Below, piece after piece: positions 1 through 52,972 of a stretch of 52,972 nucleotides of DNA; the stretch's first letter is position 1; every line of letters starts with the position of its first letter. The notes beneath the pieces were generated by a model. The model was not told the DNA's origin. It was given only the letters and a program-made list of their open reading frames with translations, and searched no databases. Location of the stretch: positions 1 through 52,972 of IMG/VR virus record IMGVR_UViG_3300020420_000019; one strand, 5' to 3'. The position numbers and the translations under genes were made by a program. This DNA comes from a virus.

Positions 1-3000
1 AATACTTTAAAACCAGATGCTTTTATACCTAGAGTTCTTACTATTGCTGATTATTCAACTATTGTAGATGTTAGAGTATCATTTGGTGGTAGAGCATATA
101 TTACTGCACCTCAACTTGTTATATTTGATAAAGGAACAGGTGAAGTTGTAGAAAGTGGACTTATAACTTGTGATTTAAGTGATTCTGCTGTTACCAGTGC
201 AACTATTAGTGTGCCACCTTCGGGATTGTCTGAAAATGAATTTGGAGTAGTACCTACAAGAAATAGTAATGGTATTGCAGTATTAGAAGCATTTGCCGAT
301 GCAGGTATATTAACATGTAAGATATCCACTCCAATTTTAGGATATAAGAAAGAACCCATTGCAATTGGAGATTCTATATTCTTAGAAGGTATTACCTCTT
401 ATGATGGCACTGGATATAACTCTGCAGACTATAAATTTACACCATTTAGAGTTAGTGATTATAACAATGCAACAAACCCAAGACAGGTTACTTTTGACTA
501 TACTGGTTTTACTACAAATCCAGGTATAGGTGTAACTGCAATATATGGATTTGGTAATATAACTAAGTTTGAAAATCTTGCAACATTTGTTGTTACTAAG
601 GGATTCTCAACATTTGTCCAGAATGAGAAGTTTAAGAGAAATACTAATCCTTTTGCTGATGTTAGATTAGACTTTGTTAATGTCAATACTGCTAATATTA
701 TTGTTAGTGGTGCTGAAGATTTAGAAGTTGGAGATATTTTAATTGGTAAATTGAGTGGATCATCTGCTAGAATTACTGGAGTAGAGGAATTTGATGGTAA
801 TTTCAATATACAGGCATCTGTTAAAACAACAGTTGGTTGGAGAGATAATGTTGGATTGATCAATGATACAAACCAAGTATTACCAGATAACGACTATTAT
901 CAGAATTTATCATATGCTATTGAGAGTCCTAAGACATATGAAGACTTAATTACCTATGTTAATGATATTGTACACCCAACAGGTCTTAAAAACTTTGCTA
1001 ACACTGAGATTATAACAGATGCACAATTACCAGGTTACAAGAGTGTAGGTGAAACATTTACTCCTGCCGAGGATAAAGGTGGATTAGTATTAGACTTTAT
1101 CAACGAACCACTCAGAGTTGATGCAATATATCCTGCTGATCTAGGAAGAGACTTCCAATCACAAGATAATATATCCAAGTTTATAGAACTTAGAAGCACT
1201 AGACTTGCTGATTTCATATTGAATAAGACAAACAGAGTTTTATCTCATGATGATATTAGTCCTCAGTTTGTGTCTAATGATTCTAATGATCTAAGTCCTT
1301 ATAGAATTGTTGCTACTTATCCTGCTCCTAGAAAATTCCAAAGATTCTTTACTCAAACTGTTCATCAAGCAGAAGATCCTGCAAAAAATCAATATCAATT
1401 AAATGAGTTTATTTCATTAACTGTTGGTCAAGATACATTCTTACTACAAAAATATGAAGATAAAAATTATGATCAACTAGGTTTCTCAACAAGTTATGTT
1501 CAATTTGACACTAGTTATGCGTCTAATGCTACAGATCTAATAATAAGACCTAATGAACCATTTGACACTGACTACGAAGTTAAAACTTTCCAATCAAACT
1601 TCTCAGATACTATTGGAGTGGGAACCACTGCATTTGGTCATATTAGATTAGAATCGTCAGTTAGCACAGTAGGTGGAGCAAATACATTAGGAGTTGCTCT
1701 TACAAGTAATGTTCTTGGTGTTTCTACAATAACAACCGAAGCTGCTGTAGTGCAATTTGTTGTAAGTGACCTATCAACTAATCAAGTTGATTACTTTGAA
1801 TATGCAGCAATGCATAATGGTTCTGACACATATCTAACAGAATTAGCAGCATTTAACTCAAAACAAAATTTAAGTGGTTTATCATCACCTGAGTTTATTG
1901 GAACTATCACTTCTCAGATAGATGGTGGTTTATTAAAGTTCGATTTCTTGAATGGAAGTCAGAATACAGTAGAAGTCAAGTCTAAAATGATTGCTGTAGA
2001 TCCTTCAGTGGTAGGAGCTACAACAAATTACAGATTTAAGAATACTACATTTGACCCAGATGGAACTGAAAGAACTGCAAGATTAGAAGTTACAAGTCAA
2101 GCAAAAGCAGGTATTGCTACTGTTTGCGGTATTGCTAGTATTAGAGATTTATCTGTTAAGTCTACAATCCATGTTGCAATAGGTGATACACAATCTATCC
2201 ATCAAATATACTTATTAACTGATCCATATAATCAACAAAACTTTATAACTGAGTATCCATTAGCGTCTGTTGGTGCTACAATGGGAATTGGTACATTTGG
2301 ATCTACTTACAGACCTGATGGTCATATCAATCTTGAGTTCCATCCATCAGTTTCTGGTATAGTTAGTGTCAGTGCATATAATGAAATCTTATACAAAGAC
2401 GAAGATCCTAATGGTTTACTAGCAGGTGTTGGTGAACTTTCCTATGGATCTGCTTTTGAGAGCGTTGCACAAACCAAATACTTAGGAATAAACAATAGAG
2501 ATAGCAGATCATTTGCGATAAAGCATCAAGGAGTTCCAATATATGCACAAGAAACCAATATTGCTGATCCTAATGCTCTTGATAGAGTTACAGGTACATT
2601 TAAGCAACAGCACTTCTTCCAGACTTTTGAGCAACTAGTATACAAACCAGATTCAAACCTAATAGGTATTGGCGGTACTGCTCTTGTATATCAGACAGGT
2701 GCAGGTGTAACTGGTTATCTTCCTGATCTTGTTTTTGCGATAAAGGACAATGAGGAAGAATATAGAATAGCATTAACAAAAAATGACGCAATATCAGGTG
2801 CTGCAGTAACATTCTTACCTGGTTCTGGTGCGGGTAATAAACATAGATTCTCGATGGCAAAGAGAGATTCTAAGTCAATGGTGACTATTAGCGGTCTTGT
2901 TCAGAAACCAATAACTTATACATCGGTTAACTACGATTTACAAGTGCCTGTTGCAGGATTTGTCACCGCATTTGTATTAAGTGGTATTGGATCAATCTTA

Positions 3001-6000
3001 TCTGGAGATCTTATTAGAATAGAAGATGAATATTCTATTGTAAGAAATGTTGGTGTAGGTACAACTAGTTTAGGTCCTGCTGTTGGTATAGGAACTTGGA
3101 GTCTAGTTGAAGTAGAAAGAGGTGCAGTTGGTACTGCTGCTACTCCACACGCTGCAGGACAACCTGCTAGGATCTTTAGAGGGTCATTCCAGATATTAGA
3201 TAGTAATATACACTTTACACAAGCACCTCTTGGTGGTGATTTAGGTTTACTTAATCCTGGCAACTTACCATATCCTAGAGCAACCTTTGGTGGAAGAACA
3301 TTCCTAAGACAAGATTATCTTAAGAATCAATTATTTGATGACATATCAAACTCATTCGATGGATTAGAGACTACCTATCCATTAACATCTGTTGGTGGAG
3401 CAGTTACTGGTATTGGAACCACAGGTGGTAACGGTGTATTATTCATCAATAATATATTCCAAGCACCATTTAGTGAAAATAATACTGATGCAAACTTTAA
3501 AATTATAGAAAATGCGGGAATTGCTTCAGTTCAATTTACTGGTGTTAGTTCGGAAGGATTTACGACACCGATAATAGACATTGGTGATGTTAACGAGAAC
3601 CAATTACCGAGAGGTGGAATTATTATATCTGCAGGATCTACGCCAGGTAGAGGTTATGCTCCTTTTGTTGGTGCAAAAGTAGTTCCTCAATTAGATTCTA
3701 GCGGTACTATCACAGGTGTTATTGGTATTCCTACATCAGAAGGTACAGGATTCCAGATCAGCACCGCACAGTATAATAATGTAACTGGTATATTATCAGT
3801 AACAACCGCAACAAATCACGGTCTTACTATTGATGATCAAATAAAACTCGTTGGATTATACTTTACATGTCCTAAAGATGATGTAGGAACACCCACAAAC
3901 TTTGTGTACAATCCTGCAACTGGCATATCAACAGTTACTTTGAACAATCATGGATTGGCAAATGGTGACTCAATTAGTTTCAGAGCTAACTCATTGACAC
4001 TTAGTTGTACAATGGGAACTGGTAATAAGACATATCCTCGTCCAACTGATCCTCTTGCAGGTAACGGTCAGTATCTAACAGTGTCTAATGTCACTACAAA
4101 CACCTTCAGAGTTAATGTAGGTGCTGCAGGTAGTAATGTTTATTGGAATCCTTCGGATGCAGACTATGATCCTAATGCAGGTATCATGACAGTAACCATT
4201 GGTACACATGATCTATATGTTGGAAAAGGTGTTGTAATACCAGATAATACATTTACATTTACTTGTTTGCAAGATGGTAACACTGCACAGAAGACATATC
4301 CTCGTGCAACTGATCCAGTATCGGGTGCATCTATTGATGTTGTCGCAGTTGGAACAGCAACAGCAAATATATCTACCGCAATTTACGATCCTACAGCAGG
4401 TATTTTAACAGCAACCTCTGCAGGTCATAACCTTATGGTTGGTAATAGAATACAAATTGCGGGTAATTCTCTAACATTTACATGTAGTAAAGATAACCAC
4501 GCAACTTATCATCCATATCCTAGACTAGGTGACCCAATAAGAGACAAATGGGTTGCGGTAGCAAGTACAACAGTTAATACATTCTCTATTGATGTAGGAT
4601 CATCTAGTGGATTGTATCCTCATTATGATGCAAGTGATCATTTACTATACTCTGTTGCTACGGGTGCGTTGATAAAACAAACGGGAACTATAGATCTTAA
4701 TGTTGGTACTGGAGGAACTGGAACATCTGCACATACATTTGTTAGTGCTGCTACAAGTTCAGTTCAGCATTTACCACAATCTGCACATACATTTGTATCA
4801 GCAGCAACTAATGCAGTTCAAACTCTTAACTATGTTGGTGTTACTACTAACATCTTCCCTGACTATGATCAGTCAACTGACATAACACAAATTATATCAC
4901 CTACAATATTCAATACTTTTGTAGGACCTAGCACTATTCCTCACATATACAACGGTGGTGGATCACCTTATGCATTCAAGTATTTGGATGATTTAACATT
5001 TGGTTCTGGTTATAATCAACTTTTAGGAACTGTATCAATTGGTGTATCTGATCCACTTGCAGGATCAGGAGCAACTATTACAGCAACTGTTGGTGCAGGT
5101 GGTTCATTAATCTTTAGTGTTGATCATGCAGGTGCAGGATATACTAGTGGCACACAATTATTTGCTCCTGATCCTAATGGATCTAATTTAGCAATCGCAG
5201 GTCTTTACAGATTAGGACTTGGTAATACTACAACTACAGGTGTAGGTGCTTCTATTACTGTGGATATTATTGGAGTAAGCACAAACACAGGTGCAGGTTC
5301 TACACTATTTGAAGTTTCTAAATGGGAATTTAGCAAACCTGGTTATGGATTTAAGATAGGTGACAAATTCACATTAGCTGGATTATCAACTGATCCTACT
5401 GCAGGTGATGACTTTATGCCATTTGAAATAACAGTTTCTAATATATTCAATGATGATATTTCTGCATGGCAGTTTGGACAACTAGATTACATTGATAATA
5501 TCAAACCATTCCAAAATGGAAGAGACAAGAGATTCCCACTTTACTATCAAAACCAATTAGTCAGTTTTGAAAGAGATCTTGATGATCCACAATCTAGACT
5601 TATACAGTTAGATTCTGTTCTACTGATATTTGTAAATGGTGTTTTACAAGAACCTGGCGTAAACTATGAGTTTGAAGGTGGAACATCCATATCATTTGAC
5701 TCTGCACCAACAGATGAAGATGATGTGTTTATATTCTTCTACAGAGGAACAGTTGGTCAAGATAGTTTCATATTTGATGTTAATGAAACTATTAAAGAAG
5801 GTGACATACTAGAATTGTTCAAGAGTGCAGAACTTGAACTTAATAATGTCGTCAGAGACACAACCAACTTTGCACAAAGAGATGAAAGAGTAATTCAAAG
5901 AATTGCAACAGCATCTATTGTTGAGACACCGTTCTATCAAGGTAGTGGTGTTAATAACAATGACTTTAAACCTGTAAGATGGACTAAACAAAAACAAGAT

Positions 6001-6807
6001 ATTGAATATGGTGGTGGACTAATTCCTAAAGCAAGAGATCAATATGAAGCACAAATAACACCTATTTGTAATGTCTTAGCATCTATTGCCTCTACTGACA
6101 CATTCTTGTTTACTAATCACACAGAACGCTTTAGAGATCTTGACGGTAACTTAGCAGATGCGTTTAGTTTATTTGTACATGCCTCTAATGTAGGATTTGG
6201 AACTACTGCACAGGCAGGTGTTAATTATGAGGTTTGGGGTGACATTGATCCATTGAATACTGATGTTAAAGGATATACTGGTTTAATTACTGGTATAACA
6301 ACATCAGCAGGTATTGGAACTGATCTTGGTCTTGTATTACAATTAGATACTAACAATCTAATTAATGAATTTAATTCATCTTATGTACAAGATCTAGAGG
6401 CAGGTTATCCAATCCAAGTTTATGGATCAGGACTACAACCTGTTGCAGGTGTGATTACCAGTATTGATAGTCATGATTCCGATATAGTTGGTATCAGCAC
6501 CTTTGATGTGGACAATATATACTATGTCTCTGCGATATCTTGGGATGGTAGTTCTAGAACAGGTGTTATTACATGTAATATACACTCTGGAACTGATGTA
6601 AGTGGACTAGTTGGTGTTGGTTCAACACTACATCCTGCAGCAAGGTTAACATGGGGAAGATTCTCTTCTGCATTGAGAAGTGTACCATATCCTCTCAACA
6701 TCTCTGTTAAAGGTTTGAATTATAATCATGACCTAGACGAATGGCCAACCGCCAAGCGTATGAACATTGGGTTGCGTAATACTGGAGCACTCAATAAAAC
6801 CTTATAA
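1..6807 (+). CDS. Giant virion structural protein, 5' end outside window (position of gp7)
   Basis: The reading frame is open from base 1 to the TAA at 6805-6807, so at least 2268 residues are present and the true start lies to the left. A GTG at 211 is internal and not a credible start. The protein is Gly/Thr/Ser/Val-rich, as expected of beta-rich tail proteins. A tandem series of YPRxxDP modules runs from about 3766 to 4630, with motif copies at 4033, 4297 and 4516. A duplicated SAHTFVSAAT segment lies at about 4729-4830, and GxGY-type segments occur near 3640 and 4990-5160. A VNGVLQEPGVNYEFEG segment near 5630 resembles a short module common in phage fibre and baseplate proteins. Its position directly before gp8 is that of T4 gp7, a baseplate wedge subunit, but I recognise no gp7-specific sequence. 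A structural role is well supported by context; the exact role is inferred. Confidence 0.7.
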   Translation, partial: NTLKPDAFIPRVLTIADYSTIVDVRVSFGGRAYITAPQLVIFDKGTGEVVESGLITCDLSDSAVTSATISVPPSGLSENEFGVVPTRNSNGIAVLEAFADAGILTCKISTPILGYKKEPIAIGDSIFLEGITSYDGTGYNSADYKFTPFRVSDYNNATNPRQVTFDYTGFTTNPGIGVTAIYGFGNITKFENLATFVVTKGFSTFVQNEKFKRNTNPFADVRLDFVNVNTANIIVSGAEDLEVGDILIGKLSGSSARITGVEEFDGNFNIQASVKTTVGWRDNVGLINDTNQVLPDNDYYQNLSYAIESPKTYEDLITYVNDIVHPTGLKNFANTEIITDAQLPGYKSVGETFTPAEDKGGLVLDFINEPLRVDAIYPADLGRDFQSQDNISKFIELRSTRLADFILNKTNRVLSHDDISPQFVSNDSNDLSPYRIVATYPAPRKFQRFFTQTVHQAEDPAKNQYQLNEFISLTVGQDTFLLQKYEDKNYDQLGFSTSYVQFDTSYASNATDLIIRPNEPFDTDYEVKTFQSNFSDTIGVGTTAFGHIRLESSVSTVGGANTLGVALTSNVLGVSTITTEAAVVQFVVSDLSTNQVDYFEYAAMHNGSDTYLTELAAFNSKQNLSGLSSPEFIGTITSQIDGGLLKFDFLNGSQNTVEVKSKMIAVDPSVVGATTNYRFKNTTFDPDGTERTARLEVTSQAKAGIATVCGIASIRDLSVKSTIHVAIGDTQSIHQIYLLTDPYNQQNFITEYPLASVGATMGIGTFGSTYRPDGHINLEFHPSVSGIVSVSAYNEILYKDEDPNGLLAGVGELSYGSAFESVAQTKYLGINNRDSRSFAIKHQGVPIYAQETNIADPNALDRVTGTFKQQHFFQTFEQLVYKPDSNLIGIGGTALVYQTGAGVTGYLPDLVFAIKDNEEEYRIALTKNDAISGAAVTFLPGSGAGNKHRFSMAKRDSKSMVTISGLVQKPITYTSVNYDLQVPVAGFVTAFVLSGIGSILSGDLIRIEDEYSIVRNVGVGTTSLGPAVGIGTWSLVEVERGAVGTAATPHAAGQPARIFRGSFQILDSNIHFTQAPLGGDLGLLNPGNLPYPRATFGGRTFLRQDYLKNQLFDDISNSFDGLETTYPLTSVGGAVTGIGTTGGNGVLFINNIFQAPFSENNTDANFKIIENAGIASVQFTGVSSEGFTTPIIDIGDVNENQLPRGGIIISAGSTPGRGYAPFVGAKVVPQLDSSGTITGVIGIPTSEGTGFQISTAQYNNVTGILSVTTATNHGLTIDDQIKLVGLYFTCPKDDVGTPTNFVYNPATGISTVTLNNHGLANGDSISFRANSLTLSCTMGTGNKTYPRPTDPLAGNGQYLTVSNVTTNTFRVNVGAAGSNVYWNPSDADYDPNAGIMTVTIGTHDLYVGKGVVIPDNTFTFTCLQDGNTAQKTYPRATDPVSGASIDVVAVGTATANISTAIYDPTAGILTATSAGHNLMVGNRIQIAGNSLTFTCSKDNHATYHPYPRLGDPIRDKWVAVASTTVNTFSIDVGSSSGLYPHYDASDHLLYSVATGALIKQTGTIDLNVGTGGTGTSAHTFVSAATSSVQHLPQSAHTFVSAATNAVQTLNYVGVTTNIFPDYDQSTDITQIISPTIFNTFVGPSTIPHIYNGGGSPYAFKYLDDLTFGSGYNQLLGTVSIGVSDPLAGSGATITATVGAGGSLIFSVDHAGAGYTSGTQLFAPDPNGSNLAIAGLYRLGLGNTTTTGVGASITVDIIGVSTNTGAGSTLFEVSKWEFSKPGYGFKIGDKFTLAGLSTDPTAGDDFMPFEITVSNIFNDDISAWQFGQLDYIDNIKPFQNGRDKRFPLYYQNQLVSFERDLDDPQSRLIQLDSVLLIFVNGVLQEPGVNYEFEGGTSISFDSAPTDEDDVFIFFYRGTVGQDSFIFDVNETIKEGDILELFKSAELELNNVVRDTTNFAQRDERVIQRIATASIVETPFYQGSGVNNNDFKPVRWTKQKQDIEYGGGLIPKARDQYEAQITPICNVLASIASTDTFLFTNHTERFRDLDGNLADAFSLFVHASNVGFGTTAQAGVNYEVWGDIDPLNTDVKGYTGLITGITTSAGIGTDLGLVLQLDTNNLINEFNSSYVQDLEAGYPIQVYGSGLQPVAGVITSIDSHDSDIVGISTFDVDNIYYVSAISWDGSSRTGVITCNIHSGTDVSGLVGVGSTLHPAARLTWGRFSSALRSVPYPLNISVKGLNYNHDLDEWPTAKRMNIGLRNTGALNKTL

Positions 6808-6810
6808 ATA
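6803..6810 (+). promoter_or_regulatory. T4-type late promoter upstream of gp8
   Basis: TATAAATA is identical to the T4 late promoter -10 octamer read by host RNA polymerase with gp55. It overlaps the stop codon of the preceding gene and lies 35 bases before the gp8 ATG, a spacing close to that before gp18 and gp22. Confidence 0.8.
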
Positions 6811-6845
6811 TCAAAATAGTAAGACCCTTTTTATAGAATATTGCA

Positions 6846-8423
6846 ATGGCAGCAATTATAACCGATCAATTTAGGATTATCAACGCTAATAACTTCATGG
6901 ATGATGTTACTAGTGGGGATAACTCTTACTATGCTTTTCTTGGATTAGCAAATCCTACAGTATCGGGATTCGGACGCACAGATACTTGGAATAGCACAGT
7001 TGTTCAACCACCATCACCCGTAGATAGTATCAATTATAATAATCATGTATATGATACTATGTTATTTGGAAGAAAGATATTTCCTGGCGATGTAAGAAGA
7101 TTAATTAGAAAGGTGAATTGGACAAAGGGTACATCATATGATATGTACCGTCATGATTATAGCACAACAAATCGTTCTTTGGTTTCTAACTCTAGTAGAT
7201 TATATTCATCAAGTTATTATGTTATGAACAAAGACTATAGAGTCTATGTTTGTATTAATAATGGATCTGCAGGTATAACTACGATTGCTAGTGCATCATT
7301 AGATGAACCTGGTTTTACTGACTTAGAACCATCTTCTGCAGGTGTAAGTGGTGATGGTTATCTTTGGAAGTACATGTTTACTGTGCCTCCTGCTGATATT
7401 GTAAAATTTGACTCTACTGAATATGTTGCTGTTCCTAACGATTGGGAGACAACAACTAATGCAGATGTGAAAGTTGTTAGAGATAATGGAGATTCAACTG
7501 TTAATAATAACCAGATAAAGGTTGTATCTATAGATGATCCTGGCAGAGGATATAATTTCCTTTCTAGTCCTGTAGAAGTTGATATACTAGGTGATGGGTC
7601 TGGAGGAAAAGTAAGAATCTTAACCAATACAAATGGTGAGATTATACAAGCACAAGTAACTCAAGGAGGGCAAGGTTACAGTTATGGGCGTGTTGATCTA
7701 TCTTCTATTAATACTAATGTTTCAACTAATGGTAGGTTCGCCAAATTAAGTCCTATTATACCACCAACTCTAGGGCATGGATTCAATGCTTATAAAGAGT
7801 TAGGAACTGATAAGGTTTTAATATACACTAGATTTGACGCATCTTCTTATGACTTTGTACCTGATACAATATTTGGTCAGGTTGGACTAGTTAGAAATCC
7901 TCAAGCAGTTGGTGCTTCTGGAACTACTTTCCTACAAACATCAGAATTTTCTGCACTAAAATCTATTAAATTTACAGGAGACACTTCACAGGCTCTTGGT
8001 ATTGGTACAGTTATAGAACAAAATATAACTGGTGTAGGAACTGCTAGAGGTTATGTTGCATCTTATGATATTGATACTCAGGTAATCAAATATTTTCAAG
8101 ATAGAACATTATCATTTACAAATAAGTATGATCCAACTGATAGTGCAGATGTTGCTAACCAAACTCCAGTCTTAGAATTTACATCAACTGCAAATGCTGT
8201 TACTAGTACCGCATTTAGTGTTAATGTAGATACAACCTTCAGTGGTATATCCACTGTAACCCCTGCAGGTAAGACTGTTGACTTAGGAGTTCAGTTTACA
8301 AATGGACTTGCAGATGCTGAGATAAATAAACGCAGTGGAGATTTAATTTATCTTGACAACAGACCCTCTATTACAAGAAATGAGCGTCAAAAAGAAGACA
8401 TTAAAATAGTATTAGAGTTCTAA
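6846..8423 (+). CDS. 8: Baseplate wedge subunit gp8
   Basis: This 525-residue protein opens with MAAIITDQFRIINANNF and SYYAFLGL, the N-terminal signature I know from gp8 of marine T4-like phages. In T4, gp8 is a structural subunit of each baseplate wedge and interacts with gp6, gp7 and gp10. It is longer than T4 gp8 (334 residues), which is usual for cyanophages. A Gly-rich segment around residues 230-285 contains DPGRGYNF and GGQGYSYG, the same GxGY pattern seen in gp14 and the neighbouring giant proteins. The ATG at 6846 follows a late promoter. The stop is 4 bases before the next ATG, so the gene probably shares an mRNA with the downstream giant gene. Confidence 0.85.
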   Translation: MAAIITDQFRIINANNFMDDVTSGDNSYYAFLGLANPTVSGFGRTDTWNSTVVQPPSPVDSINYNNHVYDTMLFGRKIFPGDVRRLIRKVNWTKGTSYDMYRHDYSTTNRSLVSNSSRLYSSSYYVMNKDYRVYVCINNGSAGITTIASASLDEPGFTDLEPSSAGVSGDGYLWKYMFTVPPADIVKFDSTEYVAVPNDWETTTNADVKVVRDNGDSTVNNNQIKVVSIDDPGRGYNFLSSPVEVDILGDGSGGKVRILTNTNGEIIQAQVTQGGQGYSYGRVDLSSINTNVSTNGRFAKLSPIIPPTLGHGFNAYKELGTDKVLIYTRFDASSYDFVPDTIFGQVGLVRNPQAVGASGTTFLQTSEFSALKSIKFTGDTSQALGIGTVIEQNITGVGTARGYVASYDIDTQVIKYFQDRTLSFTNKYDPTDSADVANQTPVLEFTSTANAVTSTAFSVNVDTTFSGISTVTPAGKTVDLGVQFTNGLADAEINKRSGDLIYLDNRPSITRNERQKEDIKIVLEF

Positions 8424-8427
8424 AAAG

Positions 8428-11400
8428 ATGCCACAGCAGACCAATCTAAACATAAGTCCTTATTACGACGACTTTGACAGAACCAAGAATTTTCATAGAG
8501 TTCTTTTCAAACCAGGTTTTCCAGTACAGGCTCGTGAACTTACAACCATGCAGTCTATTCTGCAAAATCAGGTTGAACAGTTTGGTAGTCATATATTTAA
8601 AGAAGGATCTGTTGTAGTACCTGGCGGTATCACTTTTGATCCAGAATATTTTGCAGTTCAATTAGATGGAACTCACTTAGGAACTGATGTCGAAGTATAT
8701 CTAGGTGCACTTAAAGGTAAAAAGATAAAGGGTCAAAGTTCTGGTGTAGTAGCAAAGGTAATTAATTGTATAACTGCATCAGCGTCTAATAACAATAATC
8801 CAACATTATATGTAAAATATATCTCACCAGGTCCTAGTGGATCTTTTGACTTTTTTGATAATTCAGAGTTGCTTATATTAGAAGACTCAGTAACTTATGG
8901 TAATACAACATTAAACTTAGGATCTTCCATAGCATCAACTATTACTGTAGATGCATGTCTAACAGGATCAGCAGCAAGTATAGCAAGTGGTGTTTATTTT
9001 GTAAGAGGTAGTTTCGTTAGAGTTAACGAACAAACACTTATATTAGATCAATATACAAATGATAGCACATACAGAGTAGGTTTGCAAGTTGTTGAGACAG
9101 AAGTTGCTGCAAAAGAAGATAACTCTCTATATGATAATGCAAAAGGATTTTCTAACTTTGCTGCACCAGGTGCTGACAGATTAAAAATAGAATTAATTCT
9201 TGCTAAGAAACCAGTAACTGATTTTGATGATACTGACTTTATAGAAGTTGTTAGAGTCAGAGAAGGAACTATTGAGAAAGAAAATAATAACAATTCACAA
9301 TATAATTTAATTCTAGATTATCTTGCAAAAAGAACTCATGACGAATCTGGAGATTATGCATTAAAACCATTCATAGTTGATGTACAAGAAAGTTTAAATG
9401 ATCGTCAAGGAAGTGGTGGTGTTTATTTTGAGAATGAAGTTACAAGAGAAGGAAGAGAACCAAATGATGATATAACTGCTCTTAAAATATCACCAGGCAC
9501 TGCATATGTAAAAGGATATGAGTTCTCTACACAGGGAGAGATAATTGATTGTCCTAAAGCAAGATTTCTAGCAGAAGAATTTATTGAACAATCATTTACA
9601 TTTAGATTAGGAAATAAACTTGTAGTACAGGATGTTAATGGTAATCCTACACAAGGATCTAAGATTGATTTACAAAGTGGTATTAGTAGTTCAATAGTTG
9701 GATCTGCAAAGGTATATAATTTTGCGTTATCAGATGCAAAATATAAAGACAATTCAACTGAGTTTGATTTACATTTATTTGATGTACAATTATTCAATAC
9801 TGTAGAATTGAATGAGTATGCTACATGGCCAAAATCAATTACTATTGAAGGTAATGAGAGTGGTGCTAGAGGTATTGCTATTGCTGCAGGAACTGCTAGT
9901 AGTTCTATAACAGTATCAAATGTATCTGGTAGATTTTTAGATGGAGAGCAAATTATATTTACCAATGATTATAATTTAACAAGATCTGCACTTAAAGTAA
10001 TTAGATATGATATTAATAATGTAGAGAATCTATCACAAACTGGATTCTATGCTAAGAAAAAATTATTCAATGTACTACCTGTAGGATTTGATAAGACTGA
10101 TCCTGTTCAGATTGCCACTAATGGAACTGTCACATGTCCTGGCAAAACATTTGAGGTATTCAGACCTGGTCAAATTATAACATATACAGTGCCTGGTGCA
10201 TCTTTACCTAGTCGTAATGTTATATCTGAAGTTAATGCAGATGGTAGTGATATGAAACTAGCTGCATTGACATCAGTTCCATTAATATTTAATGGAGCTT
10301 TACCTAGTGGTACATATACAGGTGCAATATTCTTAGGTCAACAACAGTTATCTAAAGAAGATAATTCTGGATTATATTTACCATTTCCTAAGAGCACTAT
10401 TGGTGAAGTAGATCTTACTGATGCAGAACTATTATTAAGTGATCAAGTAACTAACGAATCTACAGATGCCAATGGAGTATTAGTTGTAAACACTAGTGCT
10501 TTAAGTCTTAATGATGTTACTTTTGTAGCATTCGACCAAGAGAGATATCAAGTAACTTATAGTGATGGAACAATTGCAACGATAGACGATTCTCAAGTTG
10601 TCATAACAAGTGACACATTAACAATCAATAACTTACAATTTAGTGAGACTGGTGTAGAGGTTAATGTAACTGTTGTTAAGAGTAATATAAGAAGTAAAGT
10701 AAAAGAATTTAAAAAGAGTCAGTCAGTTACTATAACAAGATCTTCTAATGCTGCATCTGGTTCTAATTCTAATATTAGTCTTAATGATGGATTAACAAAT
10801 TCAGCACTCTATGGTTTAAGGGTACAAGATGCCGATATATCTTTAAATTGTCCTGATGCAGTAAATGTAGTTTGTATCTATGAATCATTAGATGCAAATG
10901 CTCCAATATTTGATAAGTTAGCATTTACATCAACTGATCCTATTTTCCAGAATGCTATTGTTGGTGAAAATATAATTGGTGAGACATCAAATGCTGTTGC
11001 CAGAATTGTAGAAGTTGATGCAGGTAATAGTAATATTAGTATTGTATATCAAACTATTGATAAATTTACTCTACTTGAGAATTTAACATTTAGTGAATCT
11101 AACTCTACTGCAGTATTACAAAATATTATTAATGGTAAGTTTAAAGATATTACCGATAGTTATCTTTTAGATAAAGGTCAGAAAGAACAATATTATGGAT
11201 ATTCTTTTATATCAAGACTTAATGATAATTATATACCAACAAAACAAATTACAGTTGTATTTGATAAGTATGATATTCCAGCTACAGATACTGGAGATGT
11301 ATTTACTGTTGCTAGTTATGACCCAGAAAGATTTACTAAAGATGTCCCTGAGATTGGTATAGGTAGAAAAAGAGCAACTGACACTCTTGATTTTAGACCT

Positions 11401-14400
11401 AGAGTTGCTGCATATGATCCTGCAACTGCAGTATACAGTCCATTTGATCCTTGGAATAGAGAAGGTATTCTTAGTAGTGCAAGAAAATTAACACCAAACG
11501 AATCTTCTAAATTTAAGTTTAAAAACTATCTTGCCAGAATGGATAAGTTAGTTCTTAAACCTAGTGATGGCATGACATTACTTCAAGGTGTAGATCAAGA
11601 AGTTCCTCAACCACCTGCTGATCAACCAGATGCTATGACAATAGCAACTATTGTTTGGCCACCATATACATTTGATGTTGAAGATGTACAAATATTTTTA
11701 GTTGATAATCGTAGATACACAATGCGTGACATTGGTGTAATTGAGGATAGAGTGCAGCATTTAGAGAATGTTACAACACTATCTTTCTTAGAACAGAAAA
11801 TTGAAAATTTACAAATTAAAGATGCTGATGGACTTGATAGATTTAAGAGTGGATTCTTTGCAGACTCATTTAAGAGTAGAGATTTAACTGATCCTGCATC
11901 ACCTGTTGATATTGATATTAAAAAAGGCATGATGATGCCATTGAAAGATTTCAATTCAATAGATGTTAATCCAGTCCCATCATCAGAAGTTCCTCCTGAG
12001 CAATTAGATAATGAAGTAGACTATGATTTATTAGATGAGAATACTCAGAAGACTGGTAGAATGGTTTCTCTTAAGTATGAAGAGGTGACAATGGTTGAAC
12101 AGACCTTTGCTACCAGAGTAGAAAACTTAAACCCATTCTTAGTTCATGACTATACAGGTACATTAAAATTAAATCCTACAAGTGATAACTGGATCAATAC
12201 TGTAAACACAACAGGAGTAACAAAGAATAAAACTATTAAGAGACAAACTGTAGATACTAGAGTTAGTTTAACAGAAATAAATGGTGGATTTGGTGAAGAT
12301 GCATTAGCATTAAGTTCTGTAGATAGAGTTCAAAAAGTTGAGAGAGATGATATTACATCAGAAAATACTTTTATAGAAAGTGAAACATTTGATCCTTTCA
12401 TAAGATCAAGAAATATAGAATATAGAGCAAGTGGATTAAGACCAAACTCTAGATATTATCAATTCTTTGATGATCAAGGAAATGTAGATGTTGTTCCTAA
12501 GATTATAGGTGTTGATAATGTTGTTGGTGCGTTCAGTGTCGGAGAAACAATCACAGCATTAGTTAATGGTGAAACATATCGTTTTAGACTCTGTAGACCA
12601 GATCATAAAAAAGGACCTTTTGCTGCTCCTACAAAAACATATCAAACAAATCCTTTAGATATAAACGAGACATTACCTACAGCATATTCGCAAGGTTCTA
12701 CTGTAATTAATATTGACACTGCAGCACTTGCTCAATCAGCACAAGGAGACTTCTTTGGTTTTCTTCCTATAGGAACTGTGGTGGCAGGACAAACTAGTGG
12801 TGCACAGGCAACCATTAGAAATCTAACATTAAATTCAGATGGATTTGGTGACTTAACTGCTGCTATGTGGATTAGAGATCCATATTCAACACCAGAACCA
12901 CTTGCAAAAATTAGATCTGGTGAGAGGGAAGTTAAGGTTACTACTGATAATAATAACTTAGAAGATATTAGGGGTGGAACAACCATATCAGATGCAACTG
13001 CTGTATTTTCTGCAACAGGAACTACAAGAGTTATACAAACTGATGTAAGTGTAACAACATTAGAGACTACTACAATACAAAGAGATGTAACTATTACATT
13101 TACTAATAGAACAACTCCACCACCTCCACCACCTCCTGCACCTGTTATAATCAGACAAGAGGTAGTAGCAGAGGCTCCACAAAGAGGAAGAAGAAGTCGT
13201 TGGAGAAGAAGAAATAGATGGAGAAGAAGAATAAGGAGGAATAGAAGAGCAAGAAGAGGAAGAAGAGGAAGGAGAGGTGGAAGAGATCCCTTGGCACAAT
13301 CATTCAGAGTGGGTGAGGAAGGAGCATATGTAACATCAGTTGACATATTCTTTGCTGAGGTTGAAGATCCAGCTGTGCCTTGGTGGGTAGAAATAAGAAC
13401 AATGGAAGTGGGATTACCAACAGAACAATTGGTATCTCCTGATGCTAGAGTTGATTTAGATGCTAGTGAAGCATTAGTGTCTTCTGATGCATCAGTTGCA
13501 ACTAATATTGCATTCCCATGTCCAATATACTTAGAACCTGATACAGAATACTGTTTTGTTGTAGGATCACCTTTCAACACATACGAAGTATTTACAGCAG
13601 AGATGGGTCAGACTGCTCTTAATGCACAAGAACTACCTGCAGCAGCAGGAAATGTTTATAGTAACCAGTTCTCAGTTGGTTCTATATTCAAGTCACAGAA
13701 CGCATCTACATGGACACCATGCCAGTTTGAAGATATGTGCTTCAAACTTTATAGAGCAAACTTTACTTCAAGTGATGGAATAATTACTTTCCAGAACCCT
13801 CCAATCAGAGCTAATAATGGAACATTACCTGTATTAAAGAAAAACCCAATTCATACACTTCCCAAGAAAGCAACATTAGGAATTACAACTACCACAGATG
13901 CAGGACTTATTGGAACTGTATTTACAGTCGGTAGAACAATTGGAGATGCTTCTGCAACTTACAGATCTGCTGTAATCGAATCTACTGGAGGACCTGTACA
14001 AGGTATTGGAGCTGATGGAATACTTGGTATTAACTCATTTGGTTCTAATTATGGAACACCTAATTCTTTTGTAAATACTTATCCTATAACAGGAAAAGGT
14101 GCAGGTTTAACACTTCATTCTGTGGTTGTTGGTACAGGTCTATCACCTATTACAGGTGTTGCTGTATCTGCAACTGGTTCTGGATATCAAGTAGGAGATC
14201 TTGTTGGTATCGTAACTGCTGATATGGGTGGTTCTGGTTCTGGAGTTAGACTTGGTATCGCTTCTCTTGGTGGATTAGATACTTTATTCCTTACAAATAT
14301 TCAATCAGAAGAATTTACTGTAGGAAATAGTATAACATACAATCATAGTGCAGGAACTGTAATTGATTCTGGTTTAGATGTAACAACATATGATGCTACA

Positions 14401-15750
14401 GGTAGTATGTTTACAGGTGAATATGCTAAGGTTGATTGTTTCAATCATGGCATGTATGGTTCTGGTAACAAAGTTGTTATCACAGGTGCAACCCCTGACA
14501 CTCTACCAACTGTCACATCTACTATAGTTAATAGTACCACGAGTGCTATTGCAATTGGTGACAGTACAGGATTTGATGTGTTTGAAGGAGTACAGGTTAG
14601 TGCAGCAAATACAGGATATGCTATAATAAACAGTGAAGTTATTTCTTACACTGCTGTTGGAATAAACACCTTAAGTGGAATTGTTAGAGGAATAGACAAT
14701 ACTCAAGCAATCAACCATGCTCAAGGTTCTACCATACAGAAGTATGAAATATCAGGTGTTGCGTTAAACAAAATTAACAAGACACATGATGTACAGGCAC
14801 TAGAGAGAAACATGGATAGTTTCTTAATCAAGATTGATCGAGAAGGTAGATCTGTTGACATCTCTGGTATATCTCAACCACAATTATCATTTAACAGTGA
14901 TGCATTTGTTGGAGGAGAGCATGTTCATTCAACCAGAAACATCATGTTTGATACTATAACACCTTTAATGGATGTATTGACACCTACTGGTACTGATGAA
15001 GTAGATATGGTTATGAGAACTGTTTCTGGTACGAGTGTAGATGGTACTGAAGTTTCTTTCTCTGATCAAGGATTTGAGGAAGTTATTATTAACAAAGAAA
15101 CTAAACTACCAAATACAAGAATAATTGCATCTGAGGTTAATGAAAACAACAGATTGACAAACATGTTTAGGAACAAATCAATCACTACTAGAATGTTTAT
15201 ATCTAACGGTGGTAATGAATTTAGTTCCCCAATGGTTTGTTTAGACACAGCTGCGTTCAAGTTTACATCAAATAGAATTAACAAACCTATTGAAGATGAT
15301 AACTACGCACATGATTCTAGAGTTAATCGTTTAACAGGAGATCCACACACCTCATACTATCAGTCTAAGGTGGTATCAATTAAGAATCCTGCAACATCAT
15401 TGAAAGTTATAGTTGATGCTTACAGACCTCAAGACTCAGACTTTAGAGTATTGTATAGTTTGATTAGACCTGATGTTAGTGAAGAAGATCAAAAGTTTGT
15501 TCTCTTCCCAGGTTACAAAAACAATATTGATACTACAGGAGATGGTTTTGGAGATACTGCTATTGATCCTAACGAGAATGATGGTCGTGCAGATAAGTTT
15601 ATCGCATCATCAGATAAATTTATTGAGTATCAGTTCACTGTCAATGAAGTAGAACCCTTTACAGGATTCGTAATCAAGATAGTAATGAACGGTACAGACA
15701 CTGCAAGAGTTCCTATCATTAAAAATATCAGAGCATTAGCACTAGCATGA
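8428..15750 (+). CDS. Giant DUF4815-type virion structural protein (2440 aa)
   Basis: The N-terminus (ISPYYDDFDRTKNFHRVLF, then PVQARELTTMQSILQNQVEQFG) matches the DUF4815 family of phage baseplate/tail proteins as I know it. Residues 1564-1570 are seven prolines. Residues 1586-1619 form an extreme basic segment with 22 arginines in 34 positions plus tryptophans. DPLAQSFRV follows directly, a motif common at the start of a beta-domain in these proteins. C-terminal parts contain GSGYQVGD and LamG/Ig-like beta sequence. It sits between gp8 and the fibre block, where T4 has gp9-gp12, so it probably belongs to the outer baseplate or fibre attachment. No catalytic motif was seen. The ATG follows an AAAAAG ribosome-binding site 4 bases after the gp8 stop. 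Function is inferred from family and position. Confidence 0.75.
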   Translation: MPQQTNLNISPYYDDFDRTKNFHRVLFKPGFPVQARELTTMQSILQNQVEQFGSHIFKEGSVVVPGGITFDPEYFAVQLDGTHLGTDVEVYLGALKGKKIKGQSSGVVAKVINCITASASNNNNPTLYVKYISPGPSGSFDFFDNSELLILEDSVTYGNTTLNLGSSIASTITVDACLTGSAASIASGVYFVRGSFVRVNEQTLILDQYTNDSTYRVGLQVVETEVAAKEDNSLYDNAKGFSNFAAPGADRLKIELILAKKPVTDFDDTDFIEVVRVREGTIEKENNNNSQYNLILDYLAKRTHDESGDYALKPFIVDVQESLNDRQGSGGVYFENEVTREGREPNDDITALKISPGTAYVKGYEFSTQGEIIDCPKARFLAEEFIEQSFTFRLGNKLVVQDVNGNPTQGSKIDLQSGISSSIVGSAKVYNFALSDAKYKDNSTEFDLHLFDVQLFNTVELNEYATWPKSITIEGNESGARGIAIAAGTASSSITVSNVSGRFLDGEQIIFTNDYNLTRSALKVIRYDINNVENLSQTGFYAKKKLFNVLPVGFDKTDPVQIATNGTVTCPGKTFEVFRPGQIITYTVPGASLPSRNVISEVNADGSDMKLAALTSVPLIFNGALPSGTYTGAIFLGQQQLSKEDNSGLYLPFPKSTIGEVDLTDAELLLSDQVTNESTDANGVLVVNTSALSLNDVTFVAFDQERYQVTYSDGTIATIDDSQVVITSDTLTINNLQFSETGVEVNVTVVKSNIRSKVKEFKKSQSVTITRSSNAASGSNSNISLNDGLTNSALYGLRVQDADISLNCPDAVNVVCIYESLDANAPIFDKLAFTSTDPIFQNAIVGENIIGETSNAVARIVEVDAGNSNISIVYQTIDKFTLLENLTFSESNSTAVLQNIINGKFKDITDSYLLDKGQKEQYYGYSFISRLNDNYIPTKQITVVFDKYDIPATDTGDVFTVASYDPERFTKDVPEIGIGRKRATDTLDFRPRVAAYDPATAVYSPFDPWNREGILSSARKLTPNESSKFKFKNYLARMDKLVLKPSDGMTLLQGVDQEVPQPPADQPDAMTIATIVWPPYTFDVEDVQIFLVDNRRYTMRDIGVIEDRVQHLENVTTLSFLEQKIENLQIKDADGLDRFKSGFFADSFKSRDLTDPASPVDIDIKKGMMMPLKDFNSIDVNPVPSSEVPPEQLDNEVDYDLLDENTQKTGRMVSLKYEEVTMVEQTFATRVENLNPFLVHDYTGTLKLNPTSDNWINTVNTTGVTKNKTIKRQTVDTRVSLTEINGGFGEDALALSSVDRVQKVERDDITSENTFIESETFDPFIRSRNIEYRASGLRPNSRYYQFFDDQGNVDVVPKIIGVDNVVGAFSVGETITALVNGETYRFRLCRPDHKKGPFAAPTKTYQTNPLDINETLPTAYSQGSTVINIDTAALAQSAQGDFFGFLPIGTVVAGQTSGAQATIRNLTLNSDGFGDLTAAMWIRDPYSTPEPLAKIRSGEREVKVTTDNNNLEDIRGGTTISDATAVFSATGTTRVIQTDVSVTTLETTTIQRDVTITFTNRTTPPPPPPPAPVIIRQEVVAEAPQRGRRSRWRRRNRWRRRIRRNRRARRGRRGRRGGRDPLAQSFRVGEEGAYVTSVDIFFAEVEDPAVPWWVEIRTMEVGLPTEQLVSPDARVDLDASEALVSSDASVATNIAFPCPIYLEPDTEYCFVVGSPFNTYEVFTAEMGQTALNAQELPAAAGNVYSNQFSVGSIFKSQNASTWTPCQFEDMCFKLYRANFTSSDGIITFQNPPIRANNGTLPVLKKNPIHTLPKKATLGITTTTDAGLIGTVFTVGRTIGDASATYRSAVIESTGGPVQGIGADGILGINSFGSNYGTPNSFVNTYPITGKGAGLTLHSVVVGTGLSPITGVAVSATGSGYQVGDLVGIVTADMGGSGSGVRLGIASLGGLDTLFLTNIQSEEFTVGNSITYNHSAGTVIDSGLDVTTYDATGSMFTGEYAKVDCFNHGMYGSGNKVVITGATPDTLPTVTSTIVNSTTSAIAIGDSTGFDVFEGVQVSAANTGYAIINSEVISYTAVGINTLSGIVRGIDNTQAINHAQGSTIQKYEISGVALNKINKTHDVQALERNMDSFLIKIDREGRSVDISGISQPQLSFNSDAFVGGEHVHSTRNIMFDTITPLMDVLTPTGTDEVDMVMRTVSGTSVDGTEVSFSDQGFEEVIINKETKLPNTRIIASEVNENNRLTNMFRNKSITTRMFISNGGNEFSSPMVCLDTAAFKFTSNRINKPIEDDNYAHDSRVNRLTGDPHTSYYQSKVVSIKNPATSLKVIVDAYRPQDSDFRVLYSLIRPDVSEEDQKFVLFPGYKNNIDTTGDGFGDTAIDPNENDGRADKFIASSDKFIEYQFTVNEVEPFTGFVIKIVMNGTDTARVPIIKNIRALALA

Positions 15751-15959
15751 TCCCTGTTCAAGGACACGATCATCTTTTTAGAGATGAAAAAACTGGAGCG
15801 ATCGTCAATGAAGATCAATCCAGTTATCAAACATATATGCAAATGAAAAAGAAAAAGAAAAAAGATCGTGCAGAAATTGATGAAATGAAAAATGACATCA
15901 GTGAAATGAAAAAAATGATTGAATTGTTAGTAAGAAAAACAATTGTAGAAAAATCATGA
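15747..15959 (+). CDS. Small structural-region protein with basic linker and coiled coil
   Basis: This 70-residue protein starts within the stop of the giant upstream gene (ATGA overlap), which indicates translational coupling. Its first 30 residues include MIPVQGHDHLFRDEKTGAIVN. A lysine run (six K at residues 34-39) and a heptad-like helix (IDEMKNDISEMKKMIELLV) follow. Similar short proteins follow the DUF4815-type protein in other marine T4-like phages, as I recall. The helix suggests oligomerisation or docking onto a tail component. No enzymatic feature is visible and function is unknown. Confidence 0.65.
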   Translation: MIPVQGHDHLFRDEKTGAIVNEDQSSYQTYMQMKKKKKKDRAEIDEMKNDISEMKKMIELLVRKTIVEKS

Positions 15960-16144
15960 GAGATCCTAAACAAGAATTTCTAAGATTTCATTACGGGGAT
16001 GATGCTGTACAGACTAATTTTAGTGATCTAAATGACTTGGAAATCATAAGAAATGATATAGATCGTATAGATAAAAACCTATCTGAAGTTAAATCTCAGT
16101 TACAAGAGCTTGTATTGGAGTTAAGGAAGCTAAATACCTTATAG
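15956..16144 (+). CDS. Small coiled-coil protein of the tail gene block
   Basis: This 62-residue protein begins with an ATGA overlap on the preceding stop. Residues 25-60 form a long amphipathic helix (EIIRNDIDRIDKNLSEVKSQ and onward) with leucine/isoleucine at heptad spacing, so a coiled coil is likely. It is the second coiled-coil mini-protein in a row, so the two could pair with each other or with fibre proteins. No homologous family is recognised with certainty. Confidence 0.6.
   Translation: MRDPKQEFLRFHYGDDAVQTNFSDLNDLEIIRNDIDRIDKNLSEVKSQLQELVLELRKLNTL
16130..16136 (+). promoter_or_regulatory. Possible variant late promoter (CTAAATA)
   Basis: CTAAATA lies inside the end of the coiled-coil gene, 28 bases before the ATG at 16165. 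It differs from the TATAAATA octamers in this window but has the same TAAATA core and a comparable distance to the next start. Two other copies occur at gene junctions (27089 and 40934). Confidence 0.35.
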
Positions 16145-16164
16145 GATAATAGTCGGCATAAAAG

Positions 16165-16500
16165 ATGGCAGTATATGTCTCTAACCTGCAGATTGAATCA
16201 GGCTGTGATTTTGAGCATTTATTTGCTCTTGGTGATAATGATAATCAAACAGTCTTAAATCTAGCGGGATTCACAGCATCATCACAACTGCGTAAATGGG
16301 CAGGTGCAACAAGTTATGTTGCCTTTGCATCGACGGTATCTAGTCCATTGGAGGGTGAAATAAAAATCTCTATGGCAAGCACTATAACAACCGACATAAA
16401 ACCTGGTCGTTATCTGTATGATGTTGTCTTGAATGATGGTACGCAAAAGGTAAAAGTCGTTGAAGGAATGGTCACTGTACGAGCAGGGGTAACAAGGTAA
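16165..16500 (+). CDS. Small beta-rich tail/fibre-associated protein
   Basis: This 111-residue, mostly beta-strand protein carries AVYVSNLQIESGCDFEH at the N-terminus and GRYLYDVVLNDGT...VVEGMVTVRAGVTR at the C-terminus. This pattern resembles the BppU N-terminal-type immunoglobulin-like domain found in small phage baseplate and fibre proteins, where a strand pair closes with a 'G...V.PgVTR' end. It sits immediately before the fibre gene with one small gene between, which supports a role in fibre or baseplate-periphery assembly. The family link is from pattern recognition only. Confidence 0.6.
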   Translation: MAVYVSNLQIESGCDFEHLFALGDNDNQTVLNLAGFTASSQLRKWAGATSYVAFASTVSSPLEGEIKISMASTITTDIKPGRYLYDVVLNDGTQKVKVVEGMVTVRAGVTR

Positions 16501-16712
16501 TGCCATCATTAAGAGTTGGTACTGGCAGCCAAGTAAAGGTAATTGCTAGTGGAGCATTAGGAGGCGGTGGAGGAGGTAAACTAGTTTTACTCTCTGATGT
16601 AAACGCTAATAATCTAGGTAACGGTAGTTTCCTAGTGTATGATTCAGCGTCTGCCAAATTTGTAGCACAAACAAATCTACCATCTGTAACTATTGATGGA
16701 GGGGAATACTAA
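16500..16712 (+). CDS. Small Gly-rich protein preceding the tail fibre
   Basis: This 70-residue protein overlaps both neighbours by one base (TAATG at each end). It contains a run of glycines (residues 19-26) followed by a short beta-rich stretch (KLVLLSDVNANNLGNGSFLV) and ends in VTIDGGEY. The LSDV...L..G..L.YD pattern resembles small repeats in phage fibre proteins. It may be a fibre-associated structural peptide, but the precise role is unknown. Confidence 0.5.
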   Translation: MPSLRVGTGSQVKVIASGALGGGGGGKLVLLSDVNANNLGNGSFLVYDSASAKFVAQTNLPSVTIDGGEY

Positions 16713-19700
16713 TGTCTGCAACCATACTGATAAAAAGAACGCAGGGAACATCGCCACCAACCGCAGCACCCGTTGGAACTGGTGTCTCCTTTGGTGAATT
16801 AATCTATACATACGATGTTGCCAATGTAGGTGCAGGTAAATCATATAAGAAATTATACATTGGTGATCCAAGTGGTAACACTGAAGCACCAATACCGATC
16901 GGTGGTGAATATTATACACAGGTAATAGCAGATAACCCTGCAGATTTTGGTAAACCAGTTGCCAACAAAGCAGTTATTCTTAACTCTGATGCTAAGGTAT
17001 CAAGTTGGACTGTTGCAACAGATTTACTAGTAGGAGCTGCAGCAACTGTTTCTGGAGATTTGAGTGTTTCTGGTGACTTAAATGTTACTGGTGATATTGT
17101 ATATGATGAAGCAAATGCTAGAAATTTCAATATCACAGGTGTTGCTACTATTGCTACACTTGGAATAACAAGTTCATTAGAAGTAGAAGTTTCTACAAGT
17201 GGAGTTGGTGTTGTTACTGCACTATCAGGTGTTGGTGGTACATTTTTAGATTGGAACGCTACATCAGCACAGTTTGAACAAGTCAATGTAAGTCATGCTA
17301 CTACAGTTAAAAACTTAACAGTTACTGGCATATCTACAATTGAGAACAACTATGACTTCAGAACTCAGTTAATTAGAATTGGTAGAGAAGCAGGTGTATT
17401 AGAGACAGATGGTAACGATCGTCAAGGGTTCTTTATTGGTAACTTTGCAGGATCAGAAGCAGGTATAACAACTCTTACAAAAAGAAATATTGCTATTGGA
17501 CATAGTGCTTTCCAAAAAGGTGGTAAGACACAAGCAGAATCAAACTTATTTGTAGGTAACTTTGCAGGACAAGGAGCAGAAGGTTCATATAATATCTTCC
17601 TAGGAGATAAAGCAGGTCAAGACTTAGGATCTCAAACAATTATTGAATATGGTGAGACAGGTGAAGCTACAACTATTCAATTCTCGAATGGTAGTACTTT
17701 ACCAAATGATCCTTACAATTATAGAGCATATGGTAGTATAGCAGCTGCAAGTATAACCGACATATCAGGTGGTATGTTTGCTATTGCAGTTGAAGCTCTT
17801 AGTGACTTAAGTATTGTTAACACTGCTGTTAGTGGCAACTTGACATTTACTATTGGTGGTGCAAGTAATGGACACTTAGATAAAACTAAAGCAGGACCTT
17901 TTACGGTTAAAGGAACTGATGACTTTGGATTACTTACAGATATTAATGATGCTATTTACTTATCAAGTGGTAGTATAGGATTAAGTGGAACTTATGGATT
18001 CTTAATCGTAAATGCAGGTATAACAACTACAAGTGGTAAAGAAAATCATTTACAGAATATTGCTTTAGGTCGTGAGGCATTATGGGGAGCAGGTATATCA
18101 ACTGATCAAAGTAATAACATTGCTATTGGTGCTTACGCATTATACAATGTTTATGGTAATGATAATATTGCCATAGGACAATCTGCAGGTAAGTATAACA
18201 CTGGTAGTGGTAATGTAATTATTGGTTTAAATCAAGATGTTGCACAAACAACAGAAGATACTCAATTAATAATTGGTTCTGGAGATACAAAATGGATCTC
18301 AGGTAATAATGTTGGCTGGGTTGGTATAGGAACTACTACACCTGACGCTTTACTCGCAGTAAATGGTGATGTTAGTGTATCTGGAGTTGCTACAATTCCT
18401 CAAATTGATGTCAATGATCTTGGTGTAGAAGCAGCGTATGTTACTGCAGGTATTGTTACTTCTTTGGTTGGTACTTACGCAACTATAACAACTTTAGATG
18501 TAGAAACATTAGATGCTCAAAATATAAACATTACTGGAGTTGCTGTTACTGACATAGTTGGTACTGCTGCAACTATATCAGTATTTGATACCGAAACTGC
18601 AGATCTTAAGGATGTTAAAATTACAGCAGGTATCATTACAGACATTGTTGGTACTGCTGCTACAATCACAACACTTGATATTGTAGAAGGAGATATTGTA
18701 AATGCTAAAATTACTGCAGGTATCATTACAGATATCGTTGGTACTGCAGCAACAATTACGACAGTTGATTTTAATACTGCTGATATTGTAACTGCCACAA
18801 TAGGTTCTGGTATTGTTACAACTCTGGATGCATCTTCTGATGTAACCATTGGTGGTGGACTCACTGTAACTCAGTTTGTTGACTTAAACAATAGTCTAGA
18901 TGTAGAAAAAGATTTCAGAGTTGGTGGTGCATCAACATTCGTTGGTAATGTAACATTCAAAGGTGGTACAATTGGTCTTGGTGATTCTATATCAGATAAT
19001 ATTGTATTCAATGCTGATATTGATTCAAGTTTCATTCCTGATGATGACGATACCTATAACATTGGTAGTCCTAGTCAACAATGGAAAGATATCTACATTA
19101 ACGGTGTTGCTTACATTGACGATTTAAGTGTTGATTCACAAGTTGGTACATATGCAACGATTGGAACTCTTGATGTAGAAACATTAGATGCTAAAGATGT
19201 CAATATTACAGGATTAGCAGTCACCGATATTGTTGGTACTGCTGCTACAATAACAACGATTTCTGCAACAGAAGGAGATATCGTAAATGCTAAAATTACT
19301 GCAGGTGTAGTAACATCTCTAGTAGGCACTTACGCAACTGTCTCAACAGTTGACATAGAAACATTAGATGCTAAAGATGTTAATATTACAGGACTAGCAG
19401 TTACCGATATAGTTGGTACTGCAGCAACCATATCAGTATTTGATGCAGAGACTGCTGATCTTAATAATATTAAGGTTACAACAGGTCTTGTTACATCACT
19501 GGTTGGTACATATGCAACGATTACAACTCTTGATGTAGAAACTCTTGATGCTGCAAGTATAAGCATCACTGGAGTTGCAGTAACAGACATCGTTGGTACT
19601 GCTGCAACAATCGCTACTTTAGATGTAAGTAATGGCGATATTCTTAATGCTAAAATTACTGCAGGTGTTGTCACATCATTGGTAGGTACTTACGGTACAA

Positions 19701-22700
19701 TAACAACTCTTGATGTAGAAACATTAGATGCCAAGAATACAAATATTACAGGATTAGCAGTCACTGATATAGTTGGTACTGCTGCATCAATTGCTACGAT
19801 TGATGTTACAGATTTAGATGCCTTAACTGCTAAGATTAATGCAGGTTATATAACTTCTCTATATGACTCTACAGGAGTCGTTGGTGTTAATACTCAACAT
19901 ATGTTGAGCACTAATGCTGCAGGACAAGTTGTATGGAAAGAACCTGCTCAGATTGGTATTGCAACAATCAATGCTAAGTTAGATACATGGTTTGTATCTA
20001 CAAATGGTGTTGATGACGGTGAACCTTCTCGTGGTAGAACAGCAGAAAGACCATTCAGAACAATTGCATATGCTCTATCACAGATCACAAATATTGGTGT
20101 TAATGATGTTCTAAGCGTTTCTGCAGGTGTTTATCAAGAAACATTCCCACTTACTGTTCCAGCTGGTTTAACAATCAGGGGTGCAGGTCTTCGTGCTACT
20201 AAAGTTATTCCTACTAATGCTACTAAGCAAAAGGATGCTTTCTTACTTAATGACAGATCTGTTATTGAAGATATTACCATTGCTGACATGTTCTTCAATA
20301 CATCAGCAAATGAAGGTTATGCGTTCAAGTATGCACCAGGTATTGCACTTACTAGCAGATCACCTTATGTACAACGAGTAACTGTATTCAACAAAGGTAG
20401 TAATGTTACTTCATCTGATCCATATGGTTATGCTTCTGCTGATTCCAATCCATCATCATATCTTTCTGGTGGTGGTGCATACTTAGATGGTTCTGAGGTA
20501 GCATCAGGATCGCTTGAGGCAGCGATGCTGTTCAATGAGGTTACATTTATTGTACCTAACAGTAAAGGTGTTGTATTAACCAACGGTTCTCGTTGTGAAT
20601 ATATCAATTGCTTTACTTACTTTGCATCAGAAGCGATCAAAGGTGTATCTGGATCTCTTGGTATACACTCTGCAGGTCAGACTAGATTAAGATTGACAGG
20701 TATCACAACTGTTGGTGTTGGTAATACAATTACTCTGTTTGATACTGATGGAACCACTGAATTAGGTTCTGCTGTTGTTGCATCTTATGATGGAACTTAC
20801 TTAGGTGTAACTGGTAAACAACTTGGATTTGAAGTTCTTAATGCTAGGACTGCTAAATCAGTAACATTTAATGATGATGCTCAGTTAGATACTACTGTTA
20901 AGAAGTTTGGTACTGCAGCACTTAAGTTAGATGGTAGTAACGATTCTATCAGTGTTCCTTCTAGTGGTGATCTTGGATTTGGTACTAACACAGACTTCAC
21001 AATTGAATTCTGGGCATACTCAAATACAACTGGTCTTTCTAGTGCAACACTATTTGACTTAAGAGACAATGGCACTGATGCTGAAGGTCTAAGTCTTGCA
21101 TATCGTGCTGCAGGTGAAGTTGATCTAAGAGTTGGTACAACTACTGCTATTACTGGATCTGGTGCAGGTATTGCTACTGGAGTTTGGAAACACTTTGCAA
21201 TAGCAAGAGAAGGTACAGACACAAGATTATTTGTTGATGGTACACAAAGAGGTATTAAGTTCTCTGATACTACCGATTATGGTTCATCTAAGGGTATTGT
21301 ATTTGGTGCAGACTTTGATGGTGCAAGCAATAATGTAACAGGTTGGATTGATGAGGTAAGAATTGAAAAAGGTGTTGCTAAGTATACAGCAAACTTCACT
21401 GCTCCTACTTCTGCTCCAACAGGAGATAAAGATACAAAACTACTTTTACACTTTGATGGTACTAGTGGTATTAAGACTACTAGTGACGATGTAATTCGTA
21501 ATCAGGATGTTCGCATCACACAAGCAGGTGGTGGAATTGGAACTGCTACTAAGGTAATTCTAGCAGATTACAGTCAGTTTGGTGCTGACATGCGTTCTGT
21601 TAGTTGTGCAGTTGAGTACGGTCAGAAAGGTATTATCGCTGATGGTGATGGTGTCACATTGCGTCTTTTTGCAATCAACTTTAATATGGTTGGTGCAGGT
21701 GGAGACATTTCTAATGATCCTAACTTAGCAATACAAGCAAATGAAGTTACTGAGTCAAACAACGGTGATGTATCTTATGTAAGTATTGACCAGAAAGGAG
21801 ACTTTAGAGTTGGTGAAGCATTCTTTGTTGATCAAGAAAATGGTACAGTATCATTCTCACAACAAGTAACAAGTCTACAGGCACTATCTAATCTAACGAT
21901 TACTGATGGTTCAAATAGCAGTCAGATTACACCTAACAGTGGTACATTTGGTAACATCCAGATAGCAGGAAATAATATAGAATCTACTTCTGGAGATATT
22001 AACATTGACCCAGCTGGTTCTGGAGACATCAACATTACTGGTGATGTAAACATCTTAGGTATCTTAACTGCTACAGTTATTCAGTTAGATGCGTTCCAGA
22101 AAAATGATACTTCTATTGCTCTAGATGATTCTGGTTCTGATGGCACTATCAGATTTAACACTGATAATGTTGAAGGTATGCGTCTTGATGCCAATCAGAA
22201 AATTGGTATTGCAACTGCTGCACCTAGAGATAGATTAGATGTTCTAGACACTGCTAGATTTGAAAGGATTAATGCTACTGGTGTTGTAACCTTTAGTGAT
22301 ATTGCTGATGTTAATAATATTGATATTGTTGATGCTAAGGTCTTAGCAGGTTTAGCAACTGATTTTGCAATAACAAATGCTAAGATTCAATCTGGTATCA
22401 TTACTGATATCGTTGGTACTGCAGCAACAATCACAACGATTGATGCTTCTGCACTCGATGCTGTTGATGCTAAAATCAATACAGGAATCGTTACTAACTT
22501 TACAGTTGGACAAACAATAGGTAATGGTTCATTAACAATCAACTCTCCTGTTGGTCTTAACAGTCACACAGATATACCTGATAATGTTGAGGTAAGAATT
22601 GGTGACAATACAGACTTCAAGATCTATCATCAAGATACTGATGCATTTAATAACAGAGGACATGTTATTTTACAGCATGCTAATGGTAATACAACTTATG

Positions 22701-23605
22701 GTAGAGTCCAAGTAAGAAGTGATTACTTCAGTGTTCAAACTGCTGCAGGTAATAGTGACTTCTTGATGACAGATGATAAGACTCTTAAATTGATGTATGC
22801 AGATACTAGTGCATCTGGAGTCGGTGATAGAGTAATTATTAGAGCATCTGGTACAGAGTTACTTGGTATTACATCATTCATAGACAATGGTGTTTACAAA
22901 GGAGAAGTTTCAATCGGAACTTCTATTACAGCAACAGCAGGTGTTGTAACTGCAAATGCTGTAGATCTTGCTGATGCAGATATTCTTGATGCTAAAATCA
23001 CTGCAGGTTTAGCAACTGATTTTGCAATAACAAATCTAAAATCACAATCTGGTATCATAACCGATTTGAATGTCGCATCTGACATTAGAGTTGGTGGTGC
23101 TATGACTGTTACTGGTATAGCAACATTCTCACAAGATGTATTTGTTGCAGGTAACTTAAATGTTGTTGGTGATGTTGTATATGATGAGATAGATGGTAGA
23201 AATATAAACATCTCTGGAATATCTACTCTAAATAATTTGATCGTAACTGGTGTCAGTACAATATCTGACCTTCTGATCGGTGCAGGTAGTTCTACTACTA
23301 AAATAACAACTAATAGTGGTGAGTTAGTATTAGATTCTGCAGTAGGTCAAGTTACAATTCAAGATAATGTTCATGTCGTTGGATATGCAACATTTAAACA
23401 AGGATTATACTATCGTTCTGATCAGGGTGGAAGCACTGGTATAGGATATAGTGGTCCTAATGGTATGGCATACTTTGAGGATGATGGTAGACTAGTTAGT
23501 TCTGCAAGCACTGTAGGATTCTTAACTACCTCTGCATATGTTATGACAACAAATGCATCAGGTGTTCCACAGTGGACTAATTCAATTGATGGAGGCTTCT
23601 TCTAA
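16712..23605 (+). CDS. Giant repeat-containing tail fibre protein (2297 aa)
   Basis: The N-terminus (ATILIKRTQGTSPPTAAP, then GVSFGELIYTYD and LYIGDPSG) is typical of marine myovirus fibre proteins. NIAIG-type beta repeats occur around residues 255-310 and 455-515. A 30-residue repeat with core VGTAATITTLD occupies about residues 586-705 and 811-1050, with one more copy near residue 1901. Residues about 1091-1170 read as a parallel-beta-helix segment (FVSTNGVDDG, RPFRTIAYAL, VSAGVYQETFPL). About 1384-1595 is a LamG/concanavalin-like domain (LDGSNDSI, FTIEFWAYS, GWIDEVRI). The C-terminus (VPQWTNSIDGGFF) shows no endosialidase-type chaperone. The protein most likely forms a long trimeric fibre contacting the host surface, with LamG as a candidate sugar-binding head. 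It overlaps gp13 by one base. Confidence 0.75.
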   Translation: MSATILIKRTQGTSPPTAAPVGTGVSFGELIYTYDVANVGAGKSYKKLYIGDPSGNTEAPIPIGGEYYTQVIADNPADFGKPVANKAVILNSDAKVSSWTVATDLLVGAAATVSGDLSVSGDLNVTGDIVYDEANARNFNITGVATIATLGITSSLEVEVSTSGVGVVTALSGVGGTFLDWNATSAQFEQVNVSHATTVKNLTVTGISTIENNYDFRTQLIRIGREAGVLETDGNDRQGFFIGNFAGSEAGITTLTKRNIAIGHSAFQKGGKTQAESNLFVGNFAGQGAEGSYNIFLGDKAGQDLGSQTIIEYGETGEATTIQFSNGSTLPNDPYNYRAYGSIAAASITDISGGMFAIAVEALSDLSIVNTAVSGNLTFTIGGASNGHLDKTKAGPFTVKGTDDFGLLTDINDAIYLSSGSIGLSGTYGFLIVNAGITTTSGKENHLQNIALGREALWGAGISTDQSNNIAIGAYALYNVYGNDNIAIGQSAGKYNTGSGNVIIGLNQDVAQTTEDTQLIIGSGDTKWISGNNVGWVGIGTTTPDALLAVNGDVSVSGVATIPQIDVNDLGVEAAYVTAGIVTSLVGTYATITTLDVETLDAQNINITGVAVTDIVGTAATISVFDTETADLKDVKITAGIITDIVGTAATITTLDIVEGDIVNAKITAGIITDIVGTAATITTVDFNTADIVTATIGSGIVTTLDASSDVTIGGGLTVTQFVDLNNSLDVEKDFRVGGASTFVGNVTFKGGTIGLGDSISDNIVFNADIDSSFIPDDDDTYNIGSPSQQWKDIYINGVAYIDDLSVDSQVGTYATIGTLDVETLDAKDVNITGLAVTDIVGTAATITTISATEGDIVNAKITAGVVTSLVGTYATVSTVDIETLDAKDVNITGLAVTDIVGTAATISVFDAETADLNNIKVTTGLVTSLVGTYATITTLDVETLDAASISITGVAVTDIVGTAATIATLDVSNGDILNAKITAGVVTSLVGTYGTITTLDVETLDAKNTNITGLAVTDIVGTAASIATIDVTDLDALTAKINAGYITSLYDSTGVVGVNTQHMLSTNAAGQVVWKEPAQIGIATINAKLDTWFVSTNGVDDGEPSRGRTAERPFRTIAYALSQITNIGVNDVLSVSAGVYQETFPLTVPAGLTIRGAGLRATKVIPTNATKQKDAFLLNDRSVIEDITIADMFFNTSANEGYAFKYAPGIALTSRSPYVQRVTVFNKGSNVTSSDPYGYASADSNPSSYLSGGGAYLDGSEVASGSLEAAMLFNEVTFIVPNSKGVVLTNGSRCEYINCFTYFASEAIKGVSGSLGIHSAGQTRLRLTGITTVGVGNTITLFDTDGTTELGSAVVASYDGTYLGVTGKQLGFEVLNARTAKSVTFNDDAQLDTTVKKFGTAALKLDGSNDSISVPSSGDLGFGTNTDFTIEFWAYSNTTGLSSATLFDLRDNGTDAEGLSLAYRAAGEVDLRVGTTTAITGSGAGIATGVWKHFAIAREGTDTRLFVDGTQRGIKFSDTTDYGSSKGIVFGADFDGASNNVTGWIDEVRIEKGVAKYTANFTAPTSAPTGDKDTKLLLHFDGTSGIKTTSDDVIRNQDVRITQAGGGIGTATKVILADYSQFGADMRSVSCAVEYGQKGIIADGDGVTLRLFAINFNMVGAGGDISNDPNLAIQANEVTESNNGDVSYVSIDQKGDFRVGEAFFVDQENGTVSFSQQVTSLQALSNLTITDGSNSSQITPNSGTFGNIQIAGNNIESTSGDINIDPAGSGDINITGDVNILGILTATVIQLDAFQKNDTSIALDDSGSDGTIRFNTDNVEGMRLDANQKIGIATAAPRDRLDVLDTARFERINATGVVTFSDIADVNNIDIVDAKVLAGLATDFAITNAKIQSGIITDIVGTAATITTIDASALDAVDAKINTGIVTNFTVGQTIGNGSLTINSPVGLNSHTDIPDNVEVRIGDNTDFKIYHQDTDAFNNRGHVILQHANGNTTYGRVQVRSDYFSVQTAAGNSDFLMTDDKTLKLMYADTSASGVGDRVIIRASGTELLGITSFIDNGVYKGEVSIGTSITATAGVVTANAVDLADADILDAKITAGLATDFAITNLKSQSGIITDLNVASDIRVGGAMTVTGIATFSQDVFVAGNLNVVGDVVYDEIDGRNINISGISTLNNLIVTGVSTISDLLIGAGSSTTKITTNSGELVLDSAVGQVTIQDNVHVVGYATFKQGLYYRSDQGGSTGIGYSGPNGMAYFEDDGRLVSSASTVGFLTTSAYVMTTNASGVPQWTNSIDGGFF
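18467..18826 (+). repeat. Four tandem 90-bp coding repeats (fibre block A)
   Basis: GTT-GGT-ACT-type unit starts occur at 18467, 18557, 18647 and 18737, exactly 90 bases apart. Each unit encodes 30 residues around VGT(A/Y)ATI. A degenerate unit (VATIPQIDV) precedes the block from about 18377. Confidence 0.9.
19142..19861 (+). repeat. Eight tandem 90-bp coding repeats (fibre block B)
   Basis: Unit starts fall at 19142, 19232, 19322, 19412, 19502, 19592, 19682 and 19772, with no insertion or deletion. Odd units begin VGTYAT or VGTYGT and even units VGTAA, giving a 180-bp (60-residue) higher-order repeat. Confidence 0.93.
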
Positions 23606-24426
23606 TGGCAAAACCTAGTAGTAGAGTAACATTACAAGACTATGTTTTTAGACAACTTGGTGCTCCTGTATTGGAGGTCAATGTTGCTGATGAGCAGTTC
23701 GATGATTTACTAGATGACTCTCTACAATATTTTTATGAGAGACATTTTGATGGTGTAGAAAAAGTATTGCTAAAATATAAATTAACAGAAGATGATATTA
23801 AAAGAGGTAGAGCTAGAGGTGGTACTAATACATTAGGTATTACAACTACAACAACTACATCTGGTGATTTTGAAGAGAACTCAAATTACTTGACAGTTCC
23901 TGATTCTGTAATTGGTATTGAAAAGGTCATGAACTTTGACAGTAGTGGACTTAGTAATGGTATGTTTAATTTAAAATATCAACTATTCTTAAATGATATT
24001 GCATTCAATTTAGGATATGATGGTCTTCTAAATTATTCTATGACAAAAACATATCTAGAAGATATTAACTTCTTATTGACAACATCAACACAGGTCAGAT
24101 TTAATAAAAGAAATAATAAATTATATCTTGATATTGATTGGGCATCTGCAACAGTAAGTCATTTTGTATTGATAGAGTGTTACAGAATTATGGATCCTGC
24201 AAATTATGCAGGAGTATATAACGACTCATTCTTAAAAAGATATGTTGTTGCAAAAACTAAAAAACAATGGGGACAAAACCTCATAAAATTCCAAGGAGTA
24301 AAACTACCTGGCGGGACTGAGTTAAATGGCAGACAAATTTATGAAGATGGTGACTTAGAGTTAAGAGAACTCGAACAAAATATGCTATCTACTTATGAAG
24401 TTCCTGTACTTGACATGATTGGATAA
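23605..24426 (+). CDS. 13: Neck protein gp13
   Basis: The 273-residue protein begins SSRVTLQDYVFRQLGAPVLE, followed by NVADEQFDDLLDDSLQYFYE. This 'LG.PV.eiNV...Q.dD..ddaL.ffye.h' pattern is characteristic of gp13. In T4, gp13 and gp14 form the neck that seals the filled head and connects it to the tail. The length is close to T4 gp13 (309 residues). It joins the fibre gene and gp14 through TAATG overlaps. The order gp13-gp14-gp15-gp16-gp17 is the T4 order and strongly supports the call. Confidence 0.88.
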   Translation: MAKPSSRVTLQDYVFRQLGAPVLEVNVADEQFDDLLDDSLQYFYERHFDGVEKVLLKYKLTEDDIKRGRARGGTNTLGITTTTTTSGDFEENSNYLTVPDSVIGIEKVMNFDSSGLSNGMFNLKYQLFLNDIAFNLGYDGLLNYSMTKTYLEDINFLLTTSTQVRFNKRNNKLYLDIDWASATVSHFVLIECYRIMDPANYAGVYNDSFLKRYVVAKTKKQWGQNLIKFQGVKLPGGTELNGRQIYEDGDLELRELEQNMLSTYEVPVLDMIG

Positions 24427-25871
24427 TGCCTGTATCACCTTTTTTCCAACACGGTTCACCCGAAGAACAGAGATTGGTACAGTCTCTGGTAGACGAGCAT
24501 TTGAAAATGTTTGGAATAGATGTTTATTATATTCCTAGAAAATTAATAGCGACTGATGATATATTAGGTGAGGTTCAGTCATCTAAATTTAATGATAATT
24601 ATTTGATGGAAGCATACCTAAACAACTATGAAGGATATGCAAAAGGTAGTGATATAATGACTAAGTTTGGTATAAATTTACAGAACGAAATTACACTAAC
24701 AATATCTAGAGAAAGGTTTGAAGATTTTATAGCACCATTTCAATTTAACTCTACTAACTTACAAGGTGATCAAGATGGTGACTTATTATTTGGAACTAGA
24801 CCTAAAGAGGGAGATCTTATATTCTTCCCATTAGGAGAAAGATTATTTGAAATAAAGCATGTAGAACATGAGATGCCTTTCTTCCAGTTAGGTAAAAATT
24901 ATACTTATGAATTACAATGTGAACTCTTCCAGTTACAAGACGAAATTATTGACACCAATGTTGCTCAAATTGATACTAGATTGAGTGAAGAAGGAAATAT
25001 AACAACTGTTGTTCTTGCAGGTATTGGTTCTACAGCACAAATAGCTGTAGATACATTTGCACCGTCAGGAGCATTACAGAAAATTACATTAAATGACGAT
25101 GGATCTGGATATACAACTCCACCAAGTATTGTTGTAAGTCCATCACCTGCAGGTGTATCAGATGCTATGGGTCAGGCAGTTGCTATTACAACTCAAAAAG
25201 GTCTACTCAATGCAATAGATTTTGTTGCAATTACCAATCCTGGTTTTGCATATGTTGAACCACCTACAATAGGATTTGGAACGCCAGGTGTGGGTGCTGC
25301 TGCAACTGCTACATTGACTAACTCAGGTATTGGATCTATTAGAATTTCACAACCAGGTTCTAATTATGTTGCTGCACCTATTATAACTATACAACATCCA
25401 TCAGATGTTGGAATTGGAACTACAGGAACTGTAGGTATTAAGACAGGTCAAGTACAAGCAACTGCTGTGGGAATAATACAAGGATCTGTTCTTTCTAGCA
25501 TATTCTTAACTAATGCAGGTTCTGGATATGAGGGCATTCCAACTGTTACAGTTAGTTCTCCTCTAGCAATAGGAATAGGAACATATCACCTAAATGAAAG
25601 AGTGGTTGGATCTGATTCTGGCACTGAAGCATATGTACAAAGTTGGAACGAAACTACTAGAGAATTACAAATTACAATAAATACTGGTGATTTCAGAGCA
25701 GGAGAGTTTATAACTGGTACTGCATCGTCTGCAAGATACCAAGTGCTTTCATACACTGATGACTTAAGTGATCATGCTGCAGGATCTGAATACAACATGA
25801 ATGAAGAATTTGAAACTGCTGCTGATGCACTTTTAGACTTCACTGAATCTAATCCCTTTGGAGATGTATAA
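24426..25871 (+). CDS. 14: Neck protein gp14 with Gly-rich beta insertion
   Basis: Residues 1-190 carry the gp14 signature (PVSPFFQHGSPEEQRLVQSL, DVYYIPR, DLIFFPLGERLFEIKHVE). The extreme C-terminus (YNMNEEFETAADALLDFTES, NPFGDV) also fits gp14. Between them, at about residues 215-380, lie four GxxY segments (GSGYTTPPSIVVS, GFAYVEPPTIGFG, GSNYVAAPIITI, GSGYEGIPTVTV), which make the protein 481 residues against 256 in T4. gp14 acts with gp13 at the head-tail connector. The insertion could project from the neck as a decoration or whisker-like element; that is inference. It overlaps gp13 and gp15 by one base each. Confidence 0.88.
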   Translation: MPVSPFFQHGSPEEQRLVQSLVDEHLKMFGIDVYYIPRKLIATDDILGEVQSSKFNDNYLMEAYLNNYEGYAKGSDIMTKFGINLQNEITLTISRERFEDFIAPFQFNSTNLQGDQDGDLLFGTRPKEGDLIFFPLGERLFEIKHVEHEMPFFQLGKNYTYELQCELFQLQDEIIDTNVAQIDTRLSEEGNITTVVLAGIGSTAQIAVDTFAPSGALQKITLNDDGSGYTTPPSIVVSPSPAGVSDAMGQAVAITTQKGLLNAIDFVAITNPGFAYVEPPTIGFGTPGVGAAATATLTNSGIGSIRISQPGSNYVAAPIITIQHPSDVGIGTTGTVGIKTGQVQATAVGIIQGSVLSSIFLTNAGSGYEGIPTVTVSSPLAIGIGTYHLNERVVGSDSGTEAYVQSWNETTRELQITINTGDFRAGEFITGTASSARYQVLSYTDDLSDHAAGSEYNMNEEFETAADALLDFTESNPFGDV

Positions 25872-26677
25872 TGTTAGGTACTTATTTTTACCATGAAATT
25901 ATAAGAAAAACAATTATCGGTTTCGGTACATTGTTTAATGATATTCAAATCAGACATGAAGATAGGAATGGAGGAACTCTTAGTGAAACTAAAGTCCCTT
26001 TAACTTACGGTCCTAAACAAAAATTCTTAGCAAAATTACAGCAACAGGAAGAACTATCAAAAGCAGTTGCTATAACATTACCTAGAATGTCATTTGAGAT
26101 GAATGACATGTCATATGATCCTAGCAGAAAATCAAGCATTACTAGAACATTCAAAGCAACTGATACTACAGACAATACTAAAGCAAAGAAAGTATATCTT
26201 CCTGTCCCATATAACATAGGATTTGAATTAAATGTAATGACAAAATTAAATGATGATGCATTACAAATTGTAGAACAGATATTACCATTCTTCCAACCTG
26301 CATTTAACATTACAATAGACTTAGTAAGTTCTATTGGAGAGAAAAGAGATATTCCTATTGTATTGGAAAATATTAATTTTGAAGATGAGTATGAATCAGA
26401 TTTTCAAACTAGAAGAGTCTTGATGTATACTTTTAATTTTAATGCTAAAACTTATCTCTTCGGTCCTGTTGCAGATAGTACAGATGGACTAATCAAAAAA
26501 GTTCAAGTGGATTACTATTCTAATACTGAAACAGATACTGCTAAGAGAGAAATGAGATACAAAGTACAACCAGATCCTTTAACTGCAGGACCTGCAGATG
26601 ACTTTGGATTTAGTGAGAGCACTGAGATGTTTAGTGATTCTAAGATTTACAGTCCAACTAGAAGAGAGGATGTATAA
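25871..26677 (+). CDS. 15: Tail terminator / sheath stabiliser gp15
   Basis: The 268-residue sequence opens MLGTYFYHEIIRKTIIGFGT, then LFNDIQI and KVPLTYGPKQKFLAKL, and has LPRMSFEMNDMSYDPSRK. This matches the gp15 pattern (FYxxxxRR, LFxNIQI, V.ItY..KehF, LPRi...m.d..Yd). In T4, a gp15 hexamer caps the tail tube and sheath and is the surface that joins the neck. The length is close to T4 gp15 (272 residues). The gene lies between gp14 and gp16 in a chain of TAATG overlaps. Confidence 0.9.
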   Translation: MLGTYFYHEIIRKTIIGFGTLFNDIQIRHEDRNGGTLSETKVPLTYGPKQKFLAKLQQQEELSKAVAITLPRMSFEMNDMSYDPSRKSSITRTFKATDTTDNTKAKKVYLPVPYNIGFELNVMTKLNDDALQIVEQILPFFQPAFNITIDLVSSIGEKRDIPIVLENINFEDEYESDFQTRRVLMYTFNFNAKTYLFGPVADSTDGLIKKVQVDYYSNTETDTAKREMRYKVQPDPLTAGPADDFGFSESTEMFSDSKIYSPTRREDV

Positions 26678-27096
26678 TGTCTAAACCAATAGACGACGCA
26701 TTAAATACTACATCTGATGATCATGCTTATGTACAAAAGTTTAATAAGCATAAAGATGTACCTGAGAAAAAAGATCATGGTGCTGAGATAGATAAAGACT
26801 ATCAATACTCCAGAGCACAGTTATATAACTTAATAGAAAAAGGGCAAGAAACTCTGGATGGTATAATGGATGTAGCAAATGAATCTGGATCTCCTAGAGC
26901 ATTTGAAGTGGCAGGTCAGGTCTTAAAGTCAACTGCTGATATAGCAGACAAACTAATGGATCTTCAAAAAAAGGTGAAAGAAATTGACGAGACTAAAAAC
27001 AACACTACAAATCATGTTACTAATAACGCTATTTTCACTGGCAGCACTGCCGAGTTGCAGAAACTCATCAAGAAAGGATTCTTAGATACTAAATAA
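26677..27096 (+). CDS. 16: Small terminase subunit gp16
   Basis: The 139-residue protein is mainly helical. The core IDKDYQYSRAQLYNLIEKGQ, then SPRAFEVAGQVLKST and ADIADKLMDLQKKVKEID, fits T4 gp16, in which a central coiled-coil pair drives ring assembly. gp16 recognises or regulates concatemer DNA and stimulates the ATPase of gp17 during packaging. It is separated from gp17 by about 2.9 kb of accessory genes (27118-29985), whereas in T4 the two genes are adjacent and overlapping. The stop overlaps a CTAAATA motif. Confidence 0.88.
   Translation: MSKPIDDALNTTSDDHAYVQKFNKHKDVPEKKDHGAEIDKDYQYSRAQLYNLIEKGQETLDGIMDVANESGSPRAFEVAGQVLKSTADIADKLMDLQKKVKEIDETKNNTTNHVTNNAIFTGSTAELQKLIKKGFLDTK
27089..27095 (+). 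promoter_or_regulatory. Possible variant late promoter (CTAAATA) before accessory island
   Basis: CTAAATA overlaps the last codons of gp16, 22 bases before the ATG at 27118. Spacing and core resemble the copies at 16130 and 40934. It could start a separate late transcript for the island. Confidence 0.35.
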
Positions 27097-27117
27097 GGCT
27101 AGAATAAATTATAATTC

Positions 27118-27546
27118 ATGTCAGAAGTAAAGAAGGAAGAGAAAGGTATCTTTGGCAAAATCAAAGATAAAGTACTTCCTGATCAGGACGAACAAGCTGC
27201 TATTATTAGTACCTTTGTGCGTCTTGGTGTTTTGGTATGGTCAGGTGGTATACTAACATTAAACTATGTTGCTATACCTGGTGTACCTCAACAAAAGATA
27301 GATCCAACTTTCATAGCTTCGGTTTTTACAGGAGTTTTAGCTAGTTTTGGCATCCAAACGGCTAGTAAGAAAGGTGATGGAACTATGAAAATGCCACCTG
27401 GCGGTGGTAGTGGACCTAATGGTAATATATCTAAAGCAGATATGGAGAGGTTGATTGACAAAGCAACTCAAGCAGCACCCGTACAGACTATTAGATTAGA
27501 ACAAGCACCATTGGTCATTAACCCCTCAACTCCAAAGAAAAGTTAA
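27118..27546 (+). CDS. Small membrane protein, two predicted TM segments (possible holin)
   Basis: This 142-residue protein has a charged N-terminus (about 25 residues, KKEEKGIFGKIKDKV). Two hydrophobic stretches follow at about residues 30-50 (FVRLGVLVWSGGILTLNYVA) and 63-80 (FIASVFTGVLASFGIQTA), with a short loop between. The C-terminal region is Gly/Pro-rich and hydrophilic. Size and topology would suit a class II-type holin, but no lysis partner (endolysin) is seen nearby, so this is only a possibility. The neighbour at 27549 is also a membrane protein. Confidence 0.65.
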   Translation: MSEVKKEEKGIFGKIKDKVLPDQDEQAAIISTFVRLGVLVWSGGILTLNYVAIPGVPQQKIDPTFIASVFTGVLASFGIQTASKKGDGTMKMPPGGGSGPNGNISKADMERLIDKATQAAPVQTIRLEQAPLVINPSTPKKS

Positions 27547-27548
27547 TC

Positions 27549-27797
27549 ATGCAAAAAGTTATTAATGGAATCGCTATTTTCTCAGGTGCAGTAGCACTTG
27601 GAATAGTCGGTCTTGGTGGATATGTATTCATCAGAAAAGATGCTATAATAGATAGTGTCAAAGGTAAAATTATGGAATCAGTTATGCCTAGCATACCTGG
27701 TGTTGGTGGATTAGGTGGTTCATTACCTGATCTTGGTGGCGGGGCTGAGAAGTCAATACCTCCTGTAGGTACAGGGTTTGGCATTCCTAGTTTGTAA
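27549..27797 (+). CDS. Small single-pass membrane protein with Gly/Pro-rich tail
   Basis: The 82-residue protein has one hydrophobic segment at about residues 5-28 (NGIAIFSGAVALGIVGLGGY) followed by basic residues (IRKD), a short helix and a Gly/Pro-rich C-terminus. It starts 2 bases after the previous stop, so the two membrane genes are probably co-translated. No family is recognised. A role in lysis or membrane modification during late infection is possible only by association. Confidence 0.6.
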   Translation: MQKVINGIAIFSGAVALGIVGLGGYVFIRKDAIIDSVKGKIMESVMPSIPGVGGLGGSLPDLGGGAEKSIPPVGTGFGIPSL

Positions 27798-27811
27798 ACT
27801 AACTTTTTATT

Positions 27812-28435
27812 ATGTTTAAATATGATGCGATTTCTCCTCCTGTCTCAGGATGGTTAGAAATTTCTTTGGATACAGAGGTAATTGATTATCTCTGGAAAGT
27901 TATCCATGCGTCAAGATTTCCTGGCTTAAATGTAAAAGGATCTCTTGCAGGTAACATTTCAAAGAGCACAGGTCTTAAAGATACAGATGACTGGTTTTTA
28001 AATAATGTGCTAAAGGATTGTGTTGAGAACTATAAAAAAGAATTTCCATTTACAATTAGAAAACCTGACACTATATCAGATCGCAATATAGCGTTAGATG
28101 GTTTCTGGGTTAATCATCAAAGGAAACATGAGTTTAATCCTGCACATGATCATTCGGGTGCATACTCGTTTGTTATATGGATGAAGATACCAACAGAATC
28201 AAAAGAACAGCACAGTCTACCTTTCTTACAAGATGTTGGACAACCATGTGCTTCTAATTTTGACTTGACTTATATTGATACAACAGGTACAATATATCCA
28301 TATCCATATTTTATGGATCCTGATAAGGAAGGTAAGATGTTATTTTTTCCTTCTACATTTAAACATTGTGTATATCCTTTTTATGTTAGCGATGAAGAAA
28401 GGATCTCAATATCTGGTAACATTTTTTATACATAA
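27812..28435 (+). CDS. Putative Fe(II)/2-oxoglutarate-dependent oxygenase (1)
   Basis: The 207-residue protein has the elements of the double-stranded beta-helix 2OG oxygenase fold. FNPAHDHSG supplies H112 and H114 (with D113), FFPSTFKHCVYPF supplies the distal H185, and DEERISISGNIFY supplies R197, which would bind the 2OG carboxylate. The 'H.H....s.viwmkiP' and 'FFPs...H.v.P' spacing is that of oxygenases common in marine T4-like phages. Whether the metal site is HxH...H or HDx...H cannot be settled from sequence. The substrate is unknown; protein or nucleotide hydroxylation are options. It lies in the accessory island between gp16 and gp17, near a second such gene. Confidence 0.7.
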   Translation: MFKYDAISPPVSGWLEISLDTEVIDYLWKVIHASRFPGLNVKGSLAGNISKSTGLKDTDDWFLNNVLKDCVENYKKEFPFTIRKPDTISDRNIALDGFWVNHQRKHEFNPAHDHSGAYSFVIWMKIPTESKEQHSLPFLQDVGQPCASNFDLTYIDTTGTIYPYPYFMDPDKEGKMLFFPSTFKHCVYPFYVSDEERISISGNIFYT

Positions 28436-28450
28436 AAGTAAAGATTGAAC

Positions 28451-28609
28451 ATGGCACTCTCAGACAAAACTCAAAAACTATTTGATAAATTTGTTGAATG
28501 GGACAAGAGACTTATTAAAAAGTTTCAAGATAAGTTTGGGTTGTCAGATTATCAAATGAAATGCATAGCGTTTGCCAAGGGGTTTATAATAGGTGCAATC
28601 CTTCTCTGA
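28451..28609 (+). CDS. Short protein with C-terminal hydrophobic segment (52 aa)
   Basis: The ATG at 28451 opens 52 codons ending at TGA 28607-28609. The protein is a Lys-rich helix (SDKTQKLFDKFVEWDKRLIK) followed by CIAFAKGFIIGAILL, a short membrane-inserting tail. It overlaps the start of the NifU-like gene by 17 bases, and the arrangement suggests coupled translation. No family is recognised. Coding status is supported by tight packing between neighbours. Confidence 0.5.
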   Translation: MALSDKTQKLFDKFVEWDKRLIKKFQDKFGLSDYQMKCIAFAKGFIIGAILL

Positions 28610-28862
28610 TAAAATTAAAGAATCCATAGATCCTATAAAACAACATATAGAAGGTGATGGTGGGAGTGTAGAATTTATTGAGTTAACAGAGGACTTAATA
28701 GTAAGACTTAAAGTATCTGGATCTACTAAACCATGTTTTGATTGTCCAGACCCTATGAAATATTGTACTCCATGTATAATGGATACAAGACACCTACAAA
28801 GTGAAATAAGAAGACATCTTACAGAATCTTTTTCGGAATTGAATGGCATTGAATACGATTGA
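28593..28862 (+). CDS. NifU C-terminal-like Fe-S cluster protein
   Basis: The 89-residue protein starts at GTG 28593. KESIDPIKQHIEGDGGSVEF is the classic opening of the NifU/Nfu C-terminal domain ('I.P.i..DGGd.e.'), followed by LIVRLKVSGSTKPCFDCP with the C48-x-x-C51 pair expected to hold a bridging [4Fe-4S] cluster. A second pair, C58-T-P-C61, is unusual for Nfu proteins. The role would be to carry or deliver an Fe-S cluster in the infected cell. Its location between two iron-dependent oxygenase genes is notable. The next gene starts within its last codons (28843). Confidence 0.75.
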   Translation: MQSFSDKIKESIDPIKQHIEGDGGSVEFIELTEDLIVRLKVSGSTKPCFDCPDPMKYCTPCIMDTRHLQSEIRRHLTESFSELNGIEYD

Positions 28863-29379
28863 CACAGTAACTGTCAAAAAAGAGTTACCAATTTTTACAG
28901 TGAAGTTACCTGAGTTAGATGTTTCTCATGTAATAGAAGAGTATAGAAATTTATATCCCGAAGATTATAACAAAGAATTACCCAATGCTCCTGTAAGATC
29001 TTCTTGGAGAAGTAACATGTGGGCAATGGACTATCCTAAATTAAAATCATTTGTTTCAATAGTTACTAAATGTTGTGAGACTGTTGGTCGTGACTATTTT
29101 CATATGAGAGAAGATACAAAATTTGAATGTAATAATTTATGGATGATGCGTTATAATAAAGGTGATTATGCAAAACCACATAATCATTTTCCAAACGATC
29201 TATCATGTGTATATTATGCTAAAGTAGATAAAGATAGTGCTCCTATAATTTTTGAAGGAGATGTAGAAATAAAACCAGTTAATAATTTATTAATAATTTT
29301 CCCGTCGTTGCTCTTACATGAAGTTCCATTAACAAACGGTCAGCGAACCGCAATATCACTGAACTTTCGAGCAAATTAA
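28843..29379 (+). CDS. Putative Fe(II)/2-oxoglutarate-dependent oxygenase (2)
   Basis: The 178-residue protein carries a clear 2OG oxygenase signature. KPHNHFPNDLSCVYYAKVD gives H113 and H115, FPSLLLHEVP gives H159, and GQRTAISLNF gives R168 for 2OG binding. The 'h.HP...lSgvyYv' and 'lHeV.P....R.aIs.N' pattern is the PF13759-like type found in many cyanophage proteins. It overlaps the NifU-like gene by 20 bases, so the two are probably made together. The first 60 residues are more variable and may hold the substrate-specific part. The substrate is unknown. Confidence 0.75.
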   Translation: MALNTIDTVTVKKELPIFTVKLPELDVSHVIEEYRNLYPEDYNKELPNAPVRSSWRSNMWAMDYPKLKSFVSIVTKCCETVGRDYFHMREDTKFECNNLWMMRYNKGDYAKPHNHFPNDLSCVYYAKVDKDSAPIIFEGDVEIKPVNNLLIIFPSLLLHEVPLTNGQRTAISLNFRAN

Positions 29380-29417
29380 CCTCATACATAATATTAATTA
29401 ATCACTATTATTAGTTT

Positions 29418-29717
29418 ATGTTATCAACAGCATATCGTCTACGGTTAGTAGAAATCTGCAAATCAATTGCAGCAGGTCAAGAGGTGAATTTGGAAGACAT
29501 GATATGGGCAGAGAAACTGTCAAAAGCAAACACATCTGCTAGAGGTATGTTAAGTTCGGCACGAAGATTAAACAGGGATGATGACTCGTCTTTTCTTAAG
29601 TACTTGGATATTGGGGACTCTGATCCAAGGTTACACAAAAGGGGTTTCAGTGGAGCAGATGATATAGCAGATTGGTTTAAAAACAAAAGGTCAGATGACT
29701 GGAGGCAAAGAGACTAA
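29418..29717 (+). CDS. Conserved marine myovirus protein of unknown function
   Basis: The 99-residue, charged, probably helical protein ends in GFSGADDIADWFKNKRSDDW. Its 'DIGDsDP..H..GF....DIADWF...DDWR.RD' C-terminus is a pattern I associate with small hypothetical proteins encoded near the terminase of marine T4-like phages. It overlaps the next gene by one base (TAATG). No catalytic or metal motif is visible. A 38-base AT-rich gap precedes it, without a clear promoter. Confidence 0.65.
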   Translation: MLSTAYRLRLVEICKSIAAGQEVNLEDMIWAEKLSKANTSARGMLSSARRLNRDDDSSFLKYLDIGDSDPRLHKRGFSGADDIADWFKNKRSDDWRQRD

Positions 29718-29881
29718 TGAATGGTAGACTAGACAAAGTTGCAATGACAAATAAACTTATGCAACTCAAAAGAGAAATACATTACAAGTGTGAGATAGGA
29801 GAAAAGAATGAAGGATATTGCAGAGGAGCAAATGATTATCTCAATAGAACTTTTGATGTATTAGATGAATATTGGCAATGA
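29717..29881 (+). CDS. Small hypothetical protein (54 aa)
   Basis: ATG at 29717 (TAATG overlap with the upstream stop) opens 54 codons ending TGA 29879-29881. The product begins MNGRLDKVAMTNKLMQLKRE and ends NRTFDVLDEYWQ. It is charged, probably helical, and has two cysteines. It is packed by one-base and four-base overlaps on both sides, which supports a real gene. Function is unknown. Confidence 0.6.
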   Translation: MNGRLDKVAMTNKLMQLKREIHYKCEIGEKNEGYCRGANDYLNRTFDVLDEYWQ

Positions 29882-29985
29882 CAGTAGTTCATAGTGTTAA
29901 TATAATGGTGTTGATACTAGTGATAGCAGTTACTATTGTCATCGCATATATAATGAAGATGGCATATGAGGAGATGAATGGCTGA
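29878..29985 (+). CDS. Very small membrane peptide upstream of terminase (35 aa)
   Basis: ATG at 29878 (ATGA overlap) opens 35 codons ending TGA 29983-29985, overlapping the large terminase start by 8 bases. Residues 7-25 (VNIMVLILVIAVTIVIAYI) are a strong transmembrane segment, followed by KMAYEEMNG. It may be a genuine micro-protein or a leader that couples terminase translation. Confidence 0.5.
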   Translation: MTVVHSVNIMVLILVIAVTIVIAYIMKMAYEEMNG

Positions 29986-31636
29986 TCAAGATGTGTATCT
30001 TGGTAATCCGAATCTAAAGAAAGCAAATACAAAGGTTGAATTTTCTACAGATCAGATTCAAGAGTTTATTAAGTGTAAACAGGATCCGATATATTTTGCA
30101 AAGAATTATATAAAGATTGTTTCTCTTGATGAAGGTCTTGTGCATTTTAAAATGTGGGATTTTCAAGAAGAACTGATTAGAAATTTCCACGAATCTAGAT
30201 TTAATATATGTAAGATGCCTAGACAGACTGGTAAGTCAACCACATGTGTTGCTTACCTGTTGCATTATATTGTTTTTAATGATAGTGTTAATGTAGGTAT
30301 TCTGGCAAACAAAGCAGCAACTGCTAGGGAATTATTAGGTAGATTACAAACTGCCTATGAAAATTTACCTAAGTGGATGCAGCAAGGTATATTGTCATGG
30401 AATAAAGGATCAATGGAGTTAGAAAATGGATCTAAAATACTGGCAGCATCTACCTCTGCATCTGCAGTTAGAGGTATGTCTTTCAACATTATTTTTCTGG
30501 ATGAGTTTGCCTTTGTTCCTAATCATATTGCTGAGGCATTCTTCAGCTCAGTATATCCTACTATCACTTCTGGTAAATCCACAAAAGTCATAATGGTTTC
30601 TACCCCATGTGGTATGAATCATTTCTATAGGTATTGGCATGATGCACAGAGGGGTAAGAATGAATACACTGCTACTGAGGTACACTGGTCAGAAGTGCCA
30701 GGTAGAGATGAGGCATGGAAAGAACAAACTATAAAGAACACATCAGAACAACAGTTTAAGGTTGAGTTTGAGTGTGAGTTCCTAGGATCTGTTGATACAT
30801 TGATTAGTGTAACTAAACTTAGAAACCTTGTATTTGAAGATCCAATAGTTAACAACCATAAGGGATTATTAGTATACGAACATCCTGTTAAAGGTAATGA
30901 TTATATTATAACTGTAGATACTGCTAGAGGAATAGACCATGACTCCTCAGCATTTATAGTATTTGATATAACGACATATCCATATAAGACTGTAGCAAGA
31001 TATAAGAATGCAGAAATAAAACCTATGCTGTTTCCAAATCTTATAATGGATGTAGCAAAAGCATATAATAATGCATATGTATTGGTAGAGATTAATGATA
31101 TAGGAGAACAGGTTGCAAGTATTATGCAATATGATTTAGAATATGAAAATCTTCTTATGTGTGCTATGAGAGGTAGAAATGGTCAACAAGTAGGATCAGG
31201 ATTCTCTGGTAGTAAAACCCAACTTGGTGTGAGAATGTCTCAGGCAGTTAAGAAATTAGGTTGCTCTAACTTGAAAACTTTGATGGAAGATGATAAAATA
31301 ATAACAAATGATTATGATATCATTGCTGAACTTACCACCTTTGTTCAGAAGAAACAGTCATGGGAAGCAGAAGATGGTTGCCATGATGACCTAGCAATGT
31401 GTCTTGTTATCTTTGCATGGTTAGTTGCACAAGACTATTTCAAAGAGATGACAGATACAGATGTTCGTAAACGCATCTATGAAGAACAGAAGAATCAGAT
31501 TGAGCAAGACATGGCTCCTTTTGGTTTTATACTGGATGGTGTAGATGACGAGGACGAGTTTGTTGATGGTAATGGTGACAGGTGGATGAAAGCAGATGAA
31601 TATGGTGATCGCTCATTCATGTGGGAGTATAAATGA
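29978..31636 (+). CDS. 17: Large terminase subunit gp17 (packaging ATPase and nuclease)
   Basis: The 552-residue protein has the N-terminal packaging ATPase: Walker A RQTGKST at residues 82-88, and Walker B FLDEFAF with D175-E176. The C-terminal RNase H-like nuclease follows, with candidate acidic residues D314 (TVDTARGIDHDSSAF), E371 (VEINDIGEQ) and D470/D471 (CHDDLAM). It binds the portal gp20 and, with gp16, cuts concatemers and pumps DNA into the prohead. The length is close to T4 gp17 (610 residues) and both domains look complete. It starts inside the preceding micro-ORF and overlaps the next gene by 4 bases. Confidence 0.95.
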   Translation: MADQDVYLGNPNLKKANTKVEFSTDQIQEFIKCKQDPIYFAKNYIKIVSLDEGLVHFKMWDFQEELIRNFHESRFNICKMPRQTGKSTTCVAYLLHYIVFNDSVNVGILANKAATARELLGRLQTAYENLPKWMQQGILSWNKGSMELENGSKILAASTSASAVRGMSFNIIFLDEFAFVPNHIAEAFFSSVYPTITSGKSTKVIMVSTPCGMNHFYRYWHDAQRGKNEYTATEVHWSEVPGRDEAWKEQTIKNTSEQQFKVEFECEFLGSVDTLISVTKLRNLVFEDPIVNNHKGLLVYEHPVKGNDYIITVDTARGIDHDSSAFIVFDITTYPYKTVARYKNAEIKPMLFPNLIMDVAKAYNNAYVLVEINDIGEQVASIMQYDLEYENLLMCAMRGRNGQQVGSGFSGSKTQLGVRMSQAVKKLGCSNLKTLMEDDKIITNDYDIIAELTTFVQKKQSWEAEDGCHDDLAMCLVIFAWLVAQDYFKEMTDTDVRKRIYEEQKNQIEQDMAPFGFILDGVDDEDEFVDGNGDRWMKADEYGDRSFMWEYK

Positions 31637-32055
31637 AGGTTGTTATTGTTAGTGGTGGGTTTGATCCAATCCACAGTGGACACATTGCACATTTTAAAGA
31701 AGCAAAGAAACTAGGAGACATTCTTATAGTAGGTTGTAACTCAGATGAATGGTTAACTAGAAAGAAAGGTAAACCATTTATGCCTATAAATGAGAGAATG
31801 TGTATTATTAAAGAACTAAAAATGGTAGATAGTTGTGTATCATTCAATGATGATAACAATAGTTCTATTGATCTAATTAATAAAACACTTGAGTTATTTG
31901 ATGATGTTTTGTTTGCTAATGGTGGAGATAGGACAAAAGATAATATTCCAGAGATAGATGCATTTGATAAAGACCCTAGGGTTTCATTTGCGTTTGGTGT
32001 TGGAGGTGAAGATAAAAAGAACTCTAGTAGTTGGATTCTATCACAATGGACATAG
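31633..32055 (+). CDS. Cytidylyltransferase-like nucleotidyltransferase
   Basis: The 140-residue protein starts KVVIVSGGFDPIHSGHIAHF, which contains the nucleotidyltransferase motif HxGH at H14-H17. A GDILIVGCNSDEW strand and NERMCIIKEL follow, typical of the RfaE C-terminal, TagD and glycerol-3-phosphate cytidylyltransferase type. Such enzymes transfer a nucleotide from CTP or ATP to a phosphorylated sugar or alcohol. The usual C-terminal ISSTxI-like motif is represented only loosely by KNSSSWILSQW. It overlaps gp17 by 4 bases (ATGA) and the next gene by 10 bases. The substrate is not predictable. Confidence 0.8.
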   Translation: MKVVIVSGGFDPIHSGHIAHFKEAKKLGDILIVGCNSDEWLTRKKGKPFMPINERMCIIKELKMVDSCVSFNDDNNSSIDLINKTLELFDDVLFANGGDRTKDNIPEIDAFDKDPRVSFAFGVGGEDKKNSSSWILSQWT

Positions 32056-32297
32056 AAGATCAGTTTAGTCATAGTGACCTATTATTAACTGAAAGAACAT
32101 GTAGAATATGTAAAGCAACAAAAAACTTGATAGAGGATTTTTATATAACACATAAAAATAGTACACACCTTAGATCATCATATTCATATGAATGTAAGAA
32201 ATGTACTATCGAAAGAATTAGAAAATCTAGGCAAAAAAAGAAAAGAAACAGACCTAGACCTTTACCTCCATACCTAGCAGACTATCCTGACTGGTAG
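32046..32297 (+). CDS. Small zinc-ribbon protein
   Basis: I take the ATG at 32046 as the start (a TTG at 32031 is in frame but deeper in the upstream gene), giving 83 residues. CRICKATKNLIEDFY and YECKKCTIERIRKSRQKKK supply two CxxC pairs about 30 residues apart, a four-cysteine zinc-binding arrangement. A strongly basic helix follows, then a Pro-rich end. This resembles the zinc-binding N-terminus of HNH/endonuclease VII-type phage proteins but lacks a nuclease motif. A nucleic-acid-binding role is inferred. It lies just before the gp18 late promoter. Confidence 0.6.
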   Translation: MDIEDQFSHSDLLLTERTCRICKATKNLIEDFYITHKNSTHLRSSYSYECKKCTIERIRKSRQKKKRNRPRPLPPYLADYPDW

Positions 32298-32335
32298 TGT
32301 TCATGCATTGTTTCCCCGATCAAAAGACCACAAAT

Positions 32336-32343
32336 AATAAATA
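32336..32343 (+). promoter_or_regulatory. T4-type late promoter upstream of gp18
   Basis: AATAAATA matches the NATAAATA late consensus and lies 36 bases before the gp18 ATG, the same spacing as before gp8. An AAGGGGAAG ribosome-binding site at about 32367-32375 follows. Confidence 0.7.
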
Positions 32344-32379
32344 ATGATAGACAAAATTGGAATCTAAGGGGAAGAACAG

Positions 32380-34620
32380 ATGCCACTAAATTTAGCATCT
32401 CCTGGTATTGTTGTAAGGGAAGTTGATCTAACCAATGGTAGAGTTGATGCGACATCAACACTAACAGGTGGATTAGCTGCTCCATTTGCAAAAGGACCTG
32501 TGGAGAGTCCTCAACTCATAGAGACAGAAGCAGATCTACTTGACACTTATGGACAACCTTATCCAAAAGATAGTCATTACGAATACTGGTTAACTGCCTC
32601 ATCCTATCTCGCCTATGGTGGTGTGATGAGAGTTGTTCGTGCTGACGACGAAGAATTAAAGAACGGTTTTATAGGAATCGCTCAAAGCGTAAAGATAAAA
32701 AGTCCAGATGACTATACAAACGCAGGGTATGCAGAGAACACTATTGCAGGTGTTACATATGCTGCTAAGAATCCTGGCTCATGGTCAAATGGTATTAAGG
32801 TATGTACTATTGATGGATTTGGTGATCAGGTACTAACAGGTATCGTCACAACCAATGTATTAGGATATGGTTCTACAACAGTTCCTATTGATCCTATAGA
32901 TCTACAGGTTGGATATGCTGTAACACAGGTAGTTCCTGCCAACACAGTTATAGCAGGTGCAGGTTCAACTAGTGTACTTGATGGATACTTCAAAGGACAG
33001 ATTGTTGAAGTCGGTATGTCAGCAATCACAGTTAAACTAATTTCACATGTATCTGCAGGTGGAACAGAAACTGCAGTTGACTATCAACCAGGCGGTATCT
33101 ACAATTTCTCTGAGACAGGTTATCTTGGTATTCACACAGGAGAAATAAGAAGATACGGTTCATGGAGAAATTTAGCACCTGGCACATACAGTGGTGTAAC
33201 AACATACACTAGTGCAGCAGACTGGTTCGATCAGCAATCAATTACACTATCAAGTGGTGTTAGCATCAAGTGGAATCAAATCGCTGACAAACCTGGCACA
33301 TCTGCTTATGCATCAGTCAGAAATTCTAGATTTGATGAAGTACATGTTGTTGTCTACGATGACAAAGGTACTATAACAGGTAATGCAGGTTCAGTACTAG
33401 AGAAGTTTACAAACCTATCTAAGGCAAAAGACGCACTATTCTCAGCAGGTTCTTCATCATACTGGAGAAAGGTTATTGAGATTGGATCTAATAACATCTT
33501 TGCAGGTGGTGCACCTACAGGAATTACAACAACTGGATTCTCAGAAGACGGTTGGGATGTATTCGGTGATGGTGGTTGGGATCAGGATACTGAGAATATT
33601 ACTTTCAGTTCTATCGGTAACTACAGTGCTGTAATGACAGGTGGTTTAAACTACAATGGAATCGGCACAATCACTGAGCAGAATGCTCTTAAGTTAGACA
33701 TCGGTGCTTTATCTGAAGCATACGACTTCTTAAGAAACACAGACGAGTATGATATAGACTTCTTACTCCTAGGTTCTGCTAACCATGGTAAGAATGAAAC
33801 TCAAGCATTATCAAACAAACTAATTGAGATTGCTGAGTTTAGAAAGGATGCAGTTGCATTCCTATCTCCTTGGAGAGGATCATTCTTAAGTCCATCTGGA
33901 TCAGGTGAGTCACTTCAGTTGAAACCAGACACAGTAACCGACAACATAGTTGCTTACTACTCACCAATCACATCAAGTTCTTATGCGGTTCTTGATAGTG
34001 GTTACAAGTACATGTATGACAGGTTTAACCAACAGTTCAGATATGTTCCTATGAATGGAGATATCGCAGGTACATGTGCAAGAAACGATATTAACCAGTT
34101 CCCTTGGTTCTCACCAGGCGGTACTGCTAGAGGTGCTATATTAAATGCTGTTAAACTAGCATTCACACCTAACAAGGTTCATAGAGATAAGTTATACTCT
34201 AACAGAATCAACCCAATTATCACAGCACCTGGTGCAGGAATAGTTCTATTCGGTGATAAGACTGGACTAGGTAGAGCATCTGCATTCGATCGTATCAATG
34301 TTCGTAGATTGTTTATCTTCATCGAGAAGGCAATCGCTGCTGCTGCTAAGGACATACTCTTTGAATTCAACGATGAGATCACAAGGATCAACTTTATCAA
34401 TATCGTTGAACCATTCTTAAGAGATGTACAGTCCAAGCGTGGTATCCAAGACTTCATCGTCATCTGCGATGAGACAAATAATACTCCTGCTATCATAGAT
34501 AGTAACGAGTTCGTTGCTGATGTTTACATCAAGCCAGCAAGATCAATTAACTTCATCGGTCTAACCTTCGTGGCAACACGAACAGGTGTTTCCTTTGACG
34601 AAGTTATTGGAAAAGTTTAA
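32380..34620 (+). CDS. 18: Tail sheath protein gp18
   Basis: The 746-residue protein begins LASPGIVVREVDLTNGRVD, followed by GGLAAPFAKGPVESPQLIET and SYLAYGGVMRVVRADD, the tail-sheath N-terminal pattern. The C-terminal third (IFIEKAIAAAAKDILFEFND, VEPFLRDVQSKRGIQDF, VADVYIKPARSINFI) is the conserved core domain that contracts around the tube. gp18 forms the contractile sheath; contraction drives the tube through the host envelope. The length is close to T4 gp18 (659 residues) with somewhat larger peripheral domains. It is preceded by its own late promoter and is likely co-transcribed with gp19. Confidence 0.95.
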   Translation: MPLNLASPGIVVREVDLTNGRVDATSTLTGGLAAPFAKGPVESPQLIETEADLLDTYGQPYPKDSHYEYWLTASSYLAYGGVMRVVRADDEELKNGFIGIAQSVKIKSPDDYTNAGYAENTIAGVTYAAKNPGSWSNGIKVCTIDGFGDQVLTGIVTTNVLGYGSTTVPIDPIDLQVGYAVTQVVPANTVIAGAGSTSVLDGYFKGQIVEVGMSAITVKLISHVSAGGTETAVDYQPGGIYNFSETGYLGIHTGEIRRYGSWRNLAPGTYSGVTTYTSAADWFDQQSITLSSGVSIKWNQIADKPGTSAYASVRNSRFDEVHVVVYDDKGTITGNAGSVLEKFTNLSKAKDALFSAGSSSYWRKVIEIGSNNIFAGGAPTGITTTGFSEDGWDVFGDGGWDQDTENITFSSIGNYSAVMTGGLNYNGIGTITEQNALKLDIGALSEAYDFLRNTDEYDIDFLLLGSANHGKNETQALSNKLIEIAEFRKDAVAFLSPWRGSFLSPSGSGESLQLKPDTVTDNIVAYYSPITSSSYAVLDSGYKYMYDRFNQQFRYVPMNGDIAGTCARNDINQFPWFSPGGTARGAILNAVKLAFTPNKVHRDKLYSNRINPIITAPGAGIVLFGDKTGLGRASAFDRINVRRLFIFIEKAIAAAAKDILFEFNDEITRINFINIVEPFLRDVQSKRGIQDFIVICDETNNTPAIIDSNEFVADVYIKPARSINFIGLTFVATRTGVSFDEVIGKV

Positions 34621-34645
34621 TTAATCCACTTTAGGTAAAAGACCA

Positions 34646-35266
34646 ATGGCAATCAATTCCCAAAACCCGCCAAAGACTTCGGATAGAACTATAGATAAGT
34701 TCAAGTCGAGGTTAACGGGTGGTATTGCAAGACCTAATCTGTTTGAGGTTGTTCTTGCTTTCCCAGATGGTGCTGTAGATGCGTCAGTAGCAGACATAGA
34801 TCCTAAATCTAGGTTCCTTGTCAAAGCTGCTGCACTCCCTGCATCTAACATCGCTCCTATAACTGTACCTTTTAGAGGCAGACAGTTAAAAATTGCAGGT
34901 GACAGAACATTCGATGAATGGCAGATTACTGTAATTAACGATACAGACTTCGCAATCAGAGGTTCTTTCGAGAGATGGATGAACTCCATGTCTAAAGTAT
35001 CTGATAACGCAGGTAATATCAACCCAGAAGATTATACTAAAGATGCATATGTGTATCAACTAGGTAGATCACCAGTTGATTCAGCATCACAATCATCAAG
35101 TGAGAATATGCCTATCCTTAGAACATATAAGTTCTATAGTGTATTCCCAACTCAAGTATCTCAAATTGACCTTTCTTACGATTCTTCAGACGCAGTTGAA
35201 GAGTTTACTGTAACCCTACAGGTTCAGTGGTGGGAAGCAGCAGGTCAAGGTGGCGATGTTGCTTGA
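34646..35266 (+). CDS. 19: Tail tube protein gp19
   Basis: This 206-residue protein carries the tube-protein pattern: GGIARPNLFEVVLAFPDG, FLVKAAALPASNIAPITVPF, RGRQLKIAGDRTFDEWQITV and DFAIRGSFERWMN. gp19 hexamers stack to form the rigid tail tube through which DNA passes. It follows gp18 by 25 bases, with no late octamer between, so it is probably read from the gp18 promoter. The length is slightly more than T4 gp19 (163 residues). Confidence 0.93.
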   Translation: MAINSQNPPKTSDRTIDKFKSRLTGGIARPNLFEVVLAFPDGAVDASVADIDPKSRFLVKAAALPASNIAPITVPFRGRQLKIAGDRTFDEWQITVINDTDFAIRGSFERWMNSMSKVSDNAGNINPEDYTKDAYVYQLGRSPVDSASQSSSENMPILRTYKFYSVFPTQVSQIDLSYDSSDAVEEFTVTLQVQWWEAAGQGGDVA

Positions 35267-35276
35267 TCCGTGGTAT

Positions 35277-35284
35277 AATAAATA
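35277..35284 (+). promoter_or_regulatory. T4-type late promoter upstream of portal gene
   Basis: AATAAATA lies 27 bases before the gp20 ATG and a few bases after gp19. A GTATAATAAATAG context also gives an overlapping bacterial-type TATAAT (35274-35279), so dual recognition is possible. Confidence 0.65.
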
Positions 35285-35311
35285 GAAAGGATAAGAATAC
35301 CTCTCTATAAG

Positions 35312-36973
35312 ATGGCACGACTTTTTGGTTTTAGTATTGATGATAAAGACGACCTTCCAAAAGGTGTAGTTTCCCCCATTCCTCAGACAGGTGAGGATGG
35401 GGTTGACTATTATATACAGTCTGGTTTTTCTTCCCAAGTAATTGACTTAGAAGGAATATATAAAAATGAGCATCAAGCTATAAGAAAATACAGAGAAATG
35501 GCATTGCATCCAGAAGTGGATAGTGCTGTAGAAGATATTGTTAATGAAGCTATTGTATCAGATACAAATGATTCTCCTGTAGAGATTGATCTGGATAATC
35601 TAAATGCATCTGATGGTATTAAAGATAAAATTAGAGATGAGTTTAAACATATAAAAGATCTATTAGATTTTGATACTAAAGCACATGAGATCTTTAGAAA
35701 CTGGTATGTTGATGGTAGAGTATATTACAATAAAGTAATTGATATCAAAAAACCTCAAGATGGTATACAAGAACTGAGGTATATTGATCCAATGAAAATG
35801 CGTTATGTACGCAAAGAACAAAAGAAAGATGATCAAAGTGCACAGTTATTCAATACAAGTAATGTACACGAGTCTGAGAAAGTATATTTTCCAAAGATAG
35901 AAGAGTATTTCATGTATACTCCAGAACCACGCTATCCTACTAACATGGCAATGGGTGGTGCGGGTACTGCAATGAAAGGAATTAAACTTGCAAAAGATTC
36001 TATTACATATTGCACATCAGGTTTAGTAGATAGAAATAAAGGAACTGTATTATCATACTTACAAAAAGCAATTAAATCACTTAATCAACTTAGAATGATT
36101 GAGGATAGTCTTGTTATCTACAGATTATCAAGAGCACCTGAGAGAAGAATATTTTATATTGATGTTGGTAATCTTCCTAAGATAAAAGCAGAACAATATT
36201 TGCGTGATGTCATGTCTCGTTATAGAAATAAACTAGTCTATGACTCAGCATCAGGTGAAGTAAGAGATGATAAAAAATATATGTCTATGTTAGAAGACTT
36301 CTGGTTACCTCGTAGAGAAGGTGGTAGAGGAACTGAAATTACTACATTACCTGGTGGACAAAACTTAGGTGAGTTAGCAGATATAGAATACTTCCAATCT
36401 AAATTATACAGATCATTAGGAGTTCCTGAGTCAAGAATTGCAGGGTCTGGTGATGGATTTAATTTAGGTAGATCATCTGAGATACTAAGAGATGAACTTA
36501 AGTTTAGTAAGTTTGTTGGTAGATTGCGTAAGCGTTTTGGTAAGATCTTTTTAGATATACTAAGATCACAATTACTTCTTAAGAACATTGTGACACCCGA
36601 AGACTGGGAGATCATGTCAGAGCACATCCAGTTTGACTTTATATACGACAATCATTTTGCAGAATTAAAAGATAAAGAATTAATGGAAGGTCGTTTAGGT
36701 TTACTTGGTATGGTAGAACCTTATGTTGGTAGATATTATTCTACAGAATATATTAGAAGAAATGTATTGCGACAAAAAGACGCAGAAATTGTAGAGATAG
36801 ATGAGCAAATTGAAGAAGAAATTGCTAACGGTGTTATACCAGATCCAAACCAACAAATGTTAGAATTTGAACAGGGTGCTATGGGAGATCCAATGGCAGA
36901 AATGGGTGAGGAAGAAGCAGCACCTGCACCGCAACCGCAAAATATGCCTAAGCCCAACGAGGGAGAGATATAA
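35312..36973 (+). CDS. 20: Portal protein gp20
   Basis: The 553-residue protein has the gp20 hallmarks: REMALHPEVDSAVEDIVNEA near residues 60-80, DGRVYYNKVIDIKKPQDGIQ, LRYIDPMKMRYVRK, and RLSRAPERRIFYIDVGNLPK, followed by YLGVPESR-like SLGVPESRIAG. gp20 forms the dodecameric ring at one head vertex that nucleates capsid assembly and serves as the channel and motor platform for DNA. The length is near T4 gp20 (524 residues). The C-terminus is acidic and Pro/Ala-rich. Its stop lies within the late promoter of the next gene. Confidence 0.95.
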   Translation: MARLFGFSIDDKDDLPKGVVSPIPQTGEDGVDYYIQSGFSSQVIDLEGIYKNEHQAIRKYREMALHPEVDSAVEDIVNEAIVSDTNDSPVEIDLDNLNASDGIKDKIRDEFKHIKDLLDFDTKAHEIFRNWYVDGRVYYNKVIDIKKPQDGIQELRYIDPMKMRYVRKEQKKDDQSAQLFNTSNVHESEKVYFPKIEEYFMYTPEPRYPTNMAMGGAGTAMKGIKLAKDSITYCTSGLVDRNKGTVLSYLQKAIKSLNQLRMIEDSLVIYRLSRAPERRIFYIDVGNLPKIKAEQYLRDVMSRYRNKLVYDSASGEVRDDKKYMSMLEDFWLPRREGGRGTEITTLPGGQNLGELADIEYFQSKLYRSLGVPESRIAGSGDGFNLGRSSEILRDELKFSKFVGRLRKRFGKIFLDILRSQLLLKNIVTPEDWEIMSEHIQFDFIYDNHFAELKDKELMEGRLGLLGMVEPYVGRYYSTEYIRRNVLRQKDAEIVEIDEQIEEEIANGVIPDPNQQMLEFEQGAMGDPMAEMGEEEAAPAPQPQNMPKPNEGEI

Positions 36974-36976
36974 ATA
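36969..36976 (+). promoter_or_regulatory. T4-type late promoter before prohead core gene
   Basis: TATAAATA overlaps the gp20 stop codon (TAA at 36971-36973) and lies 24 bases before the ATG at 37001. It probably starts the transcript for the prohead core and protease genes. Confidence 0.75.
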
Positions 36977-37000
36977 ACTTTATCAGTATAACATATTATT

Positions 37001-37222
37001 ATGGAAGAACTCGTCAACATGATAGCAACAGATGCGTCTGCTGCAGACATTAGCGACCAGATCAAAGATATTCTCTATGCAAAATCTGCTGAGAGAATAG
37101 ATGGTTTGCGACCATATGCTTCTAATGACCTTTTTGGTACATTAGATCAGGAAGCAGAAGCAGAAACAGAAGTGGAAACTGATGTAGAAGCAGAAACAGA
37201 AGAGGAAGAAACTGATGTCTAG
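37001..37222 (+). CDS. 67: Prohead core protein gp67-like
   Basis: The 73-residue protein has a helical N-terminus (MEELVNMIATDASAADISDQ) and a strongly acidic C-terminus of Glu/Asp/Ala/Thr repeats (residues 50-73). T4 gp67 is 80 residues, lies between genes 20 and 21, has the same helix-plus-acidic-tail layout and is a scaffold component cleaved by gp21. The call rests on position and composition; direct sequence identity is low. It overlaps the next gene by 8 bases. Confidence 0.7.
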   Translation: MEELVNMIATDASAADISDQIKDILYAKSAERIDGLRPYASNDLFGTLDQEAEAETEVETDVEAETEEEETDV

Positions 37223-37478
37223 ACTTTTACCTCTAGGACAAAAAGCAGCTCTGGCAGCAGGTAGTGGTAATGCTACTACTGTTAGCAATGCTACTGTAGT
37301 AAGAGTATTATCTAATGCGGGTGCTGCAGTGGTTGTTAGAACTGACTCTGATGATAATATTATCGGATCATTTACCACAGTAAATGGTACAGCAGATCTA
37401 GTTGAAAAGAATGCATCAGATAAGATATATGTAACAGGTAATGCTGTCGAAGTATCTAAAGTAGGATTTACTAATTAA
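37215..37478 (+). CDS. Small prohead-region protein of unknown function
   Basis: The 87-residue protein is Ala/Val/Thr/Asn-rich and mainly beta (NATVVRVLSNAGAAVVVRTD, DNIIGSFTTVNGTADLVEK, YVTGNAVEVSKVGFTN). It is placed between the gp67-like gene and the protease gp21, where T4 has gp68, but its beta-rich sequence does not resemble a helical core protein. It may be a small capsid or decoration protein; this is inference from position. It ends 4 bases before gp21. Confidence 0.6.
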   Translation: MSRLLPLGQKAALAAGSGNATTVSNATVVRVLSNAGAAVVVRTDSDDNIIGSFTTVNGTADLVEKNASDKIYVTGNAVEVSKVGFTN

Positions 37479-37482
37479 AGCA

Positions 37483-38133
37483 ATGAAGTTAATCACAGAA
37501 CAGATTGATGATGTAGAAGTTATCGTTGAAAATCGCAACGGTAAAAAAGCTATGTTTATCGAAGGTATATTTTTACAAGGAGATATACAGAACCGCAATG
37601 GTCGCATGTATCCAATGGACACTCTACGCAGAGAAGTTACAAGATACAATGAATCGTTTGTGCAATCTGGTCGTGCGGTTGGTGAACTAGGTCACCCCGA
37701 AGGTCCTACAGTAAACCTCGATCGTGTCTCGCATAAAATAGTTTCACTTACAGAAAGTGGATCTAACTATGTTGGTAAAGCAAAAATCTTATCTACACCT
37801 ATGGGTAAGATAGCACAAAATCTAATAGACGAAGGTGTCAAACTAGGAGTCTCATCTCGTGGTCTTGGTACTCTCGCAGTCAACAACGAAGGAGTTAAAA
37901 TTGTTTCTGACGACTTTACTCTTGCTACTGCTGCTGATATCGTTGCTGACCCTTCTGCACCTGATGCTTTCGTAGCAGGTATTATGGAAGGAAAAGACTG
38001 GGTTTGGGATGGCGGTGTTGTCAGAGAACAACTCGCAAAAAGAACCTATAAGCAAGTTAATACTCTTGTTGACAATCAACAACTTGAAGAGAACAAGTTA
38101 AAACTCTTTAACCAGTTCTTATCAAATCTATAA
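37483..38133 (+). CDS. 21: Prohead core protease gp21
   Basis: The 216-residue protein has the gp21 (S80-type) serine protease motifs: QNRNGRMYPMDTLRREV, GELGHPEG with catalytic H71, and GVSSRGLG with the candidate nucleophile at S124/S125. In T4 the enzyme is assembled in the prohead core, activates itself, then cleaves scaffold and capsid proteins at (I/L)xE sites before packaging. The size equals that of T4 gp21 (212 residues). It sits directly before the scaffold gp22, its main substrate. Confidence 0.94.
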   Translation: MKLITEQIDDVEVIVENRNGKKAMFIEGIFLQGDIQNRNGRMYPMDTLRREVTRYNESFVQSGRAVGELGHPEGPTVNLDRVSHKIVSLTESGSNYVGKAKILSTPMGKIAQNLIDEGVKLGVSSRGLGTLAVNNEGVKIVSDDFTLATAADIVADPSAPDAFVAGIMEGKDWVWDGGVVREQLAKRTYKQVNTLVDNQQLEENKLKLFNQFLSNL

Positions 38134-38138
38134 AATCT

Positions 38139-38146
38139 TATAAATA
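38139..38146 (+). promoter_or_regulatory. T4-type late promoter upstream of gp22/gp23
   Basis: TATAAATA lies 40 bases before the gp22 ATG. Between it and the ATG is a small perfect inverted repeat (AGATTA at 38152-38157 and TAATCT at 38161-38166), which would fold at the 5' end of the transcript, and a CGGAG ribosome-binding site. Confidence 0.78.
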
Positions 38147-38186
38147 ATCACAGATTAACCTAATCTCATTCGGAGAACATCGGAAA

Positions 38187-39257
38187 ATGGCCGCTAAAGA
38201 ATTAAACGAAATGGACAATCCTGTAACAAGGGGTGCGAAAGCTGGCGATCCTATGAAGAAGGTTGACGACTCCACATCACCTGGAGCATCAGCATCTTAT
38301 GAGGATCTCGGAGGACCTACACCTCAGAACTACAAGTCCACAGACAACTCTGCTGCACTAAAACCTGCAACAGTTAAAACGGTAAAAGATATCGTTAACA
38401 AAGGTGCAAAACCTGCACAATCTATGGAGACTATAGGAACTGAAGTCCTTAAGCAAGGCGACGAACCTGCTGTTGAAGCAGACCAAGAAGTAGTTGCTGA
38501 AACAGAAGAAGCACCTGCAGTTAATGTAGATGACGATCTTGCTGCACTATTTGGTGGAGAAGAACTTTCTGAAGAATTCCAAGAAAAGGCAAAAACAATT
38601 TTTGAAGCTGCTGTTAACTCAAAAGTTAACGAGATTCAAGAAGCGATGACCGAGGAGTACGAGAAAACTTTGACAGAACATCTTGAAGGTGTTAAGTCTG
38701 AGTTAATCGAGCGTACAGACGCATACTTGGAGTATGTCTCTGACGAATGGTTAAAAGAAAATGCAATCGAAGTCGAGCATGGTCTTAAGACCGAAATGAC
38801 TGAATCATTCCTTCAAGGTATGAAGGGACTTTTTGAAGATCATTATGTATCAATTCCTGACGACAAATATGATGTGCTAGAAAGCATGGTAAATAAACTT
38901 GATGATATGGAAGGCAAGCTCAATGAGCAGATAGAGAAGAACATCTCTCTCAACCAGAGACTCGGAGAATCTACAGCAGATGGTATTTTTAGTGAAGTAT
39001 CCGAAGGACTGGCAGAGACACAAAAAGAGAAGTTACATTCTTTAGCTGAAGGAATAGAGTTTGAGGGTGAAGCCGCTTACCGTGAAAAGATTGTTACTCT
39101 TAGGGAGTCTTACTTCCCAAGCAATAGCAAATCTAAGGTTTCAAGCAATAAATCCGAAACCATTTCGGAAGGTATAGCACACGAAGATCCTAGCATGGAC
39201 AATTCAGCGTCTATGAATCAGTATCTTTCTGCCCTATCAATGGGTGGTAAAAAATAG
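38187..39257 (+). CDS. 22: Prohead scaffold protein gp22
   Basis: This 356-residue, highly acidic protein has long helical stretches (LSEEFQEKAKTIFEAAVNSK, ESMVNKLDDMEGKLNEQIEK). The middle (YLEYVSDEWLKENAIEVEHG) and C-terminal (AYREKIVTLRESYFPS) patterns match gp22 of T4-like phages. gp22 is the main internal scaffold of the prohead, degraded by gp21 before packaging. The N-terminal 120 residues are low-complexity (Pro/Thr/Ala/Glu), making it longer than T4 gp22 (269 residues). It lies between protease and capsid as in T4. Confidence 0.9.
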   Translation: MAAKELNEMDNPVTRGAKAGDPMKKVDDSTSPGASASYEDLGGPTPQNYKSTDNSAALKPATVKTVKDIVNKGAKPAQSMETIGTEVLKQGDEPAVEADQEVVAETEEAPAVNVDDDLAALFGGEELSEEFQEKAKTIFEAAVNSKVNEIQEAMTEEYEKTLTEHLEGVKSELIERTDAYLEYVSDEWLKENAIEVEHGLKTEMTESFLQGMKGLFEDHYVSIPDDKYDVLESMVNKLDDMEGKLNEQIEKNISLNQRLGESTADGIFSEVSEGLAETQKEKLHSLAEGIEFEGEAAYREKIVTLRESYFPSNSKSKVSSNKSETISEGIAHEDPSMDNSASMNQYLSALSMGGKK

Positions 39258-39285
39258 TCAACCACAAATTTAATTTCTAAGTACA

Positions 39286-40731
39286 ATGTACAATGCCGAA
39301 AAAATAATGGAGAAGTGGGCTCCATTGCTAGACGCAGAAGGTGTAGATCCTATTAAGGACGCACACCGTAGAAGCGTTACAGCAGTTCTTTTAGAGAACC
39401 AAGAAAAGTTTTTAGCAGAGCAATCTGCATTTGAGAACGGGACATCAATGCTAACTGAAGCAGCTCCTACAAACAGTGGTAACGCTGTTGGTGCTTCTGG
39501 TGCGTTCAGTGGTGGTTCAACCCCCGCAGGACCTGTAGCAGGTTTCGATCCAGTTCTTATCAGTTTGATCCGTCGTTCAATGCCTAACCTCGTTGCATAC
39601 GAGCTAGCAGGTGTTCAACCAATGAACGGTCCAACTGGTTTGATCTTCGCAATGAGATCTAGATACACCAATCAGTCTGGTGATGAAGCATTCTTCAACG
39701 AACCAGAATCTGCATTCTCTGCCAATAAAGCAGGAACTAACATTGGTCAGGCAACTCAAGGTGATTACACCGCAGGAGTTGATGATGACGGTACAGTTGG
39801 TTTCGGTTCTACTGGTACACAGAGAGGAACAAACCCTGCAATCCTTGAGAACAACGCTTCTGATGCTGTTCAAGCACAGTACTCAGTTGGTCAAGGTATG
39901 GCAACTGGAGACTCTGAAGCATTAGGCGATGGAGTTAATGGTGACTTCAACGAGATGGCATTCTCCATCGAGAAAGTTACTGTTACTGCTAAGTCAAGAG
40001 CACTAAAAGCAGAGTACAGTTTGGAACTAGCACAAGACCTTAAGGCAATCCACGGATTGAATGCTGAGGCTGAGTTAGCAAACATACTTTCTTCAGAGAT
40101 CCTTGCAGAGATTAACAGAGAAGTTATCAGAACTATCTACAAAACTGCAGAAGCAGGTTCACAAGTCAATGTTGCAAACAGTGGTTTCTTTAACCTAGAT
40201 GTTGACTCCAATGGTAGATGGTCAGTTGAGAAGTTCAAAGGACTTCTATTCAACATAGAGAGAGATGCAAACAGAATTGCACAGAGAACTCGTCGAGGAA
40301 AGGGTAACATCATCCTTACTTCTGCTGATGTTGCTTCTGCTCTAACTATGGCAGGTGTACTTGATTACACTCCTGCATTAAATGCAAACTTACAAGTTGA
40401 TGACACAGGCAATACATTTGCAGGTACAATCAATGGTAAGTACAGAGTGTACATCGACCCATTCTCAGCAAACAGTGCTCAAAACCAGTACTATGTTGTA
40501 GGATACAAAGGTACATCACCTTATGACGCAGGATTATTCTACTGCCCTTATGTACCATTACAGATGGTAAGAGCAGTTGGAGAGAACTCCTTCCAGCCAA
40601 AAATTGGATTTAAGACAAGATACGGTCTTGTTTCAAACCCATTCGCTGAAGGTACTGCTCAAGGTCTTGGTAGAATTACTTCTAACAGTAACAGATACTA
40701 CCAGAGAACTGTAGTTCAAAACCTAATGTAA
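39286..40731 (+). CDS. 23: Major capsid protein gp23
   Basis: The 481-residue protein has strong gp23 identity: LISLIRRSMPNLVAYELAGV, QPMNGPTGLIFAMRSRY, EMAFSIEKVTVTAKSRALKA, EYSLELAQDLKAIHGLNAEA and FQPKIGFKTRYGLVSNPFAE. The N-terminal 58 residues form the delta domain. SMLTE at residues 54-58 followed by AAP matches the gp21 cleavage rule (LxE), equivalent to T4 FLTE65. gp23 hexamers build the head. No exact late octamer lies in the 28-base gap before it, so it is probably read from the gp22 promoter; AATAAATC at 39147-39154 inside gp22 is a 7/8 match. A strong terminator follows. Confidence 0.97.
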   Translation: MYNAEKIMEKWAPLLDAEGVDPIKDAHRRSVTAVLLENQEKFLAEQSAFENGTSMLTEAAPTNSGNAVGASGAFSGGSTPAGPVAGFDPVLISLIRRSMPNLVAYELAGVQPMNGPTGLIFAMRSRYTNQSGDEAFFNEPESAFSANKAGTNIGQATQGDYTAGVDDDGTVGFGSTGTQRGTNPAILENNASDAVQAQYSVGQGMATGDSEALGDGVNGDFNEMAFSIEKVTVTAKSRALKAEYSLELAQDLKAIHGLNAEAELANILSSEILAEINREVIRTIYKTAEAGSQVNVANSGFFNLDVDSNGRWSVEKFKGLLFNIERDANRIAQRTRRGKGNIILTSADVASALTMAGVLDYTPALNANLQVDDTGNTFAGTINGKYRVYIDPFSANSAQNQYYVVGYKGTSPYDAGLFYCPYVPLQMVRAVGENSFQPKIGFKTRYGLVSNPFAEGTAQGLGRITSNSNRYYQRTVVQNLM

Positions 40732-40751
40732 GCAAGTTGCTTATATACTCT

Positions 40752-40781
40752 AAAGACACCCCTCGCAGGGTGTCTTTTTTT
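40752..40781 (+). terminator. Intrinsic terminator after major capsid gene
   Basis: AAAGACACCC (40752-40761) pairs perfectly with GGGTGTCTTT (40768-40777) around a 6-base loop, followed by continuing T residues to 40781. This is a textbook rho-independent terminator about 20 bases after the gp23 stop. Confidence 0.93.
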
Positions 40782-40790
40782 ATGCTACAA

Positions 40791-40798
40791 TATAAATA
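40791..40798 (+). promoter_or_regulatory. T4-type late promoter after gp23 terminator
   Basis: TATAAATA starts 10 bases beyond the terminator T-run and lies 22 bases before the ATG at 40821. It restarts transcription for the small gene and the gp3-like gene. Confidence 0.78.
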
Positions 40799-40820
40799 TA
40801 AACATCTATTAAGAAATGTT

Positions 40821-40937
40821 ATGGATGATGACAGAGACTTACTTGCAGAATTAGCAGAGGCGATAGCACAAGGTCCTATCATCTTCACTCCAGACGAAGA
40901 ATTTTTGAAAAGAATAAACGATAAAAAAGAGGACTAA
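40821..40937 (+). CDS. Small acidic protein between capsid and tail completion genes
   Basis: ATG at 40821 gives 38 residues, MDDDRDLLAELAEAIAQGPI and then IFTPDEEFLKRIND. Upstream in-frame ATG (40782) and TTG (40737) codons lie before or within the promoter and terminator, so the 40821 start fits the promoter best. The peptide is acidic and helical. No family is recognised. It ends 25 bases before the gp3-like gene. Confidence 0.5.
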   Translation: MDDDRDLLAELAEAIAQGPIIFTPDEEFLKRINDKKED

Positions 40938-40940
40938 ATA
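40934..40940 (+). promoter_or_regulatory. Possible variant late promoter (CTAAATA) before gp3-like gene
   Basis: CTAAATA overlaps the stop codon of the small acidic gene, 22 bases before the ATG at 40963, with a TAGGAG ribosome-binding site downstream. It is the third CTAAATA copy at a structural-gene junction. Confidence 0.35.
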
Positions 40941-40962
40941 ACAGTAGGAGAGAACTGTTTGA

Positions 40963-41535
40963 ATGACCAATTCCTTTTACGACAATCAAATAAAGAATAG
41001 GAATTTTCTGTCACCATCTGGGTTTCAGTTCAATCTTGCTAGAGCACCAAAGGTAGATTTCTTTTCTAACTCAACTAGAATACCTGGCATTCAGTTAGGT
41101 AATATTGATGTGGGAAATTATCTAAAGTCGATTCCTGTGCCAGGTGATCAAATACAGTTTGAGGATCTCACTCTACAATTTTTAGTAGATGAGAACATGG
41201 AAAACTACTTAGAAATCCATAACTGGATTTACTCATTAGGTTATCCTAAGTCTGTTGATCAGTTTGGAGACTTGATTCGTGCTGATGATAATCAATTTGT
41301 TATAGACAATTTAAGACAGTTTAGTGATGGAACACTAACAGTTTTAAATAGCAACTTTGTTCCTATGTCATACATTAAATTTAAAGATCTATTTCCAGTA
41401 TCTTTATCTACTTTGGAATTTACTGCAAGTGAAACTGATTACTCGTATTTTACAGCAACGGTTACATTCAAATATCTAATCTATGAAATCCTTGACACCA
41501 AGTTCAAGGTTAGAACATCATCAATTACAACATGA
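40963..41535 (+). CDS. 3: Tail completion / tube-like protein (gp3-like)
   Basis: The 190-residue protein contains NFLSPSGFQFNLARAPKVDF, IPGIQLGNIDVGNYLKSIPV, PGDQIQFEDLTLQFLVDENM and ENYLEIHNWIYSLGYP, a tail-tube-fold pattern related to gp19. In marine T4-like phages the gene between gp23 and uvsY is usually called gp3, the tail completion and sheath stabiliser protein. gp54 (tube initiator) shares this fold and cannot be excluded by reading alone. It overlaps uvsY by 4 bases (ATGA), so a tail gene and a recombination gene are translationally linked. Confidence 0.68.
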   Translation: MTNSFYDNQIKNRNFLSPSGFQFNLARAPKVDFFSNSTRIPGIQLGNIDVGNYLKSIPVPGDQIQFEDLTLQFLVDENMENYLEIHNWIYSLGYPKSVDQFGDLIRADDNQFVIDNLRQFSDGTLTVLNSNFVPMSYIKFKDLFPVSLSTLEFTASETDYSYFTATVTFKYLIYEILDTKFKVRTSSITT

Positions 41536-41954
41536 ATCTTGAGACTATACAAAGTATGTGGGAAAAAGACTCACAGATTGACCAAATTAAAATTCACGAC
41601 GAAGCAGCAAAGATCCCAATGTTACATGCAAAGTACTGGGATGTTTACAATGCTCTAAAATTATTAAAAGAGAAAGCAACAGCACAAGAATATAAGATTA
41701 AGTTAGATCGGCACAACTATTACACAGGAAAATCCGACCCTTCAGTGTATCAGGCCGAACCATTTCCATATAAAGTAAGAGAGAAAGATTCAGTAAAAAG
41801 GTACATGGATGCTGACGATAAGGTACAGACCATAGTATTGAAGATAAGATATTACGATGTAATGTTAACATACTTAGAAGATATTATCAAACAGATTAAT
41901 AGTAGAGGGTTTCAATTAAAGAATATTATTGATTGGCAAAAACTATCAGGATGA
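41532..41954 (+). CDS. uvsY: Recombination mediator UvsY
   Basis: The 140-residue protein matches T4 UvsY (137 residues) in layout. It starts MNLETIQSMWEKDSQIDQIK, has KLDRHNYYTGKSDPSVYQ (T4: LDYYSGRGD), and ends YLEDIIKQINSRGFQLKNII (T4: SRGFAIKHI). UvsY loads the UvsX recombinase onto gp32-coated single strands and thereby supports recombination-dependent replication. Its start overlaps gp3-like and its stop overlaps the uvsW start. Confidence 0.93.
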   Translation: MNLETIQSMWEKDSQIDQIKIHDEAAKIPMLHAKYWDVYNALKLLKEKATAQEYKIKLDRHNYYTGKSDPSVYQAEPFPYKVREKDSVKRYMDADDKVQTIVLKIRYYDVMLTYLEDIIKQINSRGFQLKNIIDWQKLSG

Positions 41955-43441
41955 TGTCAGACATTATTATCTCAAAAAAGAATGAAGTCTATTTAAAGAT
42001 AATATCAGAACCTCATGTTGCCCATGAGTTGTCTGACCAGTTTACATTCGATATACCTGGTGCAAAGTACATGCCACAGTATAGGAATAGACACTGGGAT
42101 GGTAAGATAAGATTATTTAATTTACAGAAAGGAGAAATATATGTTGGATTACTTGATAAGATAGTATCGTTCTGTAAGAATCATAATTACGATTATAAAT
42201 TTGAAGACAGTAAGTTCTATGGCACTCCATTTGAAGTCAATGATATGATTTCTATGGAAGGTGTCAAGGATTATATGAATGCTATATCTAAGATTCCTCC
42301 AAGAAGTTATCAAATTGAGGGAGTATACGATGCTCTAAGACACAACAGAAGACTACTGATAAGCCCAACAGCCTCTGGCAAATCGTTGATGATTTACTCA
42401 TTAGTGAGGTACTTCGCAGAGCAAAAGAAAAAGACTCTGATAGTTGTTCCAACGACATCTCTGGTAGAGCAGATGCATAAGGACTTCGTATCTTACGGTT
42501 GGGATGCTGATACATATTGCTCCAAAATTTATGCGGGTCGTGAGAAAGAAGTAGATACTCCTGTTGTCATTACCACCTGGCAATCTATCTATAAACTTCC
42601 CAAGATATACTTTGAAAAGTTTGAAGTTGTCATAGGTGACGAGGCACATCAGTTCAAATCTGCGTCGCTCGTAAAGATTATGACAAAATTGCATGAAGCA
42701 AAGTATCGTTATGGGTTCACTGGTACACTAGATGGCACACAAACACATAAACTTGTCCTAGAAGGACTGTTCGGACCTTCATATAAGACAGTTAAGACAC
42801 ATGAATTGATGGAGAAAGGGTATCTTGCTAAGTTAAATGCTAAAATTATACTATTAAAACACCCTATGAGTGGTAAAGTATGCTTCGATACCTATGAAGA
42901 GGAGATACAATACCTTATATCACATGAAAAAAGGAATAACTTTATTAAAAATCTAGCATTAGACCTTAAAGGTAACACCCTGATACTGTATAGTAGGGTG
43001 GAAACCCACGGTCAAATCATATACGATCTAATAAATAGTAGTGACGATCGTAAAGTGTTCTTTATTCATGGTGGAGTAGATGTTGAAGACAGAGAACAAG
43101 TTCGTGAAATAACAGAGAAGGAGACAAATGCAATCATTGTTGCCTCTTATGGTACTTTCTCTACAGGAATTAACATTAAGAACTTACATAATGTCATTTT
43201 TGCATCTCCTAGCAAAAGTAGAATACGCAATTTACAAAGTATTGGTAGGGTTCTAAGAAAAGGATCTAATAAATTTAAAGCAACTTTGTATGATATTGCA
43301 GATGATTGTACAGTGACTCTACCAAACTTAGAGACAAAGAGAAACTACACATTGAATCATCTGGTAGAAAGAATTAAAATATATAATGAAGAACACTTTA
43401 ACTATGATCTTGTAAGAGTATCGTTGAAGGAGAAAAAATGA
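41951..43441 (+). CDS. uvsW: Recombination helicase UvsW
   Basis: I choose the ATG at 41951 (ATGA overlap with uvsY), giving 496 residues; a TTG at 41933 is in frame but unnecessary. SF2 helicase motifs are complete: SPTASGKS with G143-K144-S145 (motif I), VVPTTSLV (Ia), DEAH at residues 230-233 (II), GFTGT (III), and SIGRVLRKG (VI). The N-terminal DNA-binding region contains YMPQYRNRHWDGKIRLF, typical of UvsW. It unwinds R-loops and branched structures, driving the switch from origin- to recombination-dependent replication. It overlaps the next gene by 4 bases. Confidence 0.95.
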   Translation: MMSDIIISKKNEVYLKIISEPHVAHELSDQFTFDIPGAKYMPQYRNRHWDGKIRLFNLQKGEIYVGLLDKIVSFCKNHNYDYKFEDSKFYGTPFEVNDMISMEGVKDYMNAISKIPPRSYQIEGVYDALRHNRRLLISPTASGKSLMIYSLVRYFAEQKKKTLIVVPTTSLVEQMHKDFVSYGWDADTYCSKIYAGREKEVDTPVVITTWQSIYKLPKIYFEKFEVVIGDEAHQFKSASLVKIMTKLHEAKYRYGFTGTLDGTQTHKLVLEGLFGPSYKTVKTHELMEKGYLAKLNAKIILLKHPMSGKVCFDTYEEEIQYLISHEKRNNFIKNLALDLKGNTLILYSRVETHGQIIYDLINSSDDRKVFFIHGGVDVEDREQVREITEKETNAIIVASYGTFSTGINIKNLHNVIFASPSKSRIRNLQSIGRVLRKGSNKFKATLYDIADDCTVTLPNLETKRNYTLNHLVERIKIYNEEHFNYDLVRVSLKEKK

Positions 43442-43869
43442 AAAAAGAAGAAACCTACTTTGTTTTCAAATTGATCTCAGGTGAAGAGATAATAGCAGTC
43501 ACCACTATGGACGACAGTGGTGTAGAACCTTGCTTCTTTATTGCCGAACCGCTAAAAGTAGAGTTAACTCATAAGGGTACAAACACATTAGTTAGATTAG
43601 TACCTTGGATAACCATTCCAGAAGAGGATGAGATATATCGTTTGTCATTTGATAAAATTATTACTTTAAAAGAATTAGATGCTGATCATGAGATGGTGTT
43701 AGCATATGATCATTATAACCTAGGAAGGAAAACGACGACCGCCAATCGGGTAGATATTAGTGAGAAGATGGGTAAACTAGGTACTATAGACACTGCTAGA
43801 GTGTCCTTAGAGAAAATATTTGTTCTTGATAAGTCTATTGATAAGCCAGGTATTTCAACTACAGTATGA
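43438..43869 (+). CDS. Sm-like-fold conserved phage protein
   Basis: The 143-residue protein begins TYFVFKLISGEEIIAVTTMD and continues FFIAEPLKVELTH and LVRLVPWITIPEEDEIYRLS. The 'f.L.sGeeiia.v.......y.i..Pl.i' pattern resembles the Sm/Lsm-like small beta-barrel found in uncharacterised phage proteins. The C-terminal 50 residues are more variable. An RNA-binding role is possible but not shown. It is the last gene of the uvsW transcript; the following 84-base gap carries the gp55 promoter. Confidence 0.55.
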   Translation: MKKEETYFVFKLISGEEIIAVTTMDDSGVEPCFFIAEPLKVELTHKGTNTLVRLVPWITIPEEDEIYRLSFDKIITLKELDADHEMVLAYDHYNLGRKTTTANRVDISEKMGKLGTIDTARVSLEKIFVLDKSIDKPGISTTV

Positions 43870-43904
43870 TCTTGAAACGCCCACAAGGCTATTGTACATG
43901 TATT

Positions 43905-43932
43905 TTGCATTGTTGTCAAGCTATGTTATAAT
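43905..43932 (+). promoter_or_regulatory. Bacterial-type promoter upstream of gp55
   Basis: TTGCAT (43905-43910), a 16-base spacer and TATAAT (43927-43932) form a sigma70-like promoter 21 bases before the gp55 ATG. A palindrome TACATGTA (43895-43902) lies directly upstream of the -35. An AGAAAGG ribosome-binding site follows. Confidence 0.7.
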
Positions 43933-43953
43933 ATACACAGAAAGGTAAATATA

Positions 43954-44430
43954 ATGCCACGAAAAAGATCCGATCATTATGTCAATAACAAGGAATTGTT
44001 AGAAGCAATGATTGTCTATCGCAGTAAATGTGCTATCGCTAAAGAAAAGGGGAGCGACCCACCTGCCATCAGTAACTATCTTGGCGAGTGTTTTTTAAAA
44101 ATAGCAACTCACTTATCATACAAACCTAACTTTGTTAACTATATGTTTAGGGAGGATATGATAGGAGATGGTATAGAAAACTGCGTACAATACATTCATA
44201 ACTTCGATCCTAACAAGTCTAACAACCCATTTGCATACTTTACCCAGATAATCTATTATGCTTTTCTCAGACGCATACAGAAGGAAAAGAAACAACTTGA
44301 GATAAAAACCAAGATAATAGAAAGAACTGGTTATGATCAGGTCATGGTAGTCGAGGACGGTGCAGGAGGTACAAGTTCGGACTATAATACAATTAAGGAT
44401 AACATTCAGTATAAAAACACTAATAGATGA
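43954..44430 (+). CDS. 55: Late-transcription sigma factor gp55
   Basis: The 158-residue protein has a sigma region 2-like core: NYLGECFLKIATHLSYKPNF, DMIGDGIENCVQYIHNFDPN and NPFAYFTQIIYYAFLRRIQKEKKQ. This corresponds to -10 recognition and core-polymerase binding. In T4, gp55 replaces the host sigma and, with sliding clamp gp45 and gp33, activates late promoters of the TATAAATA type. The six such octamers in this window are its expected targets. It is slightly shorter than T4 gp55 (185 residues). It overlaps gp47 by 4 bases. Confidence 0.93.
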   Translation: MPRKRSDHYVNNKELLEAMIVYRSKCAIAKEKGSDPPAISNYLGECFLKIATHLSYKPNFVNYMFREDMIGDGIENCVQYIHNFDPNKSNNPFAYFTQIIYYAFLRRIQKEKKQLEIKTKIIERTGYDQVMVVEDGAGGTSSDYNTIKDNIQYKNTNR

Positions 44431-45485
44431 AGACAGCGATTATTACTGATCAGCATTTCGGTATGAGGAAAGGCAACCGAATATTCCATGATTATTTTAA
44501 AAAATTTTATGACACAGTATTCTTCCCGACGCTCGAAAAAGAAGGAATCAAAACGGTCATTGATATGGGAGATACTTTCGACAACCGTAGAACTATTGAT
44601 CTCTGGAGTCTCGAATGGTCGAAAAAAAATTACTTCGATCGCTTGCGAGATATGGGCATCACTGTGTATACTATCGTGGGTAATCATACTGCCTATTACA
44701 AAAACAATAACTCAATCAATTCTATTGATCTTTTACTACGAGAATATAATAATATCATCACTATCCCTGACTACGCAGAGTATACGATTGGCGACACAAA
44801 ATGTCTTTTCATAGGGTGGATGAATGAAGAGAACAGACCTAAGATAGAAAGAAAAATAAAATCATGTAAATCTAAAGTATGCTTTGGACATTTAGAATTA
44901 AATGGATATGCAGTATACAAAGGTTTTACCCAGAGTCATGGTGCTAGTGGTGATGCAGATATCTTTAATAAGTTTGAGAGAGTTTATACTGGACACTATC
45001 ATACTAGATCTACAGATGGTACAGTTTATTACCTAGGTAATCCTTATGAGATGTTCTGGAATGATTGTGATGACACTCGTGGATTTCATATCTGGGACTC
45101 AGATACATATGAAGCAACTCCTGTAAACAATCCTCATAGGATGTTTCATAAAATTTATTATAAAGATACTCCTCATCAATTGTTTGATGCCACTCCCTAT
45201 GCAGGTAAGATTCTAAAAGTCATAGTAGAGAAAAGAAGTAAACCAAAAGAGTTTGAAAAGTTCTTAGACAAACTTAACTCGGTATGTCCAGAAGATTTAA
45301 AAGTCATTGAAAGTGTAGACTGGAATCATGGTTATGTTCATGGAGAACAGTTTGATGCAGAGAATGAAGAAAATACTATCACTTTGTTAAATAGGTTTAT
45401 AGAAGAAGCAGAGGTCGATCTTGACAAAGGTAGAGTTAAAGAACTTATCGGGGGTCTATACAACAAAGCATGTGAGGTTGACTAA
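44427..45485 (+). CDS. 47: Recombination nuclease subunit gp47 (Mre11-like)
   Basis: The 352-residue metallophosphoesterase has TDQHFG (D8, H10), DMGDTFDNR (D49), VGNHTAYY (N86, H87), FGHLELNG and YTGHYHTRS, the complete set of calcineurin-like metal ligands. With gp46 it forms the phage Mre11/Rad50 complex, which resects ends to start recombination-dependent replication and helps degrade host DNA. The size matches T4 gp47 (339 residues). A DUF3110-like gene lies between it and gp46, as in other cyanophages. Confidence 0.95.
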   Translation: MKTAIITDQHFGMRKGNRIFHDYFKKFYDTVFFPTLEKEGIKTVIDMGDTFDNRRTIDLWSLEWSKKNYFDRLRDMGITVYTIVGNHTAYYKNNNSINSIDLLLREYNNIITIPDYAEYTIGDTKCLFIGWMNEENRPKIERKIKSCKSKVCFGHLELNGYAVYKGFTQSHGASGDADIFNKFERVYTGHYHTRSTDGTVYYLGNPYEMFWNDCDDTRGFHIWDSDTYEATPVNNPHRMFHKIYYKDTPHQLFDATPYAGKILKVIVEKRSKPKEFEKFLDKLNSVCPEDLKVIESVDWNHGYVHGEQFDAENEENTITLLNRFIEEAEVDLDKGRVKELIGGLYNKACEVD

Positions 45486-45760
45486 TGTGGTTACTCACTG
45501 AAGAGGGTCGTCGTGAGGGTGCTTACGCAGTGAAAGATGCTGCAGGTGAGAAGGTCTTGTATATGTTTGAAGAGGAAGATGATGCAATTAGATATGCAGA
45601 GATGATGGAGGATGACAGGTCTAAAGACATGGATATTATAGAAGTTGACGAAGAGGTTGCAATAAAAGCGTGTGAGGTGTATAATTATAAGTATAGTATT
45701 ATCACAAAAAACGACTTCGTAATACCTCCAAAAAAGGATGATTCGGTTCAAAAAAATTAA
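45485..45760 (+). CDS. DUF3110-like protein between gp47 and gp46
   Basis: The 91-residue acidic protein has VLYMFEEEDDAIRYAEMMED followed by IIEVDEEVAIKACEVYNY, the layout of DUF3110 ('vlLFE.edDA.ryA..Le...f....v..id.eei...c...gy'), a family found mainly in cyanobacteria. That supports a cyanobacterial host. It overlaps gp47 by one base (TAATG) and gp46 by 23 bases, so it is tightly bound to the nuclease pair and may modulate it. No function is established to my knowledge. Confidence 0.7.
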   Translation: MWLLTEEGRREGAYAVKDAAGEKVLYMFEEEDDAIRYAEMMEDDRSKDMDIIEVDEEVAIKACEVYNYKYSIITKNDFVIPPKKDDSVQKN

Positions 45761-47465
45761 GTGGAAAAACTTCTTATCTACTGGTGATCAGTGGACAGAA
45801 GTAAAATTAGATGATGATGGAACCACACTCATTGTAGGAGCAAACGGTGCAGGTAAATCTACTGTACTAGATGCTATATGTTTTGTGCTGTTTAATAAAC
45901 CATACAGAAAAATTACAAAGTCTCAGTTAGTCAATACAACTAATGAGAAAGGAACAGAGACAGAGATAGAATTTGAGATTGGTTCAAAACAATATCTTGT
46001 TCGTCGTGGTATCAAGCCGAACATTTTTGATATTGAGATAGATGGCAATATGCGTAACAAAGAAGCAGATGATAGAGTCAATCAAAAGGTTCTGGAAGAA
46101 CAGATACTAAAATTAAATTTTAAATCATTTACACAGATCGTTATTCTAGGTAGTAGTAACTTCATACCATTCATGCAACTCAACGGTCCTAACCGTAGAG
46201 AGGTCATAGAAGACCTTCTAGACATCAAAATATTCTCTGCTATGAATAACATAGTAAGAGACAAACTAAGGGTAGTCAAGGACTCTGTGAGGACTTTAGA
46301 GTTAAAGAAAGATAACTTGAATGATAAAGTATCAATGCAAGAAGAGTTTATAGAAGAACTAGACAAGAGAGGTAAAGAGACAATACACGAGAAAGAAGAA
46401 AAACTTAATATTATTGCGTTAGATGTAGACAAATTGTTAAAGAAAAATGAAAATCTTAACACTAGTATGGTTAGCATTCAAAGACAATTAGAAACTGTAT
46501 CAGATGCGTCAAACCGACTGCAACAACTAGGTTCTTTGAAACAAAAGATAAACAATAAAGTATCCAGAATTACTAAAGAAGAGAGGTTCTTCAGTGAGCA
46601 TAAAACATGTCCTACATGTGATCAGCACATTGAAGAATCATTTCGGTTAAATAGAATTAAAGACGCTCAATCTAAGGCACAGGAACTCAACGAAGGTTAT
46701 CAGAAACTGGAGGAGTCAATACGAAAAGAAGGACAACGAGAGCGTCAATCCCAACAACTCACAAAGGAGATCGCAAACTTAACTTATGACATTTCTCAAA
46801 ACAATACTAGAATTTCTAGTTTACAACAACAAACAGGAGATCTACAACAGGAAATTCAAACTGTTACCAGTAAGTTACAAAATAGAAATTCTGAACATGA
46901 GGAATTAGGAAAGTTTAAGGGGGAACTAGACATTGTATTCGATAAACTTGCTACAGAAAAAGAGGAAATAAACTACAACAACTTTGCATACTCTCTATTA
47001 CAAGATGGAGGAGTAAAGGCAAAGATCATAAAAAAATATCTTCCCTTGATTAATGAGCAAGTAAATCGTTATTTACAGATGATGGATTTTTATATCAACT
47101 TCCATCTAGACGAAGAGTTTAACGAAACGATTCAAAATCCAATACATGATAAGTTCTCCTATTCTTCATTCTCCGAAGGAGAAAAAATGCGTATAGACTT
47201 ATCACTCTTATTCACATGGAGAGAAGTCGCAAGATTTAAAAACTCTGCAAACACAAACCTATTAATATTAGACGAAGTATTTGATTCATCACTAGATGGA
47301 TTTGGAACAGATGAGTTTATAAAAATTATAAAGTATGTCGTAAAAGATGCTAATGTATTTGTGATATCACATAAGACAGATATGTTAGATAAGTTTAGTA
47401 CAGTAATAGAATTTACAAAGAAAGGTGGATTCTCTTACTCTACTAAGAACTCTGCTGACGCATAG
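45738..47465 (+). CDS. 46: Recombination ATPase subunit gp46 (Rad50-like)
   Basis: The 575-residue SMC-type protein has Walker A GANGAGKST (residues 34-42), two coiled-coil arms with a zinc-hook CPTC (C291, C294) at the apex, the signature FSEGEKMR (around residues 478-485) and Walker B LLILDEVFDSSLD (D512-E513). It clamps DNA and controls the gp47 nuclease by ATP-driven closure. The length is close to T4 gp46 (560 residues) and all motifs are intact. It ends the 55-47-46 block; an 85-base regulatory gap follows. Confidence 0.96.
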   Translation: MIRFKKIKWKNFLSTGDQWTEVKLDDDGTTLIVGANGAGKSTVLDAICFVLFNKPYRKITKSQLVNTTNEKGTETEIEFEIGSKQYLVRRGIKPNIFDIEIDGNMRNKEADDRVNQKVLEEQILKLNFKSFTQIVILGSSNFIPFMQLNGPNRREVIEDLLDIKIFSAMNNIVRDKLRVVKDSVRTLELKKDNLNDKVSMQEEFIEELDKRGKETIHEKEEKLNIIALDVDKLLKKNENLNTSMVSIQRQLETVSDASNRLQQLGSLKQKINNKVSRITKEERFFSEHKTCPTCDQHIEESFRLNRIKDAQSKAQELNEGYQKLEESIRKEGQRERQSQQLTKEIANLTYDISQNNTRISSLQQQTGDLQQEIQTVTSKLQNRNSEHEELGKFKGELDIVFDKLATEKEEINYNNFAYSLLQDGGVKAKIIKKYLPLINEQVNRYLQMMDFYINFHLDEEFNETIQNPIHDKFSYSSFSEGEKMRIDLSLLFTWREVARFKNSANTNLLILDEVFDSSLDGFGTDEFIKIIKYVVKDANVFVISHKTDMLDKFSTVIEFTKKGGFSYSTKNSADA

Positions 47466-47496
47466 TGTGCCAATAATATTAGTGTCCATTTTGACC

Positions 47497-47524
47497 TTTG
47501 GATGGGTATGTAGTCCATTATAAT
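47497..47524 (+). promoter_or_regulatory. Bacterial-type promoter upstream of the gp45 cluster
   Basis: TATAAT at 47519-47524 is preceded by TTTGGA (47497-47502) with a 16-base spacer; TTGACC at 47491 is a better -35 but with a 22-base spacer. A perfect inverted repeat GGTATGTA/TACATACC (47505-47512 and 47528-47535) flanks the -10. Confidence 0.6.
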
Positions 47525-47535
47525 AAGTACATACC
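47505..47535 (+). repeat. Inverted repeat around a promoter -10 box
   Basis: GGTATGTA (47505-47512) and TACATACC (47528-47535) are perfect 8-base inverted arms separated by 15 bases that contain TATAAT. This could be an operator, or a hairpin in read-through RNA from gp46. Confidence 0.8.
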
Positions 47536-47550
47536 AAACAAACAAACAAA

Positions 47551-47733
47551 ATGAAAGGAGTTCAATTATCACCATGCATCGACTATCTCTCAATGGAAGA
47601 TGATCAAGGTGCTGTAGGTGTGTTAGTATTTCGTGGTACTATGCATCAACCTGCTATGGTTGCATCAGTAGAATGCCAAGAAGATTTTAAATCTGCATAC
47701 AACGAATTCAAAACTTATGAAGACTATGCCTAA
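47551..47733 (+). CDS. Small hypothetical protein, first gene of gp45 cluster
   Basis: The 60-residue protein, MKGVQLSPCIDYLSMEDDQG then GVLVFRGTMHQPAMVASVEC, looks like a compact alpha/beta mini-domain ending in a helix (EDFKSAYNEFKTYEDYA). It is preceded by an A-rich leader (AAACAAACAAACAAA) rather than a strong Shine-Dalgarno. It is the first gene after the promoter at 47497. No family is recognised. Confidence 0.6.
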   Translation: MKGVQLSPCIDYLSMEDDQGAVGVLVFRGTMHQPAMVASVECQEDFKSAYNEFKTYEDYA

Positions 47734-48004
47734 TTCAAAAACAGAAGTTATCCTAGAAAGATATCCATACCGTTTTGTCCAGAAGGGTATGTTAGAAATC
47801 AATGGCGAACCAGACTATCGCATACAAAAGTTCAATGATATCCAGAAGAGATATTATGACATGTATTACCTTGATAGTTCTATACAGTTAGACTGTGCTA
47901 TTGAAGATCCTGAGTATGTCAAATGGTTAGACCCAGATCCAGAAGTTGCTGCTTATCCTAATCAAGGTGATGTAGTTGTGTCTCCTTATGGTTGGCATTC
48001 ATGA
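47726..48004 (+). CDS. Small hypothetical protein (92 aa)
   Basis: I prefer the ATG at 47726 (MPNSKTEVILERYPYRFVQK), which overlaps the upstream stop by 8 bases; an ATG at 47717 would add three residues. The protein is rich in Tyr and Asp (RYYDMYYLDSSIQLDCAIED, VKWLDPDPEVAAYPNQGD). No motif points to a function. It overlaps the next gene by ATGA. Confidence 0.6.
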   Translation: MPNSKTEVILERYPYRFVQKGMLEINGEPDYRIQKFNDIQKRYYDMYYLDSSIQLDCAIEDPEYVKWLDPDPEVAAYPNQGDVVVSPYGWHS

Positions 48005-48345
48005 CAAACTCTTGGAGTTTATTAGCACATCATCTTGAAGGAACTATGGACGAAGTATTCCCAATTAAAACTCAGTTCAAATACAATGAAGATGAGATCT
48101 TAGACAGTATCAAAGAGTATATTGGAAAAACATATTCCAAACATTACTCTAATAAAATACAAACTTTAGATCTCATTGATTCTGTTGGTGATGCATCTGC
48201 ATTCTGTAGAAGCAACATACTAAAGTATGCTTCAAGATATGACAAGAAAGGCACACCAAAGCTTGACATTCAGAAGATAATACACTATGCTGTATTATTA
48301 TACCACTTTGAAGGATTAGACAACGATGGATATGAAACTATCTGA
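48001..48345 (+). CDS. DUF3310-like protein
   Basis: I take the ATG at 48001 (ATGA overlap), giving 114 residues. ASAFCRSNILKYASRYDKKG followed by KLDIQKIIHYAVLLYHFEG matches the DUF3310-type core ('afcrgNi.KYl.Ry..KnG.edL.Ka..Yl..L') common in phages and often associated with nucleotide metabolism, although its activity is not known to me. The N-terminal half differs from the usual family. It overlaps the gp45 start, so the clamp is translated right after it. Confidence 0.7.
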   Translation: MTNSWSLLAHHLEGTMDEVFPIKTQFKYNEDEILDSIKEYIGKTYSKHYSNKIQTLDLIDSVGDASAFCRSNILKYASRYDKKGTPKLDIQKIIHYAVLLYHFEGLDNDGYETI

Positions 48346-49000
48346 AAAAACTATCGACCTGCTAGAGAATTTCTCTTCAATCAACCAATCTATCTTAGTA
48401 AAGAAAGGTTCTAAACTTCGCACTATTAGTGTGATGAAAAACATACTTGCTGAGGCAGATGTTGATGAGAACTTTGAGAGAGATTTTGGTATCTATGATT
48501 TACCACAATTCTTAAATGGTGTAAGTCTCATGAGAGATCCAGACTTGGATTTAAAGAATGAAACTTACATGATTATTAGAGAAGGTATGTCAACCAAAGT
48601 TAAATTTGCGTTTGCAGATCCAGAAGTTATCATCGCACCTCCAGAGAAACCAATTACTCTACCATCATCTGATGTATCCTTCCAGATTGACAGTGATCAA
48701 TTAAGTAAATTAATTAAAGCATCTGCTGTTTATCAGTTACCAGATCTATCAGTCATAGGTGATGGAACGACCTGTACTATATTAGTATCTGATCGTAAGA
48801 ATGATAACTCTAATGAGTATTCTCTAACTGTTGGTGAGACAGACAAATCATTTGAATTTAATTTCAAAATAGAAAACATTAAACTGATACCAGGTTCATA
48901 CAATGTAGAAATTTCTAGACAACTACTTGCTAAATTTACAAATAGCAATTATAATCTAGACTACTACATCGCACTAGAACCAGATTCACAATACGAGTAA
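48332..49000 (+). CDS. 45: DNA polymerase sliding clamp gp45
   Basis: I place the start at the ATG 48332 (MKLSEKTIDLLENFSSINQS), which aligns with the T4 gp45 start (MKLSKDTTALLKNFATINS); an ATG at 48326 adds two residues. FGIYDLPQFLNGVSL and FADPEVIIAPPEKPI match T4 gp45, and the C-terminus LDYYIALEPDSQYE matches its end. The length, 222 residues, equals T4 (228). The trimer clamps polymerase gp43 on DNA and, when loaded by gp44/gp62, is also the activator of gp55-dependent late transcription. Confidence 0.95.
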   Translation: MKLSEKTIDLLENFSSINQSILVKKGSKLRTISVMKNILAEADVDENFERDFGIYDLPQFLNGVSLMRDPDLDLKNETYMIIREGMSTKVKFAFADPEVIIAPPEKPITLPSSDVSFQIDSDQLSKLIKASAVYQLPDLSVIGDGTTCTILVSDRKNDNSNEYSLTVGETDKSFEFNFKIENIKLIPGSYNVEISRQLLAKFTNSNYNLDYYIALEPDSQYE

Positions 49001-49194
49001 TGTTTAAACAAACAAGTGATGAACCTTATGACAGGCATCATTACAAAATAGTTTCTAAACATTATGCTACTTTTATTGTAAAATCTTGGGACGAAGTTCA
49101 AGAGTGGTGGTGGAATCACTGTAATATGATTAACTTTGATGCAGTGGTAGAAGTCCTAGACAAACCAAAACCAAAATCTAAAGGATTTAACTAA
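49000..49194 (+). CDS. Small hypothetical protein next to the clamp
   Basis: The 64-residue protein contains HYKIVSKHYATFIVKSWDEV and QEWWWNHCN, with three consecutive tryptophans at residues 36-38, and ends in a Lys/Pro-rich tail (DKPKPKSKGFN). It overlaps gp45 (TAATG) and the DUF4385-like gene (TAATG). The Trp cluster and basic tail could serve a protein contact. No family is recognised. Confidence 0.6.
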   Translation: MFKQTSDEPYDRHHYKIVSKHYATFIVKSWDEVQEWWWNHCNMINFDAVVEVLDKPKPKSKGFN

Positions 49195-49652
49195 TGAAGG
49201 AATTTGATTATGACCTCGATTATAAAGGACTTGACTTTACAGACGAGGAAACTCGTAAACTATATCGTATCGGAAGAGGGGAGCAAGGGGTTCTACTGGT
49301 TCGCCCTTATACTGACGATATATGTGCTCATTGGAGATTTAAGACACCACAGATTGCAGTAGAATCATCTAATCATATCTACGGTATGTACCTTGACTAT
49401 AGAGATGCTAAAGACTTTATAGGTATGGATATGTGTCGTAAGTTTTTAGAGATGGGTTTTACTAGATCAAGAAGATATGCTAACCACAGAGATGGTAAAA
49501 AGTATAAGAATGGTGAAGTCTTACCACAAGAACCAGATCATGCTACATGTGACTTTGCAAAATCTGCAACAATATTTAAACATGTAAGAGACATAGTTGC
49601 AAAGAATACTGACTATGTTAAAATGAGAAAAGAGTGGAGATCTAATGAATGA
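49194..49652 (+). CDS. DUF4385-like protein
   Basis: The 152-residue protein reads FDYDLDYKGLDFTDEETRKL, YRIGRGEQGVLLVRPYTDDI, HWRFKTPQIAVESSNHIYGM and RKFLEMGFTRSRRYANHRDG. This is the conserved pattern of DUF4385, found in cyanophages and a range of bacteria, with conserved His, Arg and Trp residues. The function of the family is not known to me. It overlaps the next gene by 4 bases. Confidence 0.8.
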   Translation: MKEFDYDLDYKGLDFTDEETRKLYRIGRGEQGVLLVRPYTDDICAHWRFKTPQIAVESSNHIYGMYLDYRDAKDFIGMDMCRKFLEMGFTRSRRYANHRDGKKYKNGEVLPQEPDHATCDFAKSATIFKHVRDIVAKNTDYVKMRKEWRSNE

Positions 49653-50161
49653 ATATTTTTGTGACTTGCCCAGACCCAGTAGAATGTGCTCAGGTATTAC
49701 CTGACAAACATATCGTCAAGATGCCTCTAGAAACATGTCAAATGTTATCTATTGTAGCATCTGACAAATGGGGTCATGGTTTTGGTACACTACCCAAACT
49801 AAACGGTGAACCATACAAGACAGAGAAAGGTGCATTTCGTAATCATCCCTGTACAGTATGGGCACAAAGGCATTTCTATTGGTTGCTAAGACATGGACTT
49901 GCCCTGTGTGCTGAGTATACACACAGATATAATAAGACACACAGTTGTCAATATACTCTGGATGCTGCTTTGCAGATCTTTCCTAAAGATTCATATGAAC
50001 CTTATTGGGCATACGAATTTGTAAGAGCAATGACCGATGAGTTTAAACATGACACAAGCATTAACACTTTTGATGCTTACAAGAATTACATTAGCAGCAA
50101 ACCTTGGGTTACATCTAATTATCTTCGTGACCCATCCAGAAAACCGAATTGGGTATTATGA
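49649..50161 (+). CDS. Conserved phage protein of unknown function (170 aa)
   Basis: The N-terminus MNIFVTCPDPVECAQVLPDK, then HIVKMPLETCQMLSIVA, and the middle FRNHPCTVWAQRHFYWLLRH, then EYTHRYNKTHSC, follow a pattern seen in many marine phages ('MNiFvl..dp...A..l.dKHvvKM.lEtaQmLs', 'nHPc..Wa..s..Ny.wl'). The conserved His, Lys, Glu and Trp residues suggest an enzyme active site, but I cannot name the reaction. Such proteins are sometimes labelled pyrimidine-dimer glycosylases; no DenV-specific motif is visible here, so I do not adopt that. Confidence 0.7.
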   Translation: MNIFVTCPDPVECAQVLPDKHIVKMPLETCQMLSIVASDKWGHGFGTLPKLNGEPYKTEKGAFRNHPCTVWAQRHFYWLLRHGLALCAEYTHRYNKTHSCQYTLDAALQIFPKDSYEPYWAYEFVRAMTDEFKHDTSINTFDAYKNYISSKPWVTSNYLRDPSRKPNWVL

Positions 50162-50403
50162 TTAATTTACTAGCAGCATGTCCACCAGTATACACATTAC
50201 CTGGTACTTGGAGTGATCCAGAAAAGATTGCCAAATGTACTGAAACCATGATACCCCATGGTAGTTTTAGTGGACTCTCGCCATCTGGACAATTTGCTGC
50301 TATAATAGGTATTACATTAATGGTCTTAGTTGGTATAGGAGTGTATCAAGCATTCTTTGACAATGATAACCTAACTGATCCTTGGGACGAACACGATGAC
50401 TAA
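50158..50403 (+). CDS. Small membrane protein with periplasmic-type loop
   Basis: I choose the ATG at 50158 (ATGA overlap), giving 81 residues. A short N-terminus with two cysteines (ACPP and KCTE) precedes a transmembrane segment at about residues 47-66 (FAAIIGITLMVLVGIGVYQA) and an acidic C-terminus (DNDNLTDPWDEHDD). No family is recognised. It overlaps a 32-codon hydrophobic ORF and precedes gp44. Confidence 0.6.
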   Translation: MINLLAACPPVYTLPGTWSDPEKIAKCTETMIPHGSFSGLSPSGQFAAIIGITLMVLVGIGVYQAFFDNDNLTDPWDEHDD

Positions 50404-50494
50404 ACTGGTAAGATTTTTAACAATTTTATCAGCAACCGTCTGTTTCTTCCAAGCAATTTCTTTATATTATGAAATCAGACTTTCTTTGGGTTGA
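50396..50494 (+). CDS. Tiny hydrophobic ORF overlapping gp44 start (32 aa)
   Basis: ATG at 50396 overlaps the previous stop and reads 32 codons (MTKLVRFLTILSATVCFFQA, then ISLYYEIRLSLG) to TGA 50492-50494, overlapping the gp44 start by 26 bases. The first 24 residues form a single basic-then-hydrophobic segment, like a membrane anchor. It fills a gap that would otherwise be non-coding, but it may be chance. Confidence 0.35.
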   Translation: MTKLVRFLTILSATVCFFQAISLYYEIRLSLG

Positions 50495-51413
50495 GAAGTA
50501 TCGACCTAAAACTATTGAACATTGTATTCTCCCTGAGAGTATCAAACAAACATTCAAAGACTTTTTAAAAGAGGGAGAGATTCCCAACCTTCTCTTAACA
50601 GGTCCTGCAGGTGTTGGTAAAACTACAGTTGCAAAAGCATTGTGTGAACAATTAGGTTGTGATTATATTTTAATCAATGGGTCTGATGAAGGTAGATTTC
50701 TTGACACAGTAAGAGGACAGGCAAAGAATTTTGCTTCTACTATGTCATTACTACCAACAACAAAACATAAAGTAATTATTATTGACGAGGCAGATAATAC
50801 AACACATGATGTACAGTTATTATTGAGAAGTAATATAGAAGCATTCCATAAGAACTGTAGATTTATTTTTACATGTAACTATAAGAACAAAATTATTGAA
50901 CCATTACATTCAAGATGTTCTGTAGTTGAGTTCTCAATCAAAGGTAAACAGAAAGCAGAGATTCAAGTAGCATTCTTCCAGAGAGTTGTAGGAATACTTA
51001 CAGCAGAGAATATTGACTTTGATAAGAAAGTTCTCTTACAATTAATCAACAAACATTTTCCAGATTGGAGAAGAGTATTAAATGAGTTGCAAAGATATTC
51101 TGTTTCTGGTAAAATAGATACTGCGATACTAGCAGAATTTACTGATGCAAGAGTTGATGATCTGATTAGAACTCTTAAAGCAAAAGACTTTCCTGCAGTT
51201 AGAAAATGGGTGGTGTCGAACTTGGACAATGACCCATCTGTTTTATTGCGTAAAGTCTATGATGCTATGTACAGTAACTTAGATGGTCCTAGTATCGCTG
51301 CTGCGGTATTGATTATCGCAAAGTATCAATACCAGATAGCATTTGTTGCTGACCAAGAGATCAATCTCTTAGCAGCACTAACAGAAATAATGGTGGAGTG
51401 TGAATTCAAATGA
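50469..51413 (+). CDS. 44: Clamp loader large subunit gp44
   Basis: The 314-residue AAA+ protein has LWVEKYRPKTIEHCIL at the start, Walker A GPAGVGKTT (residues 45-53), Walker B IIIDEAD (D106-E107), FTCNYKNKI (sensor 1) and the arginine-finger SRC motif (S148-R149-C150). Four gp44 and one gp62 open gp45 and load it at primer ends. The length equals T4 gp44 (319 residues). In T4 and most cyanophages gp62 follows directly; here an HNH endonuclease gene follows instead, joined by an ATGA overlap. Confidence 0.96.
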   Translation: MKSDFLWVEKYRPKTIEHCILPESIKQTFKDFLKEGEIPNLLLTGPAGVGKTTVAKALCEQLGCDYILINGSDEGRFLDTVRGQAKNFASTMSLLPTTKHKVIIIDEADNTTHDVQLLLRSNIEAFHKNCRFIFTCNYKNKIIEPLHSRCSVVEFSIKGKQKAEIQVAFFQRVVGILTAENIDFDKKVLLQLINKHFPDWRRVLNELQRYSVSGKIDTAILAEFTDARVDDLIRTLKAKDFPAVRKWVVSNLDNDPSVLLRKVYDAMYSNLDGPSIAAAVLIIAKYQYQIAFVADQEINLLAALTEIMVECEFK

Positions 51414-52120
51414 TTGATTTATGGGGAAACAAAGTAAGTGAATCTTTGTGGGTTATAGAAGGTGAATATTGTAAGAGAGGAATAGGAAACAGCTTCTTTC
51501 ATGCAACGATTGTTGAGGAAGGTCATCCAGATGCAGTAGAATATAAACCTTTAATGAAATTTGGTGTGAAGTGGCCAGACTATTATGTTTGTGCTGAAGG
51601 TAAATATTTAAGTATGAAGTTTGGTAGAACTACACAATTTCCTAGAATATCAGATTACACTAAAAAACAATACCCTAGTAAAGGAGCCCCAGATTATCTG
51701 CATGCTCTTAAATTTAGTATGTCGCAACCACATGCTGTTGCAGAACAACTTATGCCAGGATATAAATTTACATCCCAATCAAATAGTCAGCAAGGTAAGT
51801 TAAAGAAAAATGTTAATATAGGTGTATCATATCATAGAGGAGTAAAGGAAACTTTTCATCCATTAGATGATGGATACTATAGTGAACTAGGTATACCTAA
51901 AGAAGAATGGGAAGCAGCACCAACAATGGCAAAGTTAATTAAAGAGATGGTATTTGTAGATCATATAGATACATGCACCAACAACAACAATATAACTAAT
52001 CTTAGATATACTACTCCAAGAGGCAATAATCCTTATGTCAAATACCATCAGGGTATTACTGATGTAAAACCCAAGATACCATATGAAGATGGTAAAAAAT
52101 ACAAGAGGTTAGATTCATGA
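51410..52120 (+). CDS. HNH endonuclease, probable homing type
   Basis: The 236-residue protein has a C-terminal HNH-type signature FVDHIDTCTNNNNITNLRY (D184-H185, then Asn/Leu pattern), followed by TPRGNNPYV, as in H-N-H homing nucleases ('vdHidg...nN.i.NLr....'). The segment WPDYYVCAEGKYLSMKFGR near residues 50-70 resembles a NUMOD4-like DNA-binding motif. The C-terminus is basic. It is joined to gp44 and to the Dam gene by ATGA overlaps. It is best read as a free-standing mobile endonuclease inserted between gp44 and the rest of the replication block. Confidence 0.75.
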   Translation: MIDLWGNKVSESLWVIEGEYCKRGIGNSFFHATIVEEGHPDAVEYKPLMKFGVKWPDYYVCAEGKYLSMKFGRTTQFPRISDYTKKQYPSKGAPDYLHALKFSMSQPHAVAEQLMPGYKFTSQSNSQQGKLKKNVNIGVSYHRGVKETFHPLDDGYYSELGIPKEEWEAAPTMAKLIKEMVFVDHIDTCTNNNNITNLRYTTPRGNNPYVKYHQGITDVKPKIPYEDGKKYKRLDS

Positions 52121-52959
52121 AAGCATTAAAAACACCACTAAGATATCCTGGCGGTAAGTCTCGTGCCTGTACAAAACTAGCAACAGTTTTTCCAGACCTA
52201 AGTAAATTCAAAGAATATAGAGAACCATTTCTAGGAGGTGGTTCTGTTGCACTATATGTCACTAAGATGTATCCTCATCTCAATGTATGGGTAAATGATT
52301 TATATGTACCTTTAATTAATTTCTGGAAAGAATTACAGCATGATGGTCAAGGATTACAGGACTTACTCTGGTCAACAAAAAACCTGTATCCAGATAGAGA
52401 TACTGCTAAAGAATTATTCATTCAATCAAAGGAAGATTTAAACGATGAAAAATTGTCGAATCAAAAAAGAGCAGCTGCTTTCTATATTGTTAATAAGTGT
52501 TCTTTCTCTGGTCTTACTGAAGCATCGTCCTTCTCTCCTCAAGCATCAGAATCTAATTTCTCCTACAGAGGAATTGAAAAACTAGCAGCATATGGTAAGT
52601 TGATAGAGAACTGGCATATTACAGGTGCTGATTGGTCAGATTTATTATCAGACAATAAAGATACTTTTGTATATCTAGATCCTCCTTATGAGATCAAAGA
52701 TAACTTATATGGTGGTAAGAAAGGAGATCTACATAAAAGATTCAGTCATGATTATTTTGCTACCATGTGTGACAAATATACAGCAACACAATTAATATCA
52801 TACAACAGTAGTCAACTAATTAAAGATAGATTTAATAACTGGTATTCCACAGAATTTGATCATACATATACTATGAGATCTGTTGGTGAGTATATGAAAG
52901 AACAACAGGGTCGAAAAGAACTTTTAGTTTTTAATTATGAAAATACTAGGTCTTCATAG
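52117..52959 (+). CDS. dam: Dam-type DNA adenine methyltransferase (D12 class)
   Basis: The 280-residue protein has TPLRYPGGKSRACTKL at the N-terminus, the SAM-binding loop EPFLGGGSVAL (residues 36-46), and catalytic DPPY (D188-Y191) within FVYLDPPYEI. The order (FxGxG before DPPY) and size match the D12/Dam family (T4 Dam is 259 residues), which makes N6-methyladenine, usually in GATC. GATC is common across the window, so target sites are not being avoided. It is joined to the HNH gene by ATGA and ends 13 bases from the right edge; T4 gp62 would be expected to the right. Confidence 0.9.
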   Translation: MKALKTPLRYPGGKSRACTKLATVFPDLSKFKEYREPFLGGGSVALYVTKMYPHLNVWVNDLYVPLINFWKELQHDGQGLQDLLWSTKNLYPDRDTAKELFIQSKEDLNDEKLSNQKRAAAFYIVNKCSFSGLTEASSFSPQASESNFSYRGIEKLAAYGKLIENWHITGADWSDLLSDNKDTFVYLDPPYEIKDNLYGGKKGDLHKRFSHDYFATMCDKYTATQLISYNSSQLIKDRFNNWYSTEFDHTYTMRSVGEYMKEQQGRKELLVFNYENTRSS

Positions 52960-52972
52960 TGCTATTGGTTGG

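Follow-up and report, generated by a model that had tools for sequence, protein, structure and literature searches.

A known counterpart of the locus analysed here is the hyperplastic region of cyanomyoviruses, a hypervariable stretch between g15 and g18 that carries 4-14 inserted genes (Millard 2009, as cited in a passage of PMC2984593) and in which the gp16-gp17 interval has been named as a cyanophage hotspot (PMC3037559). In phage P-RSM6, this gp16-gp17 site holds genes for plastocyanin and two bilin reductases. Phage nifU genes and phage 2OG oxygenases, the two kinds of gene on which this study centres, are also already known. A class of viral nifU genes has been reported (PMC7785012, PMC8940887), and 2OG-Fe(II) oxygenases occur in 14 of 16 cyanophage genomes, with a hypothesis involving 2OG and NtcA proposed for their role (PMC3037559). 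Cyanobacterial NfuA supplies PsaC of photosystem I with [4Fe-4S] clusters and appears to be essential, its deletion not having been fully segregated (PMC7058544), while bacterial Nfu carriers in general matter most under oxidative stress (PMC8593673).

The gp16-gp17 island and its context

The window, that is, the whole stretch of DNA analysed, comprises the 52,972 bases of a linear IMG/VR record (GC 36%) and represents a fragment of a T4-like cyanophage (Kyanoviridae). Its gp17 shares 78% identity with those of Synechococcus phages Sf-CH5 and Sf-CH8; for the capsid region, the best alignment is with Prochlorococcus phage P-SSM2. The first-pass annotation had the island's coordinates right, and the approximately 2.9 kb that it placed between gp16 and gp17 measures 2,881 bp (Table 1). 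Among the 37 relatives with both genes this gap ranges from 21 to 4,620 bp (median 1,837 bp) and is at least as large as that of the window in ten, sizes that are approximate because several gp16 ends are local-alignment ends. The island, a set of variable accessory genes that separates gp16 from gp17 in a T4-like cyanophage, shares both the location and the kind of insertion of the hyperplastic region and differs from it in gene content only. An island at this site is not striking, since gp16-gp17 and g15-g18 are already published as cyanophage hotspots (PMC3037559; for g15-g18, the same passage of PMC2984593); its location is known and not special.

Table 1. Features of the island and its boundary genes in the window.
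Feature	Position	Strand	Evidence or remark
gp16, small terminase, left boundary	26677..27096	+	phrog_445 E 1.8e-48
CTAAATA late-promoter-like box	27089..27095	+	29 nt before DUF6450 start, overlaps gp16 stop codon
DUF6450 protein, 142 aa	27118..27546	+	PF20048 E 1.5e-34; phrog_2714 E 7.8e-57
phrog_568 protein ('plasmid stability' in annotations)	27549..27797	+	E 2.7e-20
OxyA, PF13759 2OG-Fe(II)-type oxygenase, 207 aa	27812..28435	+	PF13759 E 4e-10; phrog_81 E 7e-31
ORF52, 52 aa, hydrophobic C-terminus	28451..28609	+	overlaps Nfu start by 17 nt
Nfu/NifU-C-like protein, 89 aa, GTG start	28593..28862	+	PF01106 E 1e-9
OxyB, PF13759 oxygenase, 178 aa	28843..29379	+	PF13759 E 9e-11; phrog_81 E 3.9e-29
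phrog_507 protein, no function assigned	29418..29717	+	E 5.5e-42; homolog of P-RSM6 CPXG_00108
phrog_566 protein, no function assigned	29717..29881	+	E 4.2e-17
35-aa hydrophobic ORF, overlaps gp17 start	29878..29985	+	88-97% identical in P-RSM6 and IMG/VR relatives
gp17, large terminase, right boundary	29978..31636	+	PF03237 E 2.1e-23

The three central genes had been read as an oxygenase, a NifU-type gene and a second oxygenase, and matches to PF13759, PF01106 and PF13759, respectively, bear this out. The overlap of 20 bases ascribed to the last two is exact (28843-28862) and places the start of OxyB inside the Nfu-like gene. A further small gene between OxyA and the Nfu-like gene, ORF52, had been overlooked. 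Near the left end of the island, the pairing of the phrog_568 protein with the DUF6450 protein is one also seen in phage P-HM1.

T4-type late promoters consist of a TATAAATA/CTAAATA-like box located a short distance upstream of late genes and recognised by gp55. In phage Aeh1, CTAAATA itself has been proposed as the late promoter (PMC1524935). The window contains four copies of this motif, all on the + strand, compared with 15 expected in shuffles, and three of the four are located 29-35 nt upstream of a gene start. The copy that the first-pass annotation placed before the island is indeed there, and such a late-promoter-like box is conserved upstream of DUF6450 in 15 of the 16 loci checked. 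Part of this conservation is coding, because the box overlaps the gp16 stop codon in most loci; in one locus (L013), it precedes DUF6450 though about 700 bp from the gp16 match. Judging from these sequences, late expression of the island from the CTAAATA box is plausible.

The Nfu-like protein and its four-cysteine motif

Proteins of the Nfu family carry a single conserved CxxC motif, which ligates the cluster at a dimer interface. The Nfu-like protein of the island scores 38.9 bits against PF01106 (cut-off 27), in a match that covers only positions 1-41 of the 67 in the profile. The top four Foldseek matches in the PDB of its AlphaFold2 model (pTM 0.68, mean pLDDT 78) are all Nfu structures, the best being Arabidopsis CnfU (2z51, E 1.3e-4), and hhalign aligns it with canonical phage Nfu at E 4.9e-15, C58 and C61 falling on the canonical CxxC. 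The DGG motif is retained. Directly before the canonical CxxC, the profile alignment reveals a 13-residue insert that interrupts the usual GxC start of the motif and brings in a second CxxC, resulting in the arrangement C48-x2-C51-x6-C58-x2-C61 within a conserved PCxDCPDPMxYCxPC context, as opposed to the canonical GACxxC. All four cysteines are invariant in an alignment of five distinct proteins, and the four-cysteine motif is present in all 13 related IMG/VR loci found. Confidence in the model is low in the cysteine loop, where pLDDT falls below 50 for residues 48-50 and 56-61; because of this, and because PF01106 covers positions 1-41 only, the metal site is not predicted.

Stand-alone cyanobacterial NfuA/Nfu proteins (about 80 aa) share with this variant the predicted fold, the DGG motif and a CxxC at the canonical position, but are without the 13-aa insert and its second CxxC. 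The insert is absent from all 80 cyanobacterial host Nfus and all of the approximately 84 canonical phage Nfu sequences compared. No homolog bearing it turned up in 292 sampled cyanobacterial genomes, where the only two marginal matches are one ordinary NifU and one ordinary Nfu. No cellular source of the variant was thus found in these genomes, nor in a genome contig scan, which used short exact peptide patterns and could therefore miss distant relatives. Searches of deposited phage isolates by tblastn gave no variant-type match at 1e-5, and with E relaxed to 10 the only copies that stand out are the canonical ones of P-TIM68 and AG-345-E15. The available text of the nifU reports (PMC7785012, PMC8940887) contains neither the arrangement of the window nor the insert. 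On sequence grounds, the four-cysteine Nfu is the new part of the island.

Canonical Nfu relatives are encoded in at least 520 IMG/VR stretches, as found by scanning. All five variant proteins match this canonical phage Nfu (phrog_29737), which is about 27% identical to the variant, has the canonical CxxC only and is also found in the g15-g18 region. Unlike the variant of the window, it typically sits between gp17 and gp18, in records that as a rule lack a PF13759 match. In 64 of the 78 new loci examined, canonical Nfu adjoins gp17 and/or gp18, and in 11 of the 78 DUF6450 is found near it instead. Canonical Nfu is preceded by ORF52 in L260, L261 and L263, and likewise in L269 and L270, where the available stretch holds no DUF6450 match. 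An example from an isolate is gp100 of P-TIM68, which is annotated as hypothetical and is encoded between gp17 and endonuclease VII. The window island resembles a DUF6450-ORF52-Nfu cassette to which the oxygenases would have been added and which would have been placed in the gp16-gp17 site.

The two PF13759 oxygenases

The iron of 2OG-Fe(II) oxygenases is a mononuclear Fe(II) bound by protein side chains, with HxD/E...H as the textbook metal motif. OxyA and OxyB score 40.4 and 42.5 bits, respectively, against PF13759 (cut-off 27), and both conserve an HxH followed by a distal H and an R (the invariant H113, H115, H159 and R168 of OxyB), a pattern that differs from the textbook one. Sequence searches of both proteins against the PDB returned nothing meaningful, and the structure model of OxyB, with five close sequences and a mean pLDDT of 37, was unusable. 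The cyanophage oxygenase PSSM2_184 of P-SSM2 (phrog_81, PF13759) is 45% identical to OxyA, but its gene is located between those of DNA polymerase and uvsX and not between gp16 and gp17.

Conservation across related loci

The co-occurrence of Nfu-like and PF13759 genes in other phages, which had been put forward as a check on the first-pass annotation, was followed across the 13 IMG/VR loci, and every contig that spans these genes has them in the order OxyA-(ORF52)-Nfu-OxyB. ORF52 is the variable element, being conserved in L012-L014 and L107 and absent from L009-L011 and L015-L017. Wherever the junction is covered in an Nfu-bearing locus, the Nfu and OxyB genes overlap. Count-based dN/dS values of roughly 0.1-0.27 indicate purifying selection on all four genes. 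The OxyA-Nfu-OxyB order is thus kept within one phage clade and across several diverged lineages, between which Nfu is 80-94% and OxyB 71-92% identical. Since the order recurs in IMG/VR contigs and the genes are under purifying selection, the arrangement is not due to chance. OxyA is mosaic, with identities of 57-72% while those of flanking genes are mostly 94-98%.

Two further loci, L107 and L108, have OxyA-ORF52-OxyB without Nfu, and no Nfu was found elsewhere in these two records, both of which are fragments. In a tree of gp15, gp16 and gp17, L107 is nested with bootstrap 100 among the Nfu-bearing loci, L013 and L014 branching outside. Because of this nesting, Nfu was most likely lost in the L107 lineage while both oxygenases were kept; the same nesting makes it less likely that L107 shows the state from before Nfu was gained, and two independent gains are no more than formally possible.

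Discussion

The explanation that we favour, and to which, taken as a whole, we give about an even chance, is that this T4-like cyanophage carries, at the known gp16-gp17 hotspot, an accessory cassette that is expressed late and combines a divergent phage Nfu, acting as a carrier for host [4Fe-4S] proteins, with functionally separate oxygenases. Transcription would be late, probably from the CTAAATA box. The Nfu-like protein may bind an Fe-S cluster via C58/C61 together with the clade-specific C48/C51, this clade having altered the metal loop of phage Nfu, and would deliver clusters to host [4Fe-4S] proteins, e.g., PsaC, during infection; no photosystem genes were recognised in the scanned part of the window. 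OxyA and OxyB would be accessory enzymes of separate function in a shared transcription unit, where the 20-nt overlap probably couples translation of OxyB to that of the Nfu gene. The separation of functions is suggested by L107 and L108, in which Nfu is lost and both oxygenases are kept, so that the oxygenases do not require Nfu.

The first-pass annotation had instead proposed an iron or Fe-S handling module. The conserved Nfu-oxygenase order agrees with this proposal, but the parts are separable, both in L107/L108 and among the 50 contigs that carry canonical phage Nfu, 46 of which have no PF13759 match, a limited test given that many of these records are short fragments. Grouping a cluster carrier with the oxygenases because both use iron is not supported either, since enzymes whose iron is mononuclear and side-chain-bound would not be expected to receive it from a cluster carrier. 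Considering the loss of Nfu in a nested lineage, the canonical Nfus mostly without PF13759 and the need of the oxygenases for mononuclear Fe(II), an obligate iron module is not supported. A looser cooperation in iron or Fe-S handling, in which Nfu loads or protects iron for OxyB in an iron-limited host, draws on the gene order and overlap kept in diverged lineages and on the start of OxyB inside the Nfu gene; we regard it as unlikely on the same points and because PF13759 enzymes occur in many cyanophages without a matching Nfu variant. The overlap of the two genes at every covered junction of the Nfu-bearing loci leaves some probability to a functional Nfu-OxyB pair. Its most specific form, in which a single subunit of the four-cysteine Nfu, and not a dimer, would hold an entire cluster or one iron and OxyB would be its coupled partner in a phage-specific iron-delivery pair, has a very slim chance of being correct.

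Among the alternatives, a change of function of the Nfu fold itself deserves more attention, although we consider it doubtful. The four-cysteine loop could serve to bind zinc in a protein that has given up cluster transport and acts as a small regulator or adaptor: four short-spaced cysteines in one chain can bind Zn, their context is strongly unlike the canonical one, and the loop is modelled without confidence. However, the protein still has the DGG and a CxxC in the canonical place, both of which align with those of ordinary Nfus, and the gene sits in a DUF6450-ORF52-Nfu context where other phages have canonical Nfu. It is quite improbable, finally, that these are random hotspot genes of no fixed role that are transiently kept. 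The hotspot is highly variable, as the range of gap sizes illustrates, and OxyA is mosaic relative to its flanking genes, but the order is conserved and dN/dS is well below 1 in all four genes, a selection signal by which a random set appears largely excluded.

Among marine T4-like phages, Nfu carriers appear to be common accessory genes located within or close to the terminase-sheath region. With its altered metal-binding loop, the protein described here is a naturally occurring variant on which cluster binding and transfer by Nfu proteins can be studied, and it raises the question of whether phages must keep host Fe-S proteins, e.g., those of photosystem I, supplied during infection.

Oxygenases of the gp16-gp17 island

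At the proposed metal site, sequence comparison places an HxH motif in both PF13759 oxygenases of the island, OxyA and OxyB, as well as in the 2OG-Fe(II) oxygenase PSSM2_184 of Prochlorococcus phage P-SSM2, whereas the textbook motif is HxD/E, and this substitution may be a trait of the PF13759 family. OxyA shares only ~70% identity with its counterparts in the contigs L009, L011 and L015-L017, while gp15, gp16 and gp17 are 94-97% identical to those of the same contigs, a disparity within one set of sequences which suggests that the OxyA allele was swapped in by recombination.

CTAAATA across the window

The CTAAATA motif is depleted in the whole window, with 4 occurrences found against ~15 expected, and a search of its full length recovered none on the minus strand. 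Both the depletion and the strand bias are as expected if the motif is a functional box.

Features of the window and of P-TIM68 (L019)
Feature	Coordinates	Description
OxyA	27812-28435	PF13759 oxygenase
ORF52	28451-28609	Small conserved protein, hydrophobic stretch at end: FAKGFIIGAILL
OxyB	28843-29379	PF13759 oxygenase
Cytidylyltransferase-like gene	31633-32055	PF01467; overlaps end of gp17
DUF3110 protein	45485-45760	91 aa; PF11360, E 4.7e-13; flanked by metallophosphoesterase-like and SMC-like ATPase genes
HNH-endonuclease-like gene (weak match), then D12-class adenine DNA methyltransferase	51410-52959	Right end of window
P-TIM68 gp100	L019 6986-7267	Canonical Nfu gene, unannotated, in an isolate phage

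Nfu genes in other phages

ORF52 lies upstream of phage Nfu genes of both kinds, the four-cysteine variant of the window and the canonical single-CxxC form. In the contig L032, a homolog of the cytidylyltransferase-like gene is followed by a canonical Nfu gene and then by endonuclease VII. P-TIM68, known for its photosystem I genes, also carries a canonical copy, and this phage represents a ready-made system in which to test the function of phage Nfu.
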